Source: Nanohaloarchaea archaeon SW_7_43_1 (GTDB taxonomy: Archaea; Nanohalarchaeota; Nanosalinia; Nanosalinales; Nanosalinaceae). Taken from it: a stretch of DNA of 64,000 nucleotides. The notes under the pieces were generated by a model. It was not told the DNA's origin. It made no database searches and worked only from the letters and a program-made list of their open reading frames with translations. The stretch's first letter is position 1. The number at the start of each line of letters is the position of its first letter. Positions 1 to 64,000 of this stretch are shown here, piece after piece. A program made the position numbers and the translations under genes. Location of the stretch: assembly GCA_003009795.1 (NCBI GenBank), contig PXPE01000001.1:694739-758738 (forward strand), in the 5' to 3' direction.

Positions 1-910
1 TGTAACAGGTATTTTCTGTGTAGTGTTTATTCTGATGTCATCATCTTTGGCTGTGACTGAAAGAGTTTTTTCTCCTTTTTTCTCTGGTTCGACTCTGACA
101 ATCATTTCTTTTTCGCCGTAAGGCTCTAGTTTATATGTTATTGAGTCCTTGCCTGACTCAGAGAAGACGGAATTAACACCTTTCAGGTATGTTGTAACAT
201 TTCTTGATACTCCTGCATTGTTTCCGACTGTAACCAAGAAAATTTCAGATGAATCAGGTGAAGAGATAATAGATGAGTACTCGATATCAAAGTTCATATC
301 CAGCCTGTAATTTGAACCGGTTGATCGAATAAAACTGAAAAGTCCATATGTTTTGTTTTCTCCTCCGTCACTCAACTTAACTTTCCATTTATAGACTTGG
401 CCTATATCTACAATGTCCCATCTGTCCGATACCAGTATGTCTGTTTCTGGACCGGAGTCTTTACCCAAAAGATTACCGTCATCATCGATAAAGTATGCAT
501 GCAGCTCTGATGATTCTTTATCCGAACCGGTACCGTTTAGATATATTTTATCATCGCTGATAATCGAATCATCACTAGGTTGATAACTGTCTAGAGATGG
601 TGGGGAATTGACATAGAAGTTCCATGGACCTGATTTCGTAGAGTTTTCTTGATCTGAAACAATTACCCACCATTTGTATGTTTTGCCTCTTTCCAGGCTT
701 TTTTCAATCGTAGCGAAGTCACCTGAGCTTACGCCTGAAGCGGTTCCACCCGTTGATTGGTTCGAAATATTGTTCCGGAACTTGACCTCTAGATCGTCTC
801 CATCCGGATCTGAGACTGAAACATTGAAAACAGTGGAAGAATCGTTGATCCATTCACCATCTTTAGGGCTTTCAGGATCATTCACTTTATTCGGGGCTCT
901 ATTGTCTTTT
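1..910 (-). repeat. Duplicated segment, copy 1 (paralogous to 3114-4025)
   Basis: By eye most nucleotides match the segment at 3114-4025 with almost no gaps; blocks such as the NSVFSESG and GEKEMIVRVEPE codons are nearly identical. It encodes the C-terminal beta domains of the propeller protein. Confidence 0.85.
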
Positions 911-2811
911 TGTATTATATTGTATAGTGGGGATCTTTCAGAAAAAATTCCGTTCGATTCTGCATCTGCGTACCAATAATTATCGCCCATATTAAGGTCA
1001 AAATTAACTCCACATCTGTTCCCGTCCTGAACATTACAAGTACCAATCAAAGAACCATCTCTAGCATTTATTTGATGAACCTCATCATTACCAGAACTTG
1101 AATAAACAAAGTCACCGTTAGGACCAACCGCAATACCGTACACGTTGTCTGAATGACCGTCATAAGTCCAGCCCTGACTACCATCAGACACATTGATCTG
1201 GTGGACCTTACCATCGTAATTGCCACTATATACGTAATTGTTATCAGGTCCTATATCAACTCTGAGGATATTATCAGTATGACCACCATACTTCCATTCC
1301 CTAGAACCATCAGAGGTATCTATCTTGTGGATCTCTTCGTTACCAGAACTGTAAATGTAATTATTGTTAGTACCAACCGCAATACCTCCTATACCATCAC
1401 TGTGACCTGTGTATCTCCAGTTCCGGGTACCATCATCGGAGTTAAGCTGGTGCACCTCATAATTGTCATTGCTATCGCTTCCACTGTAAACATATTCGCC
1501 GGTGGGACTCACGGCAAGACCCTTTACACTTCCCTCATGGCCTTTATAAACCCAACGCTGATCGCCATTATCGGCATCAATCTTATGGACCTCCCTATTA
1601 CCGTTAAACGTGTCGGCATCACTGCTGTAAACATAATCCCCATCAGGGCCCGCAACAACAGTGATTACAACTGAGAACGAGCCTCCTGAATGACCGGAGT
1701 AATTCCAGCCTAATGAACCATCACTGGTGTTGACCTGATGTACCTGTTTATCTTCAGAAGCGGTATACAGATAATCGCCTTTAGGGCCCACAGATACATC
1801 GTAAACCTCTTCAGTATGTTTGGTATAAGTCCAGCCTTGACTACCATCCGACACGTCTATCTGATGAACCTCGTTGTCCCAAGAAGCACTGTACAAATAA
1901 TTATTGTCAGGATTGACATCAATACCAGAAATACCACCAGAATGATCTTCATACTCCCAGCGCGGGGATCCCTTATTTCCGATGTTATTCCAAAATCTCA
2001 ATACTCCATCTTTTCCACCACCATGAGTGTAAAGAGCTGAGATTTCGACGCTCTCATTTGAGGTCGTGGTTTGATTCGGAGGTTCAAGATTTTTGGGCTT
2101 GTTTAGGGTTGGATCTTGGACATTAACGTAATCTGCGTTTACTACATTTTGTTCTGAACAACTAGATGAAACTTTAAAACCAAGATTTCCGCCATCAAAT
2201 TCTGTGTCCTGTGCGGATATCTCTTCCTCCAGTTGATCTAGGTACCCTGTATAGGTCTTTACAGTAATTTCATCATTGCCGTATTCAATCTCCCAAGAAA
2301 AAGTATCTCCTTCGCCATATTCAGTTATATTTGAACTTTGTGCTAAAACTCCTGATGTGCTTTTGCCGAGCTGTATTTCTTTTTCCTCCGTTTGAGAGTC
2401 TTGTTTGTATACCTGTTTGACTTTGTAGTAGGTTGAAGAGTTATTGCCACCAAAATACATGGAAGCAGATGGATCACACCAGTCTGCAGTAGAGAAATCT
2501 TTAGGCCGGAAAATAACTCTTATTGTATCTCCTCTCTCCGGATAATAATCGAGGCCGCTGGTGGAAATAATTTTATTGGGACTCGAGCTGTTGTCTGTCA
2601 TCTTAAGCGACTTTGATCCATTATAAGACCAGCCTGAAGTAATTTCGTATGCCGATGTTTCACCGCTGTAGTGCTGTAATTGATTTCTTTCGAAGGATTC
2701 AACAGTAGCTTCAGCAGAAACCGGTACAAAAAGAGCAGAGACTGCCAAAAATATGAACATCGTCTTAACTGCAATTTTATTATCCAGTTCGAAAGATATT
2801 CTATGATACAT
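1..2811 (-). CDS. Secreted 7-bladed beta-propeller protein, C-terminus beyond window
   Basis: An uninterrupted frame of 937 codons enters from the window edge, so the end of the protein is missing. The N-terminus has a signal-peptide-like stretch (FIFLAVSALFVPVSA); the start could be the ATG at 2811 or the in-frame ATG at 2760, directly before the hydrophobic core. Next comes a probable jelly-roll region of about 200 residues, then seven repeats of about 43 residues with the pattern W-Y-GH, then a GP-G-YVYS strand and VHQIN-DGS, which I read as a WD40/YVTN-like propeller. The last 300 residues are fibronectin/CARDB-like beta domains nearly matching those of the next gene upstream. Presumably an exported cell-surface protein; ligand unknown. 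Probably anchored by a C-terminal membrane helix like its neighbour, but that part is not visible. Confidence 0.85.
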   Translation of the reverse strand, partial: MYHRISFELDNKIAVKTMFIFLAVSALFVPVSAEATVESFERNQLQHYSGETSAYEITSGWSYNGSKSLKMTDNSSSPNKIISTSGLDYYPERGDTIRVIFRPKDFSTADWCDPSASMYFGGNNSSTYYKVKQVYKQDSQTEEKEIQLGKSTSGVLAQSSNITEYGEGDTFSWEIEYGNDEITVKTYTGYLDQLEEEISAQDTEFDGGNLGFKVSSSCSEQNVVNADYVNVQDPTLNKPKNLEPPNQTTTSNESVEISALYTHGGGKDGVLRFWNNIGNKGSPRWEYEDHSGGISGIDVNPDNNYLYSASWDNEVHQIDVSDGSQGWTYTKHTEEVYDVSVGPKGDYLYTASEDKQVHQVNTSDGSLGWNYSGHSGGSFSVVITVVAGPDGDYVYSSDADTFNGNREVHKIDADNGDQRWVYKGHEGSVKGLAVSPTGEYVYSGSDSNDNYEVHQLNSDDGTRNWRYTGHSDGIGGIAVGTNNNYIYSSGNEEIHKIDTSDGSREWKYGGHTDNILRVDIGPDNNYVYSGNYDGKVHQINVSDGSQGWTYDGHSDNVYGIAVGPNGDFVYSSSGNDEVHQINARDGSLIGTCNVQDGNRCGVNFDLNMGDNYWYADAESNGIFSERSPLYNIIQKDNRAPNKVNDPESPKDGEWINDSSTVFNVSVSDPDGDDLEVKFRNNISNQSTGGTASGVSSGDFATIEKSLERGKTYKWWVIVSDQENSTKSGPWNFYVNSPPSLDSYQPSDDSIISDDKIYLNGTGSDKESSELHAYFIDDDGNLLGKDSGPETDILVSDRWDIVDIGQVYKWKVKLSDGGENKTYGLFSFIRSTGSNYRLDMNFDIEYSSIISSPDSSEIFLVTVGNNAGVSRNVTTYLKGVNSVFSESGKDSITYKLEPYGEKEMIVRVEPEKKGEKTLSVTAKDDDIRINTTQKIPVT
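1050..1972 (-). repeat. Seven tandem propeller-blade repeats
   Basis: Seven consecutive units of about 125-150 nt encode one blade each, with shared GWTY-GH and EVHQIN-DGS elements. The third and fourth units carry short insertions (DTFNG, SNDN). Divergence between units is moderate, so this is an old protein repeat rather than a recent nucleotide expansion. Confidence 0.8.
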
Positions 2812-2926
2812 CTACTATCAATCCTTTAGAGAAGCTGATTGATAATACTTAGCTGTCTTTCCAGTAAGGCAAAGTCTTGAATAAAGAATTACCTTTAAGA
2901 AAAATTCTGTTTTCCAGAAACACGGG

Positions 2927-3004
2927 TCATCTTTCTAAAACTTTAGCTTTTTTATCGGCTTCCGACCTAGGAGACGGAACCATACCCCAAGGTTCCTCAT
3001 TAGA
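2927..3004 (-). pseudogene. Remnant of a nurA 3' end
   Basis: Read in one frame, this stretch ends with GMVPSPRSEADKKAK followed by VLER and a TGA stop at 2927-2929. The intact nurA at 5001-5972 has TVPSPVLEADRKAKISR near its own C-terminus, so 10 of 13 residues match over VPSP to KAK, including the order of the motifs. It has no start of its own and overlaps the end of the DUF2341 gene by a few bases. It is best explained as debris left when nurA and the downstream secreted-protein gene were duplicated in tandem and most of the second nurA was lost. Confidence 0.7.
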
Positions 3005-4964
3005 GTCGAATAGTATAAATGTAAGCAGCTGAAAGTACCAGTATTGATAGCTGAACTATCCCAATATCTGGAACTTCTCTTGATTCCATCACGGCAGGAT
3101 TTTCTCTTACCGTGACCGGTATCTTTTCAGTACTGTTAATCCCTAAGTTTTCATCCTTTGCTTTAACTGACAGAGTTTTCTCTCCCTTTTCCTCTGGTTC
3201 AACCCTTACAATCATTTCTTTCTCGCCATAAGGCTCTATATCATATGATATTGAGTCTGTCCCTGACTCAGAAAAAACAGAGTTCACTCCTTCCAGATAA
3301 GTCGTAACAGATCTAGTTACTCCTGCATTATTTCCAATCGTCACCAGAAAAATTTCGGAGGAATCAGGTGAGGAAATAATAGATGAGTAACCGATATCAA
3401 AACCTGTTTCTAACCTATAATTTGATCCTGTAGATCGAATGAAATTAAACAAACCGTAACTCCTATTTTCCTCTCCATCGCTCAGCCTCACCTCCCAGGT
3501 ATAAACCTGGCCTATATCCAGATTATCCCATTCATCCGACACCAGTTTATCTGTTTCAGGACCAGAATCCTTGCCTAGGAAATTACCATCTTCATCGTAA
3601 TAATATGCATACAAATCCAAGGACTCCTCATCAGAACCAGTAATGTTCAGATATATCGCATCGTCCTGGATGATGGAGCCATCAGAGGGCTCGAAACTAT
3701 CTAAAGATGGCAACGAATTAACGTAGAAACTCCATGGACCTGATTTCGTATAGTTTTGTTGATCCGAAACATTAACCCACCACTTATACGTCTCACCTCT
3801 CACCAGATTTTTCTCAACTGTAGCAAAATTACCCGAACTTACTCCTGAAGCTGTTCCGGCCGATGTTTGGTTCGAAACATTGTTTCGAAACTTAACCTCT
3901 AAATCATCTCCATCAGGATCCGAGACTGAAACATTGAATATAGTAGAGGAATCGCTGATCAACTCACCGTTTTTGGGGTTCTCAGGATCATTAACTTCAT
4001 TTGGAACCTTGTTCTCGTAAATTTCCTCCTGACTAAAGGAAGTTGCTGGCTGAGGATCAGCATAGGATCTTATTACTATTTGGTCCCAGTTTACGGTAAA
4101 TTCATGGCAGTCACTAGCCCTTAGATACAGTTTTAAAATAAAATTGCCTCCACTGAAGGGTTCTGTAGTTCTTTCCCACGGTGTCTCACATTGTTCACAT
4201 GCAGAATCATAGCTACATGATGCTCCGTGTGTTATCTCATCATTGTTTCTGCGAATATCTCCTTGCTCAATGTCCTGACCACCAACATCTGATTCGCAGA
4301 AATCATACTGGCCTCCTTCAGCCTTGGAATAATAATCTGCTACAAATTTTTTATCTTCCAAATCTAGCTCTCTTTCAAACCAAGCATTAGTACCATCATA
4401 TTCTGGATTCTTACAGTTTCCATCTGCATTTATCTGTGCAGAATAACCTGGTCTCTGATATTCATTTGAGTCTATACTATGGTCGTATGAACCTCCAGAA
4501 GTTTTGGTATCACCATATGTTGACCAACCACTATAGTCGCCATCCGCAAAATCCTCGTAAAATGCCATAGTTGATTTTCCATCCGATTCATCTAATGCGC
4601 TATTATTCCCGTGATAGAAATAGATAGTTTTTGTATTAGAAGCTTGTAGAGATGGTATCTTGACCCATACCTCCGTTGTAGAAGTTCCACAACCGGACTC
4701 TATCCAATAATCTAATTTAGAAGAATCATCTGAGTTGATCCATCTCATATCACTACAATCAGAATTCATTTTATCCTCACTGATCAACTGGTCTGTATCA
4801 ACTGTGAATAGGACTTGATGATCTGAGAGATCGTTTCCTGAGTTCTCTTCAACATTTGCTTCTTTTCTGTATTCCCAGTCTGTATCCCACCATGCTCCTG
4901 CTCCCGAGACCATCATAAAGAGAATCAAGAAGATAAACAAGTATTTTCTCTTCACTATAAGCAT
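3000..4964 (-). CDS. Secreted DUF2341 protein with fibronectin/CARDB-like domains and C-terminal membrane anchor
   Basis: 654 residues. A hydrophobic signal peptide (residues 7-24) is followed by WWDTDWEYRKE, the usual opening of the DUF2341 domain, which continues to YFYHGNN near residue 120. A jelly-roll-like region follows up to about residue 310. Then come two beta-sandwich domains (PDGDDLEVKFRN, WWVNVSD; later WEVRLSDG, FNFIRS), a CARDB-like domain (ITTYLEG-type strand, EPEEKGEK) and a terminal hydrophobic helix (IVQLSILVLSAAYIYTI). The protein is therefore probably exported and held in the membrane with most of its mass outside. The neighbouring gene downstream shares the last third. 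Function unknown; adhesion or polysaccharide binding is a guess from domain types. Confidence 0.88.
   Translation of the reverse strand: MLIVKRKYLFIFLILFMMVSGAGAWWDTDWEYRKEANVEENSGNDLSDHQVLFTVDTDQLISEDKMNSDCSDMRWINSDDSSKLDYWIESGCGTSTTEVWVKIPSLQASNTKTIYFYHGNNSALDESDGKSTMAFYEDFADGDYSGWSTYGDTKTSGGSYDHSIDSNEYQRPGYSAQINADGNCKNPEYDGTNAWFERELDLEDKKFVADYYSKAEGGQYDFCESDVGGQDIEQGDIRRNNDEITHGASCSYDSACEQCETPWERTTEPFSGGNFILKLYLRASDCHEFTVNWDQIVIRSYADPQPATSFSQEEIYENKVPNEVNDPENPKNGELISDSSTIFNVSVSDPDGDDLEVKFRNNVSNQTSAGTASGVSSGNFATVEKNLVRGETYKWWVNVSDQQNYTKSGPWSFYVNSLPSLDSFEPSDGSIIQDDAIYLNITGSDEESLDLYAYYYDEDGNFLGKDSGPETDKLVSDEWDNLDIGQVYTWEVRLSDGEENRSYGLFNFIRSTGSNYRLETGFDIGYSSIISSPDSSEIFLVTIGNNAGVTRSVTTYLEGVNSVFSESGTDSISYDIEPYGEKEMIVRVEPEEKGEKTLSVKAKDENLGINSTEKIPVTVRENPAVMESREVPDIGIVQLSILVLSAAYIYTIRL
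3114..4025 (-). repeat. Duplicated segment, copy 2 (paralogous to 1-910)
   Basis: Second copy of the shared domain block, here fused to a DUF2341 N-terminus. The similarity stops upstream at about 4025, where the two proteins switch to unrelated N-terminal halves. Confidence 0.85.
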
Positions 4965-5000
4965 ACGCTATTGTTGAATTTCTCTATACATAAAGTTTCC

Positions 5001-5972
5001 TTAGATAACTCTATTAGATCTTCTTTGGTGATCAGGTGAAAACCTTTTTTCTAACCTTTTGATGTAATCTCTGGATATTTTAGCTTTCCTATCAGCTTCC
5101 AACACAGGAGAAGGAACTGTATAACGTTCAGAGGATTTCAATGCCATCAGTGCACCAGCTATCTGATCGGCGTCATCCGGATTACCGTAATAGTCAATTC
5201 TCAGTGGGAGATCCTTTGAAGATAACTTGACATAGAAAGTGTATAATTTGTTTACGTGGTTAGAGTGCAGTTTCTGAAGTACAGGGTGTTCAGCCGGGCC
5301 TTTAGAATATCTTCTTACAAAGCTTCGCTCGCCTTCTGAAAGTATCGCATCCATGAGAAGTGTATCCCTTGTACTCCCAAGTTCCAGACCGGTTATCTCC
5401 TCCAATATATCCGTCAGGGATGTGCCGTACGAGTCCTCTACTACTCCGATTAGAGAACCTGGTTCAGCGTTCGAGAAAAGACGGTTGTAATTCTCTAGAA
5501 CTTTTTCATCCTGACTGTAGCTGGGGACAACCGAACCATCCATAAAGACTTTATCTGTTTCTTTCTGAGAGTGTAGAGCTATTTCTGTCTCAGCCTTCAG
5601 TCTCTCCGCCTCGGCTTTCCGATCCAATCCTTCCTGATCCTGTGGATCAAATACATGGAACTCAGGTTCCGGTGATTTGCCGGGTAGGTAATCAGCTTCT
5701 TTCAGCCCTGAACTGTTGAAGCTGAAAACTGCTGAGACCGCTCTAACCGCGACTACGTCTGCATAAGAGTATCTTTTCCTGATCAATCCTCCATCAATTC
5801 CTGCGACTTTTCCCAGAGTTTCTGGCTCAACTTCATGCCTGATTTTTTCCTCTTGAACCACCGAGTCCTTCTCAATAGTATCAATGTCAGAGAATTTTTC
5901 CTCCAGATCAGTATTTTCTCCCTCTTTGTCTGATAGCTGTTCAGCGGCTTCTCTAAGGCTTGGCATAGTCAT
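5001..5972 (-). CDS. nurA: NurA-family 5'-3' nuclease
   Basis: 323 residues. The NurA core shows the catalytic-type GIDGG motif (Asp60), FMDGS near residue 145, and a C-terminal LEADRKAKISR helix. NurA nucleases normally work with the HerA translocase and Mre11-Rad50 to resect DNA ends for recombination; none of those partners is in this window, so the partner genes must be elsewhere. The start is ATG 5972 or ATG 5966, just downstream of a TATA-like stretch shared with the divergent HAD gene. A degenerate copy of the last ~20 codons lies 2 kb downstream. Confidence 0.85.
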   Translation of the reverse strand: MTMPSLREAAEQLSDKEGENTDLEEKFSDIDTIEKDSVVQEEKIRHEVEPETLGKVAGIDGGLIRKRYSYADVVAVRAVSAVFSFNSSGLKEADYLPGKSPEPEFHVFDPQDQEGLDRKAEAERLKAETEIALHSQKETDKVFMDGSVVPSYSQDEKVLENYNRLFSNAEPGSLIGVVEDSYGTSLTDILEEITGLELGSTRDTLLMDAILSEGERSFVRRYSKGPAEHPVLQKLHSNHVNKLYTFYVKLSSKDLPLRIDYYGNPDDADQIAGALMALKSSERYTVPSPVLEADRKAKISRDYIKRLEKRFSPDHQRRSNRVI

Positions 5973-6004
5973 GTATAAGAGGTTTAAACATTAAATCGGT
6001 GTGC
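5973..6004. promoter_or_regulatory. Divergent promoter of nurA and HAD phosphatase
   Basis: The 32-bp gap contains TGTATAAG and GTTTAAAC, either of which could act as a TATA box. The short distance to both start codons suggests leaderless or nearly leaderless transcripts. Confidence 0.4.
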
Positions 6005-6775
6005 ATGGAGATAGACGATTATAAGTACTTTTTCTTCGATCTTGACAAGACACTGTGGAACTGGAATGAACCTATTGTAGGGGCAGTAGACTTGGTTGAT
6101 TCTCTCAGAGAAGCTGACAAGAAAGTCTATTTTCACACAGACAACACTCTTCTATCTCGGGAAGGATACGCTAGAAAACTGAACGAAATGAATATTAAAG
6201 CCGATAAAGAGGATATACTTACTTCAGGTTACGTAGCTGGAGAATACATCAACGGGAGCAACAAAACCTCAGCCTATGTTACAGGGGAATCCGGATTGAT
6301 CGAGGAGCTGGATGAAAAAGATATCGATGTAAAAGAGAAATCGGACACTGTTGTAGCCGGTTTTGACCGACAGTATAACTACAGAAAAGCTGAGAAAGCG
6401 ATGAATATTCTACAGGATGGAGGCAAAGCTATTATCTGCAGTTCAGAGAATACTTTCCGCACTATGAAGAAGACGATGCCTCACCAGGGAATGTTCAATC
6501 AGGGTTTCAAAGAAATGGGCGAAACCCGGTTAATAGGAAAACCCAGCGATTTCTACCAGGAAGTATTCCAGGATTACTTCAGCTATTTCCCCGATGCATC
6601 AATGTTCGTCGGAGACCGATTAGAAGATATGGAGACAGGGAATAACCTTGGTATGACGACCGTTGCCGTGATGTCAGGCGATATTGATCGGGAAATGTTA
6701 AAGAAAGCTGACGAGATCCAGAAACCGGATTACGGTCTTTCAAGCCTGGCACGACTGAAAAGAAAGATTCTGTAA
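6005..6775 (+). CDS. HAD-superfamily phosphatase, NagD-like (subclass IIA)
   Basis: About 256 residues. It carries the four HAD motifs: FFDLDKT near the N-terminus (nucleophile Asp), HTDN, the GKPSDF lysine segment, and FVGDRLEDM near residue 205. The cap lies between motifs II and III, as in NagD-type sugar- or nucleotide-phosphate phosphatases. Substrate cannot be deduced. An in-frame GTG at 5999 is an alternative start; I prefer ATG 6005 because the protein then begins five residues before the first beta strand, and a TATA-like box lies about 30 bp upstream. Its stop codon directly abuts the stop of the convergent pyrophosphatase gene. Confidence 0.82.
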   Translation: MEIDDYKYFFFDLDKTLWNWNEPIVGAVDLVDSLREADKKVYFHTDNTLLSREGYARKLNEMNIKADKEDILTSGYVAGEYINGSNKTSAYVTGESGLIEELDEKDIDVKEKSDTVVAGFDRQYNYRKAEKAMNILQDGGKAIICSSENTFRTMKKTMPHQGMFNQGFKEMGETRLIGKPSDFYQEVFQDYFSYFPDASMFVGDRLEDMETGNNLGMTTVAVMSGDIDREMLKKADEIQKPDYGLSSLARLKRKIL

Positions 6776-7366
6776 TTACTGTTCTTCAAGCCAAGCAATT
6801 AAGGAATTGACTGCTTTCCGTCTGTGCATCTCCTCATTTTTTATATCAGGGTTCTCCGCGAGAGATTTCCCGTTACCGTGATCAGGCACAAAATAGCTGT
6901 TATAAGGTAGGTGTGGATGTGATTCTCCACGTCTTCTCTCAGGAACTTCTCCTTCCATCTCACCAGTGAAGATCTCGACTTCATCTTTCCCCGGCATATA
7001 GACAGCTATTGCTGTCCGGAAGTACGCATTTCGATTCTCTTCTCCTTCCATTAATTTTAGCAGTCTATCAGCTCCAGCTGTTCCAGCGAAGAAAGCTGCC
7101 TCAGCTCCCGGAAAGCCGCCCATAGCCTCGACATAAAAGCCGGTGTCTTCCACAAGGAAGTAGTCAACGCTGCCGACCTCTTGGTTCAAAACCGCCTCTT
7201 GATAAGAATCCATCACTTTACGTTCCGCGACCTCCTCAACATCCATAGCATCAATCTCTGGGACATCAGCTTCTACCTGTACCAGCTTGTAACCAGCTTT
7301 AGCGAATGGTTCCTGCATTTCTTCCAGTTTCCCTTTATTTCCTGTCGCAAAGAATATTCTTTTCAT
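6776..7366 (-). CDS. XTP/dITP diphosphatase (Ham1/RdgB family)
   Basis: 196 residues. FFATGNKGKLEEMQ at the N-terminus is the family's nucleotide-binding signature; VEDTGFYVEAMGGFPG and FRTAIAVY follow at the usual positions. The family hydrolyses non-canonical purine nucleoside triphosphates (ITP, XTP, dITP) to monophosphate and pyrophosphate and so keeps them out of nucleic acids. It ends back to back with the HAD gene and is divergent from metG. Length fits the family. Confidence 0.93.
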   Translation of the reverse strand: MKRIFFATGNKGKLEEMQEPFAKAGYKLVQVEADVPEIDAMDVEEVAERKVMDSYQEAVLNQEVGSVDYFLVEDTGFYVEAMGGFPGAEAAFFAGTAGADRLLKLMEGEENRNAYFRTAIAVYMPGKDEVEIFTGEMEGEVPERRRGESHPHLPYNSYFVPDHGNGKSLAENPDIKNEEMHRRKAVNSLIAWLEEQ

Positions 7367-7462
7367 AACTCAGTCTTGTTCATTAGCTACATATATTTTG
7401 CCCGACGGTGAGTGCTTCACGAAAATTAGTCTAGGAATGAATTAAACAGGAAATAAAACAGT

Positions 7463-9580
7463 TTGCGACTTAATTCTTGGACAGGTGGACTCAAAATTTC
7501 CGGTAACCGCATAACTGTTACTTCAGCACTTCCGTACATTCATGGAGTACCACATCTGGGAAACATGGCAGGAAGTGTTCTACCGGCAGAACTCCTGCAC
7601 AGATACTTCGATGTTAGAGGTCAAAAAAATATCTTTATTTGTGGTGGAGATGTACATGGAACACCTCTAGAGCTTGAGGCCCTTGAACTCGGAGAGGATC
7701 CTCAGGACATCAAAGATGAAAAGACAAGAAAGGTTAAAGAGGCATATGAAAGCCTGAATATTGATTTCACTATTTTCTCGGATACTCACAGCAAGTACAA
7801 CCGGAAACAGACCCATGAAATGTTTGAGGAACTGTACTGCGACGGGCTGATTGATGAGAAAACACAGACAATGCCTTACTGTAGAGATGATGAAAGATTT
7901 CTACCCGATAGATACATTGAGGGAGAATGTCCTCACTGTGGAGGGCTTGCAAGAGGCGACCAATGTGATGACTGTGGAAAACTGGTGGAGCCAACCGAAA
8001 TAGAAAACGCAGAATGCCAGATATGTGGAGGAAACAGCATTGAGTTCGAAGAGACCGATCATCTGTTCCTCGACTTGACAAAGTTCAAAGACGAGCTGAA
8101 GGAATGGCTGAAGGAAGAGAAACCTGTACCGGATAACATGGTTAGTCAGGTGAAACACGATATTGAAGAAGCGGAAGAGCGTTCTATCACCCGGGATCAG
8201 AATTGGGGCTTCAAAATTCCAACAGAAAGGGTAAACGAGAGAATTGACGAAGAGAATCTTGATTTGGAAAAACTTAATCCAGAGAAATACGATGAAAAGC
8301 GAATTTACGTATGGTTTGACGCACCGATAGGCTATATCGGGTTTACTAGAGAATATTTTGAAGACAACGATGGGTGGAAGAAGCACTGGAATACTGAGGC
8401 AGATATATACTACTCGATCGGAAAGGACAACACAATCTTCCATACAGTAATATGGCCAACGATGCTGCTCGGCTCAAGAAATGAAGAGATAGAGTACGGA
8501 CTACCAAAATACGAGTTCATTCAGCAGTACCTGATGTGGGAGGAAGGAGCATTCTCCAAGTCCCGAGATAGAGGAATATTCATTGATGAAGCAGTAAAGC
8601 ATTATACCGCGGATTACTGGAGGTTTTACCTTTCCAAGATGCTTCCAACCGATCACGACACAAACTTCTCATGGGAGGACTTCGAATCCGAGATCAACAA
8701 CGTCTTGAACGATACCGTCGGCAACTTCGTCAACCGAACTCTCAGCCTCGCGGAGAAATGGTTCGATAATGAAGTTCCGAAAGCCGATCTGGAAGAAAGT
8801 GATAGAGAAGTAGTTGAGGAAGTCAAAAAAGAACTTGAGGATTATATTGAAGCATTTGAGGATCATGAGCCACAGGAAGCACTCGATCACTCACTCCAAA
8901 TTGCCCGGATCGGCGACAAATACCTCTCAGAGGAAGAGCCATGGAACAATGAGGATCGAAGAGAGGAGACAATCTATGTCGCAATACAACTTATACAGAA
9001 ACTGGCAATAACACTCTACCCATTCATTCCTGAAAGCAGTGAGAAAATAGGGGGTATGCTTAACACAGGTATCGAGACCTCTAAGAACAGAGACATGCTG
9101 TCAAAAGACGTTCTTGGAGCAGTGGAAGCCGGCCACGAGTTAGGAGAGCGAGAGATTTTATTCGAAAAAATTGATGTCTCGGATCAAGTGGAAAAGCTTG
9201 AAGAAGAAAAAGAAAGGCAAAAAGATACTATGAAGGGAAAATTTAAAGAAAACACAGTTTCATTTGACCAGTTCGGTGAAATGGATCTCAGAGTTGGAAA
9301 AGTTGAATCAGTTGAAGAACATCCAAACGCTGACAAACTCTACAGAGTCAAAGTCGATGTGGGGAAAGCCATTCTACAGACGTGTGCCGGTTTGAAGAAC
9401 TTCTATGAACCGGAAGAGCTTGAAGGCAGAAAAGTAGTTGTACTTGCCAACCTAGAGCCAGCGGAGCTTCGTGGAGAGAAAAGCGAATGCATGATGCTTG
9501 CAGCCGAATCAGACGATGGAGAAACTGTATCACTTCTGACAACTGATCAGGAAATGGAAATAGGAGATAAAATCAAGTAA
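7463..9580 (+). CDS. metG: Methionine--tRNA ligase with C-terminal tRNA-binding domain
   Basis: About 695-705 residues. Class I synthetase core: TSALPYIHG and PHLGN (HIGH-like), zinc-knuckle pairs CPHCGG, CDDCG and CQICGG, and FSKSRDRG (KMSKS-like). An anticodon-binding helical domain follows, and the last ~110 residues are the Trbp111-type OB fold (DLRVGKVESVEEHPNADKLY) that grips tRNA. It charges initiator and elongator tRNA with methionine. The start is uncertain: the only conventional one is TTG 7463, giving 19 residues before SALPY, longer than usual. A ribosome-binding site AGGTGG at 7483-7488 instead sits at correct spacing before an ATT codon at 7496. Confidence 0.95.
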   Translation: MRLNSWTGGLKISGNRITVTSALPYIHGVPHLGNMAGSVLPAELLHRYFDVRGQKNIFICGGDVHGTPLELEALELGEDPQDIKDEKTRKVKEAYESLNIDFTIFSDTHSKYNRKQTHEMFEELYCDGLIDEKTQTMPYCRDDERFLPDRYIEGECPHCGGLARGDQCDDCGKLVEPTEIENAECQICGGNSIEFEETDHLFLDLTKFKDELKEWLKEEKPVPDNMVSQVKHDIEEAEERSITRDQNWGFKIPTERVNERIDEENLDLEKLNPEKYDEKRIYVWFDAPIGYIGFTREYFEDNDGWKKHWNTEADIYYSIGKDNTIFHTVIWPTMLLGSRNEEIEYGLPKYEFIQQYLMWEEGAFSKSRDRGIFIDEAVKHYTADYWRFYLSKMLPTDHDTNFSWEDFESEINNVLNDTVGNFVNRTLSLAEKWFDNEVPKADLEESDREVVEEVKKELEDYIEAFEDHEPQEALDHSLQIARIGDKYLSEEEPWNNEDRREETIYVAIQLIQKLAITLYPFIPESSEKIGGMLNTGIETSKNRDMLSKDVLGAVEAGHELGEREILFEKIDVSDQVEKLEEEKERQKDTMKGKFKENTVSFDQFGEMDLRVGKVESVEEHPNADKLYRVKVDVGKAILQTCAGLKNFYEPEELEGRKVVVLANLEPAELRGEKSECMMLAAESDDGETVSLLTTDQEMEIGDKIK

Positions 9581-9581
9581 T

Positions 9582-10118
9582 TCATTCGATTTTGTCTAAA
9601 CCGGTATTAATCTCGTGATCGTACTGGTTTAATTCAGGAATAATCCCTGAATCATCAGATCTGTACGAAATACTCTCTCCTATCCTTGGATCATCATCTT
9701 CAACTTCCAGGAACTTAAACGAAATTCTTCTGATAGACTGATCCACGCCCAGCGAATCACCGAAACTAACGACTCTATACCCTTCGGCACCATTTCTTCT
9801 CTGAATGTAGGCTGCTTGCTTCGAACGATAATCAACTATAACTCTTCCACCTAAATCCTCTAAAGTATCAGGAGTATCTGTAATATCTCCTGCGTATTGA
9901 CCATCTAGAGGAACGAAGATAGATTCTTCATAATCTAGGAACTCACTTGCAACCTCCTCATTAAATTTGTATGGCGACATTATCTCTCTTTCGACCTGGT
10001 TCCCAGCTTTGGGACTCTCCATTAAATCTTTTACTTCCGATGAAGTCAATACACTATCTGGTGCATAATCAAGTATCTCATTGATTAAAGCCTCTGAGTT
10101 CTTATGGCCTGGATTCAT
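9582..10118 (-). CDS. Uncharacterised 178-residue protein
   Basis: I do not recognise a family. The protein is acidic and soluble, with a mixed alpha/beta pattern; a stretch around residues 95-125 (GGRVIVDYRS, AAYIQRR, YRVVSFGD) looks like paired beta strands. Its start overlaps the stop of the preceding gene in an ATGA arrangement, so it is the last gene of a three-gene minus-strand operon with the 206-residue and 36-residue genes. It ends one base after the convergent metG. Confidence 0.7.
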   Translation of the reverse strand: MNPGHKNSEALINEILDYAPDSVLTSSEVKDLMESPKAGNQVEREIMSPYKFNEEVASEFLDYEESIFVPLDGQYAGDITDTPDTLEDLGGRVIVDYRSKQAAYIQRRNGAEGYRVVSFGDSLGVDQSIRRISFKFLEVEDDDPRIGESISYRSDDSGIIPELNQYDHEINTGLDKIE

Positions 10119-10735
10119 CTTTGATCCTCAATCTTAGGTTTAGATGGTTCTCCGGCGATTGCCTCAAATCCAATATCTATAGAGGTATTTGGATTCGAAG
10201 CAGCTTCTTCAACTTTCATTGCAGTTACCTTCTCTATATCATCAATTACATCTCCAAGCACATGACCCTGAATAGTAGCTCTTTCCACCAATTCATTATT
10301 ACTTGATTCAACATAGTCAGAAATAATCTCTGCATCCCTGGTCTCAAAGACATCAGCAACAGTATATTTATCACCTAGAGATTGATCATAAGTTAGATCG
10401 GAGACAACAAAGACATTGTCTCTATCAAATCCCGAGTTCAAGAGACTCTCATAAGTGTTTTCAGCGCACATCTCAACGTATCCACCACCTAATAGAATAG
10501 ATTCATACCTATCACTCAGTCTTTCTGCATCCTCAGGATAGAGCTGACCGTAAGCCTTCTCTTCAAGAACTTCATCAAACTCATCACTGGCATAAGGATC
10601 AGATTCAACCTTACTAGAATCAATAACATAAGAATCTAGCTCGGTCTCTGAAGCAAACTCTCGAACTGCTTCACTGGTAACACCATCGTCGTATTCCTCG
10701 TGCGGGTGAGTGATTACAACAGCAGTGTCAGACAT
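10115..10735 (-). CDS. Uncharacterised 206-residue acidic protein
   Basis: No family recognised. The first 150 residues alternate predicted strands and helices (TAVVITHPHEE, SYVIDSS, SILLGGGYVEMCAE, NVFVVSDLT), compatible with a Rossmann-like or flavodoxin-like fold. The histidines near the N-terminus and the GGG loop could form a site, but that is speculation. Start ATG follows directly on the TAG of the 36-codon gene; the stop overlaps the start of the 178-residue gene. Confidence 0.72.
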   Translation of the reverse strand: MSDTAVVITHPHEEYDDGVTSEAVREFASETELDSYVIDSSKVESDPYASDEFDEVLEEKAYGQLYPEDAERLSDRYESILLGGGYVEMCAENTYESLLNSGFDRDNVFVVSDLTYDQSLGDKYTVADVFETRDAEIISDYVESSNNELVERATIQGHVLGDVIDDIEKVTAMKVEEAASNPNTSIDIGFEAIAGEPSKPKIEDQR

Positions 10736-10846
10736 CTAAGTATTCACCTCAATACTCTGAATCTGGATATCTGTGAAAGGTACTTCATTGCGAAGTTCTT
10801 CAAGCTTTTTATCTGTGACCGAACAGTATATTTCGTCCGCCTTCAT
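10736..10846 (-). CDS. Small protein of 36 residues heading the operon
   Basis: An ATG at 10846 opens a frame that runs to TAG at 10736-10738, immediately followed by the ATG of the 206-residue gene. The sequence begins MKADEIYCSVTDKKLEEL and ends SIEVNT, with a strand-helix-strand look. AT-rich TATA-like stretches (TTTATATG and TTATATAA on this strand) lie just upstream. The tight junction suggests a real coupled gene, but it is short and could be a leader. Confidence 0.5.
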   Translation of the reverse strand: MKADEIYCSVTDKKLEELRNEVPFTDIQIQSIEVNT

Positions 10847-10927
10847 ATGTTGTTATATAATCATAGCAACATATAAATCTTGTGTTCGTCAACCGGTTTC
10901 AAATGTTTTGAGCATTCTATTCAAAGT

Positions 10928-11701
10928 ATGAAACTAAAATTCTTGGGAACCGGCGGCGGAAGGTATGCTACCGGAAGCCAGAAAAGAAAGACTGGAGGCA
11001 TAATCCTACGAACAGAGGAGACACAGATACATATTGATCCAGGGCCAGGCGGTCTAATCCAAGCCCAGGAGAACGATCCTGAGAGGACCGAGGCAGTAAT
11101 TGTCTCACATGCTCATCTAGACCATTACAACGATGCCGAGCCCATAATTGAGATGATGGCCTATATTCATGACCACCCTGGAGCTTTGTTTGCGAACGAG
11201 ACAAGTCTGTCGGGTTACTCCGATCTTGAGAAATGTATCAGTGACTACCATCAGAATCTCTGTAGAACTGTAGAGACCCTAGAAGAAGGAACAAAGACAG
11301 AGTTCAAAGACGTGGAGATTGAAAGTCAGGAGATGTTTCACAGCGATCCGAAGACACAGGGATTCACGATTGAAATCGAAGAGAAGAAAATAGGTTTCTG
11401 GACGGACACCGATTTCTCAGAGGAAATACTTGATTTCTACACAGGATGCGACACAGTAGTTATCTACTGCAACCGCCCAAAGAGTGAATCACTGGAAGGA
11501 CATACCTCACTAGATGAAGTTCCTGATATAGTTGAGGCTGCAGACCCTTCAACCATCGTAGTGACCGATTTTGGATACAAGTTTCTCAGTCAGGACATAG
11601 ATGAACAGAAGGAATGGCTCAATGAGCAGACTGACTGCAAGGTTATATTCGCCGAGGATGGAATGGAGTTCCCGGGAAACAGGAGCTTAGGAGATTTCTA
11701 G
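10928..11701 (+). CDS. Metallo-beta-lactamase-fold hydrolase
   Basis: 257 residues from ATG 10928. The motif HAHLDH (residues 61-66) is the zinc-binding HxHxDH signature; a later FHSDP, a WTDTDFS segment and GHTS supply likely further ligands. The fold resembles the PhnP/RNase Z-like branch, where the strand after GTGGGR leads into the metal site. Substrate unknown. An upstream in-frame start at 10880 would add 16 residues with no fold; MKLKFLGTGGGR is the natural beginning. It lies 50 bp before valS on the same strand. Confidence 0.82.
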   Translation: MKLKFLGTGGGRYATGSQKRKTGGIILRTEETQIHIDPGPGGLIQAQENDPERTEAVIVSHAHLDHYNDAEPIIEMMAYIHDHPGALFANETSLSGYSDLEKCISDYHQNLCRTVETLEEGTKTEFKDVEIESQEMFHSDPKTQGFTIEIEEKKIGFWTDTDFSEEILDFYTGCDTVVIYCNRPKSESLEGHTSLDEVPDIVEAADPSTIVVTDFGYKFLSQDIDEQKEWLNEQTDCKVIFAEDGMEFPGNRSLGDF

Positions 11702-11755
11702 AGATAACCCATTTAAGAATTCCAGAGGAAAATACTCTCACGAGGCCGTAAAAAC

Positions 11756-14371
11756 ATGCCTGAAGGAGAATACGACGCGGAAAAAATTGAAAACAAATGG
11801 CAGAGAAATTGGGTTGAAAACAAAACATTCCGGTACAAGGGAGACCGAGATACAGAAGCTGACGCAGTGTTCTCGGTGGATACCCCGCCTCCGACCGTAT
11901 CAGGTGATCTCCATATGGGACATCTATACGGCCTGGAGCTGATGGATATACAGGCAAGGTTCCAAAGAATGAATGGACAGAAAGTTTTCTTCCCGTTCGG
12001 ATTTGATGACAACGGGATCGCCTCAGAACGGTTGGTAGAAAAAGAATTAGGTATCAGGCACAAAGATTATACAAGAAGAGAGTTTCAGGAAAAATGTCGG
12101 GAAGTCTGCCAAGATTACGAGCAACAGTTTAAAGAAAATGTTCAGTCGCTTGGAGTATCAGTTGACTGGGATAATACATACAAAACAATTGAACCAAGAG
12201 TGCAGAGAATCAGCCAGCTCTCATTCATTGATCTCTACGAAAGAGACAGGGAATACCGGAAGAAAGCACCCGCAATCTGGTGTCCTGACTGTGAGACAGC
12301 CATCAGTCAGGTTGAGACAGAGGATGATGAACAAGATTCCCAATTCAATGATATAGAATTCGGTATTAGAGACGGAGACTCGTTCAGGATTTCAACTACC
12401 CGGCCAGAGCTTTTGCCCGCATGTGTTGCGGTATTTGTCCATCCGGAGGACAAGGAAAACCAGCATCTAGTTGGAGAAACAGCAATCGTCCCGCTTTTCG
12501 ACAGAGAAGTACCTATAATTGAAGACGAAAGGGTTGACATGGAGACAGGCTCAGGAATAGTAATGTGCTGTACCTTTGGAGACCAGAACGATATCGAATG
12601 GTACCAATCCCACGACCTTGACCTCGAAGTTGCAATCGACGAATCCGGCACAATGACAGAGACAGCTGGAAAATACGAGGGAATGAGCACAGAGGAAGCA
12701 AGAGAAAAAATAGTAAGAGATCTGGAAGAAGAAGGACACCTTCTTGACAGGAGAGAGATTACTCATACGGTTCAGGTCCACGAAAGATGCGGAGTAGGAA
12801 TCGAATTCAGAGTTACAGAACAGTGGTATGTCAAGATAATGGATCACAAGGAGAAGTATCTCGATGCAGGGGAACAGATGGACTGGGTACCGGAGAAAAT
12901 GCATACAAGGTACAGAAACTGGATTGAAGGCCTTCAATGGGACTGGTGTATCTCAAGACAGAGAGATTCGGGGATTCCTTTCCCGGTCTGGTACTGTAAG
13001 GACTGTGACCAGGAAATAATGTCTGATAAAGCCGATCTACCGGTTGATCCCATCGAGGACGAACCTCCTATCGAGCAATGCTCTAACTGCGAGGGAACAG
13101 AGTTTGAAGCCGAGGAAGACGTCTTTGATACCTGGGCCACAAGCAGTTTAACCCCATTGATCAACGCAGGCTGGGACTGGAACGAGGATGAAGAACAATT
13201 CCAGATAGAGAAACCGGAGCTTTACAGCTTCAACTTGAGACCTGAAGGCCATGATATCATCAGTTTCTGGCTGTTCCACACAGTTGTCAAATGCTATGAA
13301 CACACCGCCGAAATACCTTTTGAAGCCACAATGAACCACGGCCATGTACTGGATGAAAACAGGAAGAAAATGAGCAAGTCGAAAGGTAATGTTGTCGCTC
13401 CGGCAGAAGTCTTGGAGGAGTTCCCTGTTGATGCTGCACGGTACTGGGCAGCAGGTTCCAAAGTCGGTGACGACTTCCCATTTAAGGAGAAAGAGCTAAA
13501 ATCCGGAGAGAAACTGATGAGAAAGCTCTGGAACGCATCCAAACTAGTAGAGCATCTGGCAGGAGGAAACAAACCAAACATAGAGGAAGAAGAGCTGGAC
13601 GAGATCGATAGATGGATACTAGCAGAGACCGAAGAATTAACAGAATCAGTTACCAAGAAAATGGAGAATTATGAGTTTTCAAAAGCTCGTGACGAGATGC
13701 GTTATAGTTTCTGGAACCTATTTTGTGACGATTATCTCGAGATCGCAAAACAGAAGTTAAAGGATGATACGAATCTTTCTACAAAGTATGCGCTTCAGGA
13801 GAGCCTTGAAAGATTCTTGAAACTGTTCTCACCGATGCTATCACACATCACAGAAGAAATCTGGAATGAAATGTTCAAACAGGAAGACAGTCCTGAGAGC
13901 ATCCACAGAGAAAAGTGGCCGGAACCGCTCGAAGTCGAGGCCGATATTGAGGCAGGGGAGACCTCTATGGAGGTTATCTCAGCACTGAGAAACTACAAGA
14001 ACCAGAACGGAATGTCACTCAACGAAGAACTGAAATCTGTTGAAATCTACGGCGATATCCAAGGATTCGAGAATGCGATAAAGGAAGTAATGCACGTAAA
14101 AGACCTAACAGTAGAATCTGGAGAACCTGATACAGAAGATAAGATCAGGAAGATAAAACTGGATTACTCCAAGGCCGGTCCAAAGTTTGGGGATGATGTA
14201 GGAGAAATTGAAGACGCTCTTGAGGCGGGTAACTGGAACATTGAATCAGGGATGCTCTACGCGTCAGGACACCATATCCCGGCAGATATGTATGAAATCC
14301 ATGAAGAAAGGGAATATCAGGGAGAAGGAGAAATGCTGGAAACGGAGAACTCCCAGATAGTGTTGAAGTAG
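11756..14371 (+). CDS. valS: Valine--tRNA ligase
   Basis: 871 residues. The N-terminus has VDTPPPTVSGDLHMGH, with HMGH at residues 53-56, diagnostic of ValRS rather than IleRS; KMSKS is at 538-542 (KKMSKSKGNVV). Between them lies the editing domain (STTRPELLPACVAVFVHPED). Zinc-type cysteine pairs CPDC and CKDC/CSNC are present. The anticodon domain fills the C-terminal third. Charges tRNA-Val and hydrolyses mischarged threonine. The stop codon is one base before the next gene, so they are co-transcribed. Confidence 0.96.
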   Translation: MPEGEYDAEKIENKWQRNWVENKTFRYKGDRDTEADAVFSVDTPPPTVSGDLHMGHLYGLELMDIQARFQRMNGQKVFFPFGFDDNGIASERLVEKELGIRHKDYTRREFQEKCREVCQDYEQQFKENVQSLGVSVDWDNTYKTIEPRVQRISQLSFIDLYERDREYRKKAPAIWCPDCETAISQVETEDDEQDSQFNDIEFGIRDGDSFRISTTRPELLPACVAVFVHPEDKENQHLVGETAIVPLFDREVPIIEDERVDMETGSGIVMCCTFGDQNDIEWYQSHDLDLEVAIDESGTMTETAGKYEGMSTEEAREKIVRDLEEEGHLLDRREITHTVQVHERCGVGIEFRVTEQWYVKIMDHKEKYLDAGEQMDWVPEKMHTRYRNWIEGLQWDWCISRQRDSGIPFPVWYCKDCDQEIMSDKADLPVDPIEDEPPIEQCSNCEGTEFEAEEDVFDTWATSSLTPLINAGWDWNEDEEQFQIEKPELYSFNLRPEGHDIISFWLFHTVVKCYEHTAEIPFEATMNHGHVLDENRKKMSKSKGNVVAPAEVLEEFPVDAARYWAAGSKVGDDFPFKEKELKSGEKLMRKLWNASKLVEHLAGGNKPNIEEEELDEIDRWILAETEELTESVTKKMENYEFSKARDEMRYSFWNLFCDDYLEIAKQKLKDDTNLSTKYALQESLERFLKLFSPMLSHITEEIWNEMFKQEDSPESIHREKWPEPLEVEADIEAGETSMEVISALRNYKNQNGMSLNEELKSVEIYGDIQGFENAIKEVMHVKDLTVESGEPDTEDKIRKIKLDYSKAGPKFGDDVGEIEDALEAGNWNIESGMLYASGHHIPADMYEIHEEREYQGEGEMLETENSQIVLK

Positions 14372-14372
14372 A

Positions 14373-15122
14373 ATGAAACTTGGAACATCGATTGGACCGG
14401 AAGGAAACCTCAGAGAAAAGATTCTTGACACACCTGAGGAAATGGGGTTCATTGAGTTCTCCATCGGAGAACAAGAACGAATGCCTGAAGATATCAATAC
14501 CAAAAAATTGAAGGAAGCCCTGGAGGAGAAAGACTTCGATCTGGTTATCCATCTACCTTACAGACAGAGACTTGTAACCGAGATAGACGAGTTCAACGAA
14601 GCGGTTCTTGACTACCATGAGCGACTGATCAAATTCTCTGAAGAGCTGGGAGCTGAAAAATTTATCGTCCACGCAGATATGAGAGACAATGACTCAGAAG
14701 AGGAGGAAGAACTAATAGTGGAGCAGATTGAGGAGCTAGATGAGATAGGAAAAAACCTTGATGCAGAAATATGCTTTGAGAACATCGGCCACTGGAACGG
14801 CCTGGAACTGTCTCACCTAGGAGAAGTACTTGAAGAACTGGATGCCTCAATGTGTTTTGACACAGGACACGCCTTCTCAGAGGTCGGACAGGAAGAAATG
14901 GAGGAATTCCTAGAAGAGTATTCACATATAATCTCACACCTACACCTCCAAGATACAAGAGAAAGCAGAGACATGCACCTACCTATAGGAAGCGAGGAAA
15001 TAGAGTTCGAGCCGGTAGGCAAAAAGCTTTCAAATTTCGATGGAACAGCAACAATGGAGATCTTCACATCTGAAAAGGACTACATCCGGCTTTCAAAGAA
15101 GAAAGTAAAGGAATACTTCTAA
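14373..15122 (+). CDS. Xylose isomerase-like TIM-barrel protein (EndoIV/sugar-epimerase superfamily)
   Basis: 249 residues. MKLGTSIGPEG, then FDLVIHLPYR, KFIVHADMR, ICFENIGHW, MCFDTGHAFS and ISHLHLQDTR are spaced as the successive strands of an AP-endonuclease/xylose-isomerase barrel, with His, Glu and Asp placed as metal ligands. Whether it acts on DNA or on a sugar cannot be told from sequence; the short length fits either the endonuclease IV or hydroxypyruvate isomerase branches. It starts one base after valS. Confidence 0.75.
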   Translation: MKLGTSIGPEGNLREKILDTPEEMGFIEFSIGEQERMPEDINTKKLKEALEEKDFDLVIHLPYRQRLVTEIDEFNEAVLDYHERLIKFSEELGAEKFIVHADMRDNDSEEEEELIVEQIEELDEIGKNLDAEICFENIGHWNGLELSHLGEVLEELDASMCFDTGHAFSEVGQEEMEEFLEEYSHIISHLHLQDTRESRDMHLPIGSEEIEFEPVGKKLSNFDGTATMEIFTSEKDYIRLSKKKVKEYF

Positions 15123-15162
15123 CCAAAGTGGAGTTAAAAGAATTCAGCGATATTCTAGATCT

Positions 15163-16413
15163 ATGACAGAAGAAAACCAAGATCAGGAGAACGGCGGAAT
15201 GAACAAGTACCAGCTGAAGAAACTGACTAAAGAACTGGAAGAGATCAGAGGTAGAAACACCGAACTTGTCTCCCTTTACATTCCCGCGGGCTATGACATG
15301 TCGAAGATATCTGACTTCGTAACCTCGGAACAGAGTGAGGCAGAGAACATCAAGTCGAAACACACAAGAACAAATGTTCAGGATGCACTCGGGAAAATCG
15401 GGAGAAAGGTTAGTGAGGAACATACAACTCCTGAAAACGGTGTAGCATTCTTCGCAGGAAACGTCAGCGATACCGAGGGAAGACCTGACATCGAGATCTG
15501 GGAAGTAGTACCTCCACGACCGATTGAGTCCCGACACTACAGATGCGACAAGGAGTTCGTCCTTGAACCATTGAAACAGATGATCGTCGACGACAACATA
15601 TATGGATTAATCGTGTGTGACAAATCCAAGGCAGCAATCGGCTACCTAAAGGGCAACTCAATCAACACAGTTTATTCCATGGAGTCCAACGTGCCTGGGA
15701 AGACCCGTGCTGGAGGACAAAGTGCTCAGCGTTTTTCAAGACTACGTAAAGAAATGCTGAAGACCTTTCTAGGTGATATAGCGGATAAAGGCCAGAAAGC
15801 ATTCTTGAATAAAGCCAGGGAAGACAAGCTGCTAGGTATAGTGGTTGGAGGGCCAGGATTCGTCAAGGATAAACTTCTCGACGATGATTATCTTCATAAG
15901 GAGTTACAGGATAAAGTTGTGGCAACAAAATCACTTGATACATCAGGAGAGGCAGGGCTCTCACAACTAGTGGAGAAGGCTAAGGAGTCTATAGAGGATT
16001 CTCAGGCCGTCATTGAGAAGCAGAAAGTCAATGATTTCTTCAAGAACCTGAAAGAGGAGAACGGGAAGTCTGAGTACGGGCTGGAGCAGGTCATGAAGGC
16101 CATGGAGATGGGGGCAGTTGAAACAGTTCTGATATCAGAGGACTTCAACCAGTACCAAGCCAAGTATGAATGTGAAAACAGTCACGAAAAAACTGTCTAC
16201 GAGAGAGAACCAAAGATCGATGACTCGATAGAGTGCGATGATTGCAGTGAAAAAATGGAGCTAGAAGAACTCTCCGATATAGTTGATGTGTTTGCGGAGA
16301 AAGCCGAGGAAATGAGTTCTGACATGGAGATTATCGGGACAGACCACGAGGAAGGAAAGAGATTGATGAACATGGGAGGTATAGCAGCAATACTTAGATA
16401 CAGGATAAGATAG
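15163..16413 (+). CDS. prf1: Archaeal peptide chain release factor aRF1
   Basis: 416 residues. NIKS at residues 62-65 (stop-codon recognition) and GGQ at 184-186 (RAGGQSAQRFSR, peptidyl-tRNA hydrolysis) are both intact. A C-terminal domain contains a CENS and CDDC zinc-type pattern typical of archaeal eRF1 homologues. It terminates translation at all three stop codons with aIF-type partners. The start follows ACACC-poor sequence without a clear ribosome-binding site; 40 bp separate it from the previous gene. Confidence 0.96.
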   Translation: MTEENQDQENGGMNKYQLKKLTKELEEIRGRNTELVSLYIPAGYDMSKISDFVTSEQSEAENIKSKHTRTNVQDALGKIGRKVSEEHTTPENGVAFFAGNVSDTEGRPDIEIWEVVPPRPIESRHYRCDKEFVLEPLKQMIVDDNIYGLIVCDKSKAAIGYLKGNSINTVYSMESNVPGKTRAGGQSAQRFSRLRKEMLKTFLGDIADKGQKAFLNKAREDKLLGIVVGGPGFVKDKLLDDDYLHKELQDKVVATKSLDTSGEAGLSQLVEKAKESIEDSQAVIEKQKVNDFFKNLKEENGKSEYGLEQVMKAMEMGAVETVLISEDFNQYQAKYECENSHEKTVYEREPKIDDSIECDDCSEKMELEELSDIVDVFAEKAEEMSSDMEIIGTDHEEGKRLMNMGGIAAILRYRIR

Positions 16414-16453
16414 GAGAAAAACTGTAAAAAACAGGCTTTTCTAATAGATTTTC

Positions 16454-17245
16454 ATGAATGAACAAGAGATCGAACAGTTTATAGAGGATTGTCTTAGAGA
16501 TGGTTATACGGTAGAAGAACTTCAGAGAGCTTTGACTGAGAAAGGAGTGGATGAAGCAAAAATTGAGGAAGCTGTTTCAGATCTCAAACGAAAAATGGAG
16601 CAGGAAAATGCATCCAGAGAAAATAAGAAGACCATGTCCCGGGGACAGTCAGCTCATGAAGACATTATAGGAAAAATCGATCTTACCGGCGACTCCTACG
16701 AAATAAAACAGAGATTTCTATTTAACAGATACAATATTTACAACTCAAGGGATGAGCTAGTTCTTAAAGCCAAACAGAAAATCCTCAAATTCAAGGAGGA
16801 AATCCCTTTCATGAACTCAGAAGATGAAGTAATTTTCCAGGTAAAAGCTGACAGAATCGTGGACATGGGAGGAGATTACACCGTATTTGATGAGGAAACT
16901 GGAGATCCCATTATCATGCTTGATAGGACATACACTCTTCTCAGGCATCGATGGCAACTGAGAGACCCTGAAACCGAAGAATTGCTCGCGAAGGTACAAA
17001 GTCAAAACGAAAATATTGAGCTTCTGCGAGGGATTGGAAACCTGGTCCCTTACTTCCCCAATTTTTTCGCTTTCATTCCTCACACTTATGGCATAGAAAG
17101 CCGAGAAGGGGAGAAAATCGCCGAACTGGAGGGCCAGTTTAGCATTAGAGACATATACGAACTCAATATTGAGAAGAAACATTCTCTACCAAAGGAAGCT
17201 CTAATCTCAGGTGCAATCGCGATAGATGCATTAGAAGGCAACTAA
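16454..17245 (+). CDS. LURP-one-like (tubby-fold) protein with N-terminal helical extension
   Basis: 263 residues. Residues 1-50 form a helical unit (EQFIEDCLRDGYTVEELQRAL) resembling small DNA- or ubiquitin-binding helical modules. The rest is a beta-rich domain (YEIKQRFLFNRYNIYNS, IFQVKADRIVDMGGDYTVFD, LRHRWQLRDP, ending IAIDALEGN) that matches the LURP-one/DUF567 tubby-like barrel in pattern. Role in archaea is not established. The following gene is a shorter paralogue without the extension, so this is a tandem duplication. Confidence 0.65.
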   Translation: MNEQEIEQFIEDCLRDGYTVEELQRALTEKGVDEAKIEEAVSDLKRKMEQENASRENKKTMSRGQSAHEDIIGKIDLTGDSYEIKQRFLFNRYNIYNSRDELVLKAKQKILKFKEEIPFMNSEDEVIFQVKADRIVDMGGDYTVFDEETGDPIIMLDRTYTLLRHRWQLRDPETEELLAKVQSQNENIELLRGIGNLVPYFPNFFAFIPHTYGIESREGEKIAELEGQFSIRDIYELNIEKKHSLPKEALISGAIAIDALEGN

Positions 17246-17272
17246 TTTCAAAACACAACCTAAATATAACAT

Positions 17273-17848
17273 ATGAAAGACGAACATACTCTCGGTAAAA
17301 TTGATCTAACCGATGACTTCTACACTGTGACACAGAATCTGGTTAGAAACAAATACACTGTCAAAAACTCAGATGGAGAGGAAATTCTCCAGGCAAAGCA
17401 GAAAATGTTTAAGATGAAAGAAGAATTCCCATTCACTGACCCGGATGGAAATACTGTCTTCACAGTAAAGGCTGAGAGAAGGCTGGACATCGCTGGAGAC
17501 TACGGAGTGGTAGATGAGGAAACGGGTGAAAACATTGTTACACTGGAGAAAGAGTTCTCAATCCTGACCCACAACTGGAAGATCAAGGACCCTGAAAAAG
17601 ATACTCTGATGGCGACAATTGAAAGCAGAGGAAGAATCATGGGGCTACTAAGGTCGTTGATGAGTCTGTTAGAGTTCCTTCCACATAAATACACTATATA
17701 CAACTCCGATAGGGACGAGATCGGGGAGATCCGGGAAAAATTCTCCTTGAAAGACAGGTACGAGATAGAGATCGGTGAACTCGGAAAGATCCCAAGAGAG
17801 GCAATAATAGCCGCAGCGATCTCAGTAGACGCCTTGGAAGGCGAATGA
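17273..17848 (+). CDS. LURP-one-like (tubby-fold) protein, shorter tandem paralogue
   Basis: 191 residues, colinear with residues ~70-263 of the preceding protein: GKIDLT, then YTVTQNLVRNKYTVKNS, FTVKAERRLDIAGDYGVVDEETG, THNWKIKDPEKD, KYTIYNS and ISVDALEGE all have counterparts. The divergence is substantial, so the duplication is old. Its stop overlaps the start of the next gene (ATGA), suggesting translational coupling to the metallo-beta-lactamase-fold enzyme. Confidence 0.65.
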   Translation: MKDEHTLGKIDLTDDFYTVTQNLVRNKYTVKNSDGEEILQAKQKMFKMKEEFPFTDPDGNTVFTVKAERRLDIAGDYGVVDEETGENIVTLEKEFSILTHNWKIKDPEKDTLMATIESRGRIMGLLRSLMSLLEFLPHKYTIYNSDRDEIGEIREKFSLKDRYEIEIGELGKIPREAIIAAAISVDALEGE

Positions 17849-18426
17849 AATTAACAAATCTTGCCGAAAACACAGAGGATTTCACAGGCAATATCTGGCT
17901 GATGAAAAACGGAGAAACAGTACTAATCGATACAGGTACAGGAGATTCATGGGAAAACATCAGAGAACTAGAAAAAATCGATAAAGTAATTATAACTCAT
18001 TCTCATTACGACCATATTCATAATCTTCCGAAAGTTGATGACGGATACTTACCGGAAATATATGCTTTCCAGCCCGAGAATCTTCCTATTGGAGCGGAAA
18101 AATTGGAAGAAGGAGATAAAATAGATATATGCGGCTCCAACTTCAAAATTTTCCATTCTCCCGGCCATAAGGACGATTCAATATGCATTTATTCCAGGGA
18201 AGAAAAAATCCTTTTCACCGGCGATCTGATATTTCCTGACGGCGGGTTTGGAAGAACCGATCTGGAGGAAGGAGATCGTGAGAAACTAATTGAATCCATA
18301 AAGAAGCTGACAGGTCTTAAAGTAGAGGAGATGTACTGCGGACATGAAGAAGCAGCAAAAGAGAACGTAGGAAAACAAATTAGGAAATCACTTGAAGAAG
18401 CAGATAAACAAGAATCAAAGTATTAA
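17845..18426 (+). CDS. Metallo-beta-lactamase-fold hydrolase, glyoxalase II-like size
   Basis: 193 residues. THSHYDH at residues 51-57 provides the HxHxDH zinc motif; FHSPGHKDDS, LFTGDLIFP and CGHEE supply the later His and Asp ligands in canonical order. This is the compact form seen in glyoxalase II-like thioester hydrolases and related enzymes. Substrate unknown. It overlaps the LURP-one-like gene by four bases and converges on the DedA gene. Confidence 0.85.
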   Translation: MKLTNLAENTEDFTGNIWLMKNGETVLIDTGTGDSWENIRELEKIDKVIITHSHYDHIHNLPKVDDGYLPEIYAFQPENLPIGAEKLEEGDKIDICGSNFKIFHSPGHKDDSICIYSREEKILFTGDLIFPDGGFGRTDLEEGDREKLIESIKKLTGLKVEEMYCGHEEAAKENVGKQIRKSLEEADKQESKY

Positions 18427-18428
18427 AC

Positions 18429-19091
18429 TTAGATTTCCCTGACAAGATAATCTCCAAGTTTCTTCAGTTTTCTGCATAGGATGTAGCCTACAAATGCACC
18501 TATTATGAACAGCAGAATCCATGTCGAGAAAGTATCTATTCTTGAAGCCAGTGCCCGAAAGCTATCTCGGGAGTACCAGCCGATCATCGCCAGCATAAAG
18601 TTTCTTGGGACCATGCCTACGAAGCTCCAGATACCGTACTCTTTCCAATTCATGTGGAATAATCCTGCGCTCCCTGAGACCAGAGAAAGAGGAACAATCG
18701 GCATTGACCTGAAAAACGCAACATAATACTTCCCGTTCCCGGAATCGAAATGGCTTTCCATTCTTTGAACGTCTTCCCATCTAACGTCCAACCATTTACC
18801 ATGCCTTTTAACAGCCGGTCTTCCGCCGTAGAAGGCAATTGCATATACGAAGTACGAGCTGATAACAGAGGCAACTGATGCTGGAAGAGCGATCAGGAAA
18901 AAGGCCTGAAATATCGCTCCAGTAAATGCTGTTGACTCGATCAAGAGAGCGCCTGCAGCCATCGGTATAACAGGTGAGGGGATTGGCACAAAAACTTCTT
19001 CTACCACCATTCCCAGCATAACCGCTACAATACCGTACTGTGAGACAAGTTGTATTAACTGAGGTCCGATCTCTTCAAACATTAAGATCAC
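18429..19091 (-). CDS. DedA-family (SNARE-associated, VTT domain) membrane protein
   Basis: 220 residues with about five hydrophobic segments. The conserved block FFRSMPIVPLSLVSGSAGL (around residues 125-145) with Arg and Pro, followed by FHMNWKEYGIWSFVG, is the family hallmark. DedA/VTT proteins are implicated in flipping or moving lipids across the membrane. It overlaps the stop of the protease gene by four bases, so the two are translated as a unit. Confidence 0.85.
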   Translation of the reverse strand: MILMFEEIGPQLIQLVSQYGIVAVMLGMVVEEVFVPIPSPVIPMAAGALLIESTAFTGAIFQAFFLIALPASVASVISSYFVYAIAFYGGRPAVKRHGKWLDVRWEDVQRMESHFDSGNGKYYVAFFRSMPIVPLSLVSGSAGLFHMNWKEYGIWSFVGMVPRNFMLAMIGWYSRDSFRALASRIDTFSTWILLFIIGAFVGYILCRKLKKLGDYLVREI

Positions 19092-20551
19092 CCGGTTAAT
19101 GATAGTAAGTAATCAACAAAGCCTTTCAGGAACTGCTGAAAAGTAACTTGTGTTTTCTCAACTGTTTCCTTGATTCCAGAACTTCCTCTGGTTCTGTTGG
19201 GAACTTTTATCTCCTCAAAACCTAGACTGGATCTTGAAGAAGTATCCGGTTTCCCTGTAACGATCTCATAATCGTGATCATTTATTTTGTCAAGACATTT
19301 ATCGAATCTATCTCTTGAATCATAGTTACATGGTTCCATGACCATATGATTGGATAAAAAGTCCCATTTCTGCTGCGGTGACTCAATTTCCTGATCTACG
19401 GCTATATTAGAGTAAAGATCCTTGACCGTTCCATTGTTGATAATATAATATTTTATCAGAAGCTCCGAGTATGCATAACCGAACTCTCTAGCATCTGCGT
19501 TTTCCCTTGGATCCCAATTCTTCATGAACTCCTTATCTTGCCGGTAATAGTTCCAGAGCCGATCTCGGTCGCCTTGGGATTCAATTGTGTAGACATATGT
19601 TCCGTCTTCTTCCTCAACCTTGTACTTCTTTGATTCTCCAAAAATTTCTCTTGTCCCGGTCTTGGCTCTGTTTTTCCTGAAAAGTTTTTTCTTCATAAGA
19701 TACTCAGAGTGATCTGCCACCCCTTCGTCGATATAAGTAGAACCAGTTTTATCCCATCGGAAAAATCTGTCGTTCAGACCGTGAACTGTTTCATGGGTTA
19801 AAACAGGAAGATAGTCTTCATCTAAATCATCTCTCAAATAAACTGTTCCTGAAATATACTGACCGGAACTCCACCGGTTAACCTTCTCATTGTAGCTCCT
19901 GTTGTCCATAACCGCCACGGAAAATCTTTCAAACTCTTGAACTAAACCGGTCGTTCCAACAGCTATCTCATATGCCTCTGTTGAGTTTTCTCTTTCCTCC
20001 CCGAAAAACTGATAGTAACGATTCTCTACCCCGTCTCCAAAGTTGACACGGATATTCGTCGGTCCTTCCCCCGAGAACCTGAACTCATCATTGACAAAGG
20101 AACTGTCGAAGCCGAAACCTGCCTTACCGGATACCAGATCTTCGACCTCTATCTTCCCGGTAGTTTTCTCTCCGCTGAAGCTAGGGATCGACATCTTCCG
20201 ATAGTATAAGCCGTCATGAACCTCTTCCGCAGGCTTATCAATCTTCATCCAGATCTGGACAGTCTCGTTGTACCTCTTCTCAGAGTTAGTCGTTATACTT
20301 ACTGATTCTCCGGTTCTCTGATAATCCTCTATCTCTCCAAGACTATCTTTTATCTCTATCATCTGCGCTTTCTCCGGCAGGTTCCAAGTCAGACTCCAGC
20401 GAGATACCGGACATGGATCATCACATTCCAACTGGATCGAGGTATTCATCACGACCTCATTCTCATCCATAGTTCCCTGATACTGGATCTCAGCGGAAGC
20501 AGAAACCATGAAAAGTGCTACAAAAACTGTCAGCACAAAGAGCCTTCTCAT
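19088..20551 (-). CDS. Exported zinc metalloprotease, gluzincin-like
   Basis: 487 residues. A signal peptide (LFVLTVFVALFMVSASA, then Glu) precedes about 200 residues of beta-rich domain. THETVHGLNDR is an HExxH-type zinc site, and YIDEGVADHSEY some 22 residues later provides the third ligand Glu, the arrangement of gluzincin peptidases. An amphipathic C-terminus follows a disordered RSS-rich linker. Probably acts outside the membrane on unknown proteins. It is cotranscribed with the DedA-like gene and divergent from dcd. Confidence 0.78.
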   Translation of the reverse strand: MRRLFVLTVFVALFMVSASAEIQYQGTMDENEVVMNTSIQLECDDPCPVSRWSLTWNLPEKAQMIEIKDSLGEIEDYQRTGESVSITTNSEKRYNETVQIWMKIDKPAEEVHDGLYYRKMSIPSFSGEKTTGKIEVEDLVSGKAGFGFDSSFVNDEFRFSGEGPTNIRVNFGDGVENRYYQFFGEERENSTEAYEIAVGTTGLVQEFERFSVAVMDNRSYNEKVNRWSSGQYISGTVYLRDDLDEDYLPVLTHETVHGLNDRFFRWDKTGSTYIDEGVADHSEYLMKKKLFRKNRAKTGTREIFGESKKYKVEEEDGTYVYTIESQGDRDRLWNYYRQDKEFMKNWDPRENADAREFGYAYSELLIKYYIINNGTVKDLYSNIAVDQEIESPQQKWDFLSNHMVMEPCNYDSRDRFDKCLDKINDHDYEIVTGKPDTSSRSSLGFEEIKVPNRTRGSSGIKETVEKTQVTFQQFLKGFVDYLLSLTG

Positions 20552-20607
20552 ACGAAAACACTTACCGGGGAAGGAATAAAAGAGCTTTTAGCACAAAATA
20601 CAACCTT

Positions 20608-21192
20608 ATGACCATACTATCCGATAAGGATTTGAGAGAGCTTATAGAGGAGGAAAACGCTGTTGATGTGACAGAAGGGCCGGAACTTGATCATAGCCTT
20701 CAGATGGGGCCTTCTTCCTACGACTTAAGACTTGGATACGAGTTCGGAATTCTAAACACCCGGAAGATAGAGAAAATCGATACCAAGAATATGGAAAGAT
20801 ACGACAACTTCATAGAGACGGAAAAACACTCAGCAGATGAAGGAGTAGTCATCCACCCTGGAGAGTTCATTCTAGGTAGCACGCTAGAAAAACTGAATAT
20901 TCCGGATAACTTAGTTGCGAGGGTTGAGGGCAGAAGCTCATACGGCCGTCTCGGGATTATTGTGCATGCCACTGCTGCCTACGTAGATCCCGGGTTCTCT
21001 GGGGATATAACACTGGAGATGCAGAACCTCGGAAACGCACCTGTAAAACTCTATCCGGAAGACAGGGTGTGTCAAGTAGTATTTGAGAAGATGACTTCTG
21101 AAGCGGAAAATCCGTATGACGAGAAGAAAGACTCCAAATATATGGGACAGACAGGCGCAACAGGATCCCGATTGGGAGAGGAAAAACGCTGA
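20608..21192 (+). CDS. dcd: dCTP deaminase (dCTP deaminase/dUTPase family)
   Basis: 194 residues from ATG 20608. GPSSYDLRLG near residue 35 and RVEGRSSYGRLGIIVHATA with GFSGDITLEMQN give the trimeric dCTP deaminase core, including the catalytic Glu in VEGRSS. It makes dUTP, or dUMP if bifunctional, feeding thymidylate synthesis. A longer in-frame start at 20515 would run through the divergent promoter and adds no homologous sequence. Seven bases separate it from mat. Confidence 0.92.
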   Translation: MTILSDKDLRELIEEENAVDVTEGPELDHSLQMGPSSYDLRLGYEFGILNTRKIEKIDTKNMERYDNFIETEKHSADEGVVIHPGEFILGSTLEKLNIPDNLVARVEGRSSYGRLGIIVHATAAYVDPGFSGDITLEMQNLGNAPVKLYPEDRVCQVVFEKMTSEAENPYDEKKDSKYMGQTGATGSRLGEEKR

Positions 21193-21199
21193 TCACTAA

Positions 21200-22336
21200 A
21201 TGAACCTTGATATTTCATACACCGAGGATCCTGTAAAGAAACGAAGTAACGAACTAGTGGAAAGAAAAGGAACCGGCCATCCTGACTCTATAGCAGATGG
21301 AATAGCCGAATCAATCTCCAGATCGCTTTCCCGTCAATACAGAGAACAAACCGGAAAAATTCTGCACCACAACACTGATGAGGCGCAGCTGGTGGCGGGC
21401 TCCAGCAACCCCCAGTACAAAGGCGGAGAAATAACTGATCCAATCTATATTCTGCTGGCCGGGAGAGCCACAAAAAAGTTTGAAGACGAAAAAGTTCCTG
21501 TTGAAAGGACGGCGGTTGAAACAGCACAGAACTATATCAGGGAAAACTTCAAAGTTTTGAAACCCAAACACATCGAGTTCGAGTCCAGAATCGGGGAGAC
21601 ATCAACCGATCTCAGAAACGTCTATGAAAGAGAAGTTCCCCTGTCCAATGATACAAGTTTTGGAGTCGGTCACGCACCTCTCTCAGATACTGAGAAAACA
21701 GTCAAGAGAATGGAGTCCGAGCTACTTGAGATTGAAGAGGTCGGCGAGGACATCAAGGTCATGGGATTGAGAAGTGATAATAAACTGCAGTTGACGGTTG
21801 CAGCAGCTATAATAGATTCCCGGGTATCCGGATTAGCGGACTACAAGAACTCGATAAAGAGGATCAGGAGAAAAGCTAGAAAACTGGGAGAGAAAATCAC
21901 AGGGCTAGAGACGGAGGTCAATGTCAACACCGCGGATAACTACAAGGAAGAATCAGTCTACCTGACCGTAACCGGGACATCAGCAGAAATGGGAGACGAT
22001 GGATCAGTTGGTAGAGGAAATCGGAGCAACGGATTAATCACTCCACACCGATCAATGTCAATGGAGGCCGCATCAGGCAAAAATCCGGTAACACATGTAG
22101 GAAAGACATACAACTTAACAGCTCGGAAAATAGCGGGAGAGATACATAGCAAAACAGGAGAGTTTGCGCAGGTAAAGATGCTCTCCGAGATTGGAAGAAA
22201 AGTAGACCAGCCGAAAAATGTAGAAGTCGAGACGGAAGCAGAGGAGAAAAAGGTAGAAGAAATTGTCAAGAGAAACCTGGATAACATTCAACAGGTAACT
22301 GAAGACGTTCTGAAGGAAAAGATGTCGACATTCTAG
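21200..22336 (+). CDS. mat: S-adenosylmethionine synthetase, archaeal type
   Basis: 378 residues. ERKGTGHPDSIADGIAE at the N-terminus and the later LRSDNKLQLTV, NTADNY and GDDGSVGRGNRSNGLITP segments are characteristic of the archaeal AdoMet synthetase family, which differs from bacterial MetK. Makes AdoMet from ATP and methionine, the methyl donor for Trm1 and the radical precursor for Elp3, both encoded in this window. Likely cotranscribed with dcd. Confidence 0.95.
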   Translation: MNLDISYTEDPVKKRSNELVERKGTGHPDSIADGIAESISRSLSRQYREQTGKILHHNTDEAQLVAGSSNPQYKGGEITDPIYILLAGRATKKFEDEKVPVERTAVETAQNYIRENFKVLKPKHIEFESRIGETSTDLRNVYEREVPLSNDTSFGVGHAPLSDTEKTVKRMESELLEIEEVGEDIKVMGLRSDNKLQLTVAAAIIDSRVSGLADYKNSIKRIRRKARKLGEKITGLETEVNVNTADNYKEESVYLTVTGTSAEMGDDGSVGRGNRSNGLITPHRSMSMEAASGKNPVTHVGKTYNLTARKIAGEIHSKTGEFAQVKMLSEIGRKVDQPKNVEVETEAEEKKVEEIVKRNLDNIQQVTEDVLKEKMSTF

Positions 22337-22391
22337 CTCCAACAGGAAAGATAGATAAAGATAATAGCTACGGTTAAATGATGAGATAAAG

Positions 22392-22664
22392 ATGAGAGAA
22401 GACTTCAAAATACTTTACGCGATAAAACAAGGAGCAAATGAGATAAAATACAACGGATCAACAAAAGTAGATGGATACAGACATAACTATACTGTTCTAG
22501 GTGGAAATATCCAGCAACAGATGCCGTCGGGAACAACCAAAATGATAGTAGATGACGAAAAAGCAGAGTATCAACCTGTAAACAATCGGAGAGGTATTCT
22601 AAGAACATCACAGACTATCAACGACCTCTTGACTCCTGAAGAAGGCAACAATGGACTTCCATGA
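22392..22664 (+). CDS. Uncharacterised 90-residue protein
   Basis: No family recognised. The first 50 residues look like a small beta barrel or hairpin (DFKILYAIKQGANEIKYNG, HNYTVLGGNIQQQ), the rest is polar. It overlaps the tatD start by four bases, which supports translation of this frame. Confidence 0.6.
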   Translation: MREDFKILYAIKQGANEIKYNGSTKVDGYRHNYTVLGGNIQQQMPSGTTKMIVDDEKAEYQPVNNRRGILRTSQTINDLLTPEEGNNGLP

Positions 22665-23407
22665 AACCGGTTGATACCCATTGCCATCTAAATTTTGAGA
22701 GATTCGACGACGATAGAGAGAAAGTAATAGAGAGAAGTAAAAAAGAACTAGAGTTTGTGGTGAACGCCGGCAATAACACGGAGACTAACAGAAAGACTCT
22801 GAAACTTGAAAAAGACCACCCCGATTTTATAATCCCAAACCTTGGCTTACATCCGACATATACTGATAATTTCAATCAACTGAAGGAAATCAAACAGATG
22901 ATCAGAGAGGAAGATCCGGTTGCAGTCGGAGAAATCGGTCTTGATCATCACCGTGTTAAACAGGATAAAGTCCGAGAAAAACAGGAACAGGTTTTCCGAG
23001 AAATGCTGGAACTGGCTGAAGAACTGGATAAACCGGTCGTGATTCATTCCCGGGAAGCCGAGAAAAAGGTATTTGAGATAGTACAAGAATACAGTATTCC
23101 CGAGATAATGTTCCATTGCTTTAATGGAGATCCGGAGCTGGCTGAAAAAGCTACCGAGGAGAATATTAAGATAGGTTTCACCACGCAGGTTTTGTACTCG
23201 AACAAGGCACAGAAATTAGTTAAAAGAATAGAACTGGACGATATACTTTTGGAAACCGACTCACCATTTCTCTACCGCGGAGACCGTAACGAACCGTTGA
23301 ACGTTAAAGAAAGCGCAGAGAAGATCGCAGACATAAAACAAGTCAAACGGCAGAAAGTTGTGGAAAAGACCACACAGAACGCCAGAAATATTTTTCACGA
23401 ATCATAA
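22661..23407 (+). CDS. TatD-family metal-dependent hydrolase
   Basis: 248 residues. DTHCHLNF at the N-terminus (HxH metal ligands), NLGLHP, GEIGLDHH (Glu ligand), PVVIHSREAEKKV, FHCFNGD and ETDSPFL (final Asp) appear in the order of the TatD amidohydrolase barrel. The family includes DNA 3' exonucleases and D-aminoacyl-tRNA deacylases. Coupled to the preceding small gene. Confidence 0.9.
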   Translation: MKPVDTHCHLNFERFDDDREKVIERSKKELEFVVNAGNNTETNRKTLKLEKDHPDFIIPNLGLHPTYTDNFNQLKEIKQMIREEDPVAVGEIGLDHHRVKQDKVREKQEQVFREMLELAEELDKPVVIHSREAEKKVFEIVQEYSIPEIMFHCFNGDPELAEKATEENIKIGFTTQVLYSNKAQKLVKRIELDDILLETDSPFLYRGDRNEPLNVKESAEKIADIKQVKRQKVVEKTTQNARNIFHES

Positions 23408-23446
23408 AGGTTATATGTATATAGATTGTGGAAATATCTAATTATT

Positions 23447-23911
23447 ATGGTACTTGGAAAGCTAAAAGGGAAACTTGATAGGCAGCCCAGCGTCGCAATG
23501 TTTGTCGACGGTCCCAATGTTATCCGTAAACAGTTTGATCTTGATCTAGATGCACTTAGAGAGGATATAAACGAATTTGGAAAAATAAAAATAGGAAAAG
23601 TCTTCCTCAACCAGTACGCATCCGAAAAACTTATTGAAGCAATTGTCTCCCAAGGATTCGAGGCAGCTCTCGGACTCGGAGGCGAAAAAGACAAAGAAAG
23701 CGACGTCGATGTCTACATGGCAGTAAATGCTATGGACGCTGTATACAACGAAAACATAGATGTTATCGTACTAGTAACTCGGGACGCTGATTTCCTTCCT
23801 GTGATACAGAAAGCCAAGGAAAACGGAAAAGAAACAGTAGTAGTTGGGATGGAGCCAGGTTTCTCAACAGCTCTACAGAATGCTTCCGATAACATTTTGG
23901 AACTGGAGTAG
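23447..23911 (+). CDS. NYN/LabA-type (PIN-like) putative ribonuclease
   Basis: 154 residues from ATG 23447. VDGPNV (Asp21, Asn24), SDVDVYMAVNAMD and LVTRDADFLPVI carry the acidic residues of the NYN domain, a PIN-like nuclease fold. Likely cuts RNA, target unknown. The chosen start lies about 30 bp after a TATA-like TTATATGTATATAG at 23411-23424; an upstream alternative at 23426 would start within the promoter. Confidence 0.8.
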   Translation: MVLGKLKGKLDRQPSVAMFVDGPNVIRKQFDLDLDALREDINEFGKIKIGKVFLNQYASEKLIEAIVSQGFEAALGLGGEKDKESDVDVYMAVNAMDAVYNENIDVIVLVTRDADFLPVIQKAKENGKETVVVGMEPGFSTALQNASDNILELE

Positions 23912-23917
23912 ATCAAA

Positions 23918-24232
23918 ATGGCGCCTATAAAGCCCAGTATAATCGGAATGTTTGACATATTTGCAGGTATTTTGCTTCTATACACACAGTCAGCTCTACC
24001 CACAGCCTTTGCTGATATCCACGCCGGCTTCCTGATATTCAAAGGCGCGGTAACACAGTTCCCGATACCTCCTTTACTCCCACTCTTTGTCATAGGCAAT
24101 GCAGCAGATATAATATCAGCAGCCATAATCTTCACCGGCAAACCACCCATATTCGGCGATTACAAGGAAATAATAGCTCTGTTCCTGTTCCAAAAAGGTG
24201 TTTTCGGTTTCATAAGCATGCTAAGTTACTGA
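23918..24232 (+). CDS. Small integral membrane protein, three helices
   Basis: 104 residues, hydrophobic, with about three membrane segments (SIIGMFDIFAGILLLY; LPLFVIGNAADIISAAIIF; a C-terminal FLFQKGVFGFISML). No family recognised. It starts six bases after the NYN gene and overlaps the end of the convergent 53-residue gene by seven bases. Confidence 0.6.
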   Translation: MAPIKPSIIGMFDIFAGILLLYTQSALPTAFADIHAGFLIFKGAVTQFPIPPLLPLFVIGNAADIISAAIIFTGKPPIFGDYKEIIALFLFQKGVFGFISMLSY

Positions 24233-24387
24233 CTGTAATTCTCAACTAACTCCTCAACCATCCTCTTTTTCAGAAACCCTGAATCAGTTTCCTCATCAAA
24301 ATCCTCCTTGATCTGTTCTAAGGCCTCAGTTTTCTCCTTATTAGAGAGCTGTTCAAAATTATCCGGTAGCTTTGACTCAATATCCAT
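24226..24387 (-). CDS. Small acidic helical protein, 53 residues
   Basis: ATG at 24387 to TAA at 24226-24228. The sequence is helical and acidic, beginning MDIESKLPDNFEQLSNKEK, and contains KKRMVEELVENYSQ at its end. It follows the disordered-protein gene after three bases (AGG preceding the ATG), so the pair forms an operon. No family recognised. Confidence 0.55.
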   Translation of the reverse strand: MDIESKLPDNFEQLSNKEKTEALEQIKEDFDEETDSGFLKKRMVEELVENYSQ

Positions 24388-24390
24388 CCT

Positions 24391-24939
24391 CTATCTTCCC
24401 AGTTGTTCAAGATTCCTGTTAATTCTCTTCAGCAGGTCAATTATCTGTTCATTCTGAGATTTCAGTTCCTGAAGATCAGAGTCCCTTCCGCCACCCTGTC
24501 TGGTTTGCTGTTGTCTTGAGTTATCCTTCCGGAAACCTGCATTTTCCATCTTTCTCTGGGTCTGACCGCTGACCTGTGGCTGTGAAGAACCTTGTTCCGG
24601 TCTTCCGGCTTGAGCATTTGGAAGATTATCTTGAGACTGTCTTTGCTGAGCGTTTTGGCCACCAATTGGATTCTGGCTTTGCTGGCCTCTTCCAAGGTTC
24701 TCAGAAAGCTGATCGTTTCCATGTCGATTGAAATCCCCTGATTCAGAATTCCGCACATTGCCAGAATTAACCCCGAGATTTCCATCGTTCATCGAATCAA
24801 GACCTGAATCCTGTGAACCTGAACCCGAACTAAAACCATTGTCCGAATTATTTCGAGATCTTTTCGGGCGGCTTTCGGACCTGTTGGAGGAATTATCGGA
24901 TTTCCTAAAAGTGTTTTTTAGGTCGTCAACCACGCTCAT
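24391..24939 (-). CDS. Q/N/S/G-rich disordered protein with C-terminal coiled coil
   Basis: 182 residues. A short N-terminal helix (MSVVDDLKNTFRKSD) leads into about 120 residues made almost entirely of Ser, Asn, Gly, Gln, Asp and Arg, with runs such as GRGQQSQNP and QQRQSQDN. The last 35 residues (DLQELKSQNEQIIDLLKRINR) form a heptad-type coiled coil for oligomerisation. Such composition is prion-like and could support condensates or scaffold assembly; that is inference. Divergent from the 566-residue gene. Confidence 0.7.
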   Translation of the reverse strand: MSVVDDLKNTFRKSDNSSNRSESRPKRSRNNSDNGFSSGSGSQDSGLDSMNDGNLGVNSGNVRNSESGDFNRHGNDQLSENLGRGQQSQNPIGGQNAQQRQSQDNLPNAQAGRPEQGSSQPQVSGQTQRKMENAGFRKDNSRQQQTRQGGGRDSDLQELKSQNEQIIDLLKRINRNLEQLGR

Positions 24940-25022
24940 AAACTCAATAAGTCTCAGCTAGTTGAAAAAGTTACTGGCGGTTTCATTGGATTTTAAGTAC
25001 AATCTAGGCCAATCTAACAGTT
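24940..25022. promoter_or_regulatory. Divergent promoter of the 24-29 kb unknown block
   Basis: GATTTTAAGTAC near 24990 lies about 28 bp before ATG 25023, the spacing of a leaderless archaeal promoter. No clear TATA box is visible for the minus-strand gene. Confidence 0.45.
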
Positions 25023-26723
25023 ATGAGCTCACAAAACACCGGTGATTCTCCAGAATTCGGTCACATCTTTGAGGTATATGATCACGGTAGCACGGGAGAA
25101 GCCGGTATAGCACCGGGAATTAGAGAGAAAATAGAGGAAGGCAGCATTCAAAGCCTTGAAGAGGTTGAAGAGGAGCTTGGAACCGATTTTCTGAGACCTA
25201 TAATGGGTGATCCTCATAAGACATTGAAGATATCCGCGGGTTCACAGGGATTGCCTTCTACATTTGTTATGGCTGCTGCTGACAAGTTTGATGACGATTG
25301 GGGCTGGGATGTTCCCAAAACAGAGGAAAGGGTTTTCGTTACGCCTCAAAGCCATCTCCACGATGAGTTCATGCAGAGAAGACAGCAAGCTGAACAGAGA
25401 GTAAAACAGGCAATGCAGGGAATCGAACAGTTAAGGAAAAACAAACACCTTTTACAACACGATATTAGAAAGCTGAGAGGAAAGGTCGAAAGTCTAAGAT
25501 CCGGAGAAGAGACAACTATCAAAGGAGATTTCATTGAACTTGTTGATAGCGCTGGTGGAGGACAGCAGGGTTCAGCACCTGGTTCACTGGATTTCCTGAG
25601 AAACAACAACATATATCCCTCGATTGTCGCGGATTTCCAAGAGATGGATTCACTCAATGACCTTCTCTCAGCAGAGAAAAAAGCTGAGAAACACGGGGGA
25701 GAACCATCGGAGTATCAGGCCGGTCCGCTTTCAAAACTTCCGGAGAACGAGAAAGCCATACTGAAAAAGAAATACGCAATGTACGAGAAATGGAAGGATC
25801 TCTATGGGAGCGAAATTGAGAGGAAACTGGATGACCTGAAAAAAGAACTCAGAAGAGTTGAAACAGGACTTGAAGAGCAGAAGAAACAGACTGCTCCCTA
25901 TGTCCGAGACATGGTTATGATTAACCAAAAAACTAATGAAGAATTAGCTGAGGATATGAACCGCTACTTCCAGTTCCAGGGAGATTCAACCACTTTCAAA
26001 CATATAGAGTTCATACCGCACAAACCCTTCAAGAAGGAACACGGCGAGTTAACCGAATGTGAAGAAGGAGAGGCCACACACTACAAGATTCTCTACATAC
26101 ACGGTGTCCACGTGAACATGGCTATAGGTGAAAATCCTCAATCACCTGCAGAAGGTCCTACAGCAGGACAAGTAGCTTACTTCCCCGCTCTGGTCGATAA
26201 GTTTACATTTGAGAATATCTTCAAGGAAAAAATTGAGAGACAGAAAAACAGGTTTGAGAACCTGATGGAAAACTATACCGGAAACTTCAAGACCGGTAAA
26301 GGCGACGAATTTCAGAAGAAAAGAGAGCAAAAAGAACTCTCAATCAGAAAACTCAGGGAAAAAGTAGGGAAAAAAGTCAGTGAGAAACGAGGAGAGGAAA
26401 TAGAGCCACCGCTCCAGTTCTCATCATCCATAAGAAGAATGGAAGATGGATTCGACCACCCCAACAAAATACAGAACGAATACGGTGAGGACTACATGGA
26501 AGCTATAAACGAAATACTAGACACCTCATATGGGAAGGAAAAAGACAGGACAGAAGGGCTTTCAGGGTTCCAGAAAAAAGTAAAACTGTTCACCGGTCAG
26601 GAAGACCAGTACTATCTTTCAGATGACTACCAAAACAAGATAATAGGGGATCTAGCATACCGCTTCAAATTCACTTACTACTTTGATCTGAAGATCAGTA
26701 TGGGTCTCTACACCATGAAATAA
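25023..26723 (+). CDS. Uncharacterised 566-residue coiled-coil protein
   Basis: No family recognised. Residues ~110-165 (DEFMQRRQQAEQRVKQAMQG onward), ~245-300 and ~395-460 are predicted long charged coiled coils. They flank regions with a mixed fold, including YKILYIHGVHVNMAIGEN and a conserved-looking N-terminus (FEVYDHGSTGEAGIAPG). No membrane segment or signal peptide. One base separates its stop from the start of the 844-residue gene, so the two products are probably partners. Confidence 0.75.
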   Translation: MSSQNTGDSPEFGHIFEVYDHGSTGEAGIAPGIREKIEEGSIQSLEEVEEELGTDFLRPIMGDPHKTLKISAGSQGLPSTFVMAAADKFDDDWGWDVPKTEERVFVTPQSHLHDEFMQRRQQAEQRVKQAMQGIEQLRKNKHLLQHDIRKLRGKVESLRSGEETTIKGDFIELVDSAGGGQQGSAPGSLDFLRNNNIYPSIVADFQEMDSLNDLLSAEKKAEKHGGEPSEYQAGPLSKLPENEKAILKKKYAMYEKWKDLYGSEIERKLDDLKKELRRVETGLEEQKKQTAPYVRDMVMINQKTNEELAEDMNRYFQFQGDSTTFKHIEFIPHKPFKKEHGELTECEEGEATHYKILYIHGVHVNMAIGENPQSPAEGPTAGQVAYFPALVDKFTFENIFKEKIERQKNRFENLMENYTGNFKTGKGDEFQKKREQKELSIRKLREKVGKKVSEKRGEEIEPPLQFSSSIRRMEDGFDHPNKIQNEYGEDYMEAINEILDTSYGKEKDRTEGLSGFQKKVKLFTGQEDQYYLSDDYQNKIIGDLAYRFKFTYYFDLKISMGLYTMK

Positions 26724-26724
26724 G

Positions 26725-29259
26725 ATGAAAGGACCGAAATTCATACTCAGCCGTTTGAAAGAGAACTTCGATGTCTCAGAGGAGGAAGAACAAGAAGGAT
26801 TCCCGGATATGAACTATGTGGTCGGAAACACTTCAGGGCTTGACGTAGGAAACATTCCGACACCGGTTGACAGGAGAATCGGAGATCAGGCCCAGATCGG
26901 TGGAAGCGCCATGGAGGTCCAGATATACAATCCCGCTACCTTCTCAATTGAAGGGGATAAGATAATAGATGTCGTTGACCAGCTTGGACTGGATATATCA
27001 ATACATAGTCAACCGAAGATGGGATACGCTTCAGCCTACAAAACCCAAGGACAGCAAGGAGTAGGAATCGGGACCGTCCACCCATATTTCACAAACTATC
27101 TTGAGGCAATGGCAAAGTTCAAGCAAAAGGCAGAGAGAAACGCCGATTTTGATATAGGGCGGATCAATCCTCACGCCTCTACCTCGCCGATGCCTCCCTT
27201 AGAGGAAAGAATGCCGATGGATGTTGGAATGGATCCTTTTGGCTTCAAGATAAATGGGTTAGATAAAGATGAACTGGATATGAGGGATAAGGCAAATAAG
27301 AGCATATTCAGGAATGAACAGTTTCTAGAAAAATTTTACAAAACGTTCTTATTGAAGAAAGCTGTAGACCGGCCCTGGCAACTCTACACTAACTTTCTTT
27401 CCAGGTACTCGGAAAAATTCGATCGGATATTCAGAGATGCGCAAAGACAGGCCTGCGACAATTTCTACGATATAGGTAAGGAAAGAATGAGAAATAAAGA
27501 AACAGAAGATCTTTTACAGGGTAAAGCTGCTCTAGTTTCTACAGCAGCAAGATCAGATGTTGGTGTACAAAATGTCTGGCTCGACCTTATATCAGAGAAA
27601 TGGGATGAGGATGAGCAGATAACTATAGAGATATCTATCCCTAGAACTGATAACTCCGATGAGATAACGATAGATAGTCTTGACTCTATCAATGAGATTC
27701 TTGGTCAGACAACTCGAGTATCAAGCCTTAGGACTCTGCCTGAGGCAATTTATAGGATTGAAAATAAAGAGTTCGAATACAGAAATCAATTTGAACTAAA
27801 GGATTTAGTTGACGGAGGAAAACTTGAGGCTATCTCACAGAAAGCTCTTAGCGATCTAAACAATAAACTCGATAAGATATGGAATGGTGACGGCGATAAG
27901 TTCCTGATCTCGGTGGAGGGTAAAAGAAGTGCTTTATCCAATCACCTGGATTATGACCCACAGAGGATAGTTCAGAAAGCTGAGGAATATGATGGTAATG
28001 ATTTCGATGAATCAGACGAAGATCCTTGGGAACTTGATAATGCTGCTATCAAGACCCTTAAGGGAGGGAAACAGTTCTTTGAAAGCGGAAGATACAGGGA
28101 GATGCTGAGGGCCTTAGGAAATCAGTATGAACAGCCAATGTGGATGGAATCAAATCTTTTCTACTATATAATTCCCTGCTGGATGTCATCTTCCTCTGCG
28201 GAAAACAAAAAACATGGGGGCTGGAATGCACCAGAATTTATCTGGAAGACATTGGTTGAAGATAAATGGTCTGAAAAGTATGAAATTGACCTGAAAGAAC
28301 CTGCTGCTGAAAACGGCTACTTCGATGCATTGGAGGAAAGCCATGAATTCAGGATGGACGTTGGGGCTGCGACTGCAGCCTGTTATGTCTGGGGTCACTT
28401 CACCCAGATGAGTTCTGAGTTCAACTCCGGTGAGTCGACATGGATGGAGTTCATGAACAAACATGGGATAGGTGTTAATCTTGAGGCAATGCACGGAAGC
28501 CCGAAGCAGTTACTGAAGCTGTGGAGGCCGAAAGACATCGCTACGGCCTCCCACGCCATAAATATTACAGCTAGGAACGAACTGGGAGATATACACCCCG
28601 AACTGGATAATTGCATAGCCAAGTTCACTATCGATATGGAACACGTTGCCAGCTTCGGTGCTAATCCCTGGAACCAGATGAAGGAGATGATTGAAAACGA
28701 GGAAAAAATAGCATCCTATGAAGACTATACAACAGGTATTGACCCTGAAAAACCATTAGCCAAGATCCTGAGACAGTACCACCTGATGAAGCCAGGAGTA
28801 GAATCACAGCAAGGAACATACCACGGACCCTTTAGAAAAGGTGATAAACAGCTTTATACCTGGATTTACCGTCTTGTGGAAGACGGATTCGCCCGGAACA
28901 AGGTGGAAAAGGCATCTTTGATGTATGAACAAGGTGAGGAAAAAGAGAGCACTATATATACCGCTAGGATAGCGATGAACATGATTGAACTGGGAATCGG
29001 GCCGGAGGAAGTCACTGTCGATAATGTTGACCCAAGCAAGGAAGAATACAGGGATGAAAGAGAGGCTCTTATAGCCCGTTTCTTCGGTATCGACAAGGCG
29101 AATTACAGCAAGGAGTGGGCCAAAATAGAGGAGCACGCTTTTGATCCGCTTAAAGGTTTGCTTGAGGCAGAAGAGTTTGGATATACATATTCTAGCAAGG
29201 CTTCTCTAGAACAGGGAGAAAACCGGCCAGGCGATTACATGGGAGAGGAGTATAGGTAA
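26725..29259 (+). CDS. Uncharacterised 844-residue protein with an apparent TIM-barrel (EndoIV/xylose isomerase-like) layout
   Basis: No family recognised with certainty. Short segments are suggestive of the AP-endonuclease/xylose isomerase barrel: LGLDISIHSQP near residue 90, IGRINPHAST near 145, and FTIDMEHVASFGANPW near 635 with His and Asp or Glu in ligand-like positions. Between these lies a very long insertion (about 170-560). The protein is acidic, soluble and has no signal peptide. It is much larger than the usual 250-400 residues of that superfamily. Encoded directly after the coiled-coil gene; converges on the DUF218 gene with no gap. Confidence 0.72.
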   Translation: MKGPKFILSRLKENFDVSEEEEQEGFPDMNYVVGNTSGLDVGNIPTPVDRRIGDQAQIGGSAMEVQIYNPATFSIEGDKIIDVVDQLGLDISIHSQPKMGYASAYKTQGQQGVGIGTVHPYFTNYLEAMAKFKQKAERNADFDIGRINPHASTSPMPPLEERMPMDVGMDPFGFKINGLDKDELDMRDKANKSIFRNEQFLEKFYKTFLLKKAVDRPWQLYTNFLSRYSEKFDRIFRDAQRQACDNFYDIGKERMRNKETEDLLQGKAALVSTAARSDVGVQNVWLDLISEKWDEDEQITIEISIPRTDNSDEITIDSLDSINEILGQTTRVSSLRTLPEAIYRIENKEFEYRNQFELKDLVDGGKLEAISQKALSDLNNKLDKIWNGDGDKFLISVEGKRSALSNHLDYDPQRIVQKAEEYDGNDFDESDEDPWELDNAAIKTLKGGKQFFESGRYREMLRALGNQYEQPMWMESNLFYYIIPCWMSSSSAENKKHGGWNAPEFIWKTLVEDKWSEKYEIDLKEPAAENGYFDALEESHEFRMDVGAATAACYVWGHFTQMSSEFNSGESTWMEFMNKHGIGVNLEAMHGSPKQLLKLWRPKDIATASHAINITARNELGDIHPELDNCIAKFTIDMEHVASFGANPWNQMKEMIENEEKIASYEDYTTGIDPEKPLAKILRQYHLMKPGVESQQGTYHGPFRKGDKQLYTWIYRLVEDGFARNKVEKASLMYEQGEEKESTIYTARIAMNMIELGIGPEEVTVDNVDPSKEEYRDEREALIARFFGIDKANYSKEWAKIEEHAFDPLKGLLEAEEFGYTYSSKASLEQGENRPGDYMGEEYR

Positions 29260-29922
29260 TCAATCACTCATATATTTCTTACCTGTATCTTTCAATTTCT
29301 GTGGTAATGCAGTTCTAACTAGCTCCGATACCCACTTTCCCCCGTATTGACTTTCATCTTCGAAAGTTTCTGTACCCAAAATAAGATAGTCGTTAGTCGG
29401 ATTTCCGTGATCGGGATCGAATACAAGTTCTTTAAATCTGCTGAGCCAGTCTTCACGAGGATCCTCCCAACTACTTGAAACAGCGCTATTAAGCCTTTTT
29501 TCATACCTTGGAACATGATAGTCACTGGTGAAGACAACGGTTTTCTGGTTTTCTTCTTCTAATTCATCTTCAATTCGAGTTATTTCATCTAAACTGCTAT
29601 CAGGCTCCATCAAATGTAGAATGTAGTTAGAATCATTGATGCCTTCTTCATCAAGAGATATCTTCTGGCTAGGAGTAGTAAGAAGAACCGGTAGTTCATT
29701 CCAGTTACCGCTGAATTCTTCGATGTATTCGATTAAGGATTCTCTTCTGTCACTTTCCTCTTTCTCAGTTGGTCCTCCGGTTAAAACAAGCAAATCAGCA
29801 TCACCAAAATTCTCTGTCCCATAAATCTCTTTATAGATGCTCTTCATCTGCTCATCACTATATGACTCGTCCGCGTCACCGAAAATTGCACGATCAACAA
29901 GATCTAAATTTTTATCTACCAT
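29260..29922 (-). CDS. DUF218 (YdcF-like) protein
   Basis: 220 residues. VLTGGPTEKEESDR and the later VVFTSDYHVPRYEKRL are the DUF218 signature elements. The family has a Rossmann-like fold; members include proteins linked to envelope biogenesis and possible nucleotide or SAM binding, and activity is not settled. No membrane helix is present here, unlike many bacterial members. Confidence 0.75.
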   Translation of the reverse strand: MVDKNLDLVDRAIFGDADESYSDEQMKSIYKEIYGTENFGDADLLVLTGGPTEKEESDRRESLIEYIEEFSGNWNELPVLLTTPSQKISLDEEGINDSNYILHLMEPDSSLDEITRIEDELEEENQKTVVFTSDYHVPRYEKRLNSAVSSSWEDPREDWLSRFKELVFDPDHGNPTNDYLILGTETFEDESQYGGKWVSELVRTALPQKLKDTGKKYMSD

Positions 29923-29980
29923 GTAGTAACAAATACCTGGTAAAGTTTTTAAGTATGCTTATTCTACTACTAAATATATT
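29923..29980. promoter_or_regulatory. Divergent promoter with a shared, near-symmetric TATA box
   Basis: GTTTTTAAGTAT at about 29946-29957 reads as a TATA-like element on both strands and sits about 28-30 bp from each start codon (29922 and 29981). Initiation in the two directions may therefore be mutually exclusive. Confidence 0.45.
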
Positions 29981-31231
29981 ATGAGCTCTAAGGACAAGAT
30001 GAAGGAAATGCGGGAAAAGTCAAAGAACCGGAGAATGGAGAAGGCAGAGGAGTTTTCAGAGAAACTACAGGAAAAACTAGGCGACAAACTCAAGGTCGTA
30101 GCTGTATGGGGGAGCGTTCCGAAAGCGGAACATGGTGTGGAATCTGATATTGATACACTCGTAATTTTAGATGACACCAAACTCAGGCAGGATGTACCGG
30201 ATGATGCAAGAAAAAAGATAAGACAGAAAGTAAACGAAGCAGCCAAGGAAACAGATGACAGAATCACACTCCAATACTTCCCGTTCCTAACAGAGTTCTG
30301 GGATTCGCTGAGAAAAGGAGAGCCGCTGGCAATCGAGGCAGTAAGAAACGGAGAACCTGTATATGACACCGGTATCTTCATGCCAGCGAAGAGGCTTCTA
30401 CAGAGAGGAAAGATTAAAGCTACCCGGGAATCAGTAAAGAAACGGTTGAAAATGGCAGCAGCAGGTTACAAGAAAGCAGAGAAGAACATGAAACAATCAA
30501 TACCGCACAAAACTGAGCAAGTGATGGCGAATGCGGGACAGGCTCCAATAATGCTTGTCGGAAAGAACCCGCCACCAAAGGAAAAAGTACCGGAAACACT
30601 CGAGGAAATGTTCGTTGAGAAAGAGATGCTAGAAGAAAAATATGTCGGGATCGCTCAAGAACTCTATGACTTCGGTAACAAGGGTGAAAAGAACTCCCAG
30701 GAAGTCACAGGAGAGGAAGTAGAGGAGCATTTAGACAAAGCAGACGACTTCGTCAGAAGAATGCATAAACTTGTCTCACAGCTAGGATCCAAGAAGAAAG
30801 TCAAAGGAATCGTAGGCGACTATAAAAAATTCCTGAAGGCAAACGTGGCAGCTCTGAAGGCACAGGATATAGAACCGCCAGAGGATCGAGATGAATTACC
30901 TGAAACCGTTGAAGAACATCTTGATGTGGGAGAAGACCACGTGGAGATGTTCGGCCGATGGGAGGAAGTAATCGAGAAAGTCAAGGAAAAGGACATGGAG
31001 GAAGTTAATGAGAAAGAACTTTACGAACTCAAACAGGATACGAAAGAGTTCGTCTCACAGGTCGGCAGTGATATTAAAGAAATGAGGGAGGAGGAAGCTG
31101 AAGGAATGACACCTGAAATGGATACCTCAGCAGTAGCAGAAGCGGCCGACACAGAGGAAATGGTGCCGAATCTGGAAGAGAAAGCGGAGCAGGAAGTAGA
31201 AGAGGGAGAAGATGAAGACGAAGAGAAATAG
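29981..31231 (+). CDS. Nucleotidyltransferase (MNT-type) fused to long helical, HEPN-like region
   Basis: 416 residues. VWGSVPKAEHGVESDID (Gly-Ser at 44-45, Asp56 and Asp58) is the NTP_transf_2 active site. After residue 160 the protein is almost entirely helical and strongly charged, with a region around 210-290 that could be HEPN-like, ending in a Glu-rich tail (VEEGEDEDEEK). In MNT-HEPN toxin-antitoxin pairs the two domains are usually separate proteins; a single fused chain would be unusual, and the HEPN R-x4-6-H motif is not evident. Function remains open. Confidence 0.7.
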   Translation: MSSKDKMKEMREKSKNRRMEKAEEFSEKLQEKLGDKLKVVAVWGSVPKAEHGVESDIDTLVILDDTKLRQDVPDDARKKIRQKVNEAAKETDDRITLQYFPFLTEFWDSLRKGEPLAIEAVRNGEPVYDTGIFMPAKRLLQRGKIKATRESVKKRLKMAAAGYKKAEKNMKQSIPHKTEQVMANAGQAPIMLVGKNPPPKEKVPETLEEMFVEKEMLEEKYVGIAQELYDFGNKGEKNSQEVTGEEVEEHLDKADDFVRRMHKLVSQLGSKKKVKGIVGDYKKFLKANVAALKAQDIEPPEDRDELPETVEEHLDVGEDHVEMFGRWEEVIEKVKEKDMEEVNEKELYELKQDTKEFVSQVGSDIKEMREEEAEGMTPEMDTSAVAEAADTEEMVPNLEEKAEQEVEEGEDEDEEK

Positions 31232-31241
31232 CTCCTTTTGA

Positions 31242-31691
31242 CTATTCTTCCTCTTCAGGAAACAGGTATTCGTGGATATGTGAGTGATCCAGTTTCCAGA
31301 CTTTTTCTTTCACCTCATCTTTCGGAACAAACTTTACTTCTCCTTCCCATGAAGAATTCCTTTCTCCGTCAGTCACATCCGCCTCAAAAAATATATTGGG
31401 TCCGCCGCTCTCGTTATGTCTTATATCCAGTAGATCACGTATCTCAACATCAAAACCGGTTTCCTCCTTGACCTCTCTTCTTGCTGCTTCCCTGAAATCT
31501 TCTCCTTTCTCAAGAAATCCTCCTGGAAGCCTATGGCTACCACTTAGATCCAATGTGAGAACATCATCATGTTCACCATAGGCCAGAACAGAGACAGTAG
31601 GTGGCGGCCAGAAAATTCTCGATATCGTCTGTGCGATATAATGCTCGGGGTATTTTTTCACAAATTTTGAAAATATGTAAGACATACCCAT
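31242..31691 (-). CDS. Nudix hydrolase
   Basis: 149 residues. The Nudix box is complete: GGFLEKGEDF, then REAARREVKEETGFD. Strands before it (VLTLDLSGSHRLPGG) fit the family. Substrate cannot be assigned. ATTGTATAAAATC about 45 bp upstream of the start could be its TATA box. It is the last gene before the ATP synthase operon's 3' end and is on the same strand. Confidence 0.85.
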   Translation of the reverse strand: MGMSYIFSKFVKKYPEHYIAQTISRIFWPPPTVSVLAYGEHDDVLTLDLSGSHRLPGGFLEKGEDFREAARREVKEETGFDVEIRDLLDIRHNESGGPNIFFEADVTDGERNSSWEGEVKFVPKDEVKEKVWKLDHSHIHEYLFPEEEE

Positions 31692-31805
31692 TTTTAATCT
31701 CTGACGGTTGATATAGATTTCTACTGATTTTATACAATTGTTTGGTTCAGGATGAATTCAAAGAAAGACTCTTAGATAGGGTATAGCAAAGAAAGAAGGA
31801 GCTAG
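31692..31805 (-). terminator. Probable termination region of the ATP synthase operon
   Basis: Directly after the atpD stop the transcribed strand carries a pyrimidine-rich run (CTCCTTCTTTCTTTG), as found at archaeal terminators. The rest of this gap holds the presumed Nudix promoter. Confidence 0.4.
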
Positions 31806-32432
31806 TTAATCCTGCATGTTTTTGACCTTCTTCATACGAAAGGTTTCCTCTCTTTCCGATTCTTCTAGTGACTGTGAAATCGTTTCTAATGCATCTTTCT
31901 GTTCAGGGATGACTTTGTGTTCAAGAGCGTTTACTCTTCTCTTGGTCTTCTCTATCTCATTGAGGAGTTTGAGTATCTTGGTCTGGGTTTCGGCGGCTTC
32001 AACTATTTTTTCAAGAAGTTTCTCGTACTTGTCGGCTACTGAGTCTATTCTGGAGGAAGCCGAAGTGATACCGTATTCCCTTTGAAGTATATTTGTGGAA
32101 ATCTTCTCTGTTTCTATCTCTGGCACAACTACTCCCATGATGTTCTGTGTCGAGGAAGTAATCTTCGGCTCGTCTTTGACTGGGAATGCGTTGGCCTGGA
32201 CCTTGTCCTCGCCGTCGTAGATCTTTGACATGAGAAGTTTTAGTTTTGCCTGTGAGTAAACGTCTGCAAGTTCTTGATTAACCTCTTTTGCATCTCCAGT
32301 TATTTCCATAAATTCGTGGATCAGGCCGTCCCTCTTTTTCTCAAGAATATTGTGTCCATTCTCGGCGAGTTCGATTCTTTCTTTAAGTCTTAACTCTTCC
32401 GAACGTGTTGGTTTGATATCCTGTGACATCAA
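31806..32432 (-). CDS. atpD: A-type ATP synthase subunit D (central stalk)
   Basis: 208 residues. PTRSEELRLKERIELAENGHNILEKKRDGL-type N-terminal helix and the long C-terminal helix (INEIEKTKRRVNALEHKVIP) form the antiparallel coiled coil that rotates inside the A3B3 head. The subunit links head rotation to the c-ring through C and F. Last gene of the operon; its start overlaps the stop of the 103-residue gene by four bases. Confidence 0.93.
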   Translation of the reverse strand: MMSQDIKPTRSEELRLKERIELAENGHNILEKKRDGLIHEFMEITGDAKEVNQELADVYSQAKLKLLMSKIYDGEDKVQANAFPVKDEPKITSSTQNIMGVVVPEIETEKISTNILQREYGITSASSRIDSVADKYEKLLEKIVEAAETQTKILKLLNEIEKTKRRVNALEHKVIPEQKDALETISQSLEESEREETFRMKKVKNMQD

Positions 32433-32740
32433 TTATCCCTCCTGTATTTTTCAATGTCTTCAATTTCGTTTTCAAGGTCGTAACTATCCGGGAGTTCGCC
32501 TTCAAATCTTATTGACTGGTACTGTCCTACAAACTGGCCGGGATCGGTATCAGGTGATGTCTCAAGTATGACTCCATATTTCCCATCATCATCCAGGTGA
32601 AGAACCGGAAAGAGATGGCCTCTAGAGTTCTCATCAGCTTTTCTGTACTTATCCAGATGATTGATATCAGACTGGTTGTGACCCATATCTCCCAGCAGTT
32701 CTTTTGCCATCTCCCAAGGTGTGTCGCAGATCTCTGTCAT
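32429..32740 (-). CDS. Uncharacterised 103-residue protein inside the ATP synthase operon
   Basis: No family recognised. Acidic, soluble, with a predicted N-terminal helix (PWEMAKELLGDMGH) and a small beta region (HLFPVLHLDDDGKYGVILETS). It lies between atpB and atpD, five bases after the former and overlapping the latter, so it is translated with the operon. Archaeal operons of this type usually pass straight from B to D; this may be an assembly or regulatory factor, but nothing in the sequence proves it. Confidence 0.7.
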   Translation of the reverse strand: MTEICDTPWEMAKELLGDMGHNQSDINHLDKYRKADENSRGHLFPVLHLDDDGKYGVILETSPDTDPGQFVGQYQSIRFEGELPDSYDLENEIEDIEKYRRDN

Positions 32741-32745
32741 CGACT

Positions 32746-34122
32746 CTAATCTCTGCCTGGAAGGTATTTTTCCCGGGTTTCAGGATCGATTCTCGTCAGT
32801 TCTGATTCAGGTACGATTGAAAGCAGCTCCCATGCAAGACCCATGGAATCCTCTATATCTCTATCTTCTCTGTTGCCCTGTCCAATGAACTCTTCCTCGA
32901 ACCTGTCCGCAAACTTGAGGATTTTTTCATCTTTTTCGGACAATGCATCTTCTCCGACAATCGCCACGAGATCTCTAAGCGATTCACCTTCAGCGTACGT
33001 TGCATACACCTGATCCTTAAGATCGCCGTGATCCTCTCGAGTATAGCCCTCTCCGATTCCGTTATCCATCAACCGGGAAAGACTTGGCAGGACATCGATT
33101 GGCGGCTTAAAGTCTTTGTTTTCAAGGTCTCTGTCAACAACGATCTGTCCCTCTGTAATATAACCGGTGAGGTCAGGAATTGGATGAGTGATGTCATCGT
33201 TTGGCATTGTCAGGATCGGGATCTGTGTGACCGATCCCTCTCTTCCTTCGATGATACCAGCTCTTTCGTAGAGGTTCGCCAGATCCGTGTACATATATCC
33301 CGGGTATCCTCTTCTACCCGGTACCTCTTCTCTAGCTGCAGATACCTCTCTAAGTGCGTTGCAGTAGTTAGTCATGTCTGTCATGATGACCAGTACTTCC
33401 ATATCCTTCTCAAATGCAAGATATTCTGCGGTTGTCAATGCCATTCTAGGGGTAATGATTCTCTCCGGTGCCGGATCTGAAGCCTTGTTCAAGAATACTA
33501 CAGAACGCTCAAGAGCACCTGTTTCTCTGAACTCTCTCATGAAATCCTGTGATTCCTCCTCAGTAATTCCCATACCGGCGAATACTACTGCGAACTCCTC
33601 GTCTTCTCCCTGTACATCCGACTGTCTTGCGATCTGCATAGATAGTTCGTTGTGCGGAAGTCCTGATCCTGAGAAGATCGGTAGTTTCTGTCCTCTTACC
33701 AATGTATTCATCAGGTCGATTGAGGAAATACCGGTCTGGATAAAGTCCTCGGGAAGCTCTCGGGAGTAAGGATTGATAGCCTCTCCCACAATATCTCTCT
33801 TCTCTTCCGGAATAATTTCCGGTCCATCGTCGATCGGTTCTCCTGTTCCATCAAGGATTCTTCCAAGAAGATCTTCGGTACACGGCATCTTGACATTCTC
33901 GTCCATGAAGCGGACGGATGCATCCTGGCCGATTCCCCTGGTATCCTCGTATACCTGGACAACTACTACATCCTTTGAAGTCTCCAGTACTTCCCCTTTC
34001 TTGACATTGCCATCCGGATCCTCGATTTCCACGATATCTCCATAGGCAACATCATCGGTTTTCTCCACAAATACCAGTGGTCCTTTAACTTCGTTTATCG
34101 TCTTGTATTCTTGTTGTGTCAT
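32746..34122 (-). CDS. atpB: A-type ATP synthase subunit B (non-catalytic)
   Basis: 458 residues. The P-loop is replaced by [18 protein letters not shown], as expected for the non-catalytic B subunit; [12 protein letters not shown] and the C-terminal Arg-containing segments follow normally. Forms the hexameric head with AtpA. The start overlaps the stop of a 14-codon upstream frame (ATGA). Confidence 0.97.
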
Positions 34123-34163
34123 TCTACATCACCCTGTAATGTCAATCCTAGAAAACTGTTCAT
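34119..34163 (-). CDS. 14-codon leader frame coupled to atpB
   Basis: ATG 34163 to TGA 34119-34121, encoding [15 protein letters not shown] strong ribosome-binding site (GAGGTGACC, overlapping the atpA stop) lies four bases upstream. The TGA overlaps the atpB ATG. The ribosome-binding site of atpB (GGGTGATG) is inside this frame. Confidence 0.6.
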
Positions 34164-34175
34164 TTTCGGTCACCT

Positions 34176-35933
34176 CTATTCCTCCACTACCTCTTCAAAC
34201 TCCTTGTCCATCTGTTCCCGGATTTCGGTTTTAAGTTCTTTATAGTCCTCACTAAACTTGAGTTCGGAGATCCTATTGGCCGAATCAAGAGAAACGATGT
34301 TCTCTACAAGTGCTCCTTCCTCAAGAGCCCTGTATGCATTGTCTCCCCAGTCAAGGATTAACTCCAAGACATCAAATGTTTTCTGAGGACTGGAGTATTG
34401 ATCAACGTCATCGAAAGCGTTCTGCTGCAGGTAGAACTGTTTGACCAAGTTAGCGATTCTGAGTGTCAGCCTTTCCCTGTCTGGTAATGCGTCTTTACCG
34501 ACAAGTTGTACCGTTTCCTGTAGCTCCCCATCTTTCTGGAGGATATCTCTCATTCTCTGGATATTCTCTGTCCAACCAGCATCAACTTCTTCCTCAAAGT
34601 GGTCTGAAAGCATATCGCTGTATCCCGAGTAGGAGTCATCCCAGTTAATTGACGGGAAGTGTCTTTTCTCCGCTAGATCCGAGTCAAGTGCCCAGAAGTT
34701 CTTAACAACTCTGAGCGTGTTCTGGGTTACCGGTTCCGAGAAGTCTCCGCCAGGAGGTGAAACAGCTCCAATAATAGAGACTGATCCCGGGTTATCGGGT
34801 CCGAGTGGTTTGGCTCTTCCAGCTCTCTCGTAGAACTCTGCAAGTTTTGATGCAAGGTATGCCGGGTACCCACGTTCGCCGGGCATCTCTTCGAGTCGAG
34901 CAGAAATTTCACGCATGGCTTCTGCCCAACGTGAAGTCGAATCCGCCATCAAGGCAACGTCAAGTCCCTGATCTCTAAAGTACTCTGCGATTGTGATTCC
35001 TGTGTAAATGCTGGCTTCTCTCGCAGCTACAGGCATGTTAGAGGTGTTCGCAATCAGTACTGTTCTATTAATGATTTTGTCCCCGGTCTGTGGGTCTTCT
35101 AGTTCTGGGAACTCTTCCAGTACCTCTGTCATCTCGTTTCCACGTTCCCCGCATCCAATGTAGACTATGATATCTGCGTCGGAGAACTTTGCGAGGCTCT
35201 GCTGTGTAACTGTTTTCCCTGTTCCAAAGCCTCCCGGTACCGCTGCTGTTCCTCCCTTTGCAATTGGGAACAGTCCGTCGAGAACTCTCTGTCCTGTAAT
35301 CAGTGGTACTTTCGGTTCGAGATCGTTTTCCACCTGCCTTGCCTCTCTGATCGGCCACTCCTGTCTCATTGCTACTTCTACGCCGTCGACTACTGCAACC
35401 GTCTCGGTGACAGTGAACTCTCCTTCCTTAATTTCCTCGACCTCTCCTTCAATTCCGGGCGGAAGAAGAACTTTGTGTTCTCCATAATCTACTTCTGTAG
35501 TCCCGATTACGTCTCCCCCGGTAACATATTTTCCTTCCTCTAAAGCGGGTTCGAACTCGTATTCTTCCTCCATGTCGATTCCAGGTGCGTCTTCACCTCT
35601 CTCGATGAATGCCCCTGTTTTCCCTTCAAGAGCCGGTAGAGGTCTCTGAAGCCCATCGTAGATTGATCCGAGAAGGCCTGGGCCAAGCTCTACGGAAAGC
35701 GGCTGCTCTGTGTTGTGTACGGTCTCTCCCGGTTTTACTCCTGTAGTGTCTTCATAGACCTGGATGTAGCTTTTGTCTCCTTCTATCTGGATTACTTCTC
35801 CCATCAATCCTTCTTCTCCGACCTTCACGACGTCGTTCATCTGAGGTTCCATGTTTTCAGCGATCACTACAGGGCCTGCTACCTTATAGATTGTGCCTTC
35901 TGATTCTGTGCTCTGGGTTTGTGTCTGTGTCAT
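34176..35933 (-). CDS. atpA: A-type ATP synthase subunit A (catalytic)
   Basis: 585 residues. [12 protein letters not shown] is the P-loop; the non-homologous region specific to A/V-type catalytic subunits occupies about residues 110-190 ([11 protein letters not shown]). Catalytic Glu lies in GERGNEMTE. Hydrolyses or makes ATP in the cytoplasmic head. Its ATG overlaps the stop of an 18-codon leader frame, and a small hairpin covers its ribosome-binding site. Confidence 0.97.
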
Positions 35934-35986
35934 TTTTCAAGTCCACCTGCTGGACTGAAGCTTGTCTTCAAGTTTTGAGTTTTCAT
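35930..35986 (-). CDS. 18-codon leader frame coupled to atpA
   Basis: ATG 35986 to TGA 35930-35932, encoding [24 protein letters not shown] at 35995-36000 is a good ribosome-binding site eight bases upstream. The TGA overlaps the atpA start codon as ATGA. The peptide begins MKT like the leader before atpE. Confidence 0.6.
35940..35956 (-). promoter_or_regulatory. Hairpin occluding the atpA ribosome-binding site
   Basis: The mRNA reads AGTCCA, loop GCAGG, TGGACT: a 6-bp stem with a 5-nt loop. The atpA ribosome-binding site AGGTGGA spans the loop and the 3' arm. Ribosomes moving through the overlapping leader frame would open it. Confidence 0.5.
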
Positions 35987-36014
35987 TTTAAGTTTCACCT
36001 AATAGTATTTGTTT

Positions 36015-36317
36015 TTATGATAGATCAATTCCGATTACCTTCTTGATTTTATCCTGTAGCTGGGAGTCCTCTGCTTTCTCTGATAACGCGACAACGACCG
36101 GGTTTACTGATTTATTGACATCGTTTCGAATTCTTTCTGGAAGTTCCTGTACATCTGATTTTTCGGCTACAACAATACCGAGTTCATCGCTCTGGATAAG
36201 TTCCTGGATTTTCTCCTTGTAGTTTTCTTTCCCGTATGTTTTTTGTATTCCTGCGAGTTCGAATCCAACTGTGAATTCACGTTCCCCGATTACTGCAATT
36301 GATTTCTTATCTTCCAT
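36015..36317 (-). CDS. atpF: A-type ATP synthase subunit F
   Basis: 100 residues. IAVIGEREFTVGFELAGIQ at the N-terminus and the following Rossmann-like pattern (GIVVAEKSDVQELPERIR) match subunit F of the central stalk, which binds D and affects ATP hydrolysis. It starts 10 bases after atpC ends. Confidence 0.92.
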   Translation of the reverse strand: MEDKKSIAVIGEREFTVGFELAGIQKTYGKENYKEKIQELIQSDELGIVVAEKSDVQELPERIRNDVNKSVNPVVVALSEKAEDSQLQDKIKKVIGIDLS

Positions 36318-36327
36318 GTTTGAGGCC

Positions 36328-37323
36328 TCAGGCTATTACCAAGTTTCTTTTGATTGTTTCCTGATTTTGTATACCTGTCTCTTTTGCCCGTATAAGCATT
36401 CTCAGGTTCTTGACTTCAACCATTTTGGCAACGATGTAGCCAAATACCGATGTTATTCCAAGAGGTTCTGTATGAAGTGTTCTGAAAGCTGATTTCAGTC
36501 TTTCTACTTCTATTGTCTTTTCTACCTGCTCTAAGTTTTTGTAGTCTCTGAACTGTATATCTTCACAATCCTCAACCTCTGAGATCGCCTCCTCAAGATC
36601 GGATGTTTGAAGGGTTTTCCGCACACATGTTGTTTCAGGTTCGCTGATCAACCAGTCTTCGATCTCCTCTGTTTCAAGACCGTATTTTTTCAGTCGAAGG
36701 ATTATCTTCAGGTTCTCACACTCAATCTCTTTTCTGATGAACCTCTGAAACCACATACCGATTGAATCAGCAAGCTCTTTCATCTCTGTATAGTAAGCTC
36801 TATCAAGATCTCTCTCAACTTTTCTAACATCACCGGTATTCTCAATGAATGACTGGTATTTCACATCGGAATCACTGAATTCTATCGAATTACAGATCTC
36901 CTCAAAGCTTTTCTCCGACAGTTCCTCCATTTCTTCAACTGTGTACTGGGCTACCGGTACAAGAAGATCCTTTACCTCGCCTTTTTCTTCTCCTTTTTTC
37001 CATCTAAGCAGTCTTTTCAGACTGAGGATATCGTAACGCCGCAAAAACGCGTTTATGACTGGATTAAGTGAATCCGGTGAGATATCTATCAAATTTGCCA
37101 TTGTTCTTGATACGTTTCTCATCAATGCAAGTTCCACGAGCTCTACCCCGTCGTGTTTCACGCCCAGTTCATCAATATCCTTCTTATAACAACCTTCCTG
37201 CAGCTTTCTCGCTATCTCGTTCGGCTCCATCTTGATAAGCTGGTCATAGTTACTCTCGTCCAGAAGTTTTGCTCCCTTAGCGCTAACTCTGGCGTACATG
37301 TACGGGTAGTCTCGTGATATCAT
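36328..37323 (-). CDS. atpC: A-type ATP synthase subunit C
   Basis: 331 residues. YMYARVSAKGAKLLDESNYDQL at the N-terminus and an all-helical body with a central repeat of about 110 residues fit the funnel-shaped subunit C (V-type d), which sits on the c-ring and connects it to D/F. A GAGGGATC ribosome-binding site precedes the ATG; 9 bases separate it from atpE. Confidence 0.92.
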   Translation of the reverse strand: MISRDYPYMYARVSAKGAKLLDESNYDQLIKMEPNEIARKLQEGCYKKDIDELGVKHDGVELVELALMRNVSRTMANLIDISPDSLNPVINAFLRRYDILSLKRLLRWKKGEEKGEVKDLLVPVAQYTVEEMEELSEKSFEEICNSIEFSDSDVKYQSFIENTGDVRKVERDLDRAYYTEMKELADSIGMWFQRFIRKEIECENLKIILRLKKYGLETEEIEDWLISEPETTCVRKTLQTSDLEEAISEVEDCEDIQFRDYKNLEQVEKTIEVERLKSAFRTLHTEPLGITSVFGYIVAKMVEVKNLRMLIRAKETGIQNQETIKRNLVIA

Positions 37324-37332
37324 TTTGATCCC

Positions 37333-37866
37333 TCAGAAAAGTATATCTGCCACGTCTTTGCGGTGTTCATCTTTCATCTGTTTAAGGATTTTGTCAAAGG
37401 TGAATTCCTGCATTCTGTTTCCGTCCTCAGAGAATATTTTGATTCCGTTGATATCTTTATTCTCTCTGAAATCTACATCTACTGCGTCTTCAAACTCAGA
37501 ACTACCTTCTACTCTTGCTACATCGAAATCCACTCTTTCAATACATTTTTGAGCAAATTTCTTCTTTTCTTTCTGTGTGAGTTTGTCAAGATAATGTCTG
37601 AACTCACTGAATACCTCTTTAATTTCATCCTGTTTTGCCTTCATCTTTTCTTCCTTTGCTTTCATCCGGGCGCTAGAGAGAGCTTTTTTCCTGTAACTTT
37701 GTTTCTCCTCTTCAAGCTCTTCCTCCATATTCTCATGAATCTGTTCAGCTTCCTTCTCAGCTTCTTCAATGATTCTGTCCCTTTCCTCTTCTCCTACTTC
37801 TACTATCTCATCCGATTTTTGCTCTGCTTTCTGCAGAATCTCTGATTTGATTTCTTCTAGTCCCAC
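37333..37866 (-). CDS. atpE: A-type ATP synthase subunit E (peripheral stalk)
   Basis: 177 residues, starting at GTG 37866. A long charged N-terminal coiled coil (residues 5-75) pairs with AtpH; the globular C-terminal domain holds to the head. The ribosome-binding site AGGTGAT overlaps the stop of a 25-codon frame upstream. Confidence 0.92.
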   Translation of the reverse strand: MGLEEIKSEILQKAEQKSDEIVEVGEEERDRIIEEAEKEAEQIHENMEEELEEEKQSYRKKALSSARMKAKEEKMKAKQDEIKEVFSEFRHYLDKLTQKEKKKFAQKCIERVDFDVARVEGSSEFEDAVDVDFRENKDINGIKIFSEDGNRMQEFTFDKILKQMKDEHRKDVADILF

Positions 37867-37873
37867 CAGTTTA

Positions 37874-37951
37874 TCACCTTAGGTCAACTGTTGCTCCACA
37901 TTCCGCTTTGCGGAAGTAGGCTTCGAATTTTGAATTTTCTGTCGTTTTCAT
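37874..37951 (-). CDS. 25-codon frame upstream of atpE
   Basis: ATG 37951 to TGA 37874-37876, beginning MKTTENSKFEAYFRKAECG. Unlike the other leaders it does not overlap its gene: the atpE GTG lies seven bases beyond the TGA. Its own ribosome-binding site is weak (AAGAGG). It spans a 6-bp hairpin at 37901-37915 (TTCCGC, loop TTT, GCGGAA on the plus strand). Confidence 0.45.
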   Translation of the reverse strand: MKTTENSKFEAYFRKAECGATVDLR

Positions 37952-38002
37952 AGTATATCTTTTTTCCTCTTACCGTATGCATATCGAAATAAATGAAGTT
38001 TT

Positions 38003-38024
38003 GGGAGAGCCTTGCGGCTCCCTC
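38003..38024 (-). promoter_or_regulatory. Stem-loop just downstream of atpK
   Basis: GGGAGAGCC-TTGC-GGCTCCC can fold into a 5-bp GC-rich stem (GAGCC/GGCTC) or a longer bulged one. It lies 10 bases after the atpK stop codon in the transcript, before the gap leading to atpE. It could stabilise or process the 3' end of the atpK message, raising the c-subunit ratio; it lacks a clear T-tract for termination. Confidence 0.4.
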
Positions 38025-38033
38025 TGAATTTTT

Positions 38034-38252
38034 CTAAATGAATCCTGTGGCAACCAGTGCGACTACTAGTCCGAAGATAACCATAGTCTCCGGGACAACT
38101 GTTAGGATAAGTACTTGCCCGAATAGGCTGTCGTCTTCCGCCAGAGCGCCAACTCCTGCGGATCCGATCTTTGCCTGAGCCCATCCTGTTGCAAGTGCTG
38201 CAAGTCCTATAGCTAGTCCTGCACCGATTGCTGTCATTCCTTCTACTGCCAT
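38034..38252 (-). CDS. atpK: A-type ATP synthase subunit K (c-ring)
   Basis: 72 residues, a single two-helix hairpin. Helix 1 includes GWAQAKIGSAG (Gln26) and helix 2 VVPETMVIFGLV with the ion-carrying Glu55. Sodium-binding rotors usually have Gln after the Glu-Thr pair; here it is Met, so proton coupling seems likelier, but this is inference. No signal peptide precedes the first helix. A 15-codon leader frame overlaps the start. Confidence 0.93.
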   Translation of the reverse strand: MAVEGMTAIGAGLAIGLAALATGWAQAKIGSAGVGALAEDDSLFGQVLILTVVPETMVIFGLVVALVATGFI

Positions 38253-38290
38253 TTTTGGATTTCACCTTGTGTTTTCTTGATTTTGAGCAT
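38243..38290 (-). CDS. 15-codon leader frame coupled to atpK
   Basis: ATG 38290 to TAG 38243-38245, encoding MLKIKKTQGEIQKWQ. Its ribosome-binding site AGGTGAG lies eight bases upstream. It reads ten bases into atpK in another frame before stopping, and contains the atpK ribosome-binding site AAGGTGAAATC. Confidence 0.55.
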   Translation of the reverse strand: MLKIKKTQGEIQKWQ

Positions 38291-38314
38291 ATTGGTTCTC
38301 ACCTATAGTATAAT

Positions 38315-40129
38315 TTAATTGGTTCCGAAAGGAACATATTTTCTGCCTCCTCCCTGATAGAACTTGCTGAACATTTCTACATAATGGAGTCTTATTCCTT
38401 GAAGGAAGCCTTCCATGATTTTGATGAATGTATTGAAAGTATGTCCGAACACTAACATAACCACTCCCAAAATAATTCCTATTACTGAGCCTGAGTGAAA
38501 TAATGGATCTGCTAGCCCATTCACCACCGCGGCCAGTGAGACCGCTGCGACCGAGACACCGAATATCCTTAGATAAGATAATACATTTGAAAGCAGAGAA
38601 GGTATCTCTACAACACCCTCTATGCCTTCTCCAAGGTAGAGAAGTGCTATTGAGATCGCTATCACCGGAGCTCCTGCCGTTGCGCCGATAAAGTACCATA
38701 GAGCTGTACCTGCCTCAAGCATCAACCAGCTCCCTTTCTCAAGGAATGCTTGTTTGAAGCCATGTTTAACATGCTCATTATAGAATCCGAGCAGGTACCC
38801 TGCGTTAACGTGTACCAGTCCGATCAAAGCTGAAATCGTGAATACCTGACTTAGGTGTTCTGCCCTATGGAATAGGATCGGTATCTCTTCGAATAGATTT
38901 ATGCCTGTCAATGCGGCCAACTCCGAGTGATGGCCAAATATGACATAACCAAAAGCATCCCCGAAAGCCAGACCAAATAATATAGTTGCAACTGATGCAT
39001 ACATCAGTGATTTGAAAATATCTGCCACACCCGGGAACATCTTCATACCGGCGTAGAAGACAGCGAGTGATGTTAGACCGTAACCTGCGTCCCCGATCAT
39101 GAAACCGAAGAACAGCGGAAATGTAAGTAAGATTACGAAAGATGGGTCAAGCTCATTATAACTTGGAACTGAGACCAGGTCAGTTAGATCCTCGAAATGC
39201 TTTACTGGCCCAGGATTATTGTGCTTTACGGGCGGTTCGTCTCCTTTTTCCTGTTGAATATGTATCTTTCCTTCAGTCACCTGAGCAAGTCTTTCCTCTA
39301 ATTTTCCATAATTTTCTGTCGGAACCCATCCTTTCGCAAAGAAAGCTGATTCTGTTGTCGCAAAGTTTATCGGTGCCTCAGCTTTCTCCACCTTCTCAGT
39401 CATGAACTCTTCTACTTCCTCAAGACTTGCTTTCCACTTAACTGAGAGACGTTCAAGTTCTTTCTTCCTGTTTTTTCTCTTTTCTTCTAATTCCTCTAAC
39501 ATGTCGCCAAGTTTTCGCTCTATTTCGGAGACATGGCCTGATAAACCAATATCAGGAACCTCAAATATTTCTTTGGAAATATCATCAATCGCGTTGTCGA
39601 ACTCTTTTTCGTCAGGATAAAATAATACATCAGCTCTATTCCCTTCCATCAACTCATATCTCTCATCCGGAGCTTCTACCTCGAATTCTTCTCTATTGAT
39701 TTTTCCCACAAAACATTCGAGTTCCTGCGTCCCATCCAAGTCTCTGTAGTCAAGATTGAGATTTGAAACCTTCCTGAAAAAGTCTCTTTGGTTCTTAATA
39801 TCGTTGATCCGAGATTCAAGATCTGTTACGTCGTCTTCAAGACTATCTATTTTCCTATTGATTTCTGGTATTTTCTCATCAACGTCTTCATATCCCAAAT
39901 CGGAAAGCTCTGATTTATCTGTTTCAGGTAGCTTGGATAGAAGTGATCTGAGATCAACCAAGAGCTCTGAGATTTCATCACCTTCCTCGAACGTCTCTCC
40001 TGTGTCAAGCTCTCCAGAGTAACCTTCTATGTCAAGAAGTTCAAGGTCATATAGCTCCTCGATGACAGGTCTCAAATCTCTCTTGAGTCCCGTAATGGAT
40101 AACTTGGTCATTTTGGCTGGTTTTATCAT
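38315..40129 (-). CDS. atpI: A-type ATP synthase subunit I (a subunit)
   Basis: 604 residues. The first 320 form the cytoplasmic domain with coiled coils (DVTDLESRINDIKNQRDFF); the rest contains about seven to eight membrane helices. SNVLSYLRIFGVSVAAVSLA holds the essential Arg facing the c-ring Glu. Ion channel half of the motor. The ATG is preceded by AGGTGACC and lies 10 bases after atpH. Confidence 0.95.
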   Translation of the reverse strand: MIKPAKMTKLSITGLKRDLRPVIEELYDLELLDIEGYSGELDTGETFEEGDEISELLVDLRSLLSKLPETDKSELSDLGYEDVDEKIPEINRKIDSLEDDVTDLESRINDIKNQRDFFRKVSNLNLDYRDLDGTQELECFVGKINREEFEVEAPDERYELMEGNRADVLFYPDEKEFDNAIDDISKEIFEVPDIGLSGHVSEIERKLGDMLEELEEKRKNRKKELERLSVKWKASLEEVEEFMTEKVEKAEAPINFATTESAFFAKGWVPTENYGKLEERLAQVTEGKIHIQQEKGDEPPVKHNNPGPVKHFEDLTDLVSVPSYNELDPSFVILLTFPLFFGFMIGDAGYGLTSLAVFYAGMKMFPGVADIFKSLMYASVATILFGLAFGDAFGYVIFGHHSELAALTGINLFEEIPILFHRAEHLSQVFTISALIGLVHVNAGYLLGFYNEHVKHGFKQAFLEKGSWLMLEAGTALWYFIGATAGAPVIAISIALLYLGEGIEGVVEIPSLLSNVLSYLRIFGVSVAAVSLAAVVNGLADPLFHSGSVIGIILGVVMLVFGHTFNTFIKIMEGFLQGIRLHYVEMFSKFYQGGGRKYVPFGTN

Positions 40130-40139
40130 TGGTCACCTG

Positions 40140-40457
40140 TTACTGAAATTCTTTCTCAAATCTTTCCTTGAGGAAATTTTCTGCATTTTCAAAGTTCTTG
40201 GAGGCTTTTTCTCTAAGTTCTTCGGCTTCTTCACGTCCTATACCCACTATTTCTTCTCTCTCCTCGTTTACTTCGTCCTTGAATTCGTTCATTCTCTTCA
40301 GTTTCTCTTTTTCTGCGTCTTTTTCAGCTTCTTCCACTATTTCAGAGGCTTCTTCTTTCGCTTGTTCAACTATTTTTTCTTTCTTTCCTTCAGCTTCCTG
40401 GACAATCGAACCAGCATCCTTCTCCGTTTTTCGAACCTGCTTCACAACGTTCTCCAT
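40140..40457 (-). CDS. atpH: A-type ATP synthase subunit H (peripheral stalk)
   Basis: 105 residues from ATG 40457, a single long coiled coil (KTEKDAGSIVQEAEGKKEKIVEQAKEE-like) that pairs with AtpE. A frame starting at 40517 would add 20 residues that cross the TATA box (TTTATAATT on this strand), so the shorter start is preferred. First gene of the operon. Confidence 0.88.
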   Translation of the reverse strand: MENVVKQVRKTEKDAGSIVQEAEGKKEKIVEQAKEEASEIVEEAEKDAEKEKLKRMNEFKDEVNEEREEIVGIGREEAEELREKASKNFENAENFLKERFEKEFQ

Positions 40458-40589
40458 CGTTAGAACACCGTTATTAGTTCGTGTAGCTAGAACAATTATA
40501 AACCCTATGAGCTCCACCTACGAAGATCTATTTAAAAAGCTTTCACCGCAGGCGATCTGAATAAAAAAATCGGCCTAACCTAATTAGTT
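40458..40589. promoter_or_regulatory. Divergent promoters of the ATP synthase operon and trm1
   Basis: Minus strand: GGGTTTATAATTG centred about 40 bp before the atpH ATG, giving a leader of roughly a dozen bases with GGTG. Plus strand: GAATAAAAAAATCG about 27 bp before the trm1 ATG, suggesting a leaderless transcript. Confidence 0.5.
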
Positions 40590-41690
40590 ATGAAGGAGAG
40601 AGGTTTCGAAGTATTTGTACCTGAGGAAGATGAGCCGTCCAAAGACTCAGAGGTATTCTTCAACGACAAAATGAGAAACAACAGAGATATATCAGAAATA
40701 GCGGGCAGAGTGTTTAAAGAGAAGACCGGAATCGAAAATTTTGCGTCATGCGATGCTCTCTCTGCTTCTGGTATTAGAGGATTCCGCTACTCAGAGTTCT
40801 CGGATCAGCTTTTAATTAACGATACAAATCCTGAAGCAGTTGAAAGCATTGAGGAAGGACTGGAAGCAAATAAAGTTGAAGCAGAAGTTTCCAGCAAGAA
40901 CGCGAATATTCTACTATCGGAGAACAGAAACCGGTTCCACTTTATCGATATTGATCCTTTCGGTTCATTCCTCGAGTTTCTTGATTCAATGGTTCGAGCC
41001 TCCAACCATACCAGTTTTGTAGGATTATCTGCAACCGACAACTCAGTGACCTCCGGAAGCTACAGGAAAGCATGTATGAGAAGGTATAATTCCACGCCAT
41101 TAAAGAACAGTTTCATGCATGAGACAGGGTTGAGAATCTATATCAAGGAAGTCTTCGAGAACTACGCCAGGTTCAATATGAGCTTTGATCCTAAGGTATG
41201 CTGGCATGAAAGACATTACTCCCGGGTAATGGGGCGGGTGACAGAATCAAAGAAGAGAGCTAATAGGGAACTGGAAAATATTGGTTATCTTTCGTTCTGT
41301 CCAGAATGTAGATGGCGGAAACTGGAAAAATTCGATGATTGCAGGAACTGTGGAAACTCAGAGTTGAAAGTCGCAGGACCTCTCTGGACGGGAAAATTAA
41401 GCGACCAGAGATTTACTAAGGACATGAAGGATGAGATACCGGAAGAAGAATGGGAGGATAGTCACTCAATGCTGAAGAAAATCCATAACGAAGCAGAGAT
41501 CCTGACACCTTTCTACGACCTTCACGAACTGTGCTCAGTAATGGGTGTACAGGTACCGAAAAGAGAGAAAGTAATTGATGCAATCAGAGAGAAAGGCTAT
41601 CCTGTATCAAGAACACATTTCTCACCAACAGGTTTCCGAACCGATGCACCGATAGACGATATAAAAGATATTATTCGGGAGCAACTTTGA
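40590..41690 (+). CDS. trm1: tRNA (guanine26-N2)-dimethyltransferase
   Basis: 366 residues. The SAM-binding part shows ASCDALSASGIRGFRYS and IDIDPFGSFLEFLDS (DPFG catalytic region), then LSATDNSV; a C-terminal zinc-type cluster (CPEC, CRNCG) and KVAGPLWTG are typical Trm1 features. Methylates G26 of tRNAs with AdoMet. Complete and of usual length. Confidence 0.94.
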   Translation: MKERGFEVFVPEEDEPSKDSEVFFNDKMRNNRDISEIAGRVFKEKTGIENFASCDALSASGIRGFRYSEFSDQLLINDTNPEAVESIEEGLEANKVEAEVSSKNANILLSENRNRFHFIDIDPFGSFLEFLDSMVRASNHTSFVGLSATDNSVTSGSYRKACMRRYNSTPLKNSFMHETGLRIYIKEVFENYARFNMSFDPKVCWHERHYSRVMGRVTESKKRANRELENIGYLSFCPECRWRKLEKFDDCRNCGNSELKVAGPLWTGKLSDQRFTKDMKDEIPEEEWEDSHSMLKKIHNEAEILTPFYDLHELCSVMGVQVPKREKVIDAIREKGYPVSRTHFSPTGFRTDAPIDDIKDIIREQL

Positions 41691-41733
41691 TCAAAAAAAA
41701 TATTATAGGTCTTTTCATTGAATGTAGTATTAG

Positions 41734-42165
41734 ATGTCAGTTCGATCTCTAGATTTCGATCGGGATGCAGAAAAGCTTTTTTCAGAGTTAGAAAATAATG
41801 CTGGGAGCCATCTTGAAGAAGCTATTAACTATTCTGTTAGGACTCTCAGAGACGATGAAGCGTATTTTGATCCTTATCATGCTATCCGGCTTTATGAAGG
41901 AATGGATTCACTTCCGCTGGATGAGATAGTGAGAGTGATGCTCACAAGCTATGAACAGGCTCTTCATTATTCTGATCCATCAGTTGAAGAAGAGCTGCCT
42001 TTCGAAGATGATAACCTGCATTTACTTGATTTCTACGATCAGATAGGGTTTCAGGAATTCGATGGAAAATACCTTCCGCTCAAACCGACGGCCGTAGGAG
42101 CAGAGCTTCTGAACGGCTTCATACAGGACTACCGAGAGCGTCATCCCTACATCTTTGATAATTGA
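41734..42165 (+). CDS. Uncharacterised 143-residue acidic protein
   Basis: No family recognised. Mostly helical, with a C-terminal part (GFQEFDGKYLPLKPTAVGAELLNGF) that resembles a winged-helix wing and last helix, but no firm assignment. AATATTATAGG about 30 bp upstream is a good TATA box, implying a separate, possibly leaderless transcript. Confidence 0.65.
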   Translation: MSVRSLDFDRDAEKLFSELENNAGSHLEEAINYSVRTLRDDEAYFDPYHAIRLYEGMDSLPLDEIVRVMLTSYEQALHYSDPSVEEELPFEDDNLHLLDFYDQIGFQEFDGKYLPLKPTAVGAELLNGFIQDYRERHPYIFDN

Positions 42166-42246
42166 AAAATCCTCAAGCTATGGCGACCGGTAAATGCTGA
42201 AAATAAAAGCAATAAGATAGAGGAGAAAGAATATGTGAAGCCGAAC

Positions 42247-43350
42247 TTAGTTCGACTTTTCTTCGAGTTCTTCTTCGAGTCCGAGTTTCTCTGCGAGTTC
42301 TTTGTAGCGGTTTCTTATTGTGACTTCTGTTACTCCGACCACGTCTGCTACTTCTCTCTGTGTTCTCTTCTCGCCTTCGAGCACTGCGGCAATGTATAGT
42401 GCTGCTGCGGCTAGGCCTGTTGGCCCTTTACCTGAGAGAAGGTCTCTTTCTCTTGCTTTCTTTAGAATGTTTCTGGCTCGAGCCTGGACTTCTCCGCTAA
42501 GCTGTAGCTTTCCAGCAAATCTTGGTACATAGTCCTGTGGCTTTGCTGGTAAGATTCTGAGTCCGAGCTCTCGAGCTACGTATCTGTATGCTCTTCCGAT
42601 CTCTCTTTTCTCTATTCCGGATGCATCTGAGATTTCATCGAGTGTTCTCGGTGTTCCCTGCTTTCTGGCTACAATGTATAGTAGCGCTGAGATGATTGAT
42701 TCCATTGAACGTCCTCTTACCAGTCCCTGGTCAACTGCTTTCTCGTATAGCCTGGCGACTTCTTCGTGGACTGATTCAGGAAGGTTTAGGTTGGATACCA
42801 TGGAGTTGAGCTCCGAAAGCGCAAATCCTAGGTTCCTGTCCTTTGACTTGGTTAGCCTCTTGTGCCATTTTCTCAGTCTATAGTACTGAGCTCTTTTCTT
42901 TCCTGATACTTTGTAGAGTTCTCCGGATCCCTGTCCGATTTCTGTTGAGACTCCCATGTCGTGTTTCGTGTAAGTTAGTGGCTGTCCTGCTCTTGCCTTT
43001 TTTTCCCTTTCCTGTTCGTTGAAAGCTCTCCATTCTGCGGATTCATCGATTCTATCTTCTTCGATGACAAGTCCACATTCAACACAAGTAAGTTCTCCCT
43101 GTGCAGAGTTTTCCTCGAATCTCTGGGCTTCACATTCTGGACATGTAAGAACTGTATCGCCTTCTTTGGCTTCCTCTCTCCTGACTTCGTAGCCTTTGCC
43201 TTCCTCTATGTCTTCTTCCGAGACTTCTTCGGCTGCGTCAGGTTTTGCCTCCTCTTCTTTTTCTTCTTCGGTTTCGTCTTCTTCCCATTCCTCCGGGACT
43301 TGATAATCGTCAAACTCACGTCGTGGAACGTTATGTGATTGGTTTGTCAT
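42247..43350 (-). CDS. tfb: Transcription initiation factor TFB with acidic N-terminal extension
   Basis: 367 residues. The zinc ribbon (CPEC at about 75 and CVECG) is followed by the B-reader (DESAEWRAFNEQE) and two cyclin folds; the recognition helix VVGVTEVTIRNRYKELA is near the C-terminus. About 70 Glu/Asp-rich residues precede the ribbon, an unusually long extension. Bridges TBP-DNA and RNA polymerase. The long 5' leader holds palindromes. Confidence 0.95.
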   Translation of the reverse strand: MTNQSHNVPRREFDDYQVPEEWEEDETEEEKEEEAKPDAAEEVSEEDIEEGKGYEVRREEAKEGDTVLTCPECEAQRFEENSAQGELTCVECGLVIEEDRIDESAEWRAFNEQEREKKARAGQPLTYTKHDMGVSTEIGQGSGELYKVSGKKRAQYYRLRKWHKRLTKSKDRNLGFALSELNSMVSNLNLPESVHEEVARLYEKAVDQGLVRGRSMESIISALLYIVARKQGTPRTLDEISDASGIEKREIGRAYRYVARELGLRILPAKPQDYVPRFAGKLQLSGEVQARARNILKKARERDLLSGKGPTGLAAAALYIAAVLEGEKRTQREVADVVGVTEVTIRNRYKELAEKLGLEEELEEKSN

Positions 43351-43373
43351 AGTATTTTTTACCTTGAGTTATA

Positions 43374-43412
43374 GAACACGGACGAAGATTTGGCGTGTTC
43401 AAATGTTTTGAA
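43374..43412 (-). promoter_or_regulatory. Two inverted repeats in the tfb leader
   Basis: GAACACG at 43374-43380 pairs with CGTGTTC at 43394-43400 (13-nt spacer). Overlapping it, TTCAAA-TGT-TTTGAA at 43398-43412 is a near-perfect palindrome. Both lie between the start codon and a TATA-like TCATATAAAAC about 95 bp upstream, so they would be in the transcript or just behind the start site. Confidence 0.5.
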
Positions 43413-43563
43413 TACCCTACAAATTATTAATTATTACCCTAAGTTTTATATGAGTTATCCAATTCCGTTTATGAATTAGTCACAACAATCGTCCGTATTT
43501 CTTTCATCGAGTTCTAAATAGGAGAGAAATTAAAATACTCCTCTCAAAACATAAGTCATAAGG

Positions 43564-44628
43564 ATGGCCAAGGAAGATATAAGATTTAAACGAGAGATAC
43601 TTGGAGTATCCATATTGTTGGTCTTAGGCAGCCTTTTCATCATATATCCGTTCCTGGATGCGATAATACTGGCCGTGGCCACCTCCTACTTCCTAAGATT
43701 CGGTCATAAAGAACTCGATAAAAAAATTGAAAATGAGTTTCTCTCAACATTGATTATAACCTCCTCAGTTATCGGTTTCTTCACCGTTGGGCTTTTCCTA
43801 TTCTTGAACAATTTCAATGAGATTATAGGCAACATAAATATACTTGTAATAGATCTACAGCAAAACACGGAACAGTTGATAACCGCGTTAAACCTATCTG
43901 AAAGCTTCCAGCAGGAAGTAAGTCGATTCCTACTGACTCTTTCAGAATCAATAAGAGTGTGGCTGAGAAGCATACTTGCGTCTATTCCAGCTCTACTGAT
44001 TGATCTCGGTATATACCTTGTAACCTCAATATATCTGTACAAAGACGGAACAAGAATAAAGGAAAAAGTCTTCTCAGTGGTCCAGAGTTTCCCTGATAAC
44101 GAGGAAAAAATAATCAAAAGCCTTGTAAGATCAACGGACTCAATTTTTAGAGGAGTATTCCTGACTCAGTTCATGGTCGCAGGCATACTAGGGTTTCTAA
44201 CCGCAGTCGGTTTCTATCTAATAGGGCTAATAACTACTCCGATTCCCTTCATCGGTGTCTGGGCTGTCCTGATAGGTATGGCAGCACTATTACCTCTAAT
44301 CGCTGCTTTCATGTTCTACGGTCCGATAGGATTCTACTATATCCTATACGGTCAACCTTTGAAAGGAACTCTGATACTGATCTTCGGAATAGTATTCCTG
44401 AATATTTTGTCGGAAATGGTGATCAGGCCTTACATTGGTTCTAGACAAATGGACGAACATCCATTGATTATATTCACAGGATTCATAGCCGGCCCTTTGA
44501 CTCTCGGCCTGAAAGGACTTATCATCGGCCCATTGATGCTGATTCTTTCCAAAGAATTTCTGCTCAACTACAGTGAACTTGTTTCTGAGAAACCTGGTGA
44601 GAACCACAGCGAGGACAAGGAGAACTAG
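43564..44628 (+). CDS. AI-2E family (PerM-like) membrane transporter
   Basis: 354 residues with about eight membrane helices in the family's arrangement: an N-terminal pair, a large helical loop (residues ~90-150), then FIGVWAVLIGMAALLPLIAAF and FGIVFLNILSEMVIRPYIGSR, the most conserved region. The family exports small molecules or sodium/proton; substrate unknown. Its 3' end overlaps nob1 by 65 bp on the other strand. Confidence 0.88.
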   Translation: MAKEDIRFKREILGVSILLVLGSLFIIYPFLDAIILAVATSYFLRFGHKELDKKIENEFLSTLIITSSVIGFFTVGLFLFLNNFNEIIGNINILVIDLQQNTEQLITALNLSESFQQEVSRFLLTLSESIRVWLRSILASIPALLIDLGIYLVTSIYLYKDGTRIKEKVFSVVQSFPDNEEKIIKSLVRSTDSIFRGVFLTQFMVAGILGFLTAVGFYLIGLITTPIPFIGVWAVLIGMAALLPLIAAFMFYGPIGFYYILYGQPLKGTLILIFGIVFLNILSEMVIRPYIGSRQMDEHPLIIFTGFIAGPLTLGLKGLIIGPLMLILSKEFLLNYSELVSEKPGENHSEDKEN

Positions 44629-45016
44629 GAACTTGACTTCCACAGTTATTGCATCTTTTCTGCCAACTGAACTTTTCCTCCACAGGATCATCCAGAAAAC
44701 CTCTAATATCAACTTCCATATGAAGTGCCAGGTTCTGTAGAGCCTTGTCATCGGTCAGAAGAGGAACAGTACATTCCAAAGCCAGCGCGAGCAGTTTCTC
44801 ATCAACCTCAGAAGTAGGAGAGTTAATCTCATTTGACTTCTTCCATACATCCTCTAATACAGATCCATCTGGTTCCTGAACCTCATAGTCTAAGTTTCTC
44901 AAAACATTCGCTGCGCCGTCACTCTCTACCTCTTCCGGTACCCCTGGAACTATCAAAATCTCATCTGAAACCTCCCCTCTACCATGAATCAATACGTTAG
45001 TATCGACCACACGCAT
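44564..45016 (-). CDS. nob1: Nob1-like rRNA maturation endonuclease (PIN domain plus zinc ribbon)
   Basis: 150 residues. VVDTNVLIHG (Asp5) begins the PIN nuclease, with further acidic residues at DEKLLALALE and LTDDKAL; the C-terminal ribbon CNNCGSQVPSSPCPRCG binds zinc. Nob1 matures the 3' end of 16S rRNA. It overlaps the stop region of the convergent transporter gene by 65 bp. Confidence 0.9.
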   Translation of the reverse strand: MRVVDTNVLIHGRGEVSDEILIVPGVPEEVESDGAANVLRNLDYEVQEPDGSVLEDVWKKSNEINSPTSEVDEKLLALALECTVPLLTDDKALQNLALHMEVDIRGFLDDPVEEKFSWQKRCNNCGSQVPSSPCPRCGSHQVSQKQVHCS

Positions 45017-45113
45017 GAATACTCCTTAAATCCCTATTTATATAGCTCTTAGGCCGGTTGAAACCAGTTGGTATTAAAAATTAGGGCGATAATTTTCAGA
45101 TTGTGATACAAAA

Positions 45114-45311
45114 ATGAGTCTACCAAATGCACCAATTGAAAGAATAATAAGAAAGGCGGGAGCTGAAAGAGTTTCAAAAGACGCAATAGAGGAACTAAAG
45201 AATGCAGTAGAAGATGTTGGGGAAGAAATAGCGAGAGACGCTGTAGAAATGGCAGAACACGCTAATAGGAAAACCGTGAAGGCCTCAGACGTAGAACTTT
45301 CCACGAAGTGA
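45114..45311 (+). CDS. Archaeal histone
   Basis: 65 residues. The single histone fold is intact: [22 protein letters not shown], then [23 protein letters not shown] and [12 protein letters not shown]. It has no N- or C-terminal tail. Forms dimers that wrap DNA; the acidic residues added here fit a salty cytoplasm. Probably cotranscribed with aIF5A, six bases downstream. Confidence 0.95.
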
Positions 45312-45316
45312 TGTAG

Positions 45317-45700
45317 ATGCCGACACAGATAGAAGCAGGAAAAGTAAGAGACGGCACCTATGTATTGATCGACGAGGAACCATGTGAAGTCAGGAGCGTA
45401 TCCAAATCCAGCCCTGGAAAACACGGTTCAGCCAAGGCAAAGATCAAAGCAAAAGAAATTTTTGGCGGCAAAAACAAGCATGTAACAAAGCCCGTTGACT
45501 CAATGATGATGAGCCCGGATGTAGAGAAAAAGATAGGGCAAATCGTATCCAAAGAAGGAAACATCGGACAGGTAATGGACATGGATACTTACGAAACGGA
45601 AGAAATGGAGCTGCCAGATGATCTCAGTGTTTCAGAAGGTCAAGAAATCGAATACAAGGAAATTGAAGACAGAAGGCTTGTACTTGGAGTAAGAGATTAG
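45317..45700 (+). CDS. Translation factor aIF5A
   Basis: 127 residues. SSPGKHGSAK contains Lys35, the site of (deoxy)hypusine modification, and the C-terminal OB domain follows. Helps ribosomes through polyproline and terminate. Operon with the histone gene. Confidence 0.95.
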   Translation: MPTQIEAGKVRDGTYVLIDEEPCEVRSVSKSSPGKHGSAKAKIKAKEIFGGKNKHVTKPVDSMMMSPDVEKKIGQIVSKEGNIGQVMDMDTYETEEMELPDDLSVSEGQEIEYKEIEDRRLVLGVRD

Positions 45701-45734
45701 ATCTGGAGTCCTTTGGTTAATCTAGTACCAATAA

Positions 45735-46151
45735 TTAATTTTCAATTTCTTTCTCAATGGAAACATCACATTCAGTCGAAGCTGCCCTCATTCTTTCCTG
45801 CTCACCATCTTCACTATCTAACTCGATTTCGGTTCTGTTTATGACTCCATCACGGGGCAGATCAATTTTGGCTCCTTTATTACTTGGATAGACAATTACC
45901 TGCACAGTGCCTAGATTGCCCCCATCAGCTCTCAGTGTTACATTCACATAGTCGCTGGAAGAGCTCATCCTGTCTACTTCTATACTTTTGCTAGAGCAAT
46001 CTAACACCTCACTTTGTGTGTCTTTCGTATCTTGAGTCGAGCTTTCTACGAGTTCTCCTGACCACTCACTGAACAATCCTCCGATTGCCATGACAAAAGC
46101 AAGCAGCATGACCGCAGCTATTAGGGGAGAGATTCCTTTACTCGATGGCAT
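45735..46151 (-). CDS. Archaeal type IV pilin-like protein
   Basis: 138 residues. SSKGISPLIAAVMLLAFVM is a class III signal peptide: a prepilin peptidase would cut after Lys-Gly and leave the hydrophobic helix at the N-terminus. The rest is a beta-rich extracellular part with several Asn-x-Ser/Thr sites. May form or cap an adhesive pilus. Confidence 0.82.
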   Translation of the reverse strand: MPSSKGISPLIAAVMLLAFVMAIGGLFSEWSGELVESSTQDTKDTQSEVLDCSSKSIEVDRMSSSSDYVNVTLRADGGNLGTVQVIVYPSNKGAKIDLPRDGVINRTEIELDSEDGEQERMRAASTECDVSIEKEIEN

Positions 46152-46234
46152 GGAACTCTATAGTTGTGACGTGAATAAAAAGGTTTAGGAGCCGGATCAA
46201 AGGATTATTATTGAAGTTTCGAACAGCATATCTT

Positions 46235-47593
46235 ATGGAATGGCAAGGACTGAGAGAAAAAGTAATTGAAGAAACATATCCTGAGGAACAAGAACTGGGA
46301 GAACTTAGACAAAAATACAAAGAAATATCTGATTTTATAGAAAGAGAATTCGGTGTAGCAACACATTTTGCGGGTTCTGCTTCACGTGGCACCTGTATGA
46401 AAAATGATGGAGACCTAGACATATTTATCCTCTTCAACAAAAAGATTGATGAATTAAAGCTGGAGAACAAAGGTTTGGAGATAGGAAAGAAAACATTCAG
46501 ACAGTTTGAAGAAGATTTTGAGGTAGATTATGCAGAGCATCCTTACACTAAAGGCAGAATAGACGATTATGAGGTTGAGATTGTTCCGTGCTACGAAACG
46601 GACCCGGAAAACATCAAGAGCAGCGTTGACAGGACACCTCACCATTCCGAATGGGTTAAAGAAAATCTTACAGAGGAAGAAAGAAAAGATGCTGTTATAT
46701 TAAAGAATTTCCTGGATTCAAAGGATCTTTACGGCTCATCTCTGAAAACTCAGGGGTTCTCGGGATATCTATGTGAGATACTGATAAATCATTACGGCGG
46801 TTTCCATGAACTGGTAAGATCTGTGACGGACTGGGAAAATGAAAAACTCATTGATCCTGAAAATTATCACGACGGAAAATTACCTGAAAGACTGGAGAAA
46901 AAATTTAATGAAGAACCACTAAAAGTTATCGATCCGGTAGACAAGGAAAGGAATGTTGCATCAGTTCTAAGCCTGGAAAACTACTCCAAATTTATCCATC
47001 TTTGCTGGCGGTTTAAACGGAATCCCAGAATGAGTTTCTTCGAGAGCGAGCAAAGAAATTACTCAGAGTTCAGGATCAAACAGGAACTGAAGAGGAGAGG
47101 TAACTTTCTCGTTCTGGAGTTTGGAACCATAGAGGAAGTTGATGATATTGTTTATCCTCAAATGAGGAAAACGATGAGAAGGCTGAAATCCGAACTGAAG
47201 AAAAAAGAATTTCGGATATACGAAAGTGGATTCTATGTGGATCAGAGTACTAAAATATTTTTTGAACTGGACAGGGAACTACCTGAAATAAGGGAGATGG
47301 AAGGACCTAAAGTTTTCCACGGCGAAGAACATCTCTCCGAGTTCACCTCCAAATATGAAAACGTTTTTATCCAAGAGAATAGGGTGGTTGCGAAGACTGA
47401 AAGAGAGTTTACCGATGCGAAAAAATTTCTGGAAGCATTTCTCTCAGATGATCTCAAGGAGAAAGGCATACCGGACAATGTATCGAAAAAGATAGAAAAC
47501 TACAGTTTCGAAGACCCTATGGAGGGCGACTCGAAATGGTTAAATTACTTGGGCGAGAAACTTTGTCTACAGCACAAAGGTGAAAACAAATAG
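46235..47593 (+). CDS. cca: CCA-adding enzyme, archaeal class I
   Basis: 452 residues from ATG 46235. FAGSASRGTCMKNDGDLDIF carries the Gly-Ser and Asp60/Asp62 catalytic residues; WFDGSL-type body and tail domains follow. Adds CCA to tRNA 3' ends. A TTG at 46211 is an alternative start, but homologues begin near MEW. Stop TAG shares its last base with the adkA start. Confidence 0.93.
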   Translation: MEWQGLREKVIEETYPEEQELGELRQKYKEISDFIEREFGVATHFAGSASRGTCMKNDGDLDIFILFNKKIDELKLENKGLEIGKKTFRQFEEDFEVDYAEHPYTKGRIDDYEVEIVPCYETDPENIKSSVDRTPHHSEWVKENLTEEERKDAVILKNFLDSKDLYGSSLKTQGFSGYLCEILINHYGGFHELVRSVTDWENEKLIDPENYHDGKLPERLEKKFNEEPLKVIDPVDKERNVASVLSLENYSKFIHLCWRFKRNPRMSFFESEQRNYSEFRIKQELKRRGNFLVLEFGTIEEVDDIVYPQMRKTMRRLKSELKKKEFRIYESGFYVDQSTKIFFELDRELPEIREMEGPKVFHGEEHLSEFTSKYENVFIQENRVVAKTEREFTDAKKFLEAFLSDDLKEKGIPDNVSKKIENYSFEDPMEGDSKWLNYLGEKLCLQHKGENK

Positions 47594-48162
47594 TGGGAGA
47601 AGTCAATATATTGATCGGGCTTTCAGGAGTTGGGAAAGGAACAGTACTTGAACAAGCAATGCTTCTGTCCGACAAAGATTACAAGCAAATAAACTATGGG
47701 GATAAAATGCTGAAAACAGCGAAAGATGAAGGTCTGGTCGGAAGCCGGGATGAACTCAAGGAAATGTCTCCAGAGGAAAACAAGAGAATACAAAAGAAAG
47801 CGGCCAAGGAAATAGTGGCAGAATCTGAAGAGGAAGACGTCATTTTAGAGACTCATGCAGCAATCCAGACACCGTTCGGTTATATTCCAGGATTACCAAA
47901 ATGGACTGTAGAAAACTTAAAGCCGGAAAAGATTATAATGCTGACCGCTTCTCCCGAATCAATATGGGAGAGAACGAAAGAAGATGACTCTCGGGACAGA
48001 GAGCATGATGAAGTGGACAAGATCCATGAGTACCAAAATGTGGCTCGGGAAATGGCTTCCACGTGCGCAGTAATAACAGGCGCATACCTCACAATAATAG
48101 AAAACAAAGATGGGAAAGCAGAGAGATCAGCCGAAAAGCTACTGAAAACTCTCCGAGCCTGA
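47593..48162 (+). CDS. adkA: Archaeal adenylate kinase AdkA
   Basis: 189 residues from GTG 47593, overlapping the cca stop by one base. P-loop GLSGVGKGT at 9-17 and the ERTKEDDSRDRE lid segment fit the archaeal trimeric family. Interconverts AMP, ADP and ATP. Its end overlaps the convergent membrane gene by 24 bp. Confidence 0.92.
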   Translation: MGEVNILIGLSGVGKGTVLEQAMLLSDKDYKQINYGDKMLKTAKDEGLVGSRDELKEMSPEENKRIQKKAAKEIVAESEEEDVILETHAAIQTPFGYIPGLPKWTVENLKPEKIIMLTASPESIWERTKEDDSRDREHDEVDKIHEYQNVAREMASTCAVITGAYLTIIENKDGKAERSAEKLLKTLRA

Positions 48163-48876
48163 CTGTTCAAAGTAAAACGTGGGGGATACGGTAAAAATGT
48201 AGGTATTCACAACTGAGGATACCAGTCTTCCAGCCACAAATCCTATGTAGCCAAGTTTCTCAAGGAATCCTGCTGAGTAAAAAGCCAGACCCACAAGCAG
48301 AAATGAGGAAACTAGTAGCGCGGTCACAACTTTTCTATTCTTATTTGATTTTTCCATAGAACTTCCCAAAGCCTCGCGGAAACTGCTGTCAATCACTAAT
48401 GTAACCGGTAGAAAGTACCCAAGGTAACTAGTAATCAATACTGCGATGATAAAGAAAAAAGCCGCAAAAATAAGATACATCACGTTCCCAGTAATTGAAT
48501 AAATCAAGTAACCAGCGGTAAATACCACAGAAATGATTAACCCTGCGACTATGGTAGCAGCGGAAGCCTTCAAAACATTTGAGTATTTCCTCATTACTGC
48601 GATAAAACTATTGTAAAGAGACGTTTCGGAGGATTTAACCATAACAGATAACATCATCGAGGAGTAAACACCCATTATTGAAAGCATCAAAAGGGACGCA
48701 AACATCAGGATCATCGCAATAGATGGATTCAACTGTGAGATGGTCCAGGGCGACGATATCAGATAAACTAGGAAAAGAGAAGCAGCTAAAGTAGAGAAAA
48801 TTTTAGGGACAAATAAACGCGGCTCATCTTTAAGCAAACCGAAGCTTTTCACAAGCACTTCCCATACGTCACTCAT
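48139..48876 (-). CDS. Polytopic membrane protein, about six helices
   Basis: 245 residues. Resembles a type common in haloarchaea (DUF7544/DUF7847-like), but the match is by impression. Hydrophobic segments near residues 25-45, 50-75, 105-130, 135-160, 185-205 and 215-235; a short N-terminal amphipathic region is cytoplasmic. Function unknown. Confidence 0.7.
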   Translation of the reverse strand: MSDVWEVLVKSFGLLKDEPRLFVPKIFSTLAASLFLVYLISSPWTISQLNPSIAMILMFASLLMLSIMGVYSSMMLSVMVKSSETSLYNSFIAVMRKYSNVLKASAATIVAGLIISVVFTAGYLIYSITGNVMYLIFAAFFFIIAVLITSYLGYFLPVTLVIDSSFREALGSSMEKSNKNRKVVTALLVSSFLLVGLAFYSAGFLEKLGYIGFVAGRLVSSVVNTYIFTVSPTFYFEQSGSESFQ

Positions 48877-49024
48877 ATAATACTAATTTGATATGGCTCC
48901 GTATAACTTTTACCTCAAAGACAATTGTTATCACAAAGTAAACACGATTGAGAGGTTCTGTGCCGCCTTTTTTACCCAAAAGCGCCACAATGATTAAAAG
49001 AGTTAACTGTGAGTATTTAGATAT

Positions 49025-49306
49025 ATGGCGAGCCTTTGGGACATCGGTAAAAGCACTGAGGAAAAGCTCGCCGATGAATTGAAAGACAATGGCCAATTTC
49101 AGGAAATGGTTGAACAGCACAGAGACAAATTCGAACCAAGATTCGAGGACAACATGAGTGAAGAAGTGCCAACACATCCATACAAGATCTACCGCAATAT
49201 AGTAGAGTCAAACGAACTCAGCGACGAGGAAAAAGTAGCACTCGAACAGATGAAGGACGAATTCGCAGAGAAATGGCAGACACTCAAAAACACACACTCA
49301 AACTAG
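49025..49306 (+). CDS. Uncharacterised 93-residue acidic helical protein
   Basis: No family recognised. Almost entirely helical and charged (WDIGKSTEEKLADELKD, SDEEKVALEQMKDEFAEKW). GATTAAAAGAG about 27 bp upstream may be a TATA box. Confidence 0.6.
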   Translation: MASLWDIGKSTEEKLADELKDNGQFQEMVEQHRDKFEPRFEDNMSEEVPTHPYKIYRNIVESNELSDEEKVALEQMKDEFAEKWQTLKNTHSN

Positions 49307-49309
49307 ATT

Positions 49310-49471
49310 TCATCGGTGAAAACTTCCCAAGGGAGGGGAGACCACCATTATTTTTCTTTTCAAAAACTTACCCAACCACTCATCAGACTCTATAGAAAAT
49401 TCAATATGCAAATATTCTTCAACAGTTCGAACAATTTCTGGTTTCCTAAACCTGGCTCCACCAGTGCCAGA
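49310..49471 (-). other. In-frame 53-codon open stretch after the elp3 stop
   Basis: Beyond the elp3 TGA the same frame stays open for 53 codons to another TGA at 49310-49312, with protein-like content (ARFRKPEIVRTVEEYLHIEF, then SDEWLGKFLKRK). It has no conventional start. It may be a decayed C-terminal region, a separate remnant, or a stop-codon error. Confidence 0.35.
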
Positions 49472-51049
49472 TCAAAGCTCTTTAACCATGTAAGGGCCTT
49501 CCTTCTCATAATCGAACTTTTTGTAGTATTCTCGGGTTCCAACCGCTGAGATAACCACTACCTTGTTCTTTCCAAGCTCTCGGGCTTTCTCCTCAGCTTT
49601 CTTCATGAGTTGTGTTCCGTATCCTTGGTGCTGGACTTTGCCCTCATCTCCGATATCGGTCGCACTTCCCATCACCTTAAGCTGTCGAACGATTAAGGTA
49701 TCTTCGTCTATCTCAGCCCGGAAAGATTCTGGCGGAGCTCTTAATCGAGTAAAACCAAGGATAATATCATTTTCAGTATCCTCGAAGCTGAGGAAATACT
49801 CCTGTCCTCCTGATGCCTCATAATCTCGCTCCACCAGTTCGATATTCTCCTCTTCAGGTTCAAGATCATGAGTTCTCTTAACGTGGCCGACTTCCCTGCA
49901 TCGGATACATCTACATCTCTCTCCTTCTGACCGAAGCTCCTGGAGAGCCATCTGCCTCATATTGGTAAGCTGAGGTCCTGCATCAACCTCGGTTGAAGGA
50001 ATATCTCTCATCACTCTCTTGATCCTGACATGTGGAGGAATATGATTTTTCTGGACCTCCTTCAGTCTTTCTTTGGCCTCCTCATCATCTATCGGATCGA
50101 ACTCGCCTTCCTCATATCTCCTGTATAGCTCGGTACCCTGAATAACTTCACATGGATAGATTTTGACTTCATCCGGCTGTAGATCAGAGTCATTAAACGT
50201 TTTTCTGAACTTTTCAATATCTTGTTCATATCCTTCTCCCGGAAGTCCAAGCATTAGGTGGTATGCAACTTTGAAACCGGCATTCTTCAGTCTTCGAGTA
50301 GCTTCAATTACTGGCTCCATTCCATGTCCTCTGTTTGTCAGTTCGTGTGTTTCATCGAAAACTGTCTGAACCCCCATTTCAGTTCTTGTTCCTCCAAGAT
50401 CCAGTATTCTGTCGATGTGCTCTGTCTCACATATATCCGGCCGGGTCTCAAATGTGATGCCCACATTCCGAACCTCTGCTGTCTCGTTTTGCATCTGAGC
50501 TTCTTCAATTGAATCTGTCTCTTTACCATCTCCATAGGTATTCAGGCCGTCAAAAGCTCTTTTCATAAATTCTCTCTGGTAATCCGGATCTTGGAATGGG
50601 AAAGTCCCGCCCATGATGATCAACTTAGATTTATCGATGGAGTGCCCGTTTTTTTCGTACTGGCCGAGTCTATCATGTACCTGATCAAACGGATCGTAAT
50701 CGTTTCTTATTGCTCTTCGAGTTGCAGGTTCTTTTCCGGTGTAGCTCTGTGGTGCATCCTTTCCTTTTGGACAGTAAATGCATCCTCCGCCACAAGGAGC
50801 GGGGCGAGCCATAATTGCTACGTTAGCGATCCCGGAAATAGTTCTCATCGGTTTGGTCTTCAGCATCTCCTGGGCTTTTTTCTCTTTCTCCTCTACAAAC
50901 TTGAGAATATCAGAATTCTTGGGCATGCCGTTGAAGCTGGTCTCACGGCAGAGTTCCTTCTTTCTCCTCTCTATCATATCTTTCGACTCGATCTCTTCTT
51001 TTTCTATCTCCTCAATTATAGTTCTAGAGATTTTCTTTAGCACTGACAT
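49472..51049 (-). CDS. elp3: Elp3 tRNA U34 modification enzyme (radical SAM plus acetyltransferase)
   Basis: 525 residues. PCGGGCIYCPKG provides the iron-sulfur cysteines; IMGGTFPF and FETRPD are radical SAM strands. The C-terminal GNAT domain (GYGTQLMKKAEEKAREL, ISAVGTREYYKKFDYE) binds acetyl-CoA. Makes 5-carboxymethyl-type side chains on wobble uridine. Complete. Confidence 0.95.
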   Translation of the reverse strand: MSVLKKISRTIIEEIEKEEIESKDMIERRKKELCRETSFNGMPKNSDILKFVEEKEKKAQEMLKTKPMRTISGIANVAIMARPAPCGGGCIYCPKGKDAPQSYTGKEPATRRAIRNDYDPFDQVHDRLGQYEKNGHSIDKSKLIIMGGTFPFQDPDYQREFMKRAFDGLNTYGDGKETDSIEEAQMQNETAEVRNVGITFETRPDICETEHIDRILDLGGTRTEMGVQTVFDETHELTNRGHGMEPVIEATRRLKNAGFKVAYHLMLGLPGEGYEQDIEKFRKTFNDSDLQPDEVKIYPCEVIQGTELYRRYEEGEFDPIDDEEAKERLKEVQKNHIPPHVRIKRVMRDIPSTEVDAGPQLTNMRQMALQELRSEGERCRCIRCREVGHVKRTHDLEPEEENIELVERDYEASGGQEYFLSFEDTENDIILGFTRLRAPPESFRAEIDEDTLIVRQLKVMGSATDIGDEGKVQHQGYGTQLMKKAEEKARELGKNKVVVISAVGTREYYKKFDYEKEGPYMVKEL

Positions 51050-51102
51050 ACCTTACCGAGTTGAATGAAAAGTTAAAAAGAAGAACCATCCTCTGTTATG
51101 TT

Positions 51103-51972
51103 ATGGATAAATACTTCTTCGCCGGAGTGGCCGGCTTGATATTGGCGACCGTATCTATATCTCTCGTAGCCACAAGTTCTGGAGACAGTTTTACGGGTCG
51201 GGAGAAGGCAGCGGTAATCTCTCTGGATGGTGCTATCACTTCGACTAGTGACTCATTCAACCCTCAGACCGTCACACCTAGTAGAGTTCGAGAACTGAAC
51301 TCGAAAGCGCAGGATAGAGGGGCTTCAGTAATAATCTATGAATGGAACTCCGGCGGGGGAGCTGTAGTAGCCTCAAAGGAGATTCGGCGAGAGATAGAAT
51401 CACTGGACATGACCACTGTCTGCCGTTTCAGGGACGTAGCGGCTTCAGGAGCTTATCTGGCATCCTTGGGATGTGATAGAATAGTAGCTGATTCGGCTTC
51501 AATAACAGGAAGTATTGGTGTCAAAAGTTCTTACATAGAATTTTCCGGCCTCATGGATGAACTTGGAGTAGAGTATGTTAATATAACATCTGGGAGTCTG
51601 AAGGACGCTGGTTCCCCTTACAAAAACGTAACCGAAAAGGAAAGAAAAGTTCTGCAGGAAAAAACTGATATTATACATGAAGAGTTTGTGAAAAGTGTGG
51701 AAGATGAGAGAAACCTGACAGAAGAACAGGTAAAAGAGGTCAGAACAGGTGAAATCTTCCTTGGAAGTCAGGGGAAGGAGCTTGGATTGGTGGACACAAT
51801 TGGTGGAAGAGAAACAGCTGTGACTGAAGCAGAGAGGATTACAGATACAGAATTACAGACAGAAACAGTGGAGATAGAATCCAGTTTCAGTCTTCTCTCA
51901 CTCCTCAACGCTAATACAAACATGGCTGGCTTACTTGGAAACTCGAATCCTCTTGAAGCTGCCTGGCGCTGA
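51103..51972 (+). CDS. sppA: Signal peptide peptidase SppA (serine protease family S49)
   Basis: 289 residues from ATG 51103. One N-terminal membrane helix (FFAGVAGLILATVSISLVA). The catalytic dyad is Ser115 in AASGAYLAS and Lys167 in SGSLKDAGSPYK; the 52-residue spacing matches the archaeal enzyme (Ser162/Lys214 in Thermococcus). Degrades leftover signal peptides in the membrane. A TTG at 51061 would add 14 residues before the helix. Confidence 0.9.
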   Translation: MDKYFFAGVAGLILATVSISLVATSSGDSFTGREKAAVISLDGAITSTSDSFNPQTVTPSRVRELNSKAQDRGASVIIYEWNSGGGAVVASKEIRREIESLDMTTVCRFRDVAASGAYLASLGCDRIVADSASITGSIGVKSSYIEFSGLMDELGVEYVNITSGSLKDAGSPYKNVTEKERKVLQEKTDIIHEEFVKSVEDERNLTEEQVKEVRTGEIFLGSQGKELGLVDTIGGRETAVTEAERITDTELQTETVEIESSFSLLSLLNANTNMAGLLGNSNPLEAAWR

Positions 51973-52040
51973 ATTCCTTGCTCCAATACAAGAGCAAATC
52001 ATAAAAATACAGGCAAAAAAACTGAGGGAAAAACTACGTT

Positions 52041-52898
52041 CTACCTGCTTGGGCCTTCAGGACTTTTTTCTCCCGGATTGTCCGGCTCGTCTTCAGAATG
52101 ATGCCAAAGCATATCAAAAACAGGTTCCATCGTCTCCTGAGCCATGTGATCGCTTTTCGTCCAGAAAGCTGTATCTTGTGTATCATGAACCTCATCATGA
52201 GTCATTGACATTGTAAGGGCGTCATTATCAATAATTGCGAACCTTCCTTCAGGAACATCAAATTCGTCACCTTCAAGATGCCTGATGTCTGAAAATTCTT
52301 CTACCTCATTGAAAGCTTCCCTGTTCTCATCTGTTACAGGAGCAAGTACCTGTACATTAACTCCACTACTCTCAGCCTCCTTCAAAAGATCGGAATGATT
52401 ATCGTGTAAATCATTAAGTCCCTCCTCCGATGTTACAACTTTGATACTGTTTTCTGCTTCTTGGAACATCGTTCCCATATGCTGATTGATTTGATGGGAA
52501 CCTTTCAAAGAACCTGACATCTCTTCAGGTTCAACAAGCTCAAGTCCCTGATCGTATAGGCTCTCAAGTTCATCAACCGCCTCAGAACCCTTGAAACTAT
52601 CAAGTTTATCTAATTTCTCTTCTAAATCCCTTCTGTGCTGACTCTTAATATTTTCAACAGCCTGTTCTGGAGAAATTGCTACGTATTCCATCGGTTGAGA
52701 AGACTTAATTACGGCGAAACCTTTTTCGGCAAGAGACTCAAGAACATCGTAAGCCCTTGACCGCGGAACATTCGTCATCTCTGACAGCTTTCCAGCAGTC
52801 GAAACCCCTCTACTAATGAGTGCAGAGTAGATTTTTCTTTCGTACATATTCAATCCAATATCTTCTAACTTGTCCAGAGTCTCTTGACTTGCAACCAT
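52041..52898 (-). CDS. TrmB-type transcriptional regulator
   Basis: 285 residues. The N-terminal winged helix (LNMYERKIYSALISRG, TNVPRSRAYDVLESL) is the TrmB DNA-binding domain, followed by a short coiled coil and an effector-type domain (IKVVTSEEGL, VQVLAPV, RFAIIDNDALTM). TrmB proteins respond to sugars in other archaea; no sugar transport genes are adjacent. An inverted repeat at 52906-52922 suggests self-regulation. Confidence 0.85.
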   Translation of the reverse strand: MVASQETLDKLEDIGLNMYERKIYSALISRGVSTAGKLSEMTNVPRSRAYDVLESLAEKGFAVIKSSQPMEYVAISPEQAVENIKSQHRRDLEEKLDKLDSFKGSEAVDELESLYDQGLELVEPEEMSGSLKGSHQINQHMGTMFQEAENSIKVVTSEEGLNDLHDNHSDLLKEAESSGVNVQVLAPVTDENREAFNEVEEFSDIRHLEGDEFDVPEGRFAIIDNDALTMSMTHDEVHDTQDTAFWTKSDHMAQETMEPVFDMLWHHSEDEPDNPGEKSPEGPSR

Positions 52899-52905
52899 TT
52901 TTTTG

Positions 52906-52922
52906 TTACACCATACCTGTAA
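52906..52922. promoter_or_regulatory. Inverted repeat TTACA-N7-TGTAA in the trmB-like promoter
   Basis: The 17-bp repeat starts 8 bp before the start codon and lies downstream of a TATA box (GGTTTATAACT on the minus strand near 52945). A protein bound here could block transcription, and the regulator itself is the obvious candidate. Confidence 0.5.
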
Positions 52923-53022
52923 AACCTTTTTTTACGAGTAGTTATAAACCTTATCCGCAGTTTTACCACTCGCGAATCTAATGTTTGTTATCAGTAAGTA
53001 ATAATTAATTAGAAGTGAAGAT

Positions 53023-53667
53023 TTATAAAATACTCCTTGCTTTCCTGCTGATCTTGGTAACAATTCCATCCACTTTCTTGCCGTAAATTTTTCTATTTTC
53101 ATTTATCCCTCTCCATTCCAGACCATCAAATACGCTATCAATCTGGTCCTCATAAGAATCATAGAAACAGATAGAGTTCAGACCAAACTTTGGATCTCTC
53201 TCAATCTCGTCATCAGTATAACCAAATAGAACAATCGCCAGCGGCTGCTTTCCAGAAGGTATATCCAGCTGATCTGCAACAACATCCTCTTCAAAGCCCC
53301 CGATCCATGTTGAACCAATACCTTCCTCCCGAGCCACCAATCTCATGTTCTGCGCTGCAATAGCTACCTCAGAATTAGACGCCTCACGGGAAAAATGGTT
53401 TCCTACATGTCGGGACATCCTATCTATATCCGCAACCAGTAAAACCGCGGTTGGAGCCTCTGAAACTCTTGAATCCCCGCTTGCCTCTTCTAGAAATTCA
53501 AGTTTTTGGTGATCCTCTACAACAATAAATTCTAGGCTCTGTACATTTTTAGGCGAGGGTGCCTGTCTTCCTGCCTCGAGAATTTTACCCATCTTCTTCC
53601 GGGGAATAACCTCATCCTTACAGCTGCGGAACGACTTCAGATCATTAACAAGTTCAAAGGCTGACAT
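53023..53667 (-). CDS. Nitroreductase-family flavoenzyme
   Basis: 214 residues from ATG 53667. ILEAGRQAPSPKNVQS and the later EVAIAAQNMRLVAREEGIGSTWIGG are the FMN-binding features; LAIVLFGY follows. Reduces unknown substrates with NAD(P)H. The frame could start at 53718, but that would cross the divergent promoter. Divergent from the ligase gene. Confidence 0.87.
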   Translation of the reverse strand: MSAFELVNDLKSFRSCKDEVIPRKKMGKILEAGRQAPSPKNVQSLEFIVVEDHQKLEFLEEASGDSRVSEAPTAVLLVADIDRMSRHVGNHFSREASNSEVAIAAQNMRLVAREEGIGSTWIGGFEEDVVADQLDIPSGKQPLAIVLFGYTDDEIERDPKFGLNSICFYDSYEDQIDSVFDGLEWRGINENRKIYGKKVDGIVTKISRKARSIL

Positions 53668-53721
53668 TACAAAATAAATATTGCACTCAGAGTTTAAACC
53701 TTTGATGACAAATATCAATTT
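53668..53721. promoter_or_regulatory. Divergent promoter of nitroreductase and DNA ligase genes
   Basis: GAGTTTAAACC (53689-53699) contains a symmetric TATA-like TTTAAA about 28 bp before the ligase ATG and about 25 bp before the nitroreductase ATG. Both transcripts would be leaderless. Confidence 0.5.
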
Positions 53722-55392
53722 ATGAAATTCTCAAAACTGGTGCCGGTTTATCAGGAACTTGGTGAAACACAATCAACGCTGGAAAAGACGTCTATCCTAG
53801 CCGATTTATTCAAAGATAATCCTGATCAGCTGGAAAACCTTGTGCTTCTCTGTATGGGAAGACCATTTCCCTACTGGAAGAATCTTGATCTAGGTATTTC
53901 AAGCAACATAATGGTTGAGATAATTAAGGCATCGACAGGTAGAAGCGAGAAGGAGATAGAGGAAGTATGGAAAAAAGAGGGTGATCTAGGAATTGCAACA
54001 GAAAAAATGGTTGAGGGAAAGACCCAGCAACAGTTAATGACCAAAGAAGTGACTGTTGAGCGCCTAATAGAAAAGCTGGAAAAAATCGCGGAAATGGAGA
54101 AGGAAGGATTATCTGAGTCAGTGAGTCAGGATAAGAAAAAGAAGAATCTGGCGGAGCTGATCTCTTCCTCTGACCCGGTTGAGGCAAGGTATATTACCCG
54201 GATAATTCTTCAGACACTGAGGCTTGGGGTAGGGAAAGGAATAATAAGAGATGCGCTATCAGAAGCGTTTTTCGATGGAAAACATTCAGAGAAAATTCAG
54301 AGAGCCTATGATCTAACAAATGACTTCACAGAGGTCGCCAGAGCAAGTAAAGAAGGGGTTGAAGAACTGAAAAAACTAGAGATCGAGCTTTTCCGCCCGA
54401 TTAACTCGATGCTCGCCAAGAAAGTTGATACAGTTGAGGAAGGATTTGAAGAGGTTGGCGAACCAGCAGCTATTGACTATAAGTTTGATGGCATGAGAGC
54501 TCAACTGCATAAGAAGGGTGATGAAGTCCAAATATTTACTCGGCGACTTGAAAACGTAACCGAACAGTTCCCGGAAGTGAAGACAGCGATCAAGAACAAT
54601 ATTGACTCAAAAGAGTGTATAATCGATGCAGAAATAGTTGCCTATGACCCGGATGATGGATCGACTATTCCTTTCCAGCAACTTTCCAAGAGAATTAAAA
54701 GGAAATACGATATACAGAGACTTAAGGAGGAAATACCTGTAGAGTTGAGGCCTTTTGATCTTATCTATGAACACGGATCAAAACTGGAGGAAGAATACCA
54801 GAACAGATGGGAACACCTTGAACAGATAGTTGAAGAAGAGAACCAAACTGTTAGGATGGCTAATCACAAGGAAACCAGTGACCCTGAAGAGGTACAGAAA
54901 CTTCAGCAGAAAAGCCTCTCCGAAGGACATGAAGGTATCATGATGAAATCAATGAAGGCCAAGTACAAGCCCGGCAAACGTGTCGGATACATGGTAAAAC
55001 TGAAACCTGTCATGGAGACACTTGACCTTGCTATAATAGGTGCAAAATGGAGCGAAGGAAGAAGAAGTGGGTGGCTGGGAAGACTGAAGCTTGGATGCTG
55101 GGACGAAAATGAACAGGAATACCTGATGATAGGTAGGATGGCGACCGGGCTAACCGACGAACAGCTCGAAGAGATAACGGAGAAGTTGAAGCCTCTAGTA
55201 GTTGAAGAAGATGGAAGGGAGGTAAAAGTAAAACCAGAGGTTATAATTGAGGCAGAGTATGAGGAAATTCAGAAATCTCCGAACTATGATTCAGGCTATG
55301 CATTGAGGTTTCCAAGAATGAAGCAGTTTAGAGAAGACAAGGATGAAGCTGATTCTCTGGGAAAGGTTGAGAATCTGTATGATGGTCAGTAA
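53722..55392 (+). CDS. lig: ATP-dependent DNA ligase
   Basis: 556 residues. The N-terminal DNA-binding domain (residues ~1-220) is followed by AIDYKFDGMRAQ with adenylated Lys254, then EIVAYDP, FDLIYEHG, EGIMMKS, KLKP and GYALRFPRM, motifs in the standard archaeal replicative ligase order. Joins Okazaki fragments. Confidence 0.96.
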   Translation: MKFSKLVPVYQELGETQSTLEKTSILADLFKDNPDQLENLVLLCMGRPFPYWKNLDLGISSNIMVEIIKASTGRSEKEIEEVWKKEGDLGIATEKMVEGKTQQQLMTKEVTVERLIEKLEKIAEMEKEGLSESVSQDKKKKNLAELISSSDPVEARYITRIILQTLRLGVGKGIIRDALSEAFFDGKHSEKIQRAYDLTNDFTEVARASKEGVEELKKLEIELFRPINSMLAKKVDTVEEGFEEVGEPAAIDYKFDGMRAQLHKKGDEVQIFTRRLENVTEQFPEVKTAIKNNIDSKECIIDAEIVAYDPDDGSTIPFQQLSKRIKRKYDIQRLKEEIPVELRPFDLIYEHGSKLEEEYQNRWEHLEQIVEEENQTVRMANHKETSDPEEVQKLQQKSLSEGHEGIMMKSMKAKYKPGKRVGYMVKLKPVMETLDLAIIGAKWSEGRRSGWLGRLKLGCWDENEQEYLMIGRMATGLTDEQLEEITEKLKPLVVEEDGREVKVKPEVIIEAEYEEIQKSPNYDSGYALRFPRMKQFREDKDEADSLGKVENLYDGQ

Positions 55393-55426
55393 GATAGAAA
55401 GAAAAATAGGTTGAAACCAGGCTTAC

Positions 55427-55786
55427 TTACTCATGTTTCTGTGCCTGGTGAATGTGCATTCCTCTTTCAGTATCGAAAGTCTTGCCACATTCAGCACAGG
55501 TATTTCCTTCCTGGACAGGAGTCTGTTCTGGTCCTTTATCGGTTTCTTCCTCAATTGCTTCAGTGAACTGTCTCTGCATTCCATCAGTTTGAGAGGATTC
55601 CTTTTGCTCTCTCCTCATCTTCAGCTCGTCACTTTCAAGCCATACGATGAAAGCACCTACTAGAACCATTAGAGGGCCAATACCTGCTTTTACGAAGGTC
55701 AGAACTTCAGGCCAAAATCCCAGAGTTGAATAAACTCCAAGTGTCACCATCAATGCTCCGACCAGGATCTTTAGTACTGGATGCAT
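55427..55786 (-). CDS. Membrane protein with C-terminal C2H2 zinc finger
   Basis: 119 residues from ATG 55786. Two hydrophobic helices (residues ~4-22 and ~30-52) lead to a polar linker, then CAECGKTFDTERGMHIHQAQKH, here summarised as Cys-x2-Cys-x12-His-x4-His. Classical eukaryote-style C2H2 spacing is rare in archaea. It may tether a nucleic-acid or protein binding finger to the membrane. Confidence 0.75.
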   Translation of the reverse strand: MHPVLKILVGALMVTLGVYSTLGFWPEVLTFVKAGIGPLMVLVGAFIVWLESDELKMRREQKESSQTDGMQRQFTEAIEEETDKGPEQTPVQEGNTCAECGKTFDTERGMHIHQAQKHE

Positions 55787-55860
55787 AGTATCACACAAGT
55801 GTAATAACACATTGAAGTTTTATGTATTTCCCCTCACAAATAGAAAATAAATCTAGTTCA

Positions 55861-55874
55861 GCTGATTAATCAGC
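55861..55874. promoter_or_regulatory. Perfect 14-bp palindrome between divergent genes
   Basis: GCTGATTAATCAGC is fully symmetric. It sits about 16 bp upstream of the L15e TATA box (TTTATAAT, ~55889) and about 75 bp from the divergent zinc-finger gene. A likely regulator site. Confidence 0.5.
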
Positions 55875-55935
55875 CAATTCAACCCTCTTTTATAATACTT
55901 TCTCGATACAATTCCAACAAGAGTTGATAAAGAAA

Positions 55936-56511
55936 ATGTCATACTACCAGTACGCTCGTGAGCAGTACGAGCAGCCAAAGGAAAACCTAGATGATATCTG
56001 GCAGGAGAGACTTGTAGAGTGGAGGCAGGAAAATTCTATAGTGAAGACTGAAAATCCAACGAGAATTCCAAAGGCCAGACAGTTAGGTTACAAAGCGAAA
56101 AACGGATTTAATGTAATAAGAACCAAGATCAGTAAGGGAGGATCCAAAAGAAAGCGTCCTTCAGGCGGAAGAAGACCGAAGGCTTCAGGACAAAACCGGT
56201 ACTCCTCAAAGAAATCCAAGAGAGTTATCGCAGAGCAAAGAACCTCAAAGAAGTACCCAAACCTCGAAGTACTTGACAGCTACTGGGTAGCAGAAGACGG
56301 AAACTATAAATGGTACGAAGTCATCATGGTAGACCCTGAACACCCAGAAATCCAGAACGACGACGATATTAACTGGATATGCGACAAACAAAGCAGAGCA
56401 GAAAAAGGATTGACCCCAGCAGGGAAGAAGTCAAGAGGCCTTCAAAACAGAGGTAAGGGTGCGGAAAAAGTTAGACCTTCGCAAAGTGCCAACGATGGAA
56501 GAACGAAATAA
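55936..56511 (+). CDS. rpl15e: Large-subunit ribosomal protein L15e
   Basis: 191 residues from ATG 55936. SYYQYAREQYEQP at the N-terminus and RPSGGRRPKASGQNRYSSKK match archaeal and eukaryotic L15e. A TTG four codons upstream (55924) is an alternative start. TATA box CTCTTTTATAATAC is about 45 bp upstream. Confidence 0.95.
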   Translation: MSYYQYAREQYEQPKENLDDIWQERLVEWRQENSIVKTENPTRIPKARQLGYKAKNGFNVIRTKISKGGSKRKRPSGGRRPKASGQNRYSSKKSKRVIAEQRTSKKYPNLEVLDSYWVAEDGNYKWYEVIMVDPEHPEIQNDDDINWICDKQSRAEKGLTPAGKKSRGLQNRGKGAEKVRPSQSANDGRTK

Positions 56512-56756
56512 GATTTCTCCAGTCATCCAAAACCCCGCTCAGTATCCCCAAAAAAATTGGATGGGGTCGGCTCAGTTTCCATTCAGCTTTCAACCTTGCA
56601 ATTTGCAACAATTTTGCCATCAAAAAATTAGTGCCTCAATTTCAGGTCAACTTTCTAAGTCCATAAACCTCAGGAGATATATCACCTTAGTTAAGCTCGT
56701 TGATCGAAATACATTTGGCATTAAATGATTAAAGCCTAACCAAGGATCTACATATT
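56512..56756. other. 245-bp gap between L15e and Rpp30 genes
   Basis: No open frame or tRNA is seen. The first 60 bp contain a C-rich segment that could pair with a GGATGGGG stretch (around 56530-56580), a possible weak stem. Nothing else is supported. Confidence 0.3.
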
Positions 56757-57323
56757 ATGCCTCAATTCCATGACTTATGTGTTAGTGATAGATCAGAGGA
56801 ATTAGAAGCTAAGATGCAGGAACTCGGCTGGAATACTAGCCCTGATTTGGAGACGGTATTTTTGGAAGCTGAAGGATGGGGAGAGCTGAAGAGAAAAATT
56901 GGCGAAGAAAGAAATAAGGCTGACATCCTCGTATTCGAGGGCGGGAATGAAAAACTCAACAGGAAAGCCTGCGAAGACTCCAGAATAGATGTTTTACTAC
57001 ACCCTGAGAAAGGAAGGAAGGACTCAGGTTTTAACCACGTAATGGCAAAAGAAGCATCGAAAAACCATGTGGCGGTAGGGCTGGACATGAATTTGATAAC
57101 TGAAGTCTCTAATAAGGTCCGAAGCCATTTGTTGAGACACTGGGAAAGAAACCTGATGCTCTGTGAAAAATATGATTCGCCTTACATAATAACAACCAAT
57201 GCAAGAAGTAAGTACGAACTCAGAGCGCCAAAAGATCTAGAATCTATAGTTGAATCTCTAGGATATAATGGGAAAAAAGCTGTTTCAGAGTTCCCTAAAC
57301 GGATAAAGAGAGGTGAGGGATAA
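56757..57323 (+). CDS. rnp3: RNase P protein component 3 (Rpp30)
   Basis: 188 residues. A PHP/TIM-barrel-like pattern (ADILVFEGGN, IDVLLHPEKGRKDSGFNHV, AVGLDMNLI, YIITTNARSKYELRAP) fits Rpp30. Supports RNase P RNA in tRNA 5' maturation. Its stop TAA shares bases with the start of the Pop5 gene. Confidence 0.92.
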   Translation: MPQFHDLCVSDRSEELEAKMQELGWNTSPDLETVFLEAEGWGELKRKIGEERNKADILVFEGGNEKLNRKACEDSRIDVLLHPEKGRKDSGFNHVMAKEASKNHVAVGLDMNLITEVSNKVRSHLLRHWERNLMLCEKYDSPYIITTNARSKYELRAPKDLESIVESLGYNGKKAVSEFPKRIKRGEG

Positions 57324-57655
57324 TGAAGCCTCTACCACCATCTATCAGAGAGAAAAAACGGTATCTAAAATTCAAGATTCACGCAGAGAAAGATGTAGGA
57401 TTCGGTGAAGTTGCTGATGCTATCTGGGATACATCTCTCAACTATCTTGGCTCAGAGAAGACAGGAAAAGCCAATCACTGGCTTATAAAAAATCAGTTCG
57501 ATAAAGACAGACAAACAGGAATAATCAAGATTAGAAAGTCTTTTTTAAACAATTTTCGATCTTCTTTAGCAATTATAGATGAGATCGGTGACAAAAATGG
57601 ATTTATTGAAATTCAGAGCGTTTCTGGCAGCATTAAGAAGTTGAAAAATGACTAG
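57323..57655 (+). CDS. rnp2: RNase P protein component 2 (Pop5/Rpp14 family)
   Basis: 110 residues. LPPSIREKKRYLKFKI at the N-terminus and the compact alpha/beta domain fit Pop5, the partner of Rpp30 in archaeal RNase P. The overlap TAATG with rnp3 indicates coupled translation. Confidence 0.9.
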   Translation: MKPLPPSIREKKRYLKFKIHAEKDVGFGEVADAIWDTSLNYLGSEKTGKANHWLIKNQFDKDRQTGIIKIRKSFLNNFRSSLAIIDEIGDKNGFIEIQSVSGSIKKLKND

Positions 57656-57742
57656 CAAACAATCTGAAGATTTAAGTAGTCCTTCTGAATTACTGTTCAT
57701 TGCTACAAAGAAGCCCAGAAATCACACCTTTTAAAAGAGTTG

Positions 57743-57800
57743 TTTATAAAGGCTGAAATAGGAGTTACCGTTTATAAATCAAACTTCTACCAGGTGATCA
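57743..57800 (+). promoter_or_regulatory. Two identical TATA elements and ribosome-binding site of tbp
   Basis: TTTATAAA occurs at 57743-57750 and again at 57771-57778, 28 bp apart. AGGTGATC at 57792-57799 is a strong ribosome-binding site. A transcript starting from the first TATA would begin at about the second and include the ribosome-binding site. Confidence 0.6.
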
Positions 57801-57804
57801 AAAA

Positions 57805-58368
57805 ATGAGCGAAGACGCTTTCGAAGACGAAAACATCAAGATTGAAAACGTAGTAGCCTCCACAACCCTCGACAGGAGAATGCCTCTAGACAGGATAGCT
57901 ATCTACCTAGAAAACACAGAGTACGAACCGGAACAGTTCCCAGGACTAGTATACAGACTGGAAGAGCCGAAAGCAGCAGCATTACTATTCGGCTCAGGAA
58001 AAGTCGTATGCACAGGAACACAAAGCCCTGAAATGGCGAAGGACGCAGTACACAAGATCATCGACGAGCTAAGAGAAGCGGACGTCGAGATCGGAGATAA
58101 GCCGGACATCACAGTACAGAACATGGTAGCCTCCTCAGAACTAGGAGAGACCCTCAACCTGAACAGGATTGCATTCGAACTGGTTGGAACGGAATACGAA
58201 CCGGAACAGTTCCCAGGACTAGTATACAGAATCGATGAACCAAACGTAGTATTCCTGCTATTCTCATCAGGAAGAATCGTCTGCACAGGAGGTAGAACCT
58301 ACGACGATGTCAGAAACGGCATCTCAAAACTTAAAGAGAACCTCGAAGAAATCGGGGCTCTTGAGTAA
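57805..58368 (+). CDS. tbp: TATA-box-binding protein TBP
   Basis: 187 residues, two imperfect halves with the same core (EYEPEQFPGLVYR, then LLF-SG-VVCTG), forming the saddle. Acidic N- and C-termini. A 36-bp stretch is identical between the two halves. Works with TFB at archaeal promoters. Confidence 0.97.
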   Translation: MSEDAFEDENIKIENVVASTTLDRRMPLDRIAIYLENTEYEPEQFPGLVYRLEEPKAAALLFGSGKVVCTGTQSPEMAKDAVHKIIDELREADVEIGDKPDITVQNMVASSELGETLNLNRIAFELVGTEYEPEQFPGLVYRIDEPNVVFLLFSSGRIVCTGGRTYDDVRNGISKLKENLEEIGALE

Positions 58369-58405
58369 ATCCTCTTAATTTTTTTCTTTTTGTTATCCTA
58401 AGATC

Positions 58406-58867
58406 ATGTCAAGTTTCTACGCAGCAGCCGCAGCAATTATCGAAAACGATAATGGAGAAATCCTGATGGTTCAGGAAGGAAAAGAACACATCCACGGCAA
58501 ATGGAATTTTCCAGGCGGAGGCTGGGAAGACGCAGAATCAGTAATTGAATGTGTTGAAAGGGAAGTCCTGGAAGAAACAGGTTACGAAATCGAAATAAAC
58601 GGTTTTCTCGGCGTCTACAAAGAACTCAACCAGCAGAACGGAACCGAGACGATCGTATTCATTTTCACCGCTGATCCAGAAGAAAGGACAGATAAATTAA
58701 AGGAAGATGAAGAGATAATCGATGTCGGATTCAAGGAACTCTCGGAAATTAAAGAGCTGGAGCTTCGACACAAAAACAGGAAAAAGATAATCAAGAAATA
58801 CCAGACTCAGGAACCGGAATCCCTCGAAATGCTCTGGAACGATCTCAATCTTCTAGATCCTGAATAG
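58406..58867 (+). CDS. Nudix hydrolase
   Basis: 153 residues. The Nudix box GGGWEDAESV, then EREVLEETGYE, is intact and follows HGKWNFPGG. Substrate unknown. It converges on another Nudix gene with a 23-bp overlap. Confidence 0.87.
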   Translation: MSSFYAAAAAIIENDNGEILMVQEGKEHIHGKWNFPGGGWEDAESVIECVEREVLEETGYEIEINGFLGVYKELNQQNGTETIVFIFTADPEERTDKLKEDEEIIDVGFKELSEIKELELRHKNRKKIIKKYQTQEPESLEMLWNDLNLLDPE

Positions 58868-59309
58868 CTTTCAGCGCGGATCTCCTAACATTCTCCGGCA
58901 TCTCGTATTCACCGTTTTCAAGTTCTTCTCTAGAAAGCCATTTTATCTCTTCATCGGCATACTCATAATCTTTTTTCTCAGATTTAATCCGGGCCAAGTA
59001 CTGGAAATCACAGTGCCAGTGACCTTCTTCTATCTTATGCAGGTTTATGTTGAACGGTGTTGGAATGTCAACAGAATCGAAACCTTCGAACTCTGTTTCC
59101 TCACCTACTATCTCAATCTTAAACCCTGTTTCCTCGATAGTTTCCCGGACAGCTGCCTCATCCGGCGTCTCTCCATCTTCAACGTGGCCTCCCGGCATCA
59201 GCCAGTAATCCAACTTCTTGTGATTTAAGAAAAGGACCTTTCCATCTTTTACGATAAAAGCTCCAGCTACAAAATCCCGGTCAGCATCTTCAGGGACTCG
59301 CAAATTCAA
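58845..59309 (-). CDS. Nudix hydrolase, convergent neighbour
   Basis: 154 residues starting at TTG 59309. GGHVEDGETPDEA, then RETIEETGFK, is the Nudix box after DYWLMPGG. The TTG follows immediately on the stop of the dehydratase gene, so the two are coupled. Substrate unknown. Confidence 0.85.
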   Translation of the reverse strand: MNLRVPEDADRDFVAGAFIVKDGKVLFLNHKKLDYWLMPGGHVEDGETPDEAAVRETIEETGFKIEIVGEETEFEGFDSVDIPTPFNINLHKIEEGHWHCDFQYLARIKSEKKDYEYADEEIKWLSREELENGEYEMPENVRRSALKAIQDLED

Positions 59310-59609
59310 TCAACTCCATTCAATATTACCGACTATATCCTCAATTTTCTCCGCCATTTCAAGATCTTTCTCCGTTACCCCGTCTTCCTCATGGCTCCAA
59401 AGATCTATCTCCACAGCGCCGTACTCAACCTTCACTTCAGGGTGATGGAACTCTTCCTCAGCTATTGAGAAAACCGCATTCGCAAAGAACACTGCATCTC
59501 TATAGTTATCAAACTCGATTCTAGTGGTAAGCTTATCGCTGTAAAAACTCCATATCTGCATTCCATCAAGCTTTTCATCTATCTCATCATCAGAAAGTTT
59601 TCCAGTCAT
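59310..59609 (-). CDS. Pterin-4a-carbinolamine dehydratase
   Basis: 99 residues. EEEFHHPEVKVEYGAVEIDLWSH contains the active-site His-His-Pro signature; the preceding FDNYRDAVFFANAVFSIA helix is normal. It dehydrates pterin carbinolamine, or acts in pterin recycling or cofactor synthesis. No pterin-dependent hydroxylase is nearby. Confidence 0.9.
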   Translation of the reverse strand: MTGKLSDDEIDEKLDGMQIWSFYSDKLTTRIEFDNYRDAVFFANAVFSIAEEEFHHPEVKVEYGAVEIDLWSHEEDGVTEKDLEMAEKIEDIVGNIEWS

Positions 59610-59661
59610 ATCAAGTTAACCGGGTCTATACTTTTTCACTTTTTCTAACTAATTGTAACAC

Positions 59662-62600
59662 ATGGAATATGGGGAGGCAGTCAGTGAGTTCGAGGAATTC
59701 TTTTCCGAAGCATATTATGAAGAAGTCGCTAGGACGGTAAAGGAAGGTGAAGAATCAGTTTTAGTGGATTTCCAGGAAATGGATATCTTCAACCCTGAAC
59801 TCAGTGACTATCTGAGAGAGAAACCTAATAGCGCGACAAATGCGGCCGAGGAAGGAATTCTTGGAGTAGACATAATTTCTGATGAAGAATTAACTGTAAG
59901 ATTTACTCACATGTCGGAGGAGGATTTCGTTTTACTTAAAAACCTCCGCTCACAGCATATCGGAAAGTTCATCCCGGTCAAAGGAATGATCAAGAGAGCT
60001 TCACAGGTAAAACCAGAGGTAGTATCAGCTATATTCGAGTGTTCACAGTGCGGAGATCGCTACGAGAAAGAACAGGACTCGTCAGAACTGAAATCGCCTT
60101 ATAAATGTGACTGCGGATCTAGAAAGTTCGAAGTCGAGGAGAAGAAAATGACCGACACCCAAAACATTGTGGTAGAAGAGGATCCTGAGTCACGGGCCGG
60201 ATCAGAGCAACCGGAGACATTATCCGTGAGACTGAAAGGCGACCTTGTTGATCCAAACTTCCAGAAGAAAGTAGTACCAGGTAACAAAGCCGAGATAACG
60301 GGAATAGTCAGAGAAGAACCTCTCAAAAAGAAATCAAAGAAATATAATATCTACATGGATGGAAACTACCTCGAGCCAACCGAACAAGAGTTCGAGGAAC
60401 TTGAACTTGGAGACGAAGAGATACAAGATATCAAAGAACTGTCTAAGAACCCGGAAATATTCGATAAAATAGCCAGATCAATCGCACCATCAATCTACGG
60501 CCACCATCAGATCAAGAAGGCTATCGCTCTCCAGATGTTTGGAGGAGTGAAGAAAACAAGAGAAGACGGAGTAAAATCCCGCGGAGACATCCACATATTA
60601 CTGATCGGGGAGCCGGGAACCGGTAAATCACAGATACTAAAATTCACAGGACAGATCGCGCCGAAAGGAAGATACGTTGTAGGTAAATCCTCGACCGGAG
60701 CAGGTTTGTGTGTGACGGGAGACACACTGATCCACACTGAAGAGGGCTTCAAAGAAATCGGTAAAATTGGAAAAGAAAACATCTCATTCAGACCAGAATT
60801 TGAAACTGCAAAGGAACACGAAATTAAGCTTCCGACGTTCTCAGATGGAGAAATTAGTGAGTCAAACTCCAGCTTGGTATGGAGGATGCCAGAAAAAAAA
60901 TGTATCAGGGCGGAGACAGTCTACGGGAAAGAAATCGAAGCATCAGAAGACACAGATATACTAACATGTGGAGAAGATGGATTGGAGTGGAAAAAGATAG
61001 ATGATATCGAGGAAGGAGATTTCATAGCCTCACCTGATTATACAGAGATAGATAGAAAATCTCCAGATATAGAAAAATACTACACGTTTGAAAACGAGAA
61101 GTTCAAGCTTGGACAGAAATCTTCGAAAGAGCTGAGAGATAGGATGAAGGAGAAACACGGAGATCTTAGAACTGCGGCTGAAGAGTTAAACCTTTCTGAA
61201 GATTTCGTGTATACAAGTATAAGAAAAAGATTCATTCCTTATCCAAGGCTCAAATACTTGCTCAAAGAGTTCAACTTGGAATTCGACCAACTAGAAATTA
61301 ATAGCGTTATGCTTCAAAACGGGGAAGAGTTTACACTACCTAAAGAATTCGACAGAAAACTAATGTACCTGATAGGGATGGTTTTCGGAGACGGGAACAT
61401 CTCTGTAGAGGAGAATAGAGGTTTAGTAAGAATATCGAACTCTGATAGAGATCTACTTAAAAGATGTCAAAATATAATTGAAGAAAAATTCTCGAAGAAA
61501 ATCAAAATAGAGAAACAAGAAGACAAGGTACCTTACCTAAGAATTCATAGCAAAACTATAGCCGAATTTTTCCAGAATCTGGGTATGCAGACGCCTAAAG
61601 AAGGGCTAAAACTAGATTTCGAGCTAACAATATCCCAAAATGCCGATAAATTCCTTCAAGGACTGTTAGATGCAGATGGCTCAGTAGTATCAAGAGATAA
61701 TGGAAGCGATAGTGTCCAATACTCTACAATAAGCCACAAATTAGCGGATCAGGTTCAGCTAATGCTAGAAACCTATGGAATAAAATCCAGAAAAAGAACA
61801 AGAGATAGAAGAGGAGTCGAAAGACTGGCGAATGGACAGGAAATAGAATCTCAACTAGTACAGAAACACTTGGTTATTAGAGGAGAACATATTGATAGAT
61901 TTAAAGAAGAACTAGGCTTCAAATCAGTGAAGAAGCACTCTTCACTGAAAGAAATTACAGGTAAGAAGAGAAACACAAATCAGGATATAGTTCCTGTCAA
62001 TAATATTTTGAAAAAATCCGAGGCCAGTCCAAAGAATCACTGGACATATTTCAATCAAGATAAGAACCCTGGAGAAAAAAGAGCGCAGCAGATACTAGAA
62101 GAAGTAAAACTTGAAGAACAGATAGCAGAGAAGCTAAAGAAGGTTCAAGAAGCAGAAATAAACTGGGAAAAAGTAAAGAAAGTAAAAGAAACTGGAGAGA
62201 AAGAACTCTACGACCTGACAGTACCTGAAACACATAATTTCATCGGAAACGGTATAATAACACATAACACTGCCGCTGTCGTCCGCGATGAGACAACTGG
62301 AGAGTTTGAACTGGAAGCAGGAGCGGTCGTACTGGCTAACAAAGGATTAGCAGCAATTGATGAAATAGATAAGATGTCTGAAGAAGACAGGTCTTCACTT
62401 CACGAAGCTATGGAGCAGCAACAGATCTCTATCTCGAAAGCAAATATTCAGGCAACTCTCCACGCACAGACATCGATTCTTGCGGCCGGAAACCCGAAAC
62501 TTGGACGGTTTGATCCCTACGAGCCGATCCCTCAACAGATCGAGATCGGGGACACACTGCTTTCAAGATTCGATTTCATCTTCCCGGTTAAAGACGAGCC

Positions 62601-63213
62601 GGACGAAGATAAGGACACTAAGCTATCCTCTCAGGTTCTCCAGAACCATATTGAGCCTGAGGAAACGGATGCTGAAGTACCTCAGGAAATGCTTAGAAAA
62701 TATGTTGCTTACGCAAAAAAGAATATCAGACCAACCCTGACGCAGGAGGCAGCGGACAAGATACAGGAGTTTTACGTTTCCATGAGAACCAAAGGAAGTG
62801 ACGAAGCCGGAGAATCAGTTCCTATAACAGCAAGACAGTTAGAAGCGCTGGTGAGAGTAGCAGAAGCCTCAGCTCGTTCAGAACTGAAAGATGATGTAAC
62901 AGTTGATGATGCACAGAGAGCGATAGATATCCTGACCTACTGCCTGAAACAAGTAGGTGTAGACCCAGAAACAGGAGAGTTTGACATCGATGTTGTGGAA
63001 TCCGGAGTAACATCCTCACAGAGAAACCGACAGCAGACAATCAAACACATACTTAACAGGATGGCAGGCGACTCATCATCTGATATGGAGGACGTACTTG
63101 ACGAGGCGGAGGAAGAAGGACTCGACAGAGGAAAGGCTGAAAAAATGATTAAACAGCTCATGAGGGACGGAGAGGTATTCGAACCTGAACCCGGAAAAGT
63201 CAAGATGATGTAA
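59662..63213 (+). CDS. mcm: MCM replicative helicase precursor containing an intein
   Basis: 1183 residues including a 520-residue intein; the mature helicase would be 663. The N-terminal domain has a CSQC-type zinc motif (residues ~126-155) and OB fold. Walker A GEPGTGKS has Lys322; the intein splits GKSSTGAGL from TAAVVRDE. Walker B IDEID is at 899-903 of the precursor. A winged-helix-like tail follows. Unwinds DNA at forks. It cannot work until the intein splices out. Confidence 0.96.
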   Translation: MEYGEAVSEFEEFFSEAYYEEVARTVKEGEESVLVDFQEMDIFNPELSDYLREKPNSATNAAEEGILGVDIISDEELTVRFTHMSEEDFVLLKNLRSQHIGKFIPVKGMIKRASQVKPEVVSAIFECSQCGDRYEKEQDSSELKSPYKCDCGSRKFEVEEKKMTDTQNIVVEEDPESRAGSEQPETLSVRLKGDLVDPNFQKKVVPGNKAEITGIVREEPLKKKSKKYNIYMDGNYLEPTEQEFEELELGDEEIQDIKELSKNPEIFDKIARSIAPSIYGHHQIKKAIALQMFGGVKKTREDGVKSRGDIHILLIGEPGTGKSQILKFTGQIAPKGRYVVGKSSTGAGLCVTGDTLIHTEEGFKEIGKIGKENISFRPEFETAKEHEIKLPTFSDGEISESNSSLVWRMPEKKCIRAETVYGKEIEASEDTDILTCGEDGLEWKKIDDIEEGDFIASPDYTEIDRKSPDIEKYYTFENEKFKLGQKSSKELRDRMKEKHGDLRTAAEELNLSEDFVYTSIRKRFIPYPRLKYLLKEFNLEFDQLEINSVMLQNGEEFTLPKEFDRKLMYLIGMVFGDGNISVEENRGLVRISNSDRDLLKRCQNIIEEKFSKKIKIEKQEDKVPYLRIHSKTIAEFFQNLGMQTPKEGLKLDFELTISQNADKFLQGLLDADGSVVSRDNGSDSVQYSTISHKLADQVQLMLETYGIKSRKRTRDRRGVERLANGQEIESQLVQKHLVIRGEHIDRFKEELGFKSVKKHSSLKEITGKKRNTNQDIVPVNNILKKSEASPKNHWTYFNQDKNPGEKRAQQILEEVKLEEQIAEKLKKVQEAEINWEKVKKVKETGEKELYDLTVPETHNFIGNGIITHNTAAVVRDETTGEFELEAGAVVLANKGLAAIDEIDKMSEEDRSSLHEAMEQQQISISKANIQATLHAQTSILAAGNPKLGRFDPYEPIPQQIEIGDTLLSRFDFIFPVKDEPDEDKDTKLSSQVLQNHIEPEETDAEVPQEMLRKYVAYAKKNIRPTLTQEAADKIQEFYVSMRTKGSDEAGESVPITARQLEALVRVAEASARSELKDDVTVDDAQRAIDILTYCLKQVGVDPETGEFDIDVVESGVTSSQRNRQQTIKHILNRMAGDSSSDMEDVLDEAEEEGLDRGKAEKMIKQLMRDGEVFEPEPGKVKMM
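60709..62268 (+). mobile_element. Intein with LAGLIDADG homing endonuclease in mcm
   Basis: Begins with Cys350 (CVTGDTLIHT) and ends GNGIITHN before Thr, giving the Cys1, block B and terminal His-Asn required for splicing. YLIGMVFGDGNI and FLQGLLDADGS are the two LAGLIDADG endonuclease motifs. Composition is visibly more AT-rich than the flanking mcm exons, suggesting transfer. Confidence 0.94.
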
Positions 63214-63218
63214 CTTCT

Positions 63219-63554
63219 TCAGAGATAATCTTCTTTCTCATCAAAAAACCCTGAGAAAATCTCATTAATTGTCCCATCAACTTCATTCTGATAAGTAGTT
63301 TCCTCTCTGTAATCTCTAATCTTTTCGCAATACTCTTCGGGATCATCAGACTCTGTTAAAATAGCACAGAGTTTTCCGAGTGCGAAAGCATCTCCTCCGG
63401 CTTCGGATAACTCTTTAACATTCTTACTTGCTGTTCTAGATGATTCACGATCGACTCCAATAAAGCTGCTGGAAACCTCCTGAAGGTAACGGGAAAAATT
63501 GCCGAACTCTTTAGATTCCATCTGCTCTATTTCCGAAAGTATTTCGTTCGCCAT
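63219..63554 (-). CDS. Uncharacterised 111-residue protein
   Basis: No family recognised. Helical and acidic, with ESSRTASKNVKELSEAGGDAFALGKL in the middle. Converges on mcm with a 5-bp gap and is divergent from the OB-fold gene. Confidence 0.6.
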   Translation of the reverse strand: MANEILSEIEQMESKEFGNFSRYLQEVSSSFIGVDRESSRTASKNVKELSEAGGDAFALGKLCAILTESDDPEEYCEKIRDYREETTYQNEVDGTINEIFSGFFDEKEDYL

Positions 63555-63637
63555 GAAAATAATATTTCGAACGAAGTATTATTTATTTCACCTCGGAACC
63601 ACGAAAGTACAAAAGAGTTAACCGAATTCAAGTAGAT

Positions 63638-64000
63638 ATGCCGCAGCAGAAAAGACAGACAGCCAAACTGGCGACAGCAGAGGAACTTAACTCAGGAAAA
63701 TACTTTCAGAAAGAGGGATTTACACCTAATTACCTTTTAGTCCCGAATGGGAGAAGATTCTCAAGAGCCCGAATGGTGGCAACTGTTGTAGACTCATTCA
63801 CAAACGACGATGAGACATATGGCTCATTAACACTGGATGATGGAACAGATACCATTCAGATCAAGTTCTTCAACGACCTCTCGCTTATTGAGGACTTTGA
63901 GACAGGAGATATAGTAGAGGCTGTTGGAAAAGTCAGGGAGTACCAGGGAGAAATCTATATGAACGCAGAGGTCCTGAAAGGACGCGAAGTAAAGGAAGAA
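63638..64000 (+). CDS. RPA-like OB-fold protein, C-terminus beyond window
   Basis: 121 codons are visible from ATG 63638 with no stop. ARMVATVVDSFTNDDE, YGSLTLDDGTDTIQIKFFND and GDIVEAVGKVREYQGEIYMNAE form an OB fold of the RPA or RPA-associated type. Probably binds single-stranded DNA. Adjacent to mcm, so a replication cluster. Confidence 0.75.
   Translation, partial: MPQQKRQTAKLATAEELNSGKYFQKEGFTPNYLLVPNGRRFSRARMVATVVDSFTNDDETYGSLTLDDGTDTIQIKFFNDLSLIEDFETGDIVEAVGKVREYQGEIYMNAEVLKGREVKEE

Follow-up and report, generated by a model that had tools for sequence, protein, structure and literature searches.

On its - strand, the window, a 64,000-nt stretch of DNA (G000:C1:694739-758738), encodes an archaeal A-type ATP synthase; the operon runs H, I, K, E, C, F, A, B, a 103-aa ORF and D. 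Four gaps are wide (I-K, 62 nt; K-E, 167 nt; F-A, 81 nt; A-B, 53 nt) and the remaining ones measure 10 nt or less. An earlier sequence-only reading of this DNA had singled out the four, before atpK, atpE, atpA and atpB, and had placed a short leader frame in each. All four frames were found with the lengths, Shine-Dalgarno (SD) sites and ends that it gave (Table 1): ATGA overlaps for atpA and atpB, +10 for atpK and -7 for atpE, where the leader has no SD (ATACTATG context) and its stop lies 7 nt upstream of the atpE GTG.

Table 1. Genes, leader frames, SD sites and palindromes of the ATP synthase operon (positions in the window)
Feature	Position	Strand	Remarks
atpB	32746..34122	-	
Palindrome 2, atpB leader	34126..34142	-	ACATTACagGGTGATGT, contains atpB SD; ACATCACaagGTGATGT in G001/G015
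Palindrome 1, atpB leader	34151..34167	-	GAAAAtgaacagTTTTC, covers leader ATG
atpB leader ORF	34119..34163	-	14 codons, overlaps atpB start as ATGA
SD GGTGA, atpB leader	34170..34174	-	
atpA	34176..35933	-	
Palindrome 2, atpA leader	35940..35956	-	AGTCCAgcaggTGGACT, contains atpA SD; compensatory AGTTCAgcaggTGAACT in G001
Palindrome 1, atpA leader	35956..35971	-	
atpA leader ORF	35930..35986	-	18 codons, overlaps atpA start as ATGA
SD GGTGA, atpA leader	35995..35999	-	
atpE	37333..37866	-	start is GTG
Hairpin at atpE SD	37867..37890	-	CAGTTgACCtaaGGTgataAACTG; paired bases co-changed in G001
atpE leader ORF	37874..37951	-	25 codons, MKTTENSKFEAYFRKAECGATVDLR and stop; same frame in G001, another in G002
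Hairpin directly 3' of atpK	38003..38022	-	GGGAGCCgcaaGGCTCTCCC; separate from leader element
atpK	38034..38252	-	
atpK leader frame	38243..38290	-	15 codons, MLKIKKTQGEIQKWQ and stop
SD GGTGA, atpK leader frame	38299..38303	-	resembles ancestral atpK SD

With a relaxed frame criterion (ATG, 14-30 codons, end at -7 to +10), such a frame arises by chance in approximately 6% of shuffled gaps, and in four of four gaps with a probability of about 1e-5, a post hoc figure. The leaders of atpA and atpB are well supported, that of atpE moderately and that of atpK weakly. The atpK frame is the weakest case: it occurs only in the G000/G001 genus, it lacks a palindrome, and its +10 stop is no evidence for coupling, since the conserved codons at the start of atpK (ATGGCAGTAG) dictate it.

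A comparison of window positions 31700-40700 with Rfam covariance models returned nothing at E = 1 or below. Nearly all relatives were seen to carry some hairpin at the position just 3' of atpK.

Leaders at the same junctions in relatives

The ATP synthase operons of the Nanosalinaceae and of some outgroups were compared. Gene order is conserved and gap lengths differ. Genomes with no leader show a plain initiation context, such as AGGTGATCAACAATG before atpB in G009; genomes with a leader retain an SD and ATG at that place, and the ATG of the gene itself lies tens of nt further on. As judged from these sequences, the wide gaps appear to be lineage-specific insertions directly 3' of an ancestral start-codon context.

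Leaders precede atpA in G000, G001, G002, G003 (a tandem pair), G008, G011, G015 and G016, and orthologous frames bridge the gap before atpB in G000, G001, G002, G003, G010 and G015. In the relatives these leaders end in ATGA, TAATG or TGATG; for atpA of G002, the TAATG start and the in-frame ATG chosen by the script are one base apart, and the script gives -1. According to the sequence-only reading, gaps kept with broken frames in relatives would mark the frames as chance. Relatives keeping the atpA and atpB gaps retain open, overlapping frames, in very different sequences. Within this genus it is true that no wide gap is left unfilled; most relatives lack such a frame in the gaps before atpK and atpE.

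Bridging leaders were also found before pheT (G000, G001, G005 and G008) and before rpoB2, downstream from rpoB1, in all 13 Nanosalinaceae having a gap there. The rpoB2 leaders are mostly devoid of palindromes, so that coupling by mini-ORFs would be broader than the palindromic element described below. Taking together the long gaps before atpA, atpB, rpoB2 and pheT in the Nanosalinaceae, a bridging frame was present in 30 of 32, which come from related sequences and are not 32 independent cases; 1000 shuffles gave a mean of 3.8 and a maximum of 10. The count becomes 31 if G003 atpA, which the scoring treated as a miss, is credited with its tandem leaders.

A dispersed element with two palindromes

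The palindromic leaders share a common anatomy: two tandem palindromes read as an SD-led leader ORF of 14-20 codons. Palindrome 1, typically GAAAATC-nnn-GATTTTC, lies at the leader start and is separated by a linker of about 8-14 nt from palindrome 2 (GAAAACA-cagg-TGTTTTC, for instance), which holds the SD of the downstream gene. The 3' end of the element forms TAATG, ATGA or TAA/ATG at the next start: the -4 overlap (ATGA or GTGA) is found in some copies, and -1 (TAATG) and 0 are likewise common. Most leaders start -4 to +13 nt relative to the upstream stop and are thus apparently coupled at both sides; the atpA leaders of G000 and G015 lie approximately 28 nt from that stop.

Leaders were searched for genome-wide, with a simple gene caller, in G000, G015 and the first 400 kb of G003. 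SD-led leaders ending at 0, +1 or +4 numbered 8 in G000 (0.13 in shuffles), 12 in G015 (0.39) and 5 in the G003 segment (0.13). Without the SD criterion, the uORF scan of G000 barely exceeded its shuffles (12 against 8.75), so the leader signal in this genome depends on the SD. Palindromes counted independently of ORFs reached 52 in G015, where a Markov model gives 9-14; 39 were in co-directional gaps and few in convergent or divergent ones. In the window genome, whose copies of the element are degenerate, palindromes did not exceed the Markov expectation (27 against 21-31).

A model of the element, R1, which holds the pairs of hairpin 1 only, was used to locate further copies. In 29 of its 31 matches the end lies 20 nt or less from the start of a gene on the same strand, where about 2.3% would do so at random, and 28 of these 29 contain a bridging ORF; since R1 was trained on start-proximal copies, the matches beyond the training set weigh most. 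Many gaps of similar length were seen to have no ORF at all.

Genes downstream from the elements largely encode subunits of complexes. Those confirmed by Pfam, for palindromic elements or bridging leaders, are the ribosomal proteins uS7, eS24, eS27, uL2, uS3, uL24, uS14, uL30, uS11, uL14, uL5, uL23 and uL10, an RPAB4 zinc ribbon (RpoP-like), Spt4, an Rrp41-type RNase PH, a transketolase-type (E1 beta-like) subunit, Top6A and PheT. The ribosomal-protein junctions of other relatives are known from R1 matches alone, without sequence. The trait extends beyond ATP synthase, making the observation wider than first reported. Tuning of the A3B3:K subunit ratio, as first suggested, does not fit this distribution, with the element preceding many genes for ribosomal proteins, RNA polymerase, PheT, Top6A and others and many relatives having none at atpA, atpB, atpK or atpE; control of ratios specific to ATP synthase finds no support.

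Folding of the elements was analyzed in 40 copies. RNAalifold, applied to a MAFFT alignment, recovered hairpin 1 only, because the arm lengths of hairpin 2 vary, and hairpin 2 pairs were consequently counted by script. Within the SD GGTG, the T was paired in 32 of 40 and the G in 36 of 40, counts biased towards pairing because the script relied on the fold predicted for every copy separately; the pairs beyond the GGTG comprised up to six pair types. The last 34 nt of the elements gave a mean z of -1.94. Predicted accessibility of the SD was not lower in the elements than in other genes (about 0.48 and 0.46, not significant). Sequestration of the SD as a measurable effect has no support from these values, and no block of independent initiation by the hairpin is claimed.

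At the sequence level, hairpin pairing is maintained through covariation while the sequence and phase of the peptide vary. Hairpin differences between G000 and G001 mostly alter the peptide and preserve pairing; in the atpA hairpin, a compensatory change from C-G to T-A on both sides alters two peptide residues. The same palindromes occur in more than one reading phase; the frames are still open, and the predicted peptides are dissimilar (MKIADFRSSRKQGVFN; MTENQRFSGHAKDRGGL). Leader peptides acting as such, one of the two functions first proposed, are not supported, given this variation in phase and sequence. Translational coupling, the other, is the best reading of the frames.

Possible function, alternatives and known systems

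The leaders of atpA and atpB, and less surely that of atpE, are probably copies of a dispersed Nanosalinaceae cis-element that works as a bridge for translational coupling. The bridge would sit between two co-transcribed genes and carry terminating ribosomes over a gap that termination-reinitiation could not span; a separation of about 20 nt is enough to abolish nearly all coupling in Haloferax and E. coli (PMC10666635). The leader has an SD and start codon of its own and begins at the stop of the first gene or a few nt beyond it. A ribosome ending the first gene, or freshly loaded at the leader SD, would translate the leader, opening hairpin 2, which holds the SD of the next gene; it would then terminate atop the next start codon and reinitiate. 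The leader peptide would be a by-product, and the benefit may lie in ratio control or in avoidance of polarity.

An alternative that we consider quite possible is that the elements are passengers resembling mycobacterial interspersed repetitive units (MIRUs), copied into start codons and tolerated since survivors keep the frame open, with no regulatory benefit to the host. Its mechanism overlaps with that of the coupling bridge and the difference lies in why the element is present. Three observations favour this alternative. Near-identical copies (MKIADF type) occur at unrelated junctions of G015; the sister genomes G009 and G015 provide clean empty and filled sites at atpA and atpB; and on an RpoB2 tree each locus shows three or four presence/absence changes, of unassigned direction, these sisters included. 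Against the coupling bridge, many relatives lack the element at the corresponding junctions. R1 matches were found in 14 of 19 Nanosalinaceae genomes, with 21 in G015, 16 in G003 and 9-11 in each of G002, G005, G008 and G010. Outside the family, two genomes of a sister family had 3-4 matches each, a third nanohaloarchaeal family had one weak partial match, and 32 other archaea together had two weak ones. Against mere passengers, convergent and divergent gaps hold few palindromes, and compensatory change preserves pairing after insertion. The Y1/RAYT transposase (PF01797) was absent from 27 of 27 relatives, while control genomes matched, which also speaks against REP/RAYT mobility.

It is unlikely that the ORFs are gap fillers whose ribosome-covered RNA escapes factor-dependent polarity. 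Polarity in archaea is probably due to FttA (review PMC12548453), which would give such fillers a use; conserved hairpins and the exact overlap with the next start would be left unexplained, and many gaps of similar length do without an ORF. Somewhat more doubtful still are hairpins for intergenic RNA processing or stability, with incidental open frames. Some palindromes do lie near tRNAs or in 3' regions free of ORFs, but 28 of the 29 start-proximal R1 matches contain a bridging ORF, and leader frames end a few nt from the next start far more often than in shuffles. An Erm-like attenuator, in which a ribosome stalled on the leader would let arms 2 and 3 (UUUUC/GAAAA) pair with each other and so liberate the SD, is highly improbable: all four arms of the commonest type are GAAAA/UUUUC-like, but arms 2 and 3 are non-complementary in the atpB type and others, and neither peptide nor phase is conserved.

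The coupling bridge may have a wider role, which we regard as rather unlikely: a portable structured coupler, spreading within archaeal genomes, that governs the stoichiometry of core complexes (ribosome, RNA polymerase, ATP synthase, PheRS, Top6) and may form a single regulon, with a common factor recognising the GAAAA...UUUUC tandem hairpins. Termination-reinitiation coupling requires overlap or very short spacing, and this lineage appears to restore it across long gaps by an interposed mini-ORF. An experimental set on archaeal subunit-ratio control, in which coupling can be set against hairpin opening, is at hand in the natural copies, the empty sites and the compensatory changes. The findings also suggest that DPANN ORFs of 14-20 codons can be genuine despite falling below gene-finder size. 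A literature search, which covered part of the literature, found no account of such an element in nanohaloarchaea or other archaea.

Parts of the proposed mechanism are known from other systems. In Haloferax volcanii, termination-reinitiation involves -4/-1 overlaps and an SD inside the upstream ORF (PMC6728339, PMC10666635), and subunits of complexes are over-represented among the overlapping pairs of Haloferax and E. coli (PMC10666635). The leaders likewise stop no more than a few nt from the next start and have an SD upstream from that start; however, in Haloferax two real genes overlap, whereas here a mini-ORF is interposed. Bacterial operons can be coupled through mRNA structure, when ribosomes translating the upstream gene unfold the initiation region of the downstream one (PMC6728339); the opener there is the ribosome of the upstream gene and here it would be that of a dedicated leader ORF. 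Unlike in erm/trp leader-peptide attenuators, no peptide is conserved: peptides differ between orthologous junctions, and phases vary.

Short ORFs are able to deliver ribosomes, and MIRUs are apparently mobile repeats that insert at start codons and contain an ORF coupled to the next gene (review PMC12548453). The nanohaloarchaeal element is likewise a short repeat dispersed over many junctions of one genome, as in G015, with an ORF that would be coupled to the next gene. It differs in being archaeal, in being built from a pair of palindromes, the second of which includes the SD, and in ending at -1 or 0 besides -4; the two are likened by description, not by sequence. The synthetic bicistronic design (BCD) consists of SD1, a leader cistron of about 17 codons and SD2 in its 3' end, with reinitiation at the downstream gene (PMC5995908). 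SD1, a short leader, SD2 within it and an overlapping stop and start are all present in the element, which is natural, dispersed, located between operon genes and furnished with conserved hairpins. The use of an interposed mini-ORF at genes of core complexes appears to be convergent with mycobacterial MIRUs and with this engineered device.

Start codons of the short leaders

Leaders, the short ORFs that end at or near the next gene's start, included some whose start codons lacked a Shine-Dalgarno sequence (SD). Within operons, these codons lay in a repeated context, AATACTATG / GATACTATG (atpE, atpA, atpB and rpoB2 leaders, in many relatives), which also occurred at nested starts inside the rpoB2 leaders and is possibly a signal for SD-independent initiation.

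Further elements of the ATP synthase operons

The hairpin located directly 3' of atpK is followed by a T-rich stretch; the arrangement is common to nearly all relatives, in which the hairpin frequently takes the form GGGCC..GGCCC. For K, an abundant subunit, the hairpin may serve as a 3' stabiliser or as a partial terminator.

Operon features in the window
Feature	Position	Strand	Remark
Hairpin after atpK	38003-38022	-	strong; found in the operon comparison with relatives
103-aa ORF between atpB and atpD	32429-32740	-	also present in the close relative G001

The 103-aa ORF gave no NCBIfam match, and different ORFs lie between atpA and atpB in three compared genomes (G006, G011, G020). In another, G004, about 1.5 kb interrupts AtpA (G004:C1:174895-178215), the whole forming one 1109-aa open frame; the interruption looks like an intein.

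Palindromes in other settings

Long gaps in two compared genomes, G015 (near 670717) and G003 (near 372928), hold a similar stretch, ATGAAAGGTGGACG..., followed by two GAAA..TTTC palindromes, a possible conserved non-coding RNA. GAAAA..TTTTC hairpins also adjoin apparent tRNA genes (G015 near 156577 and 417509; G003 near 41104 and 391248). At G015 26722-26795 the tandem palindrome element is complete, yet no same-strand gene start lies within 80 nt; it is perhaps a relic left when the downstream gene was lost or moved.
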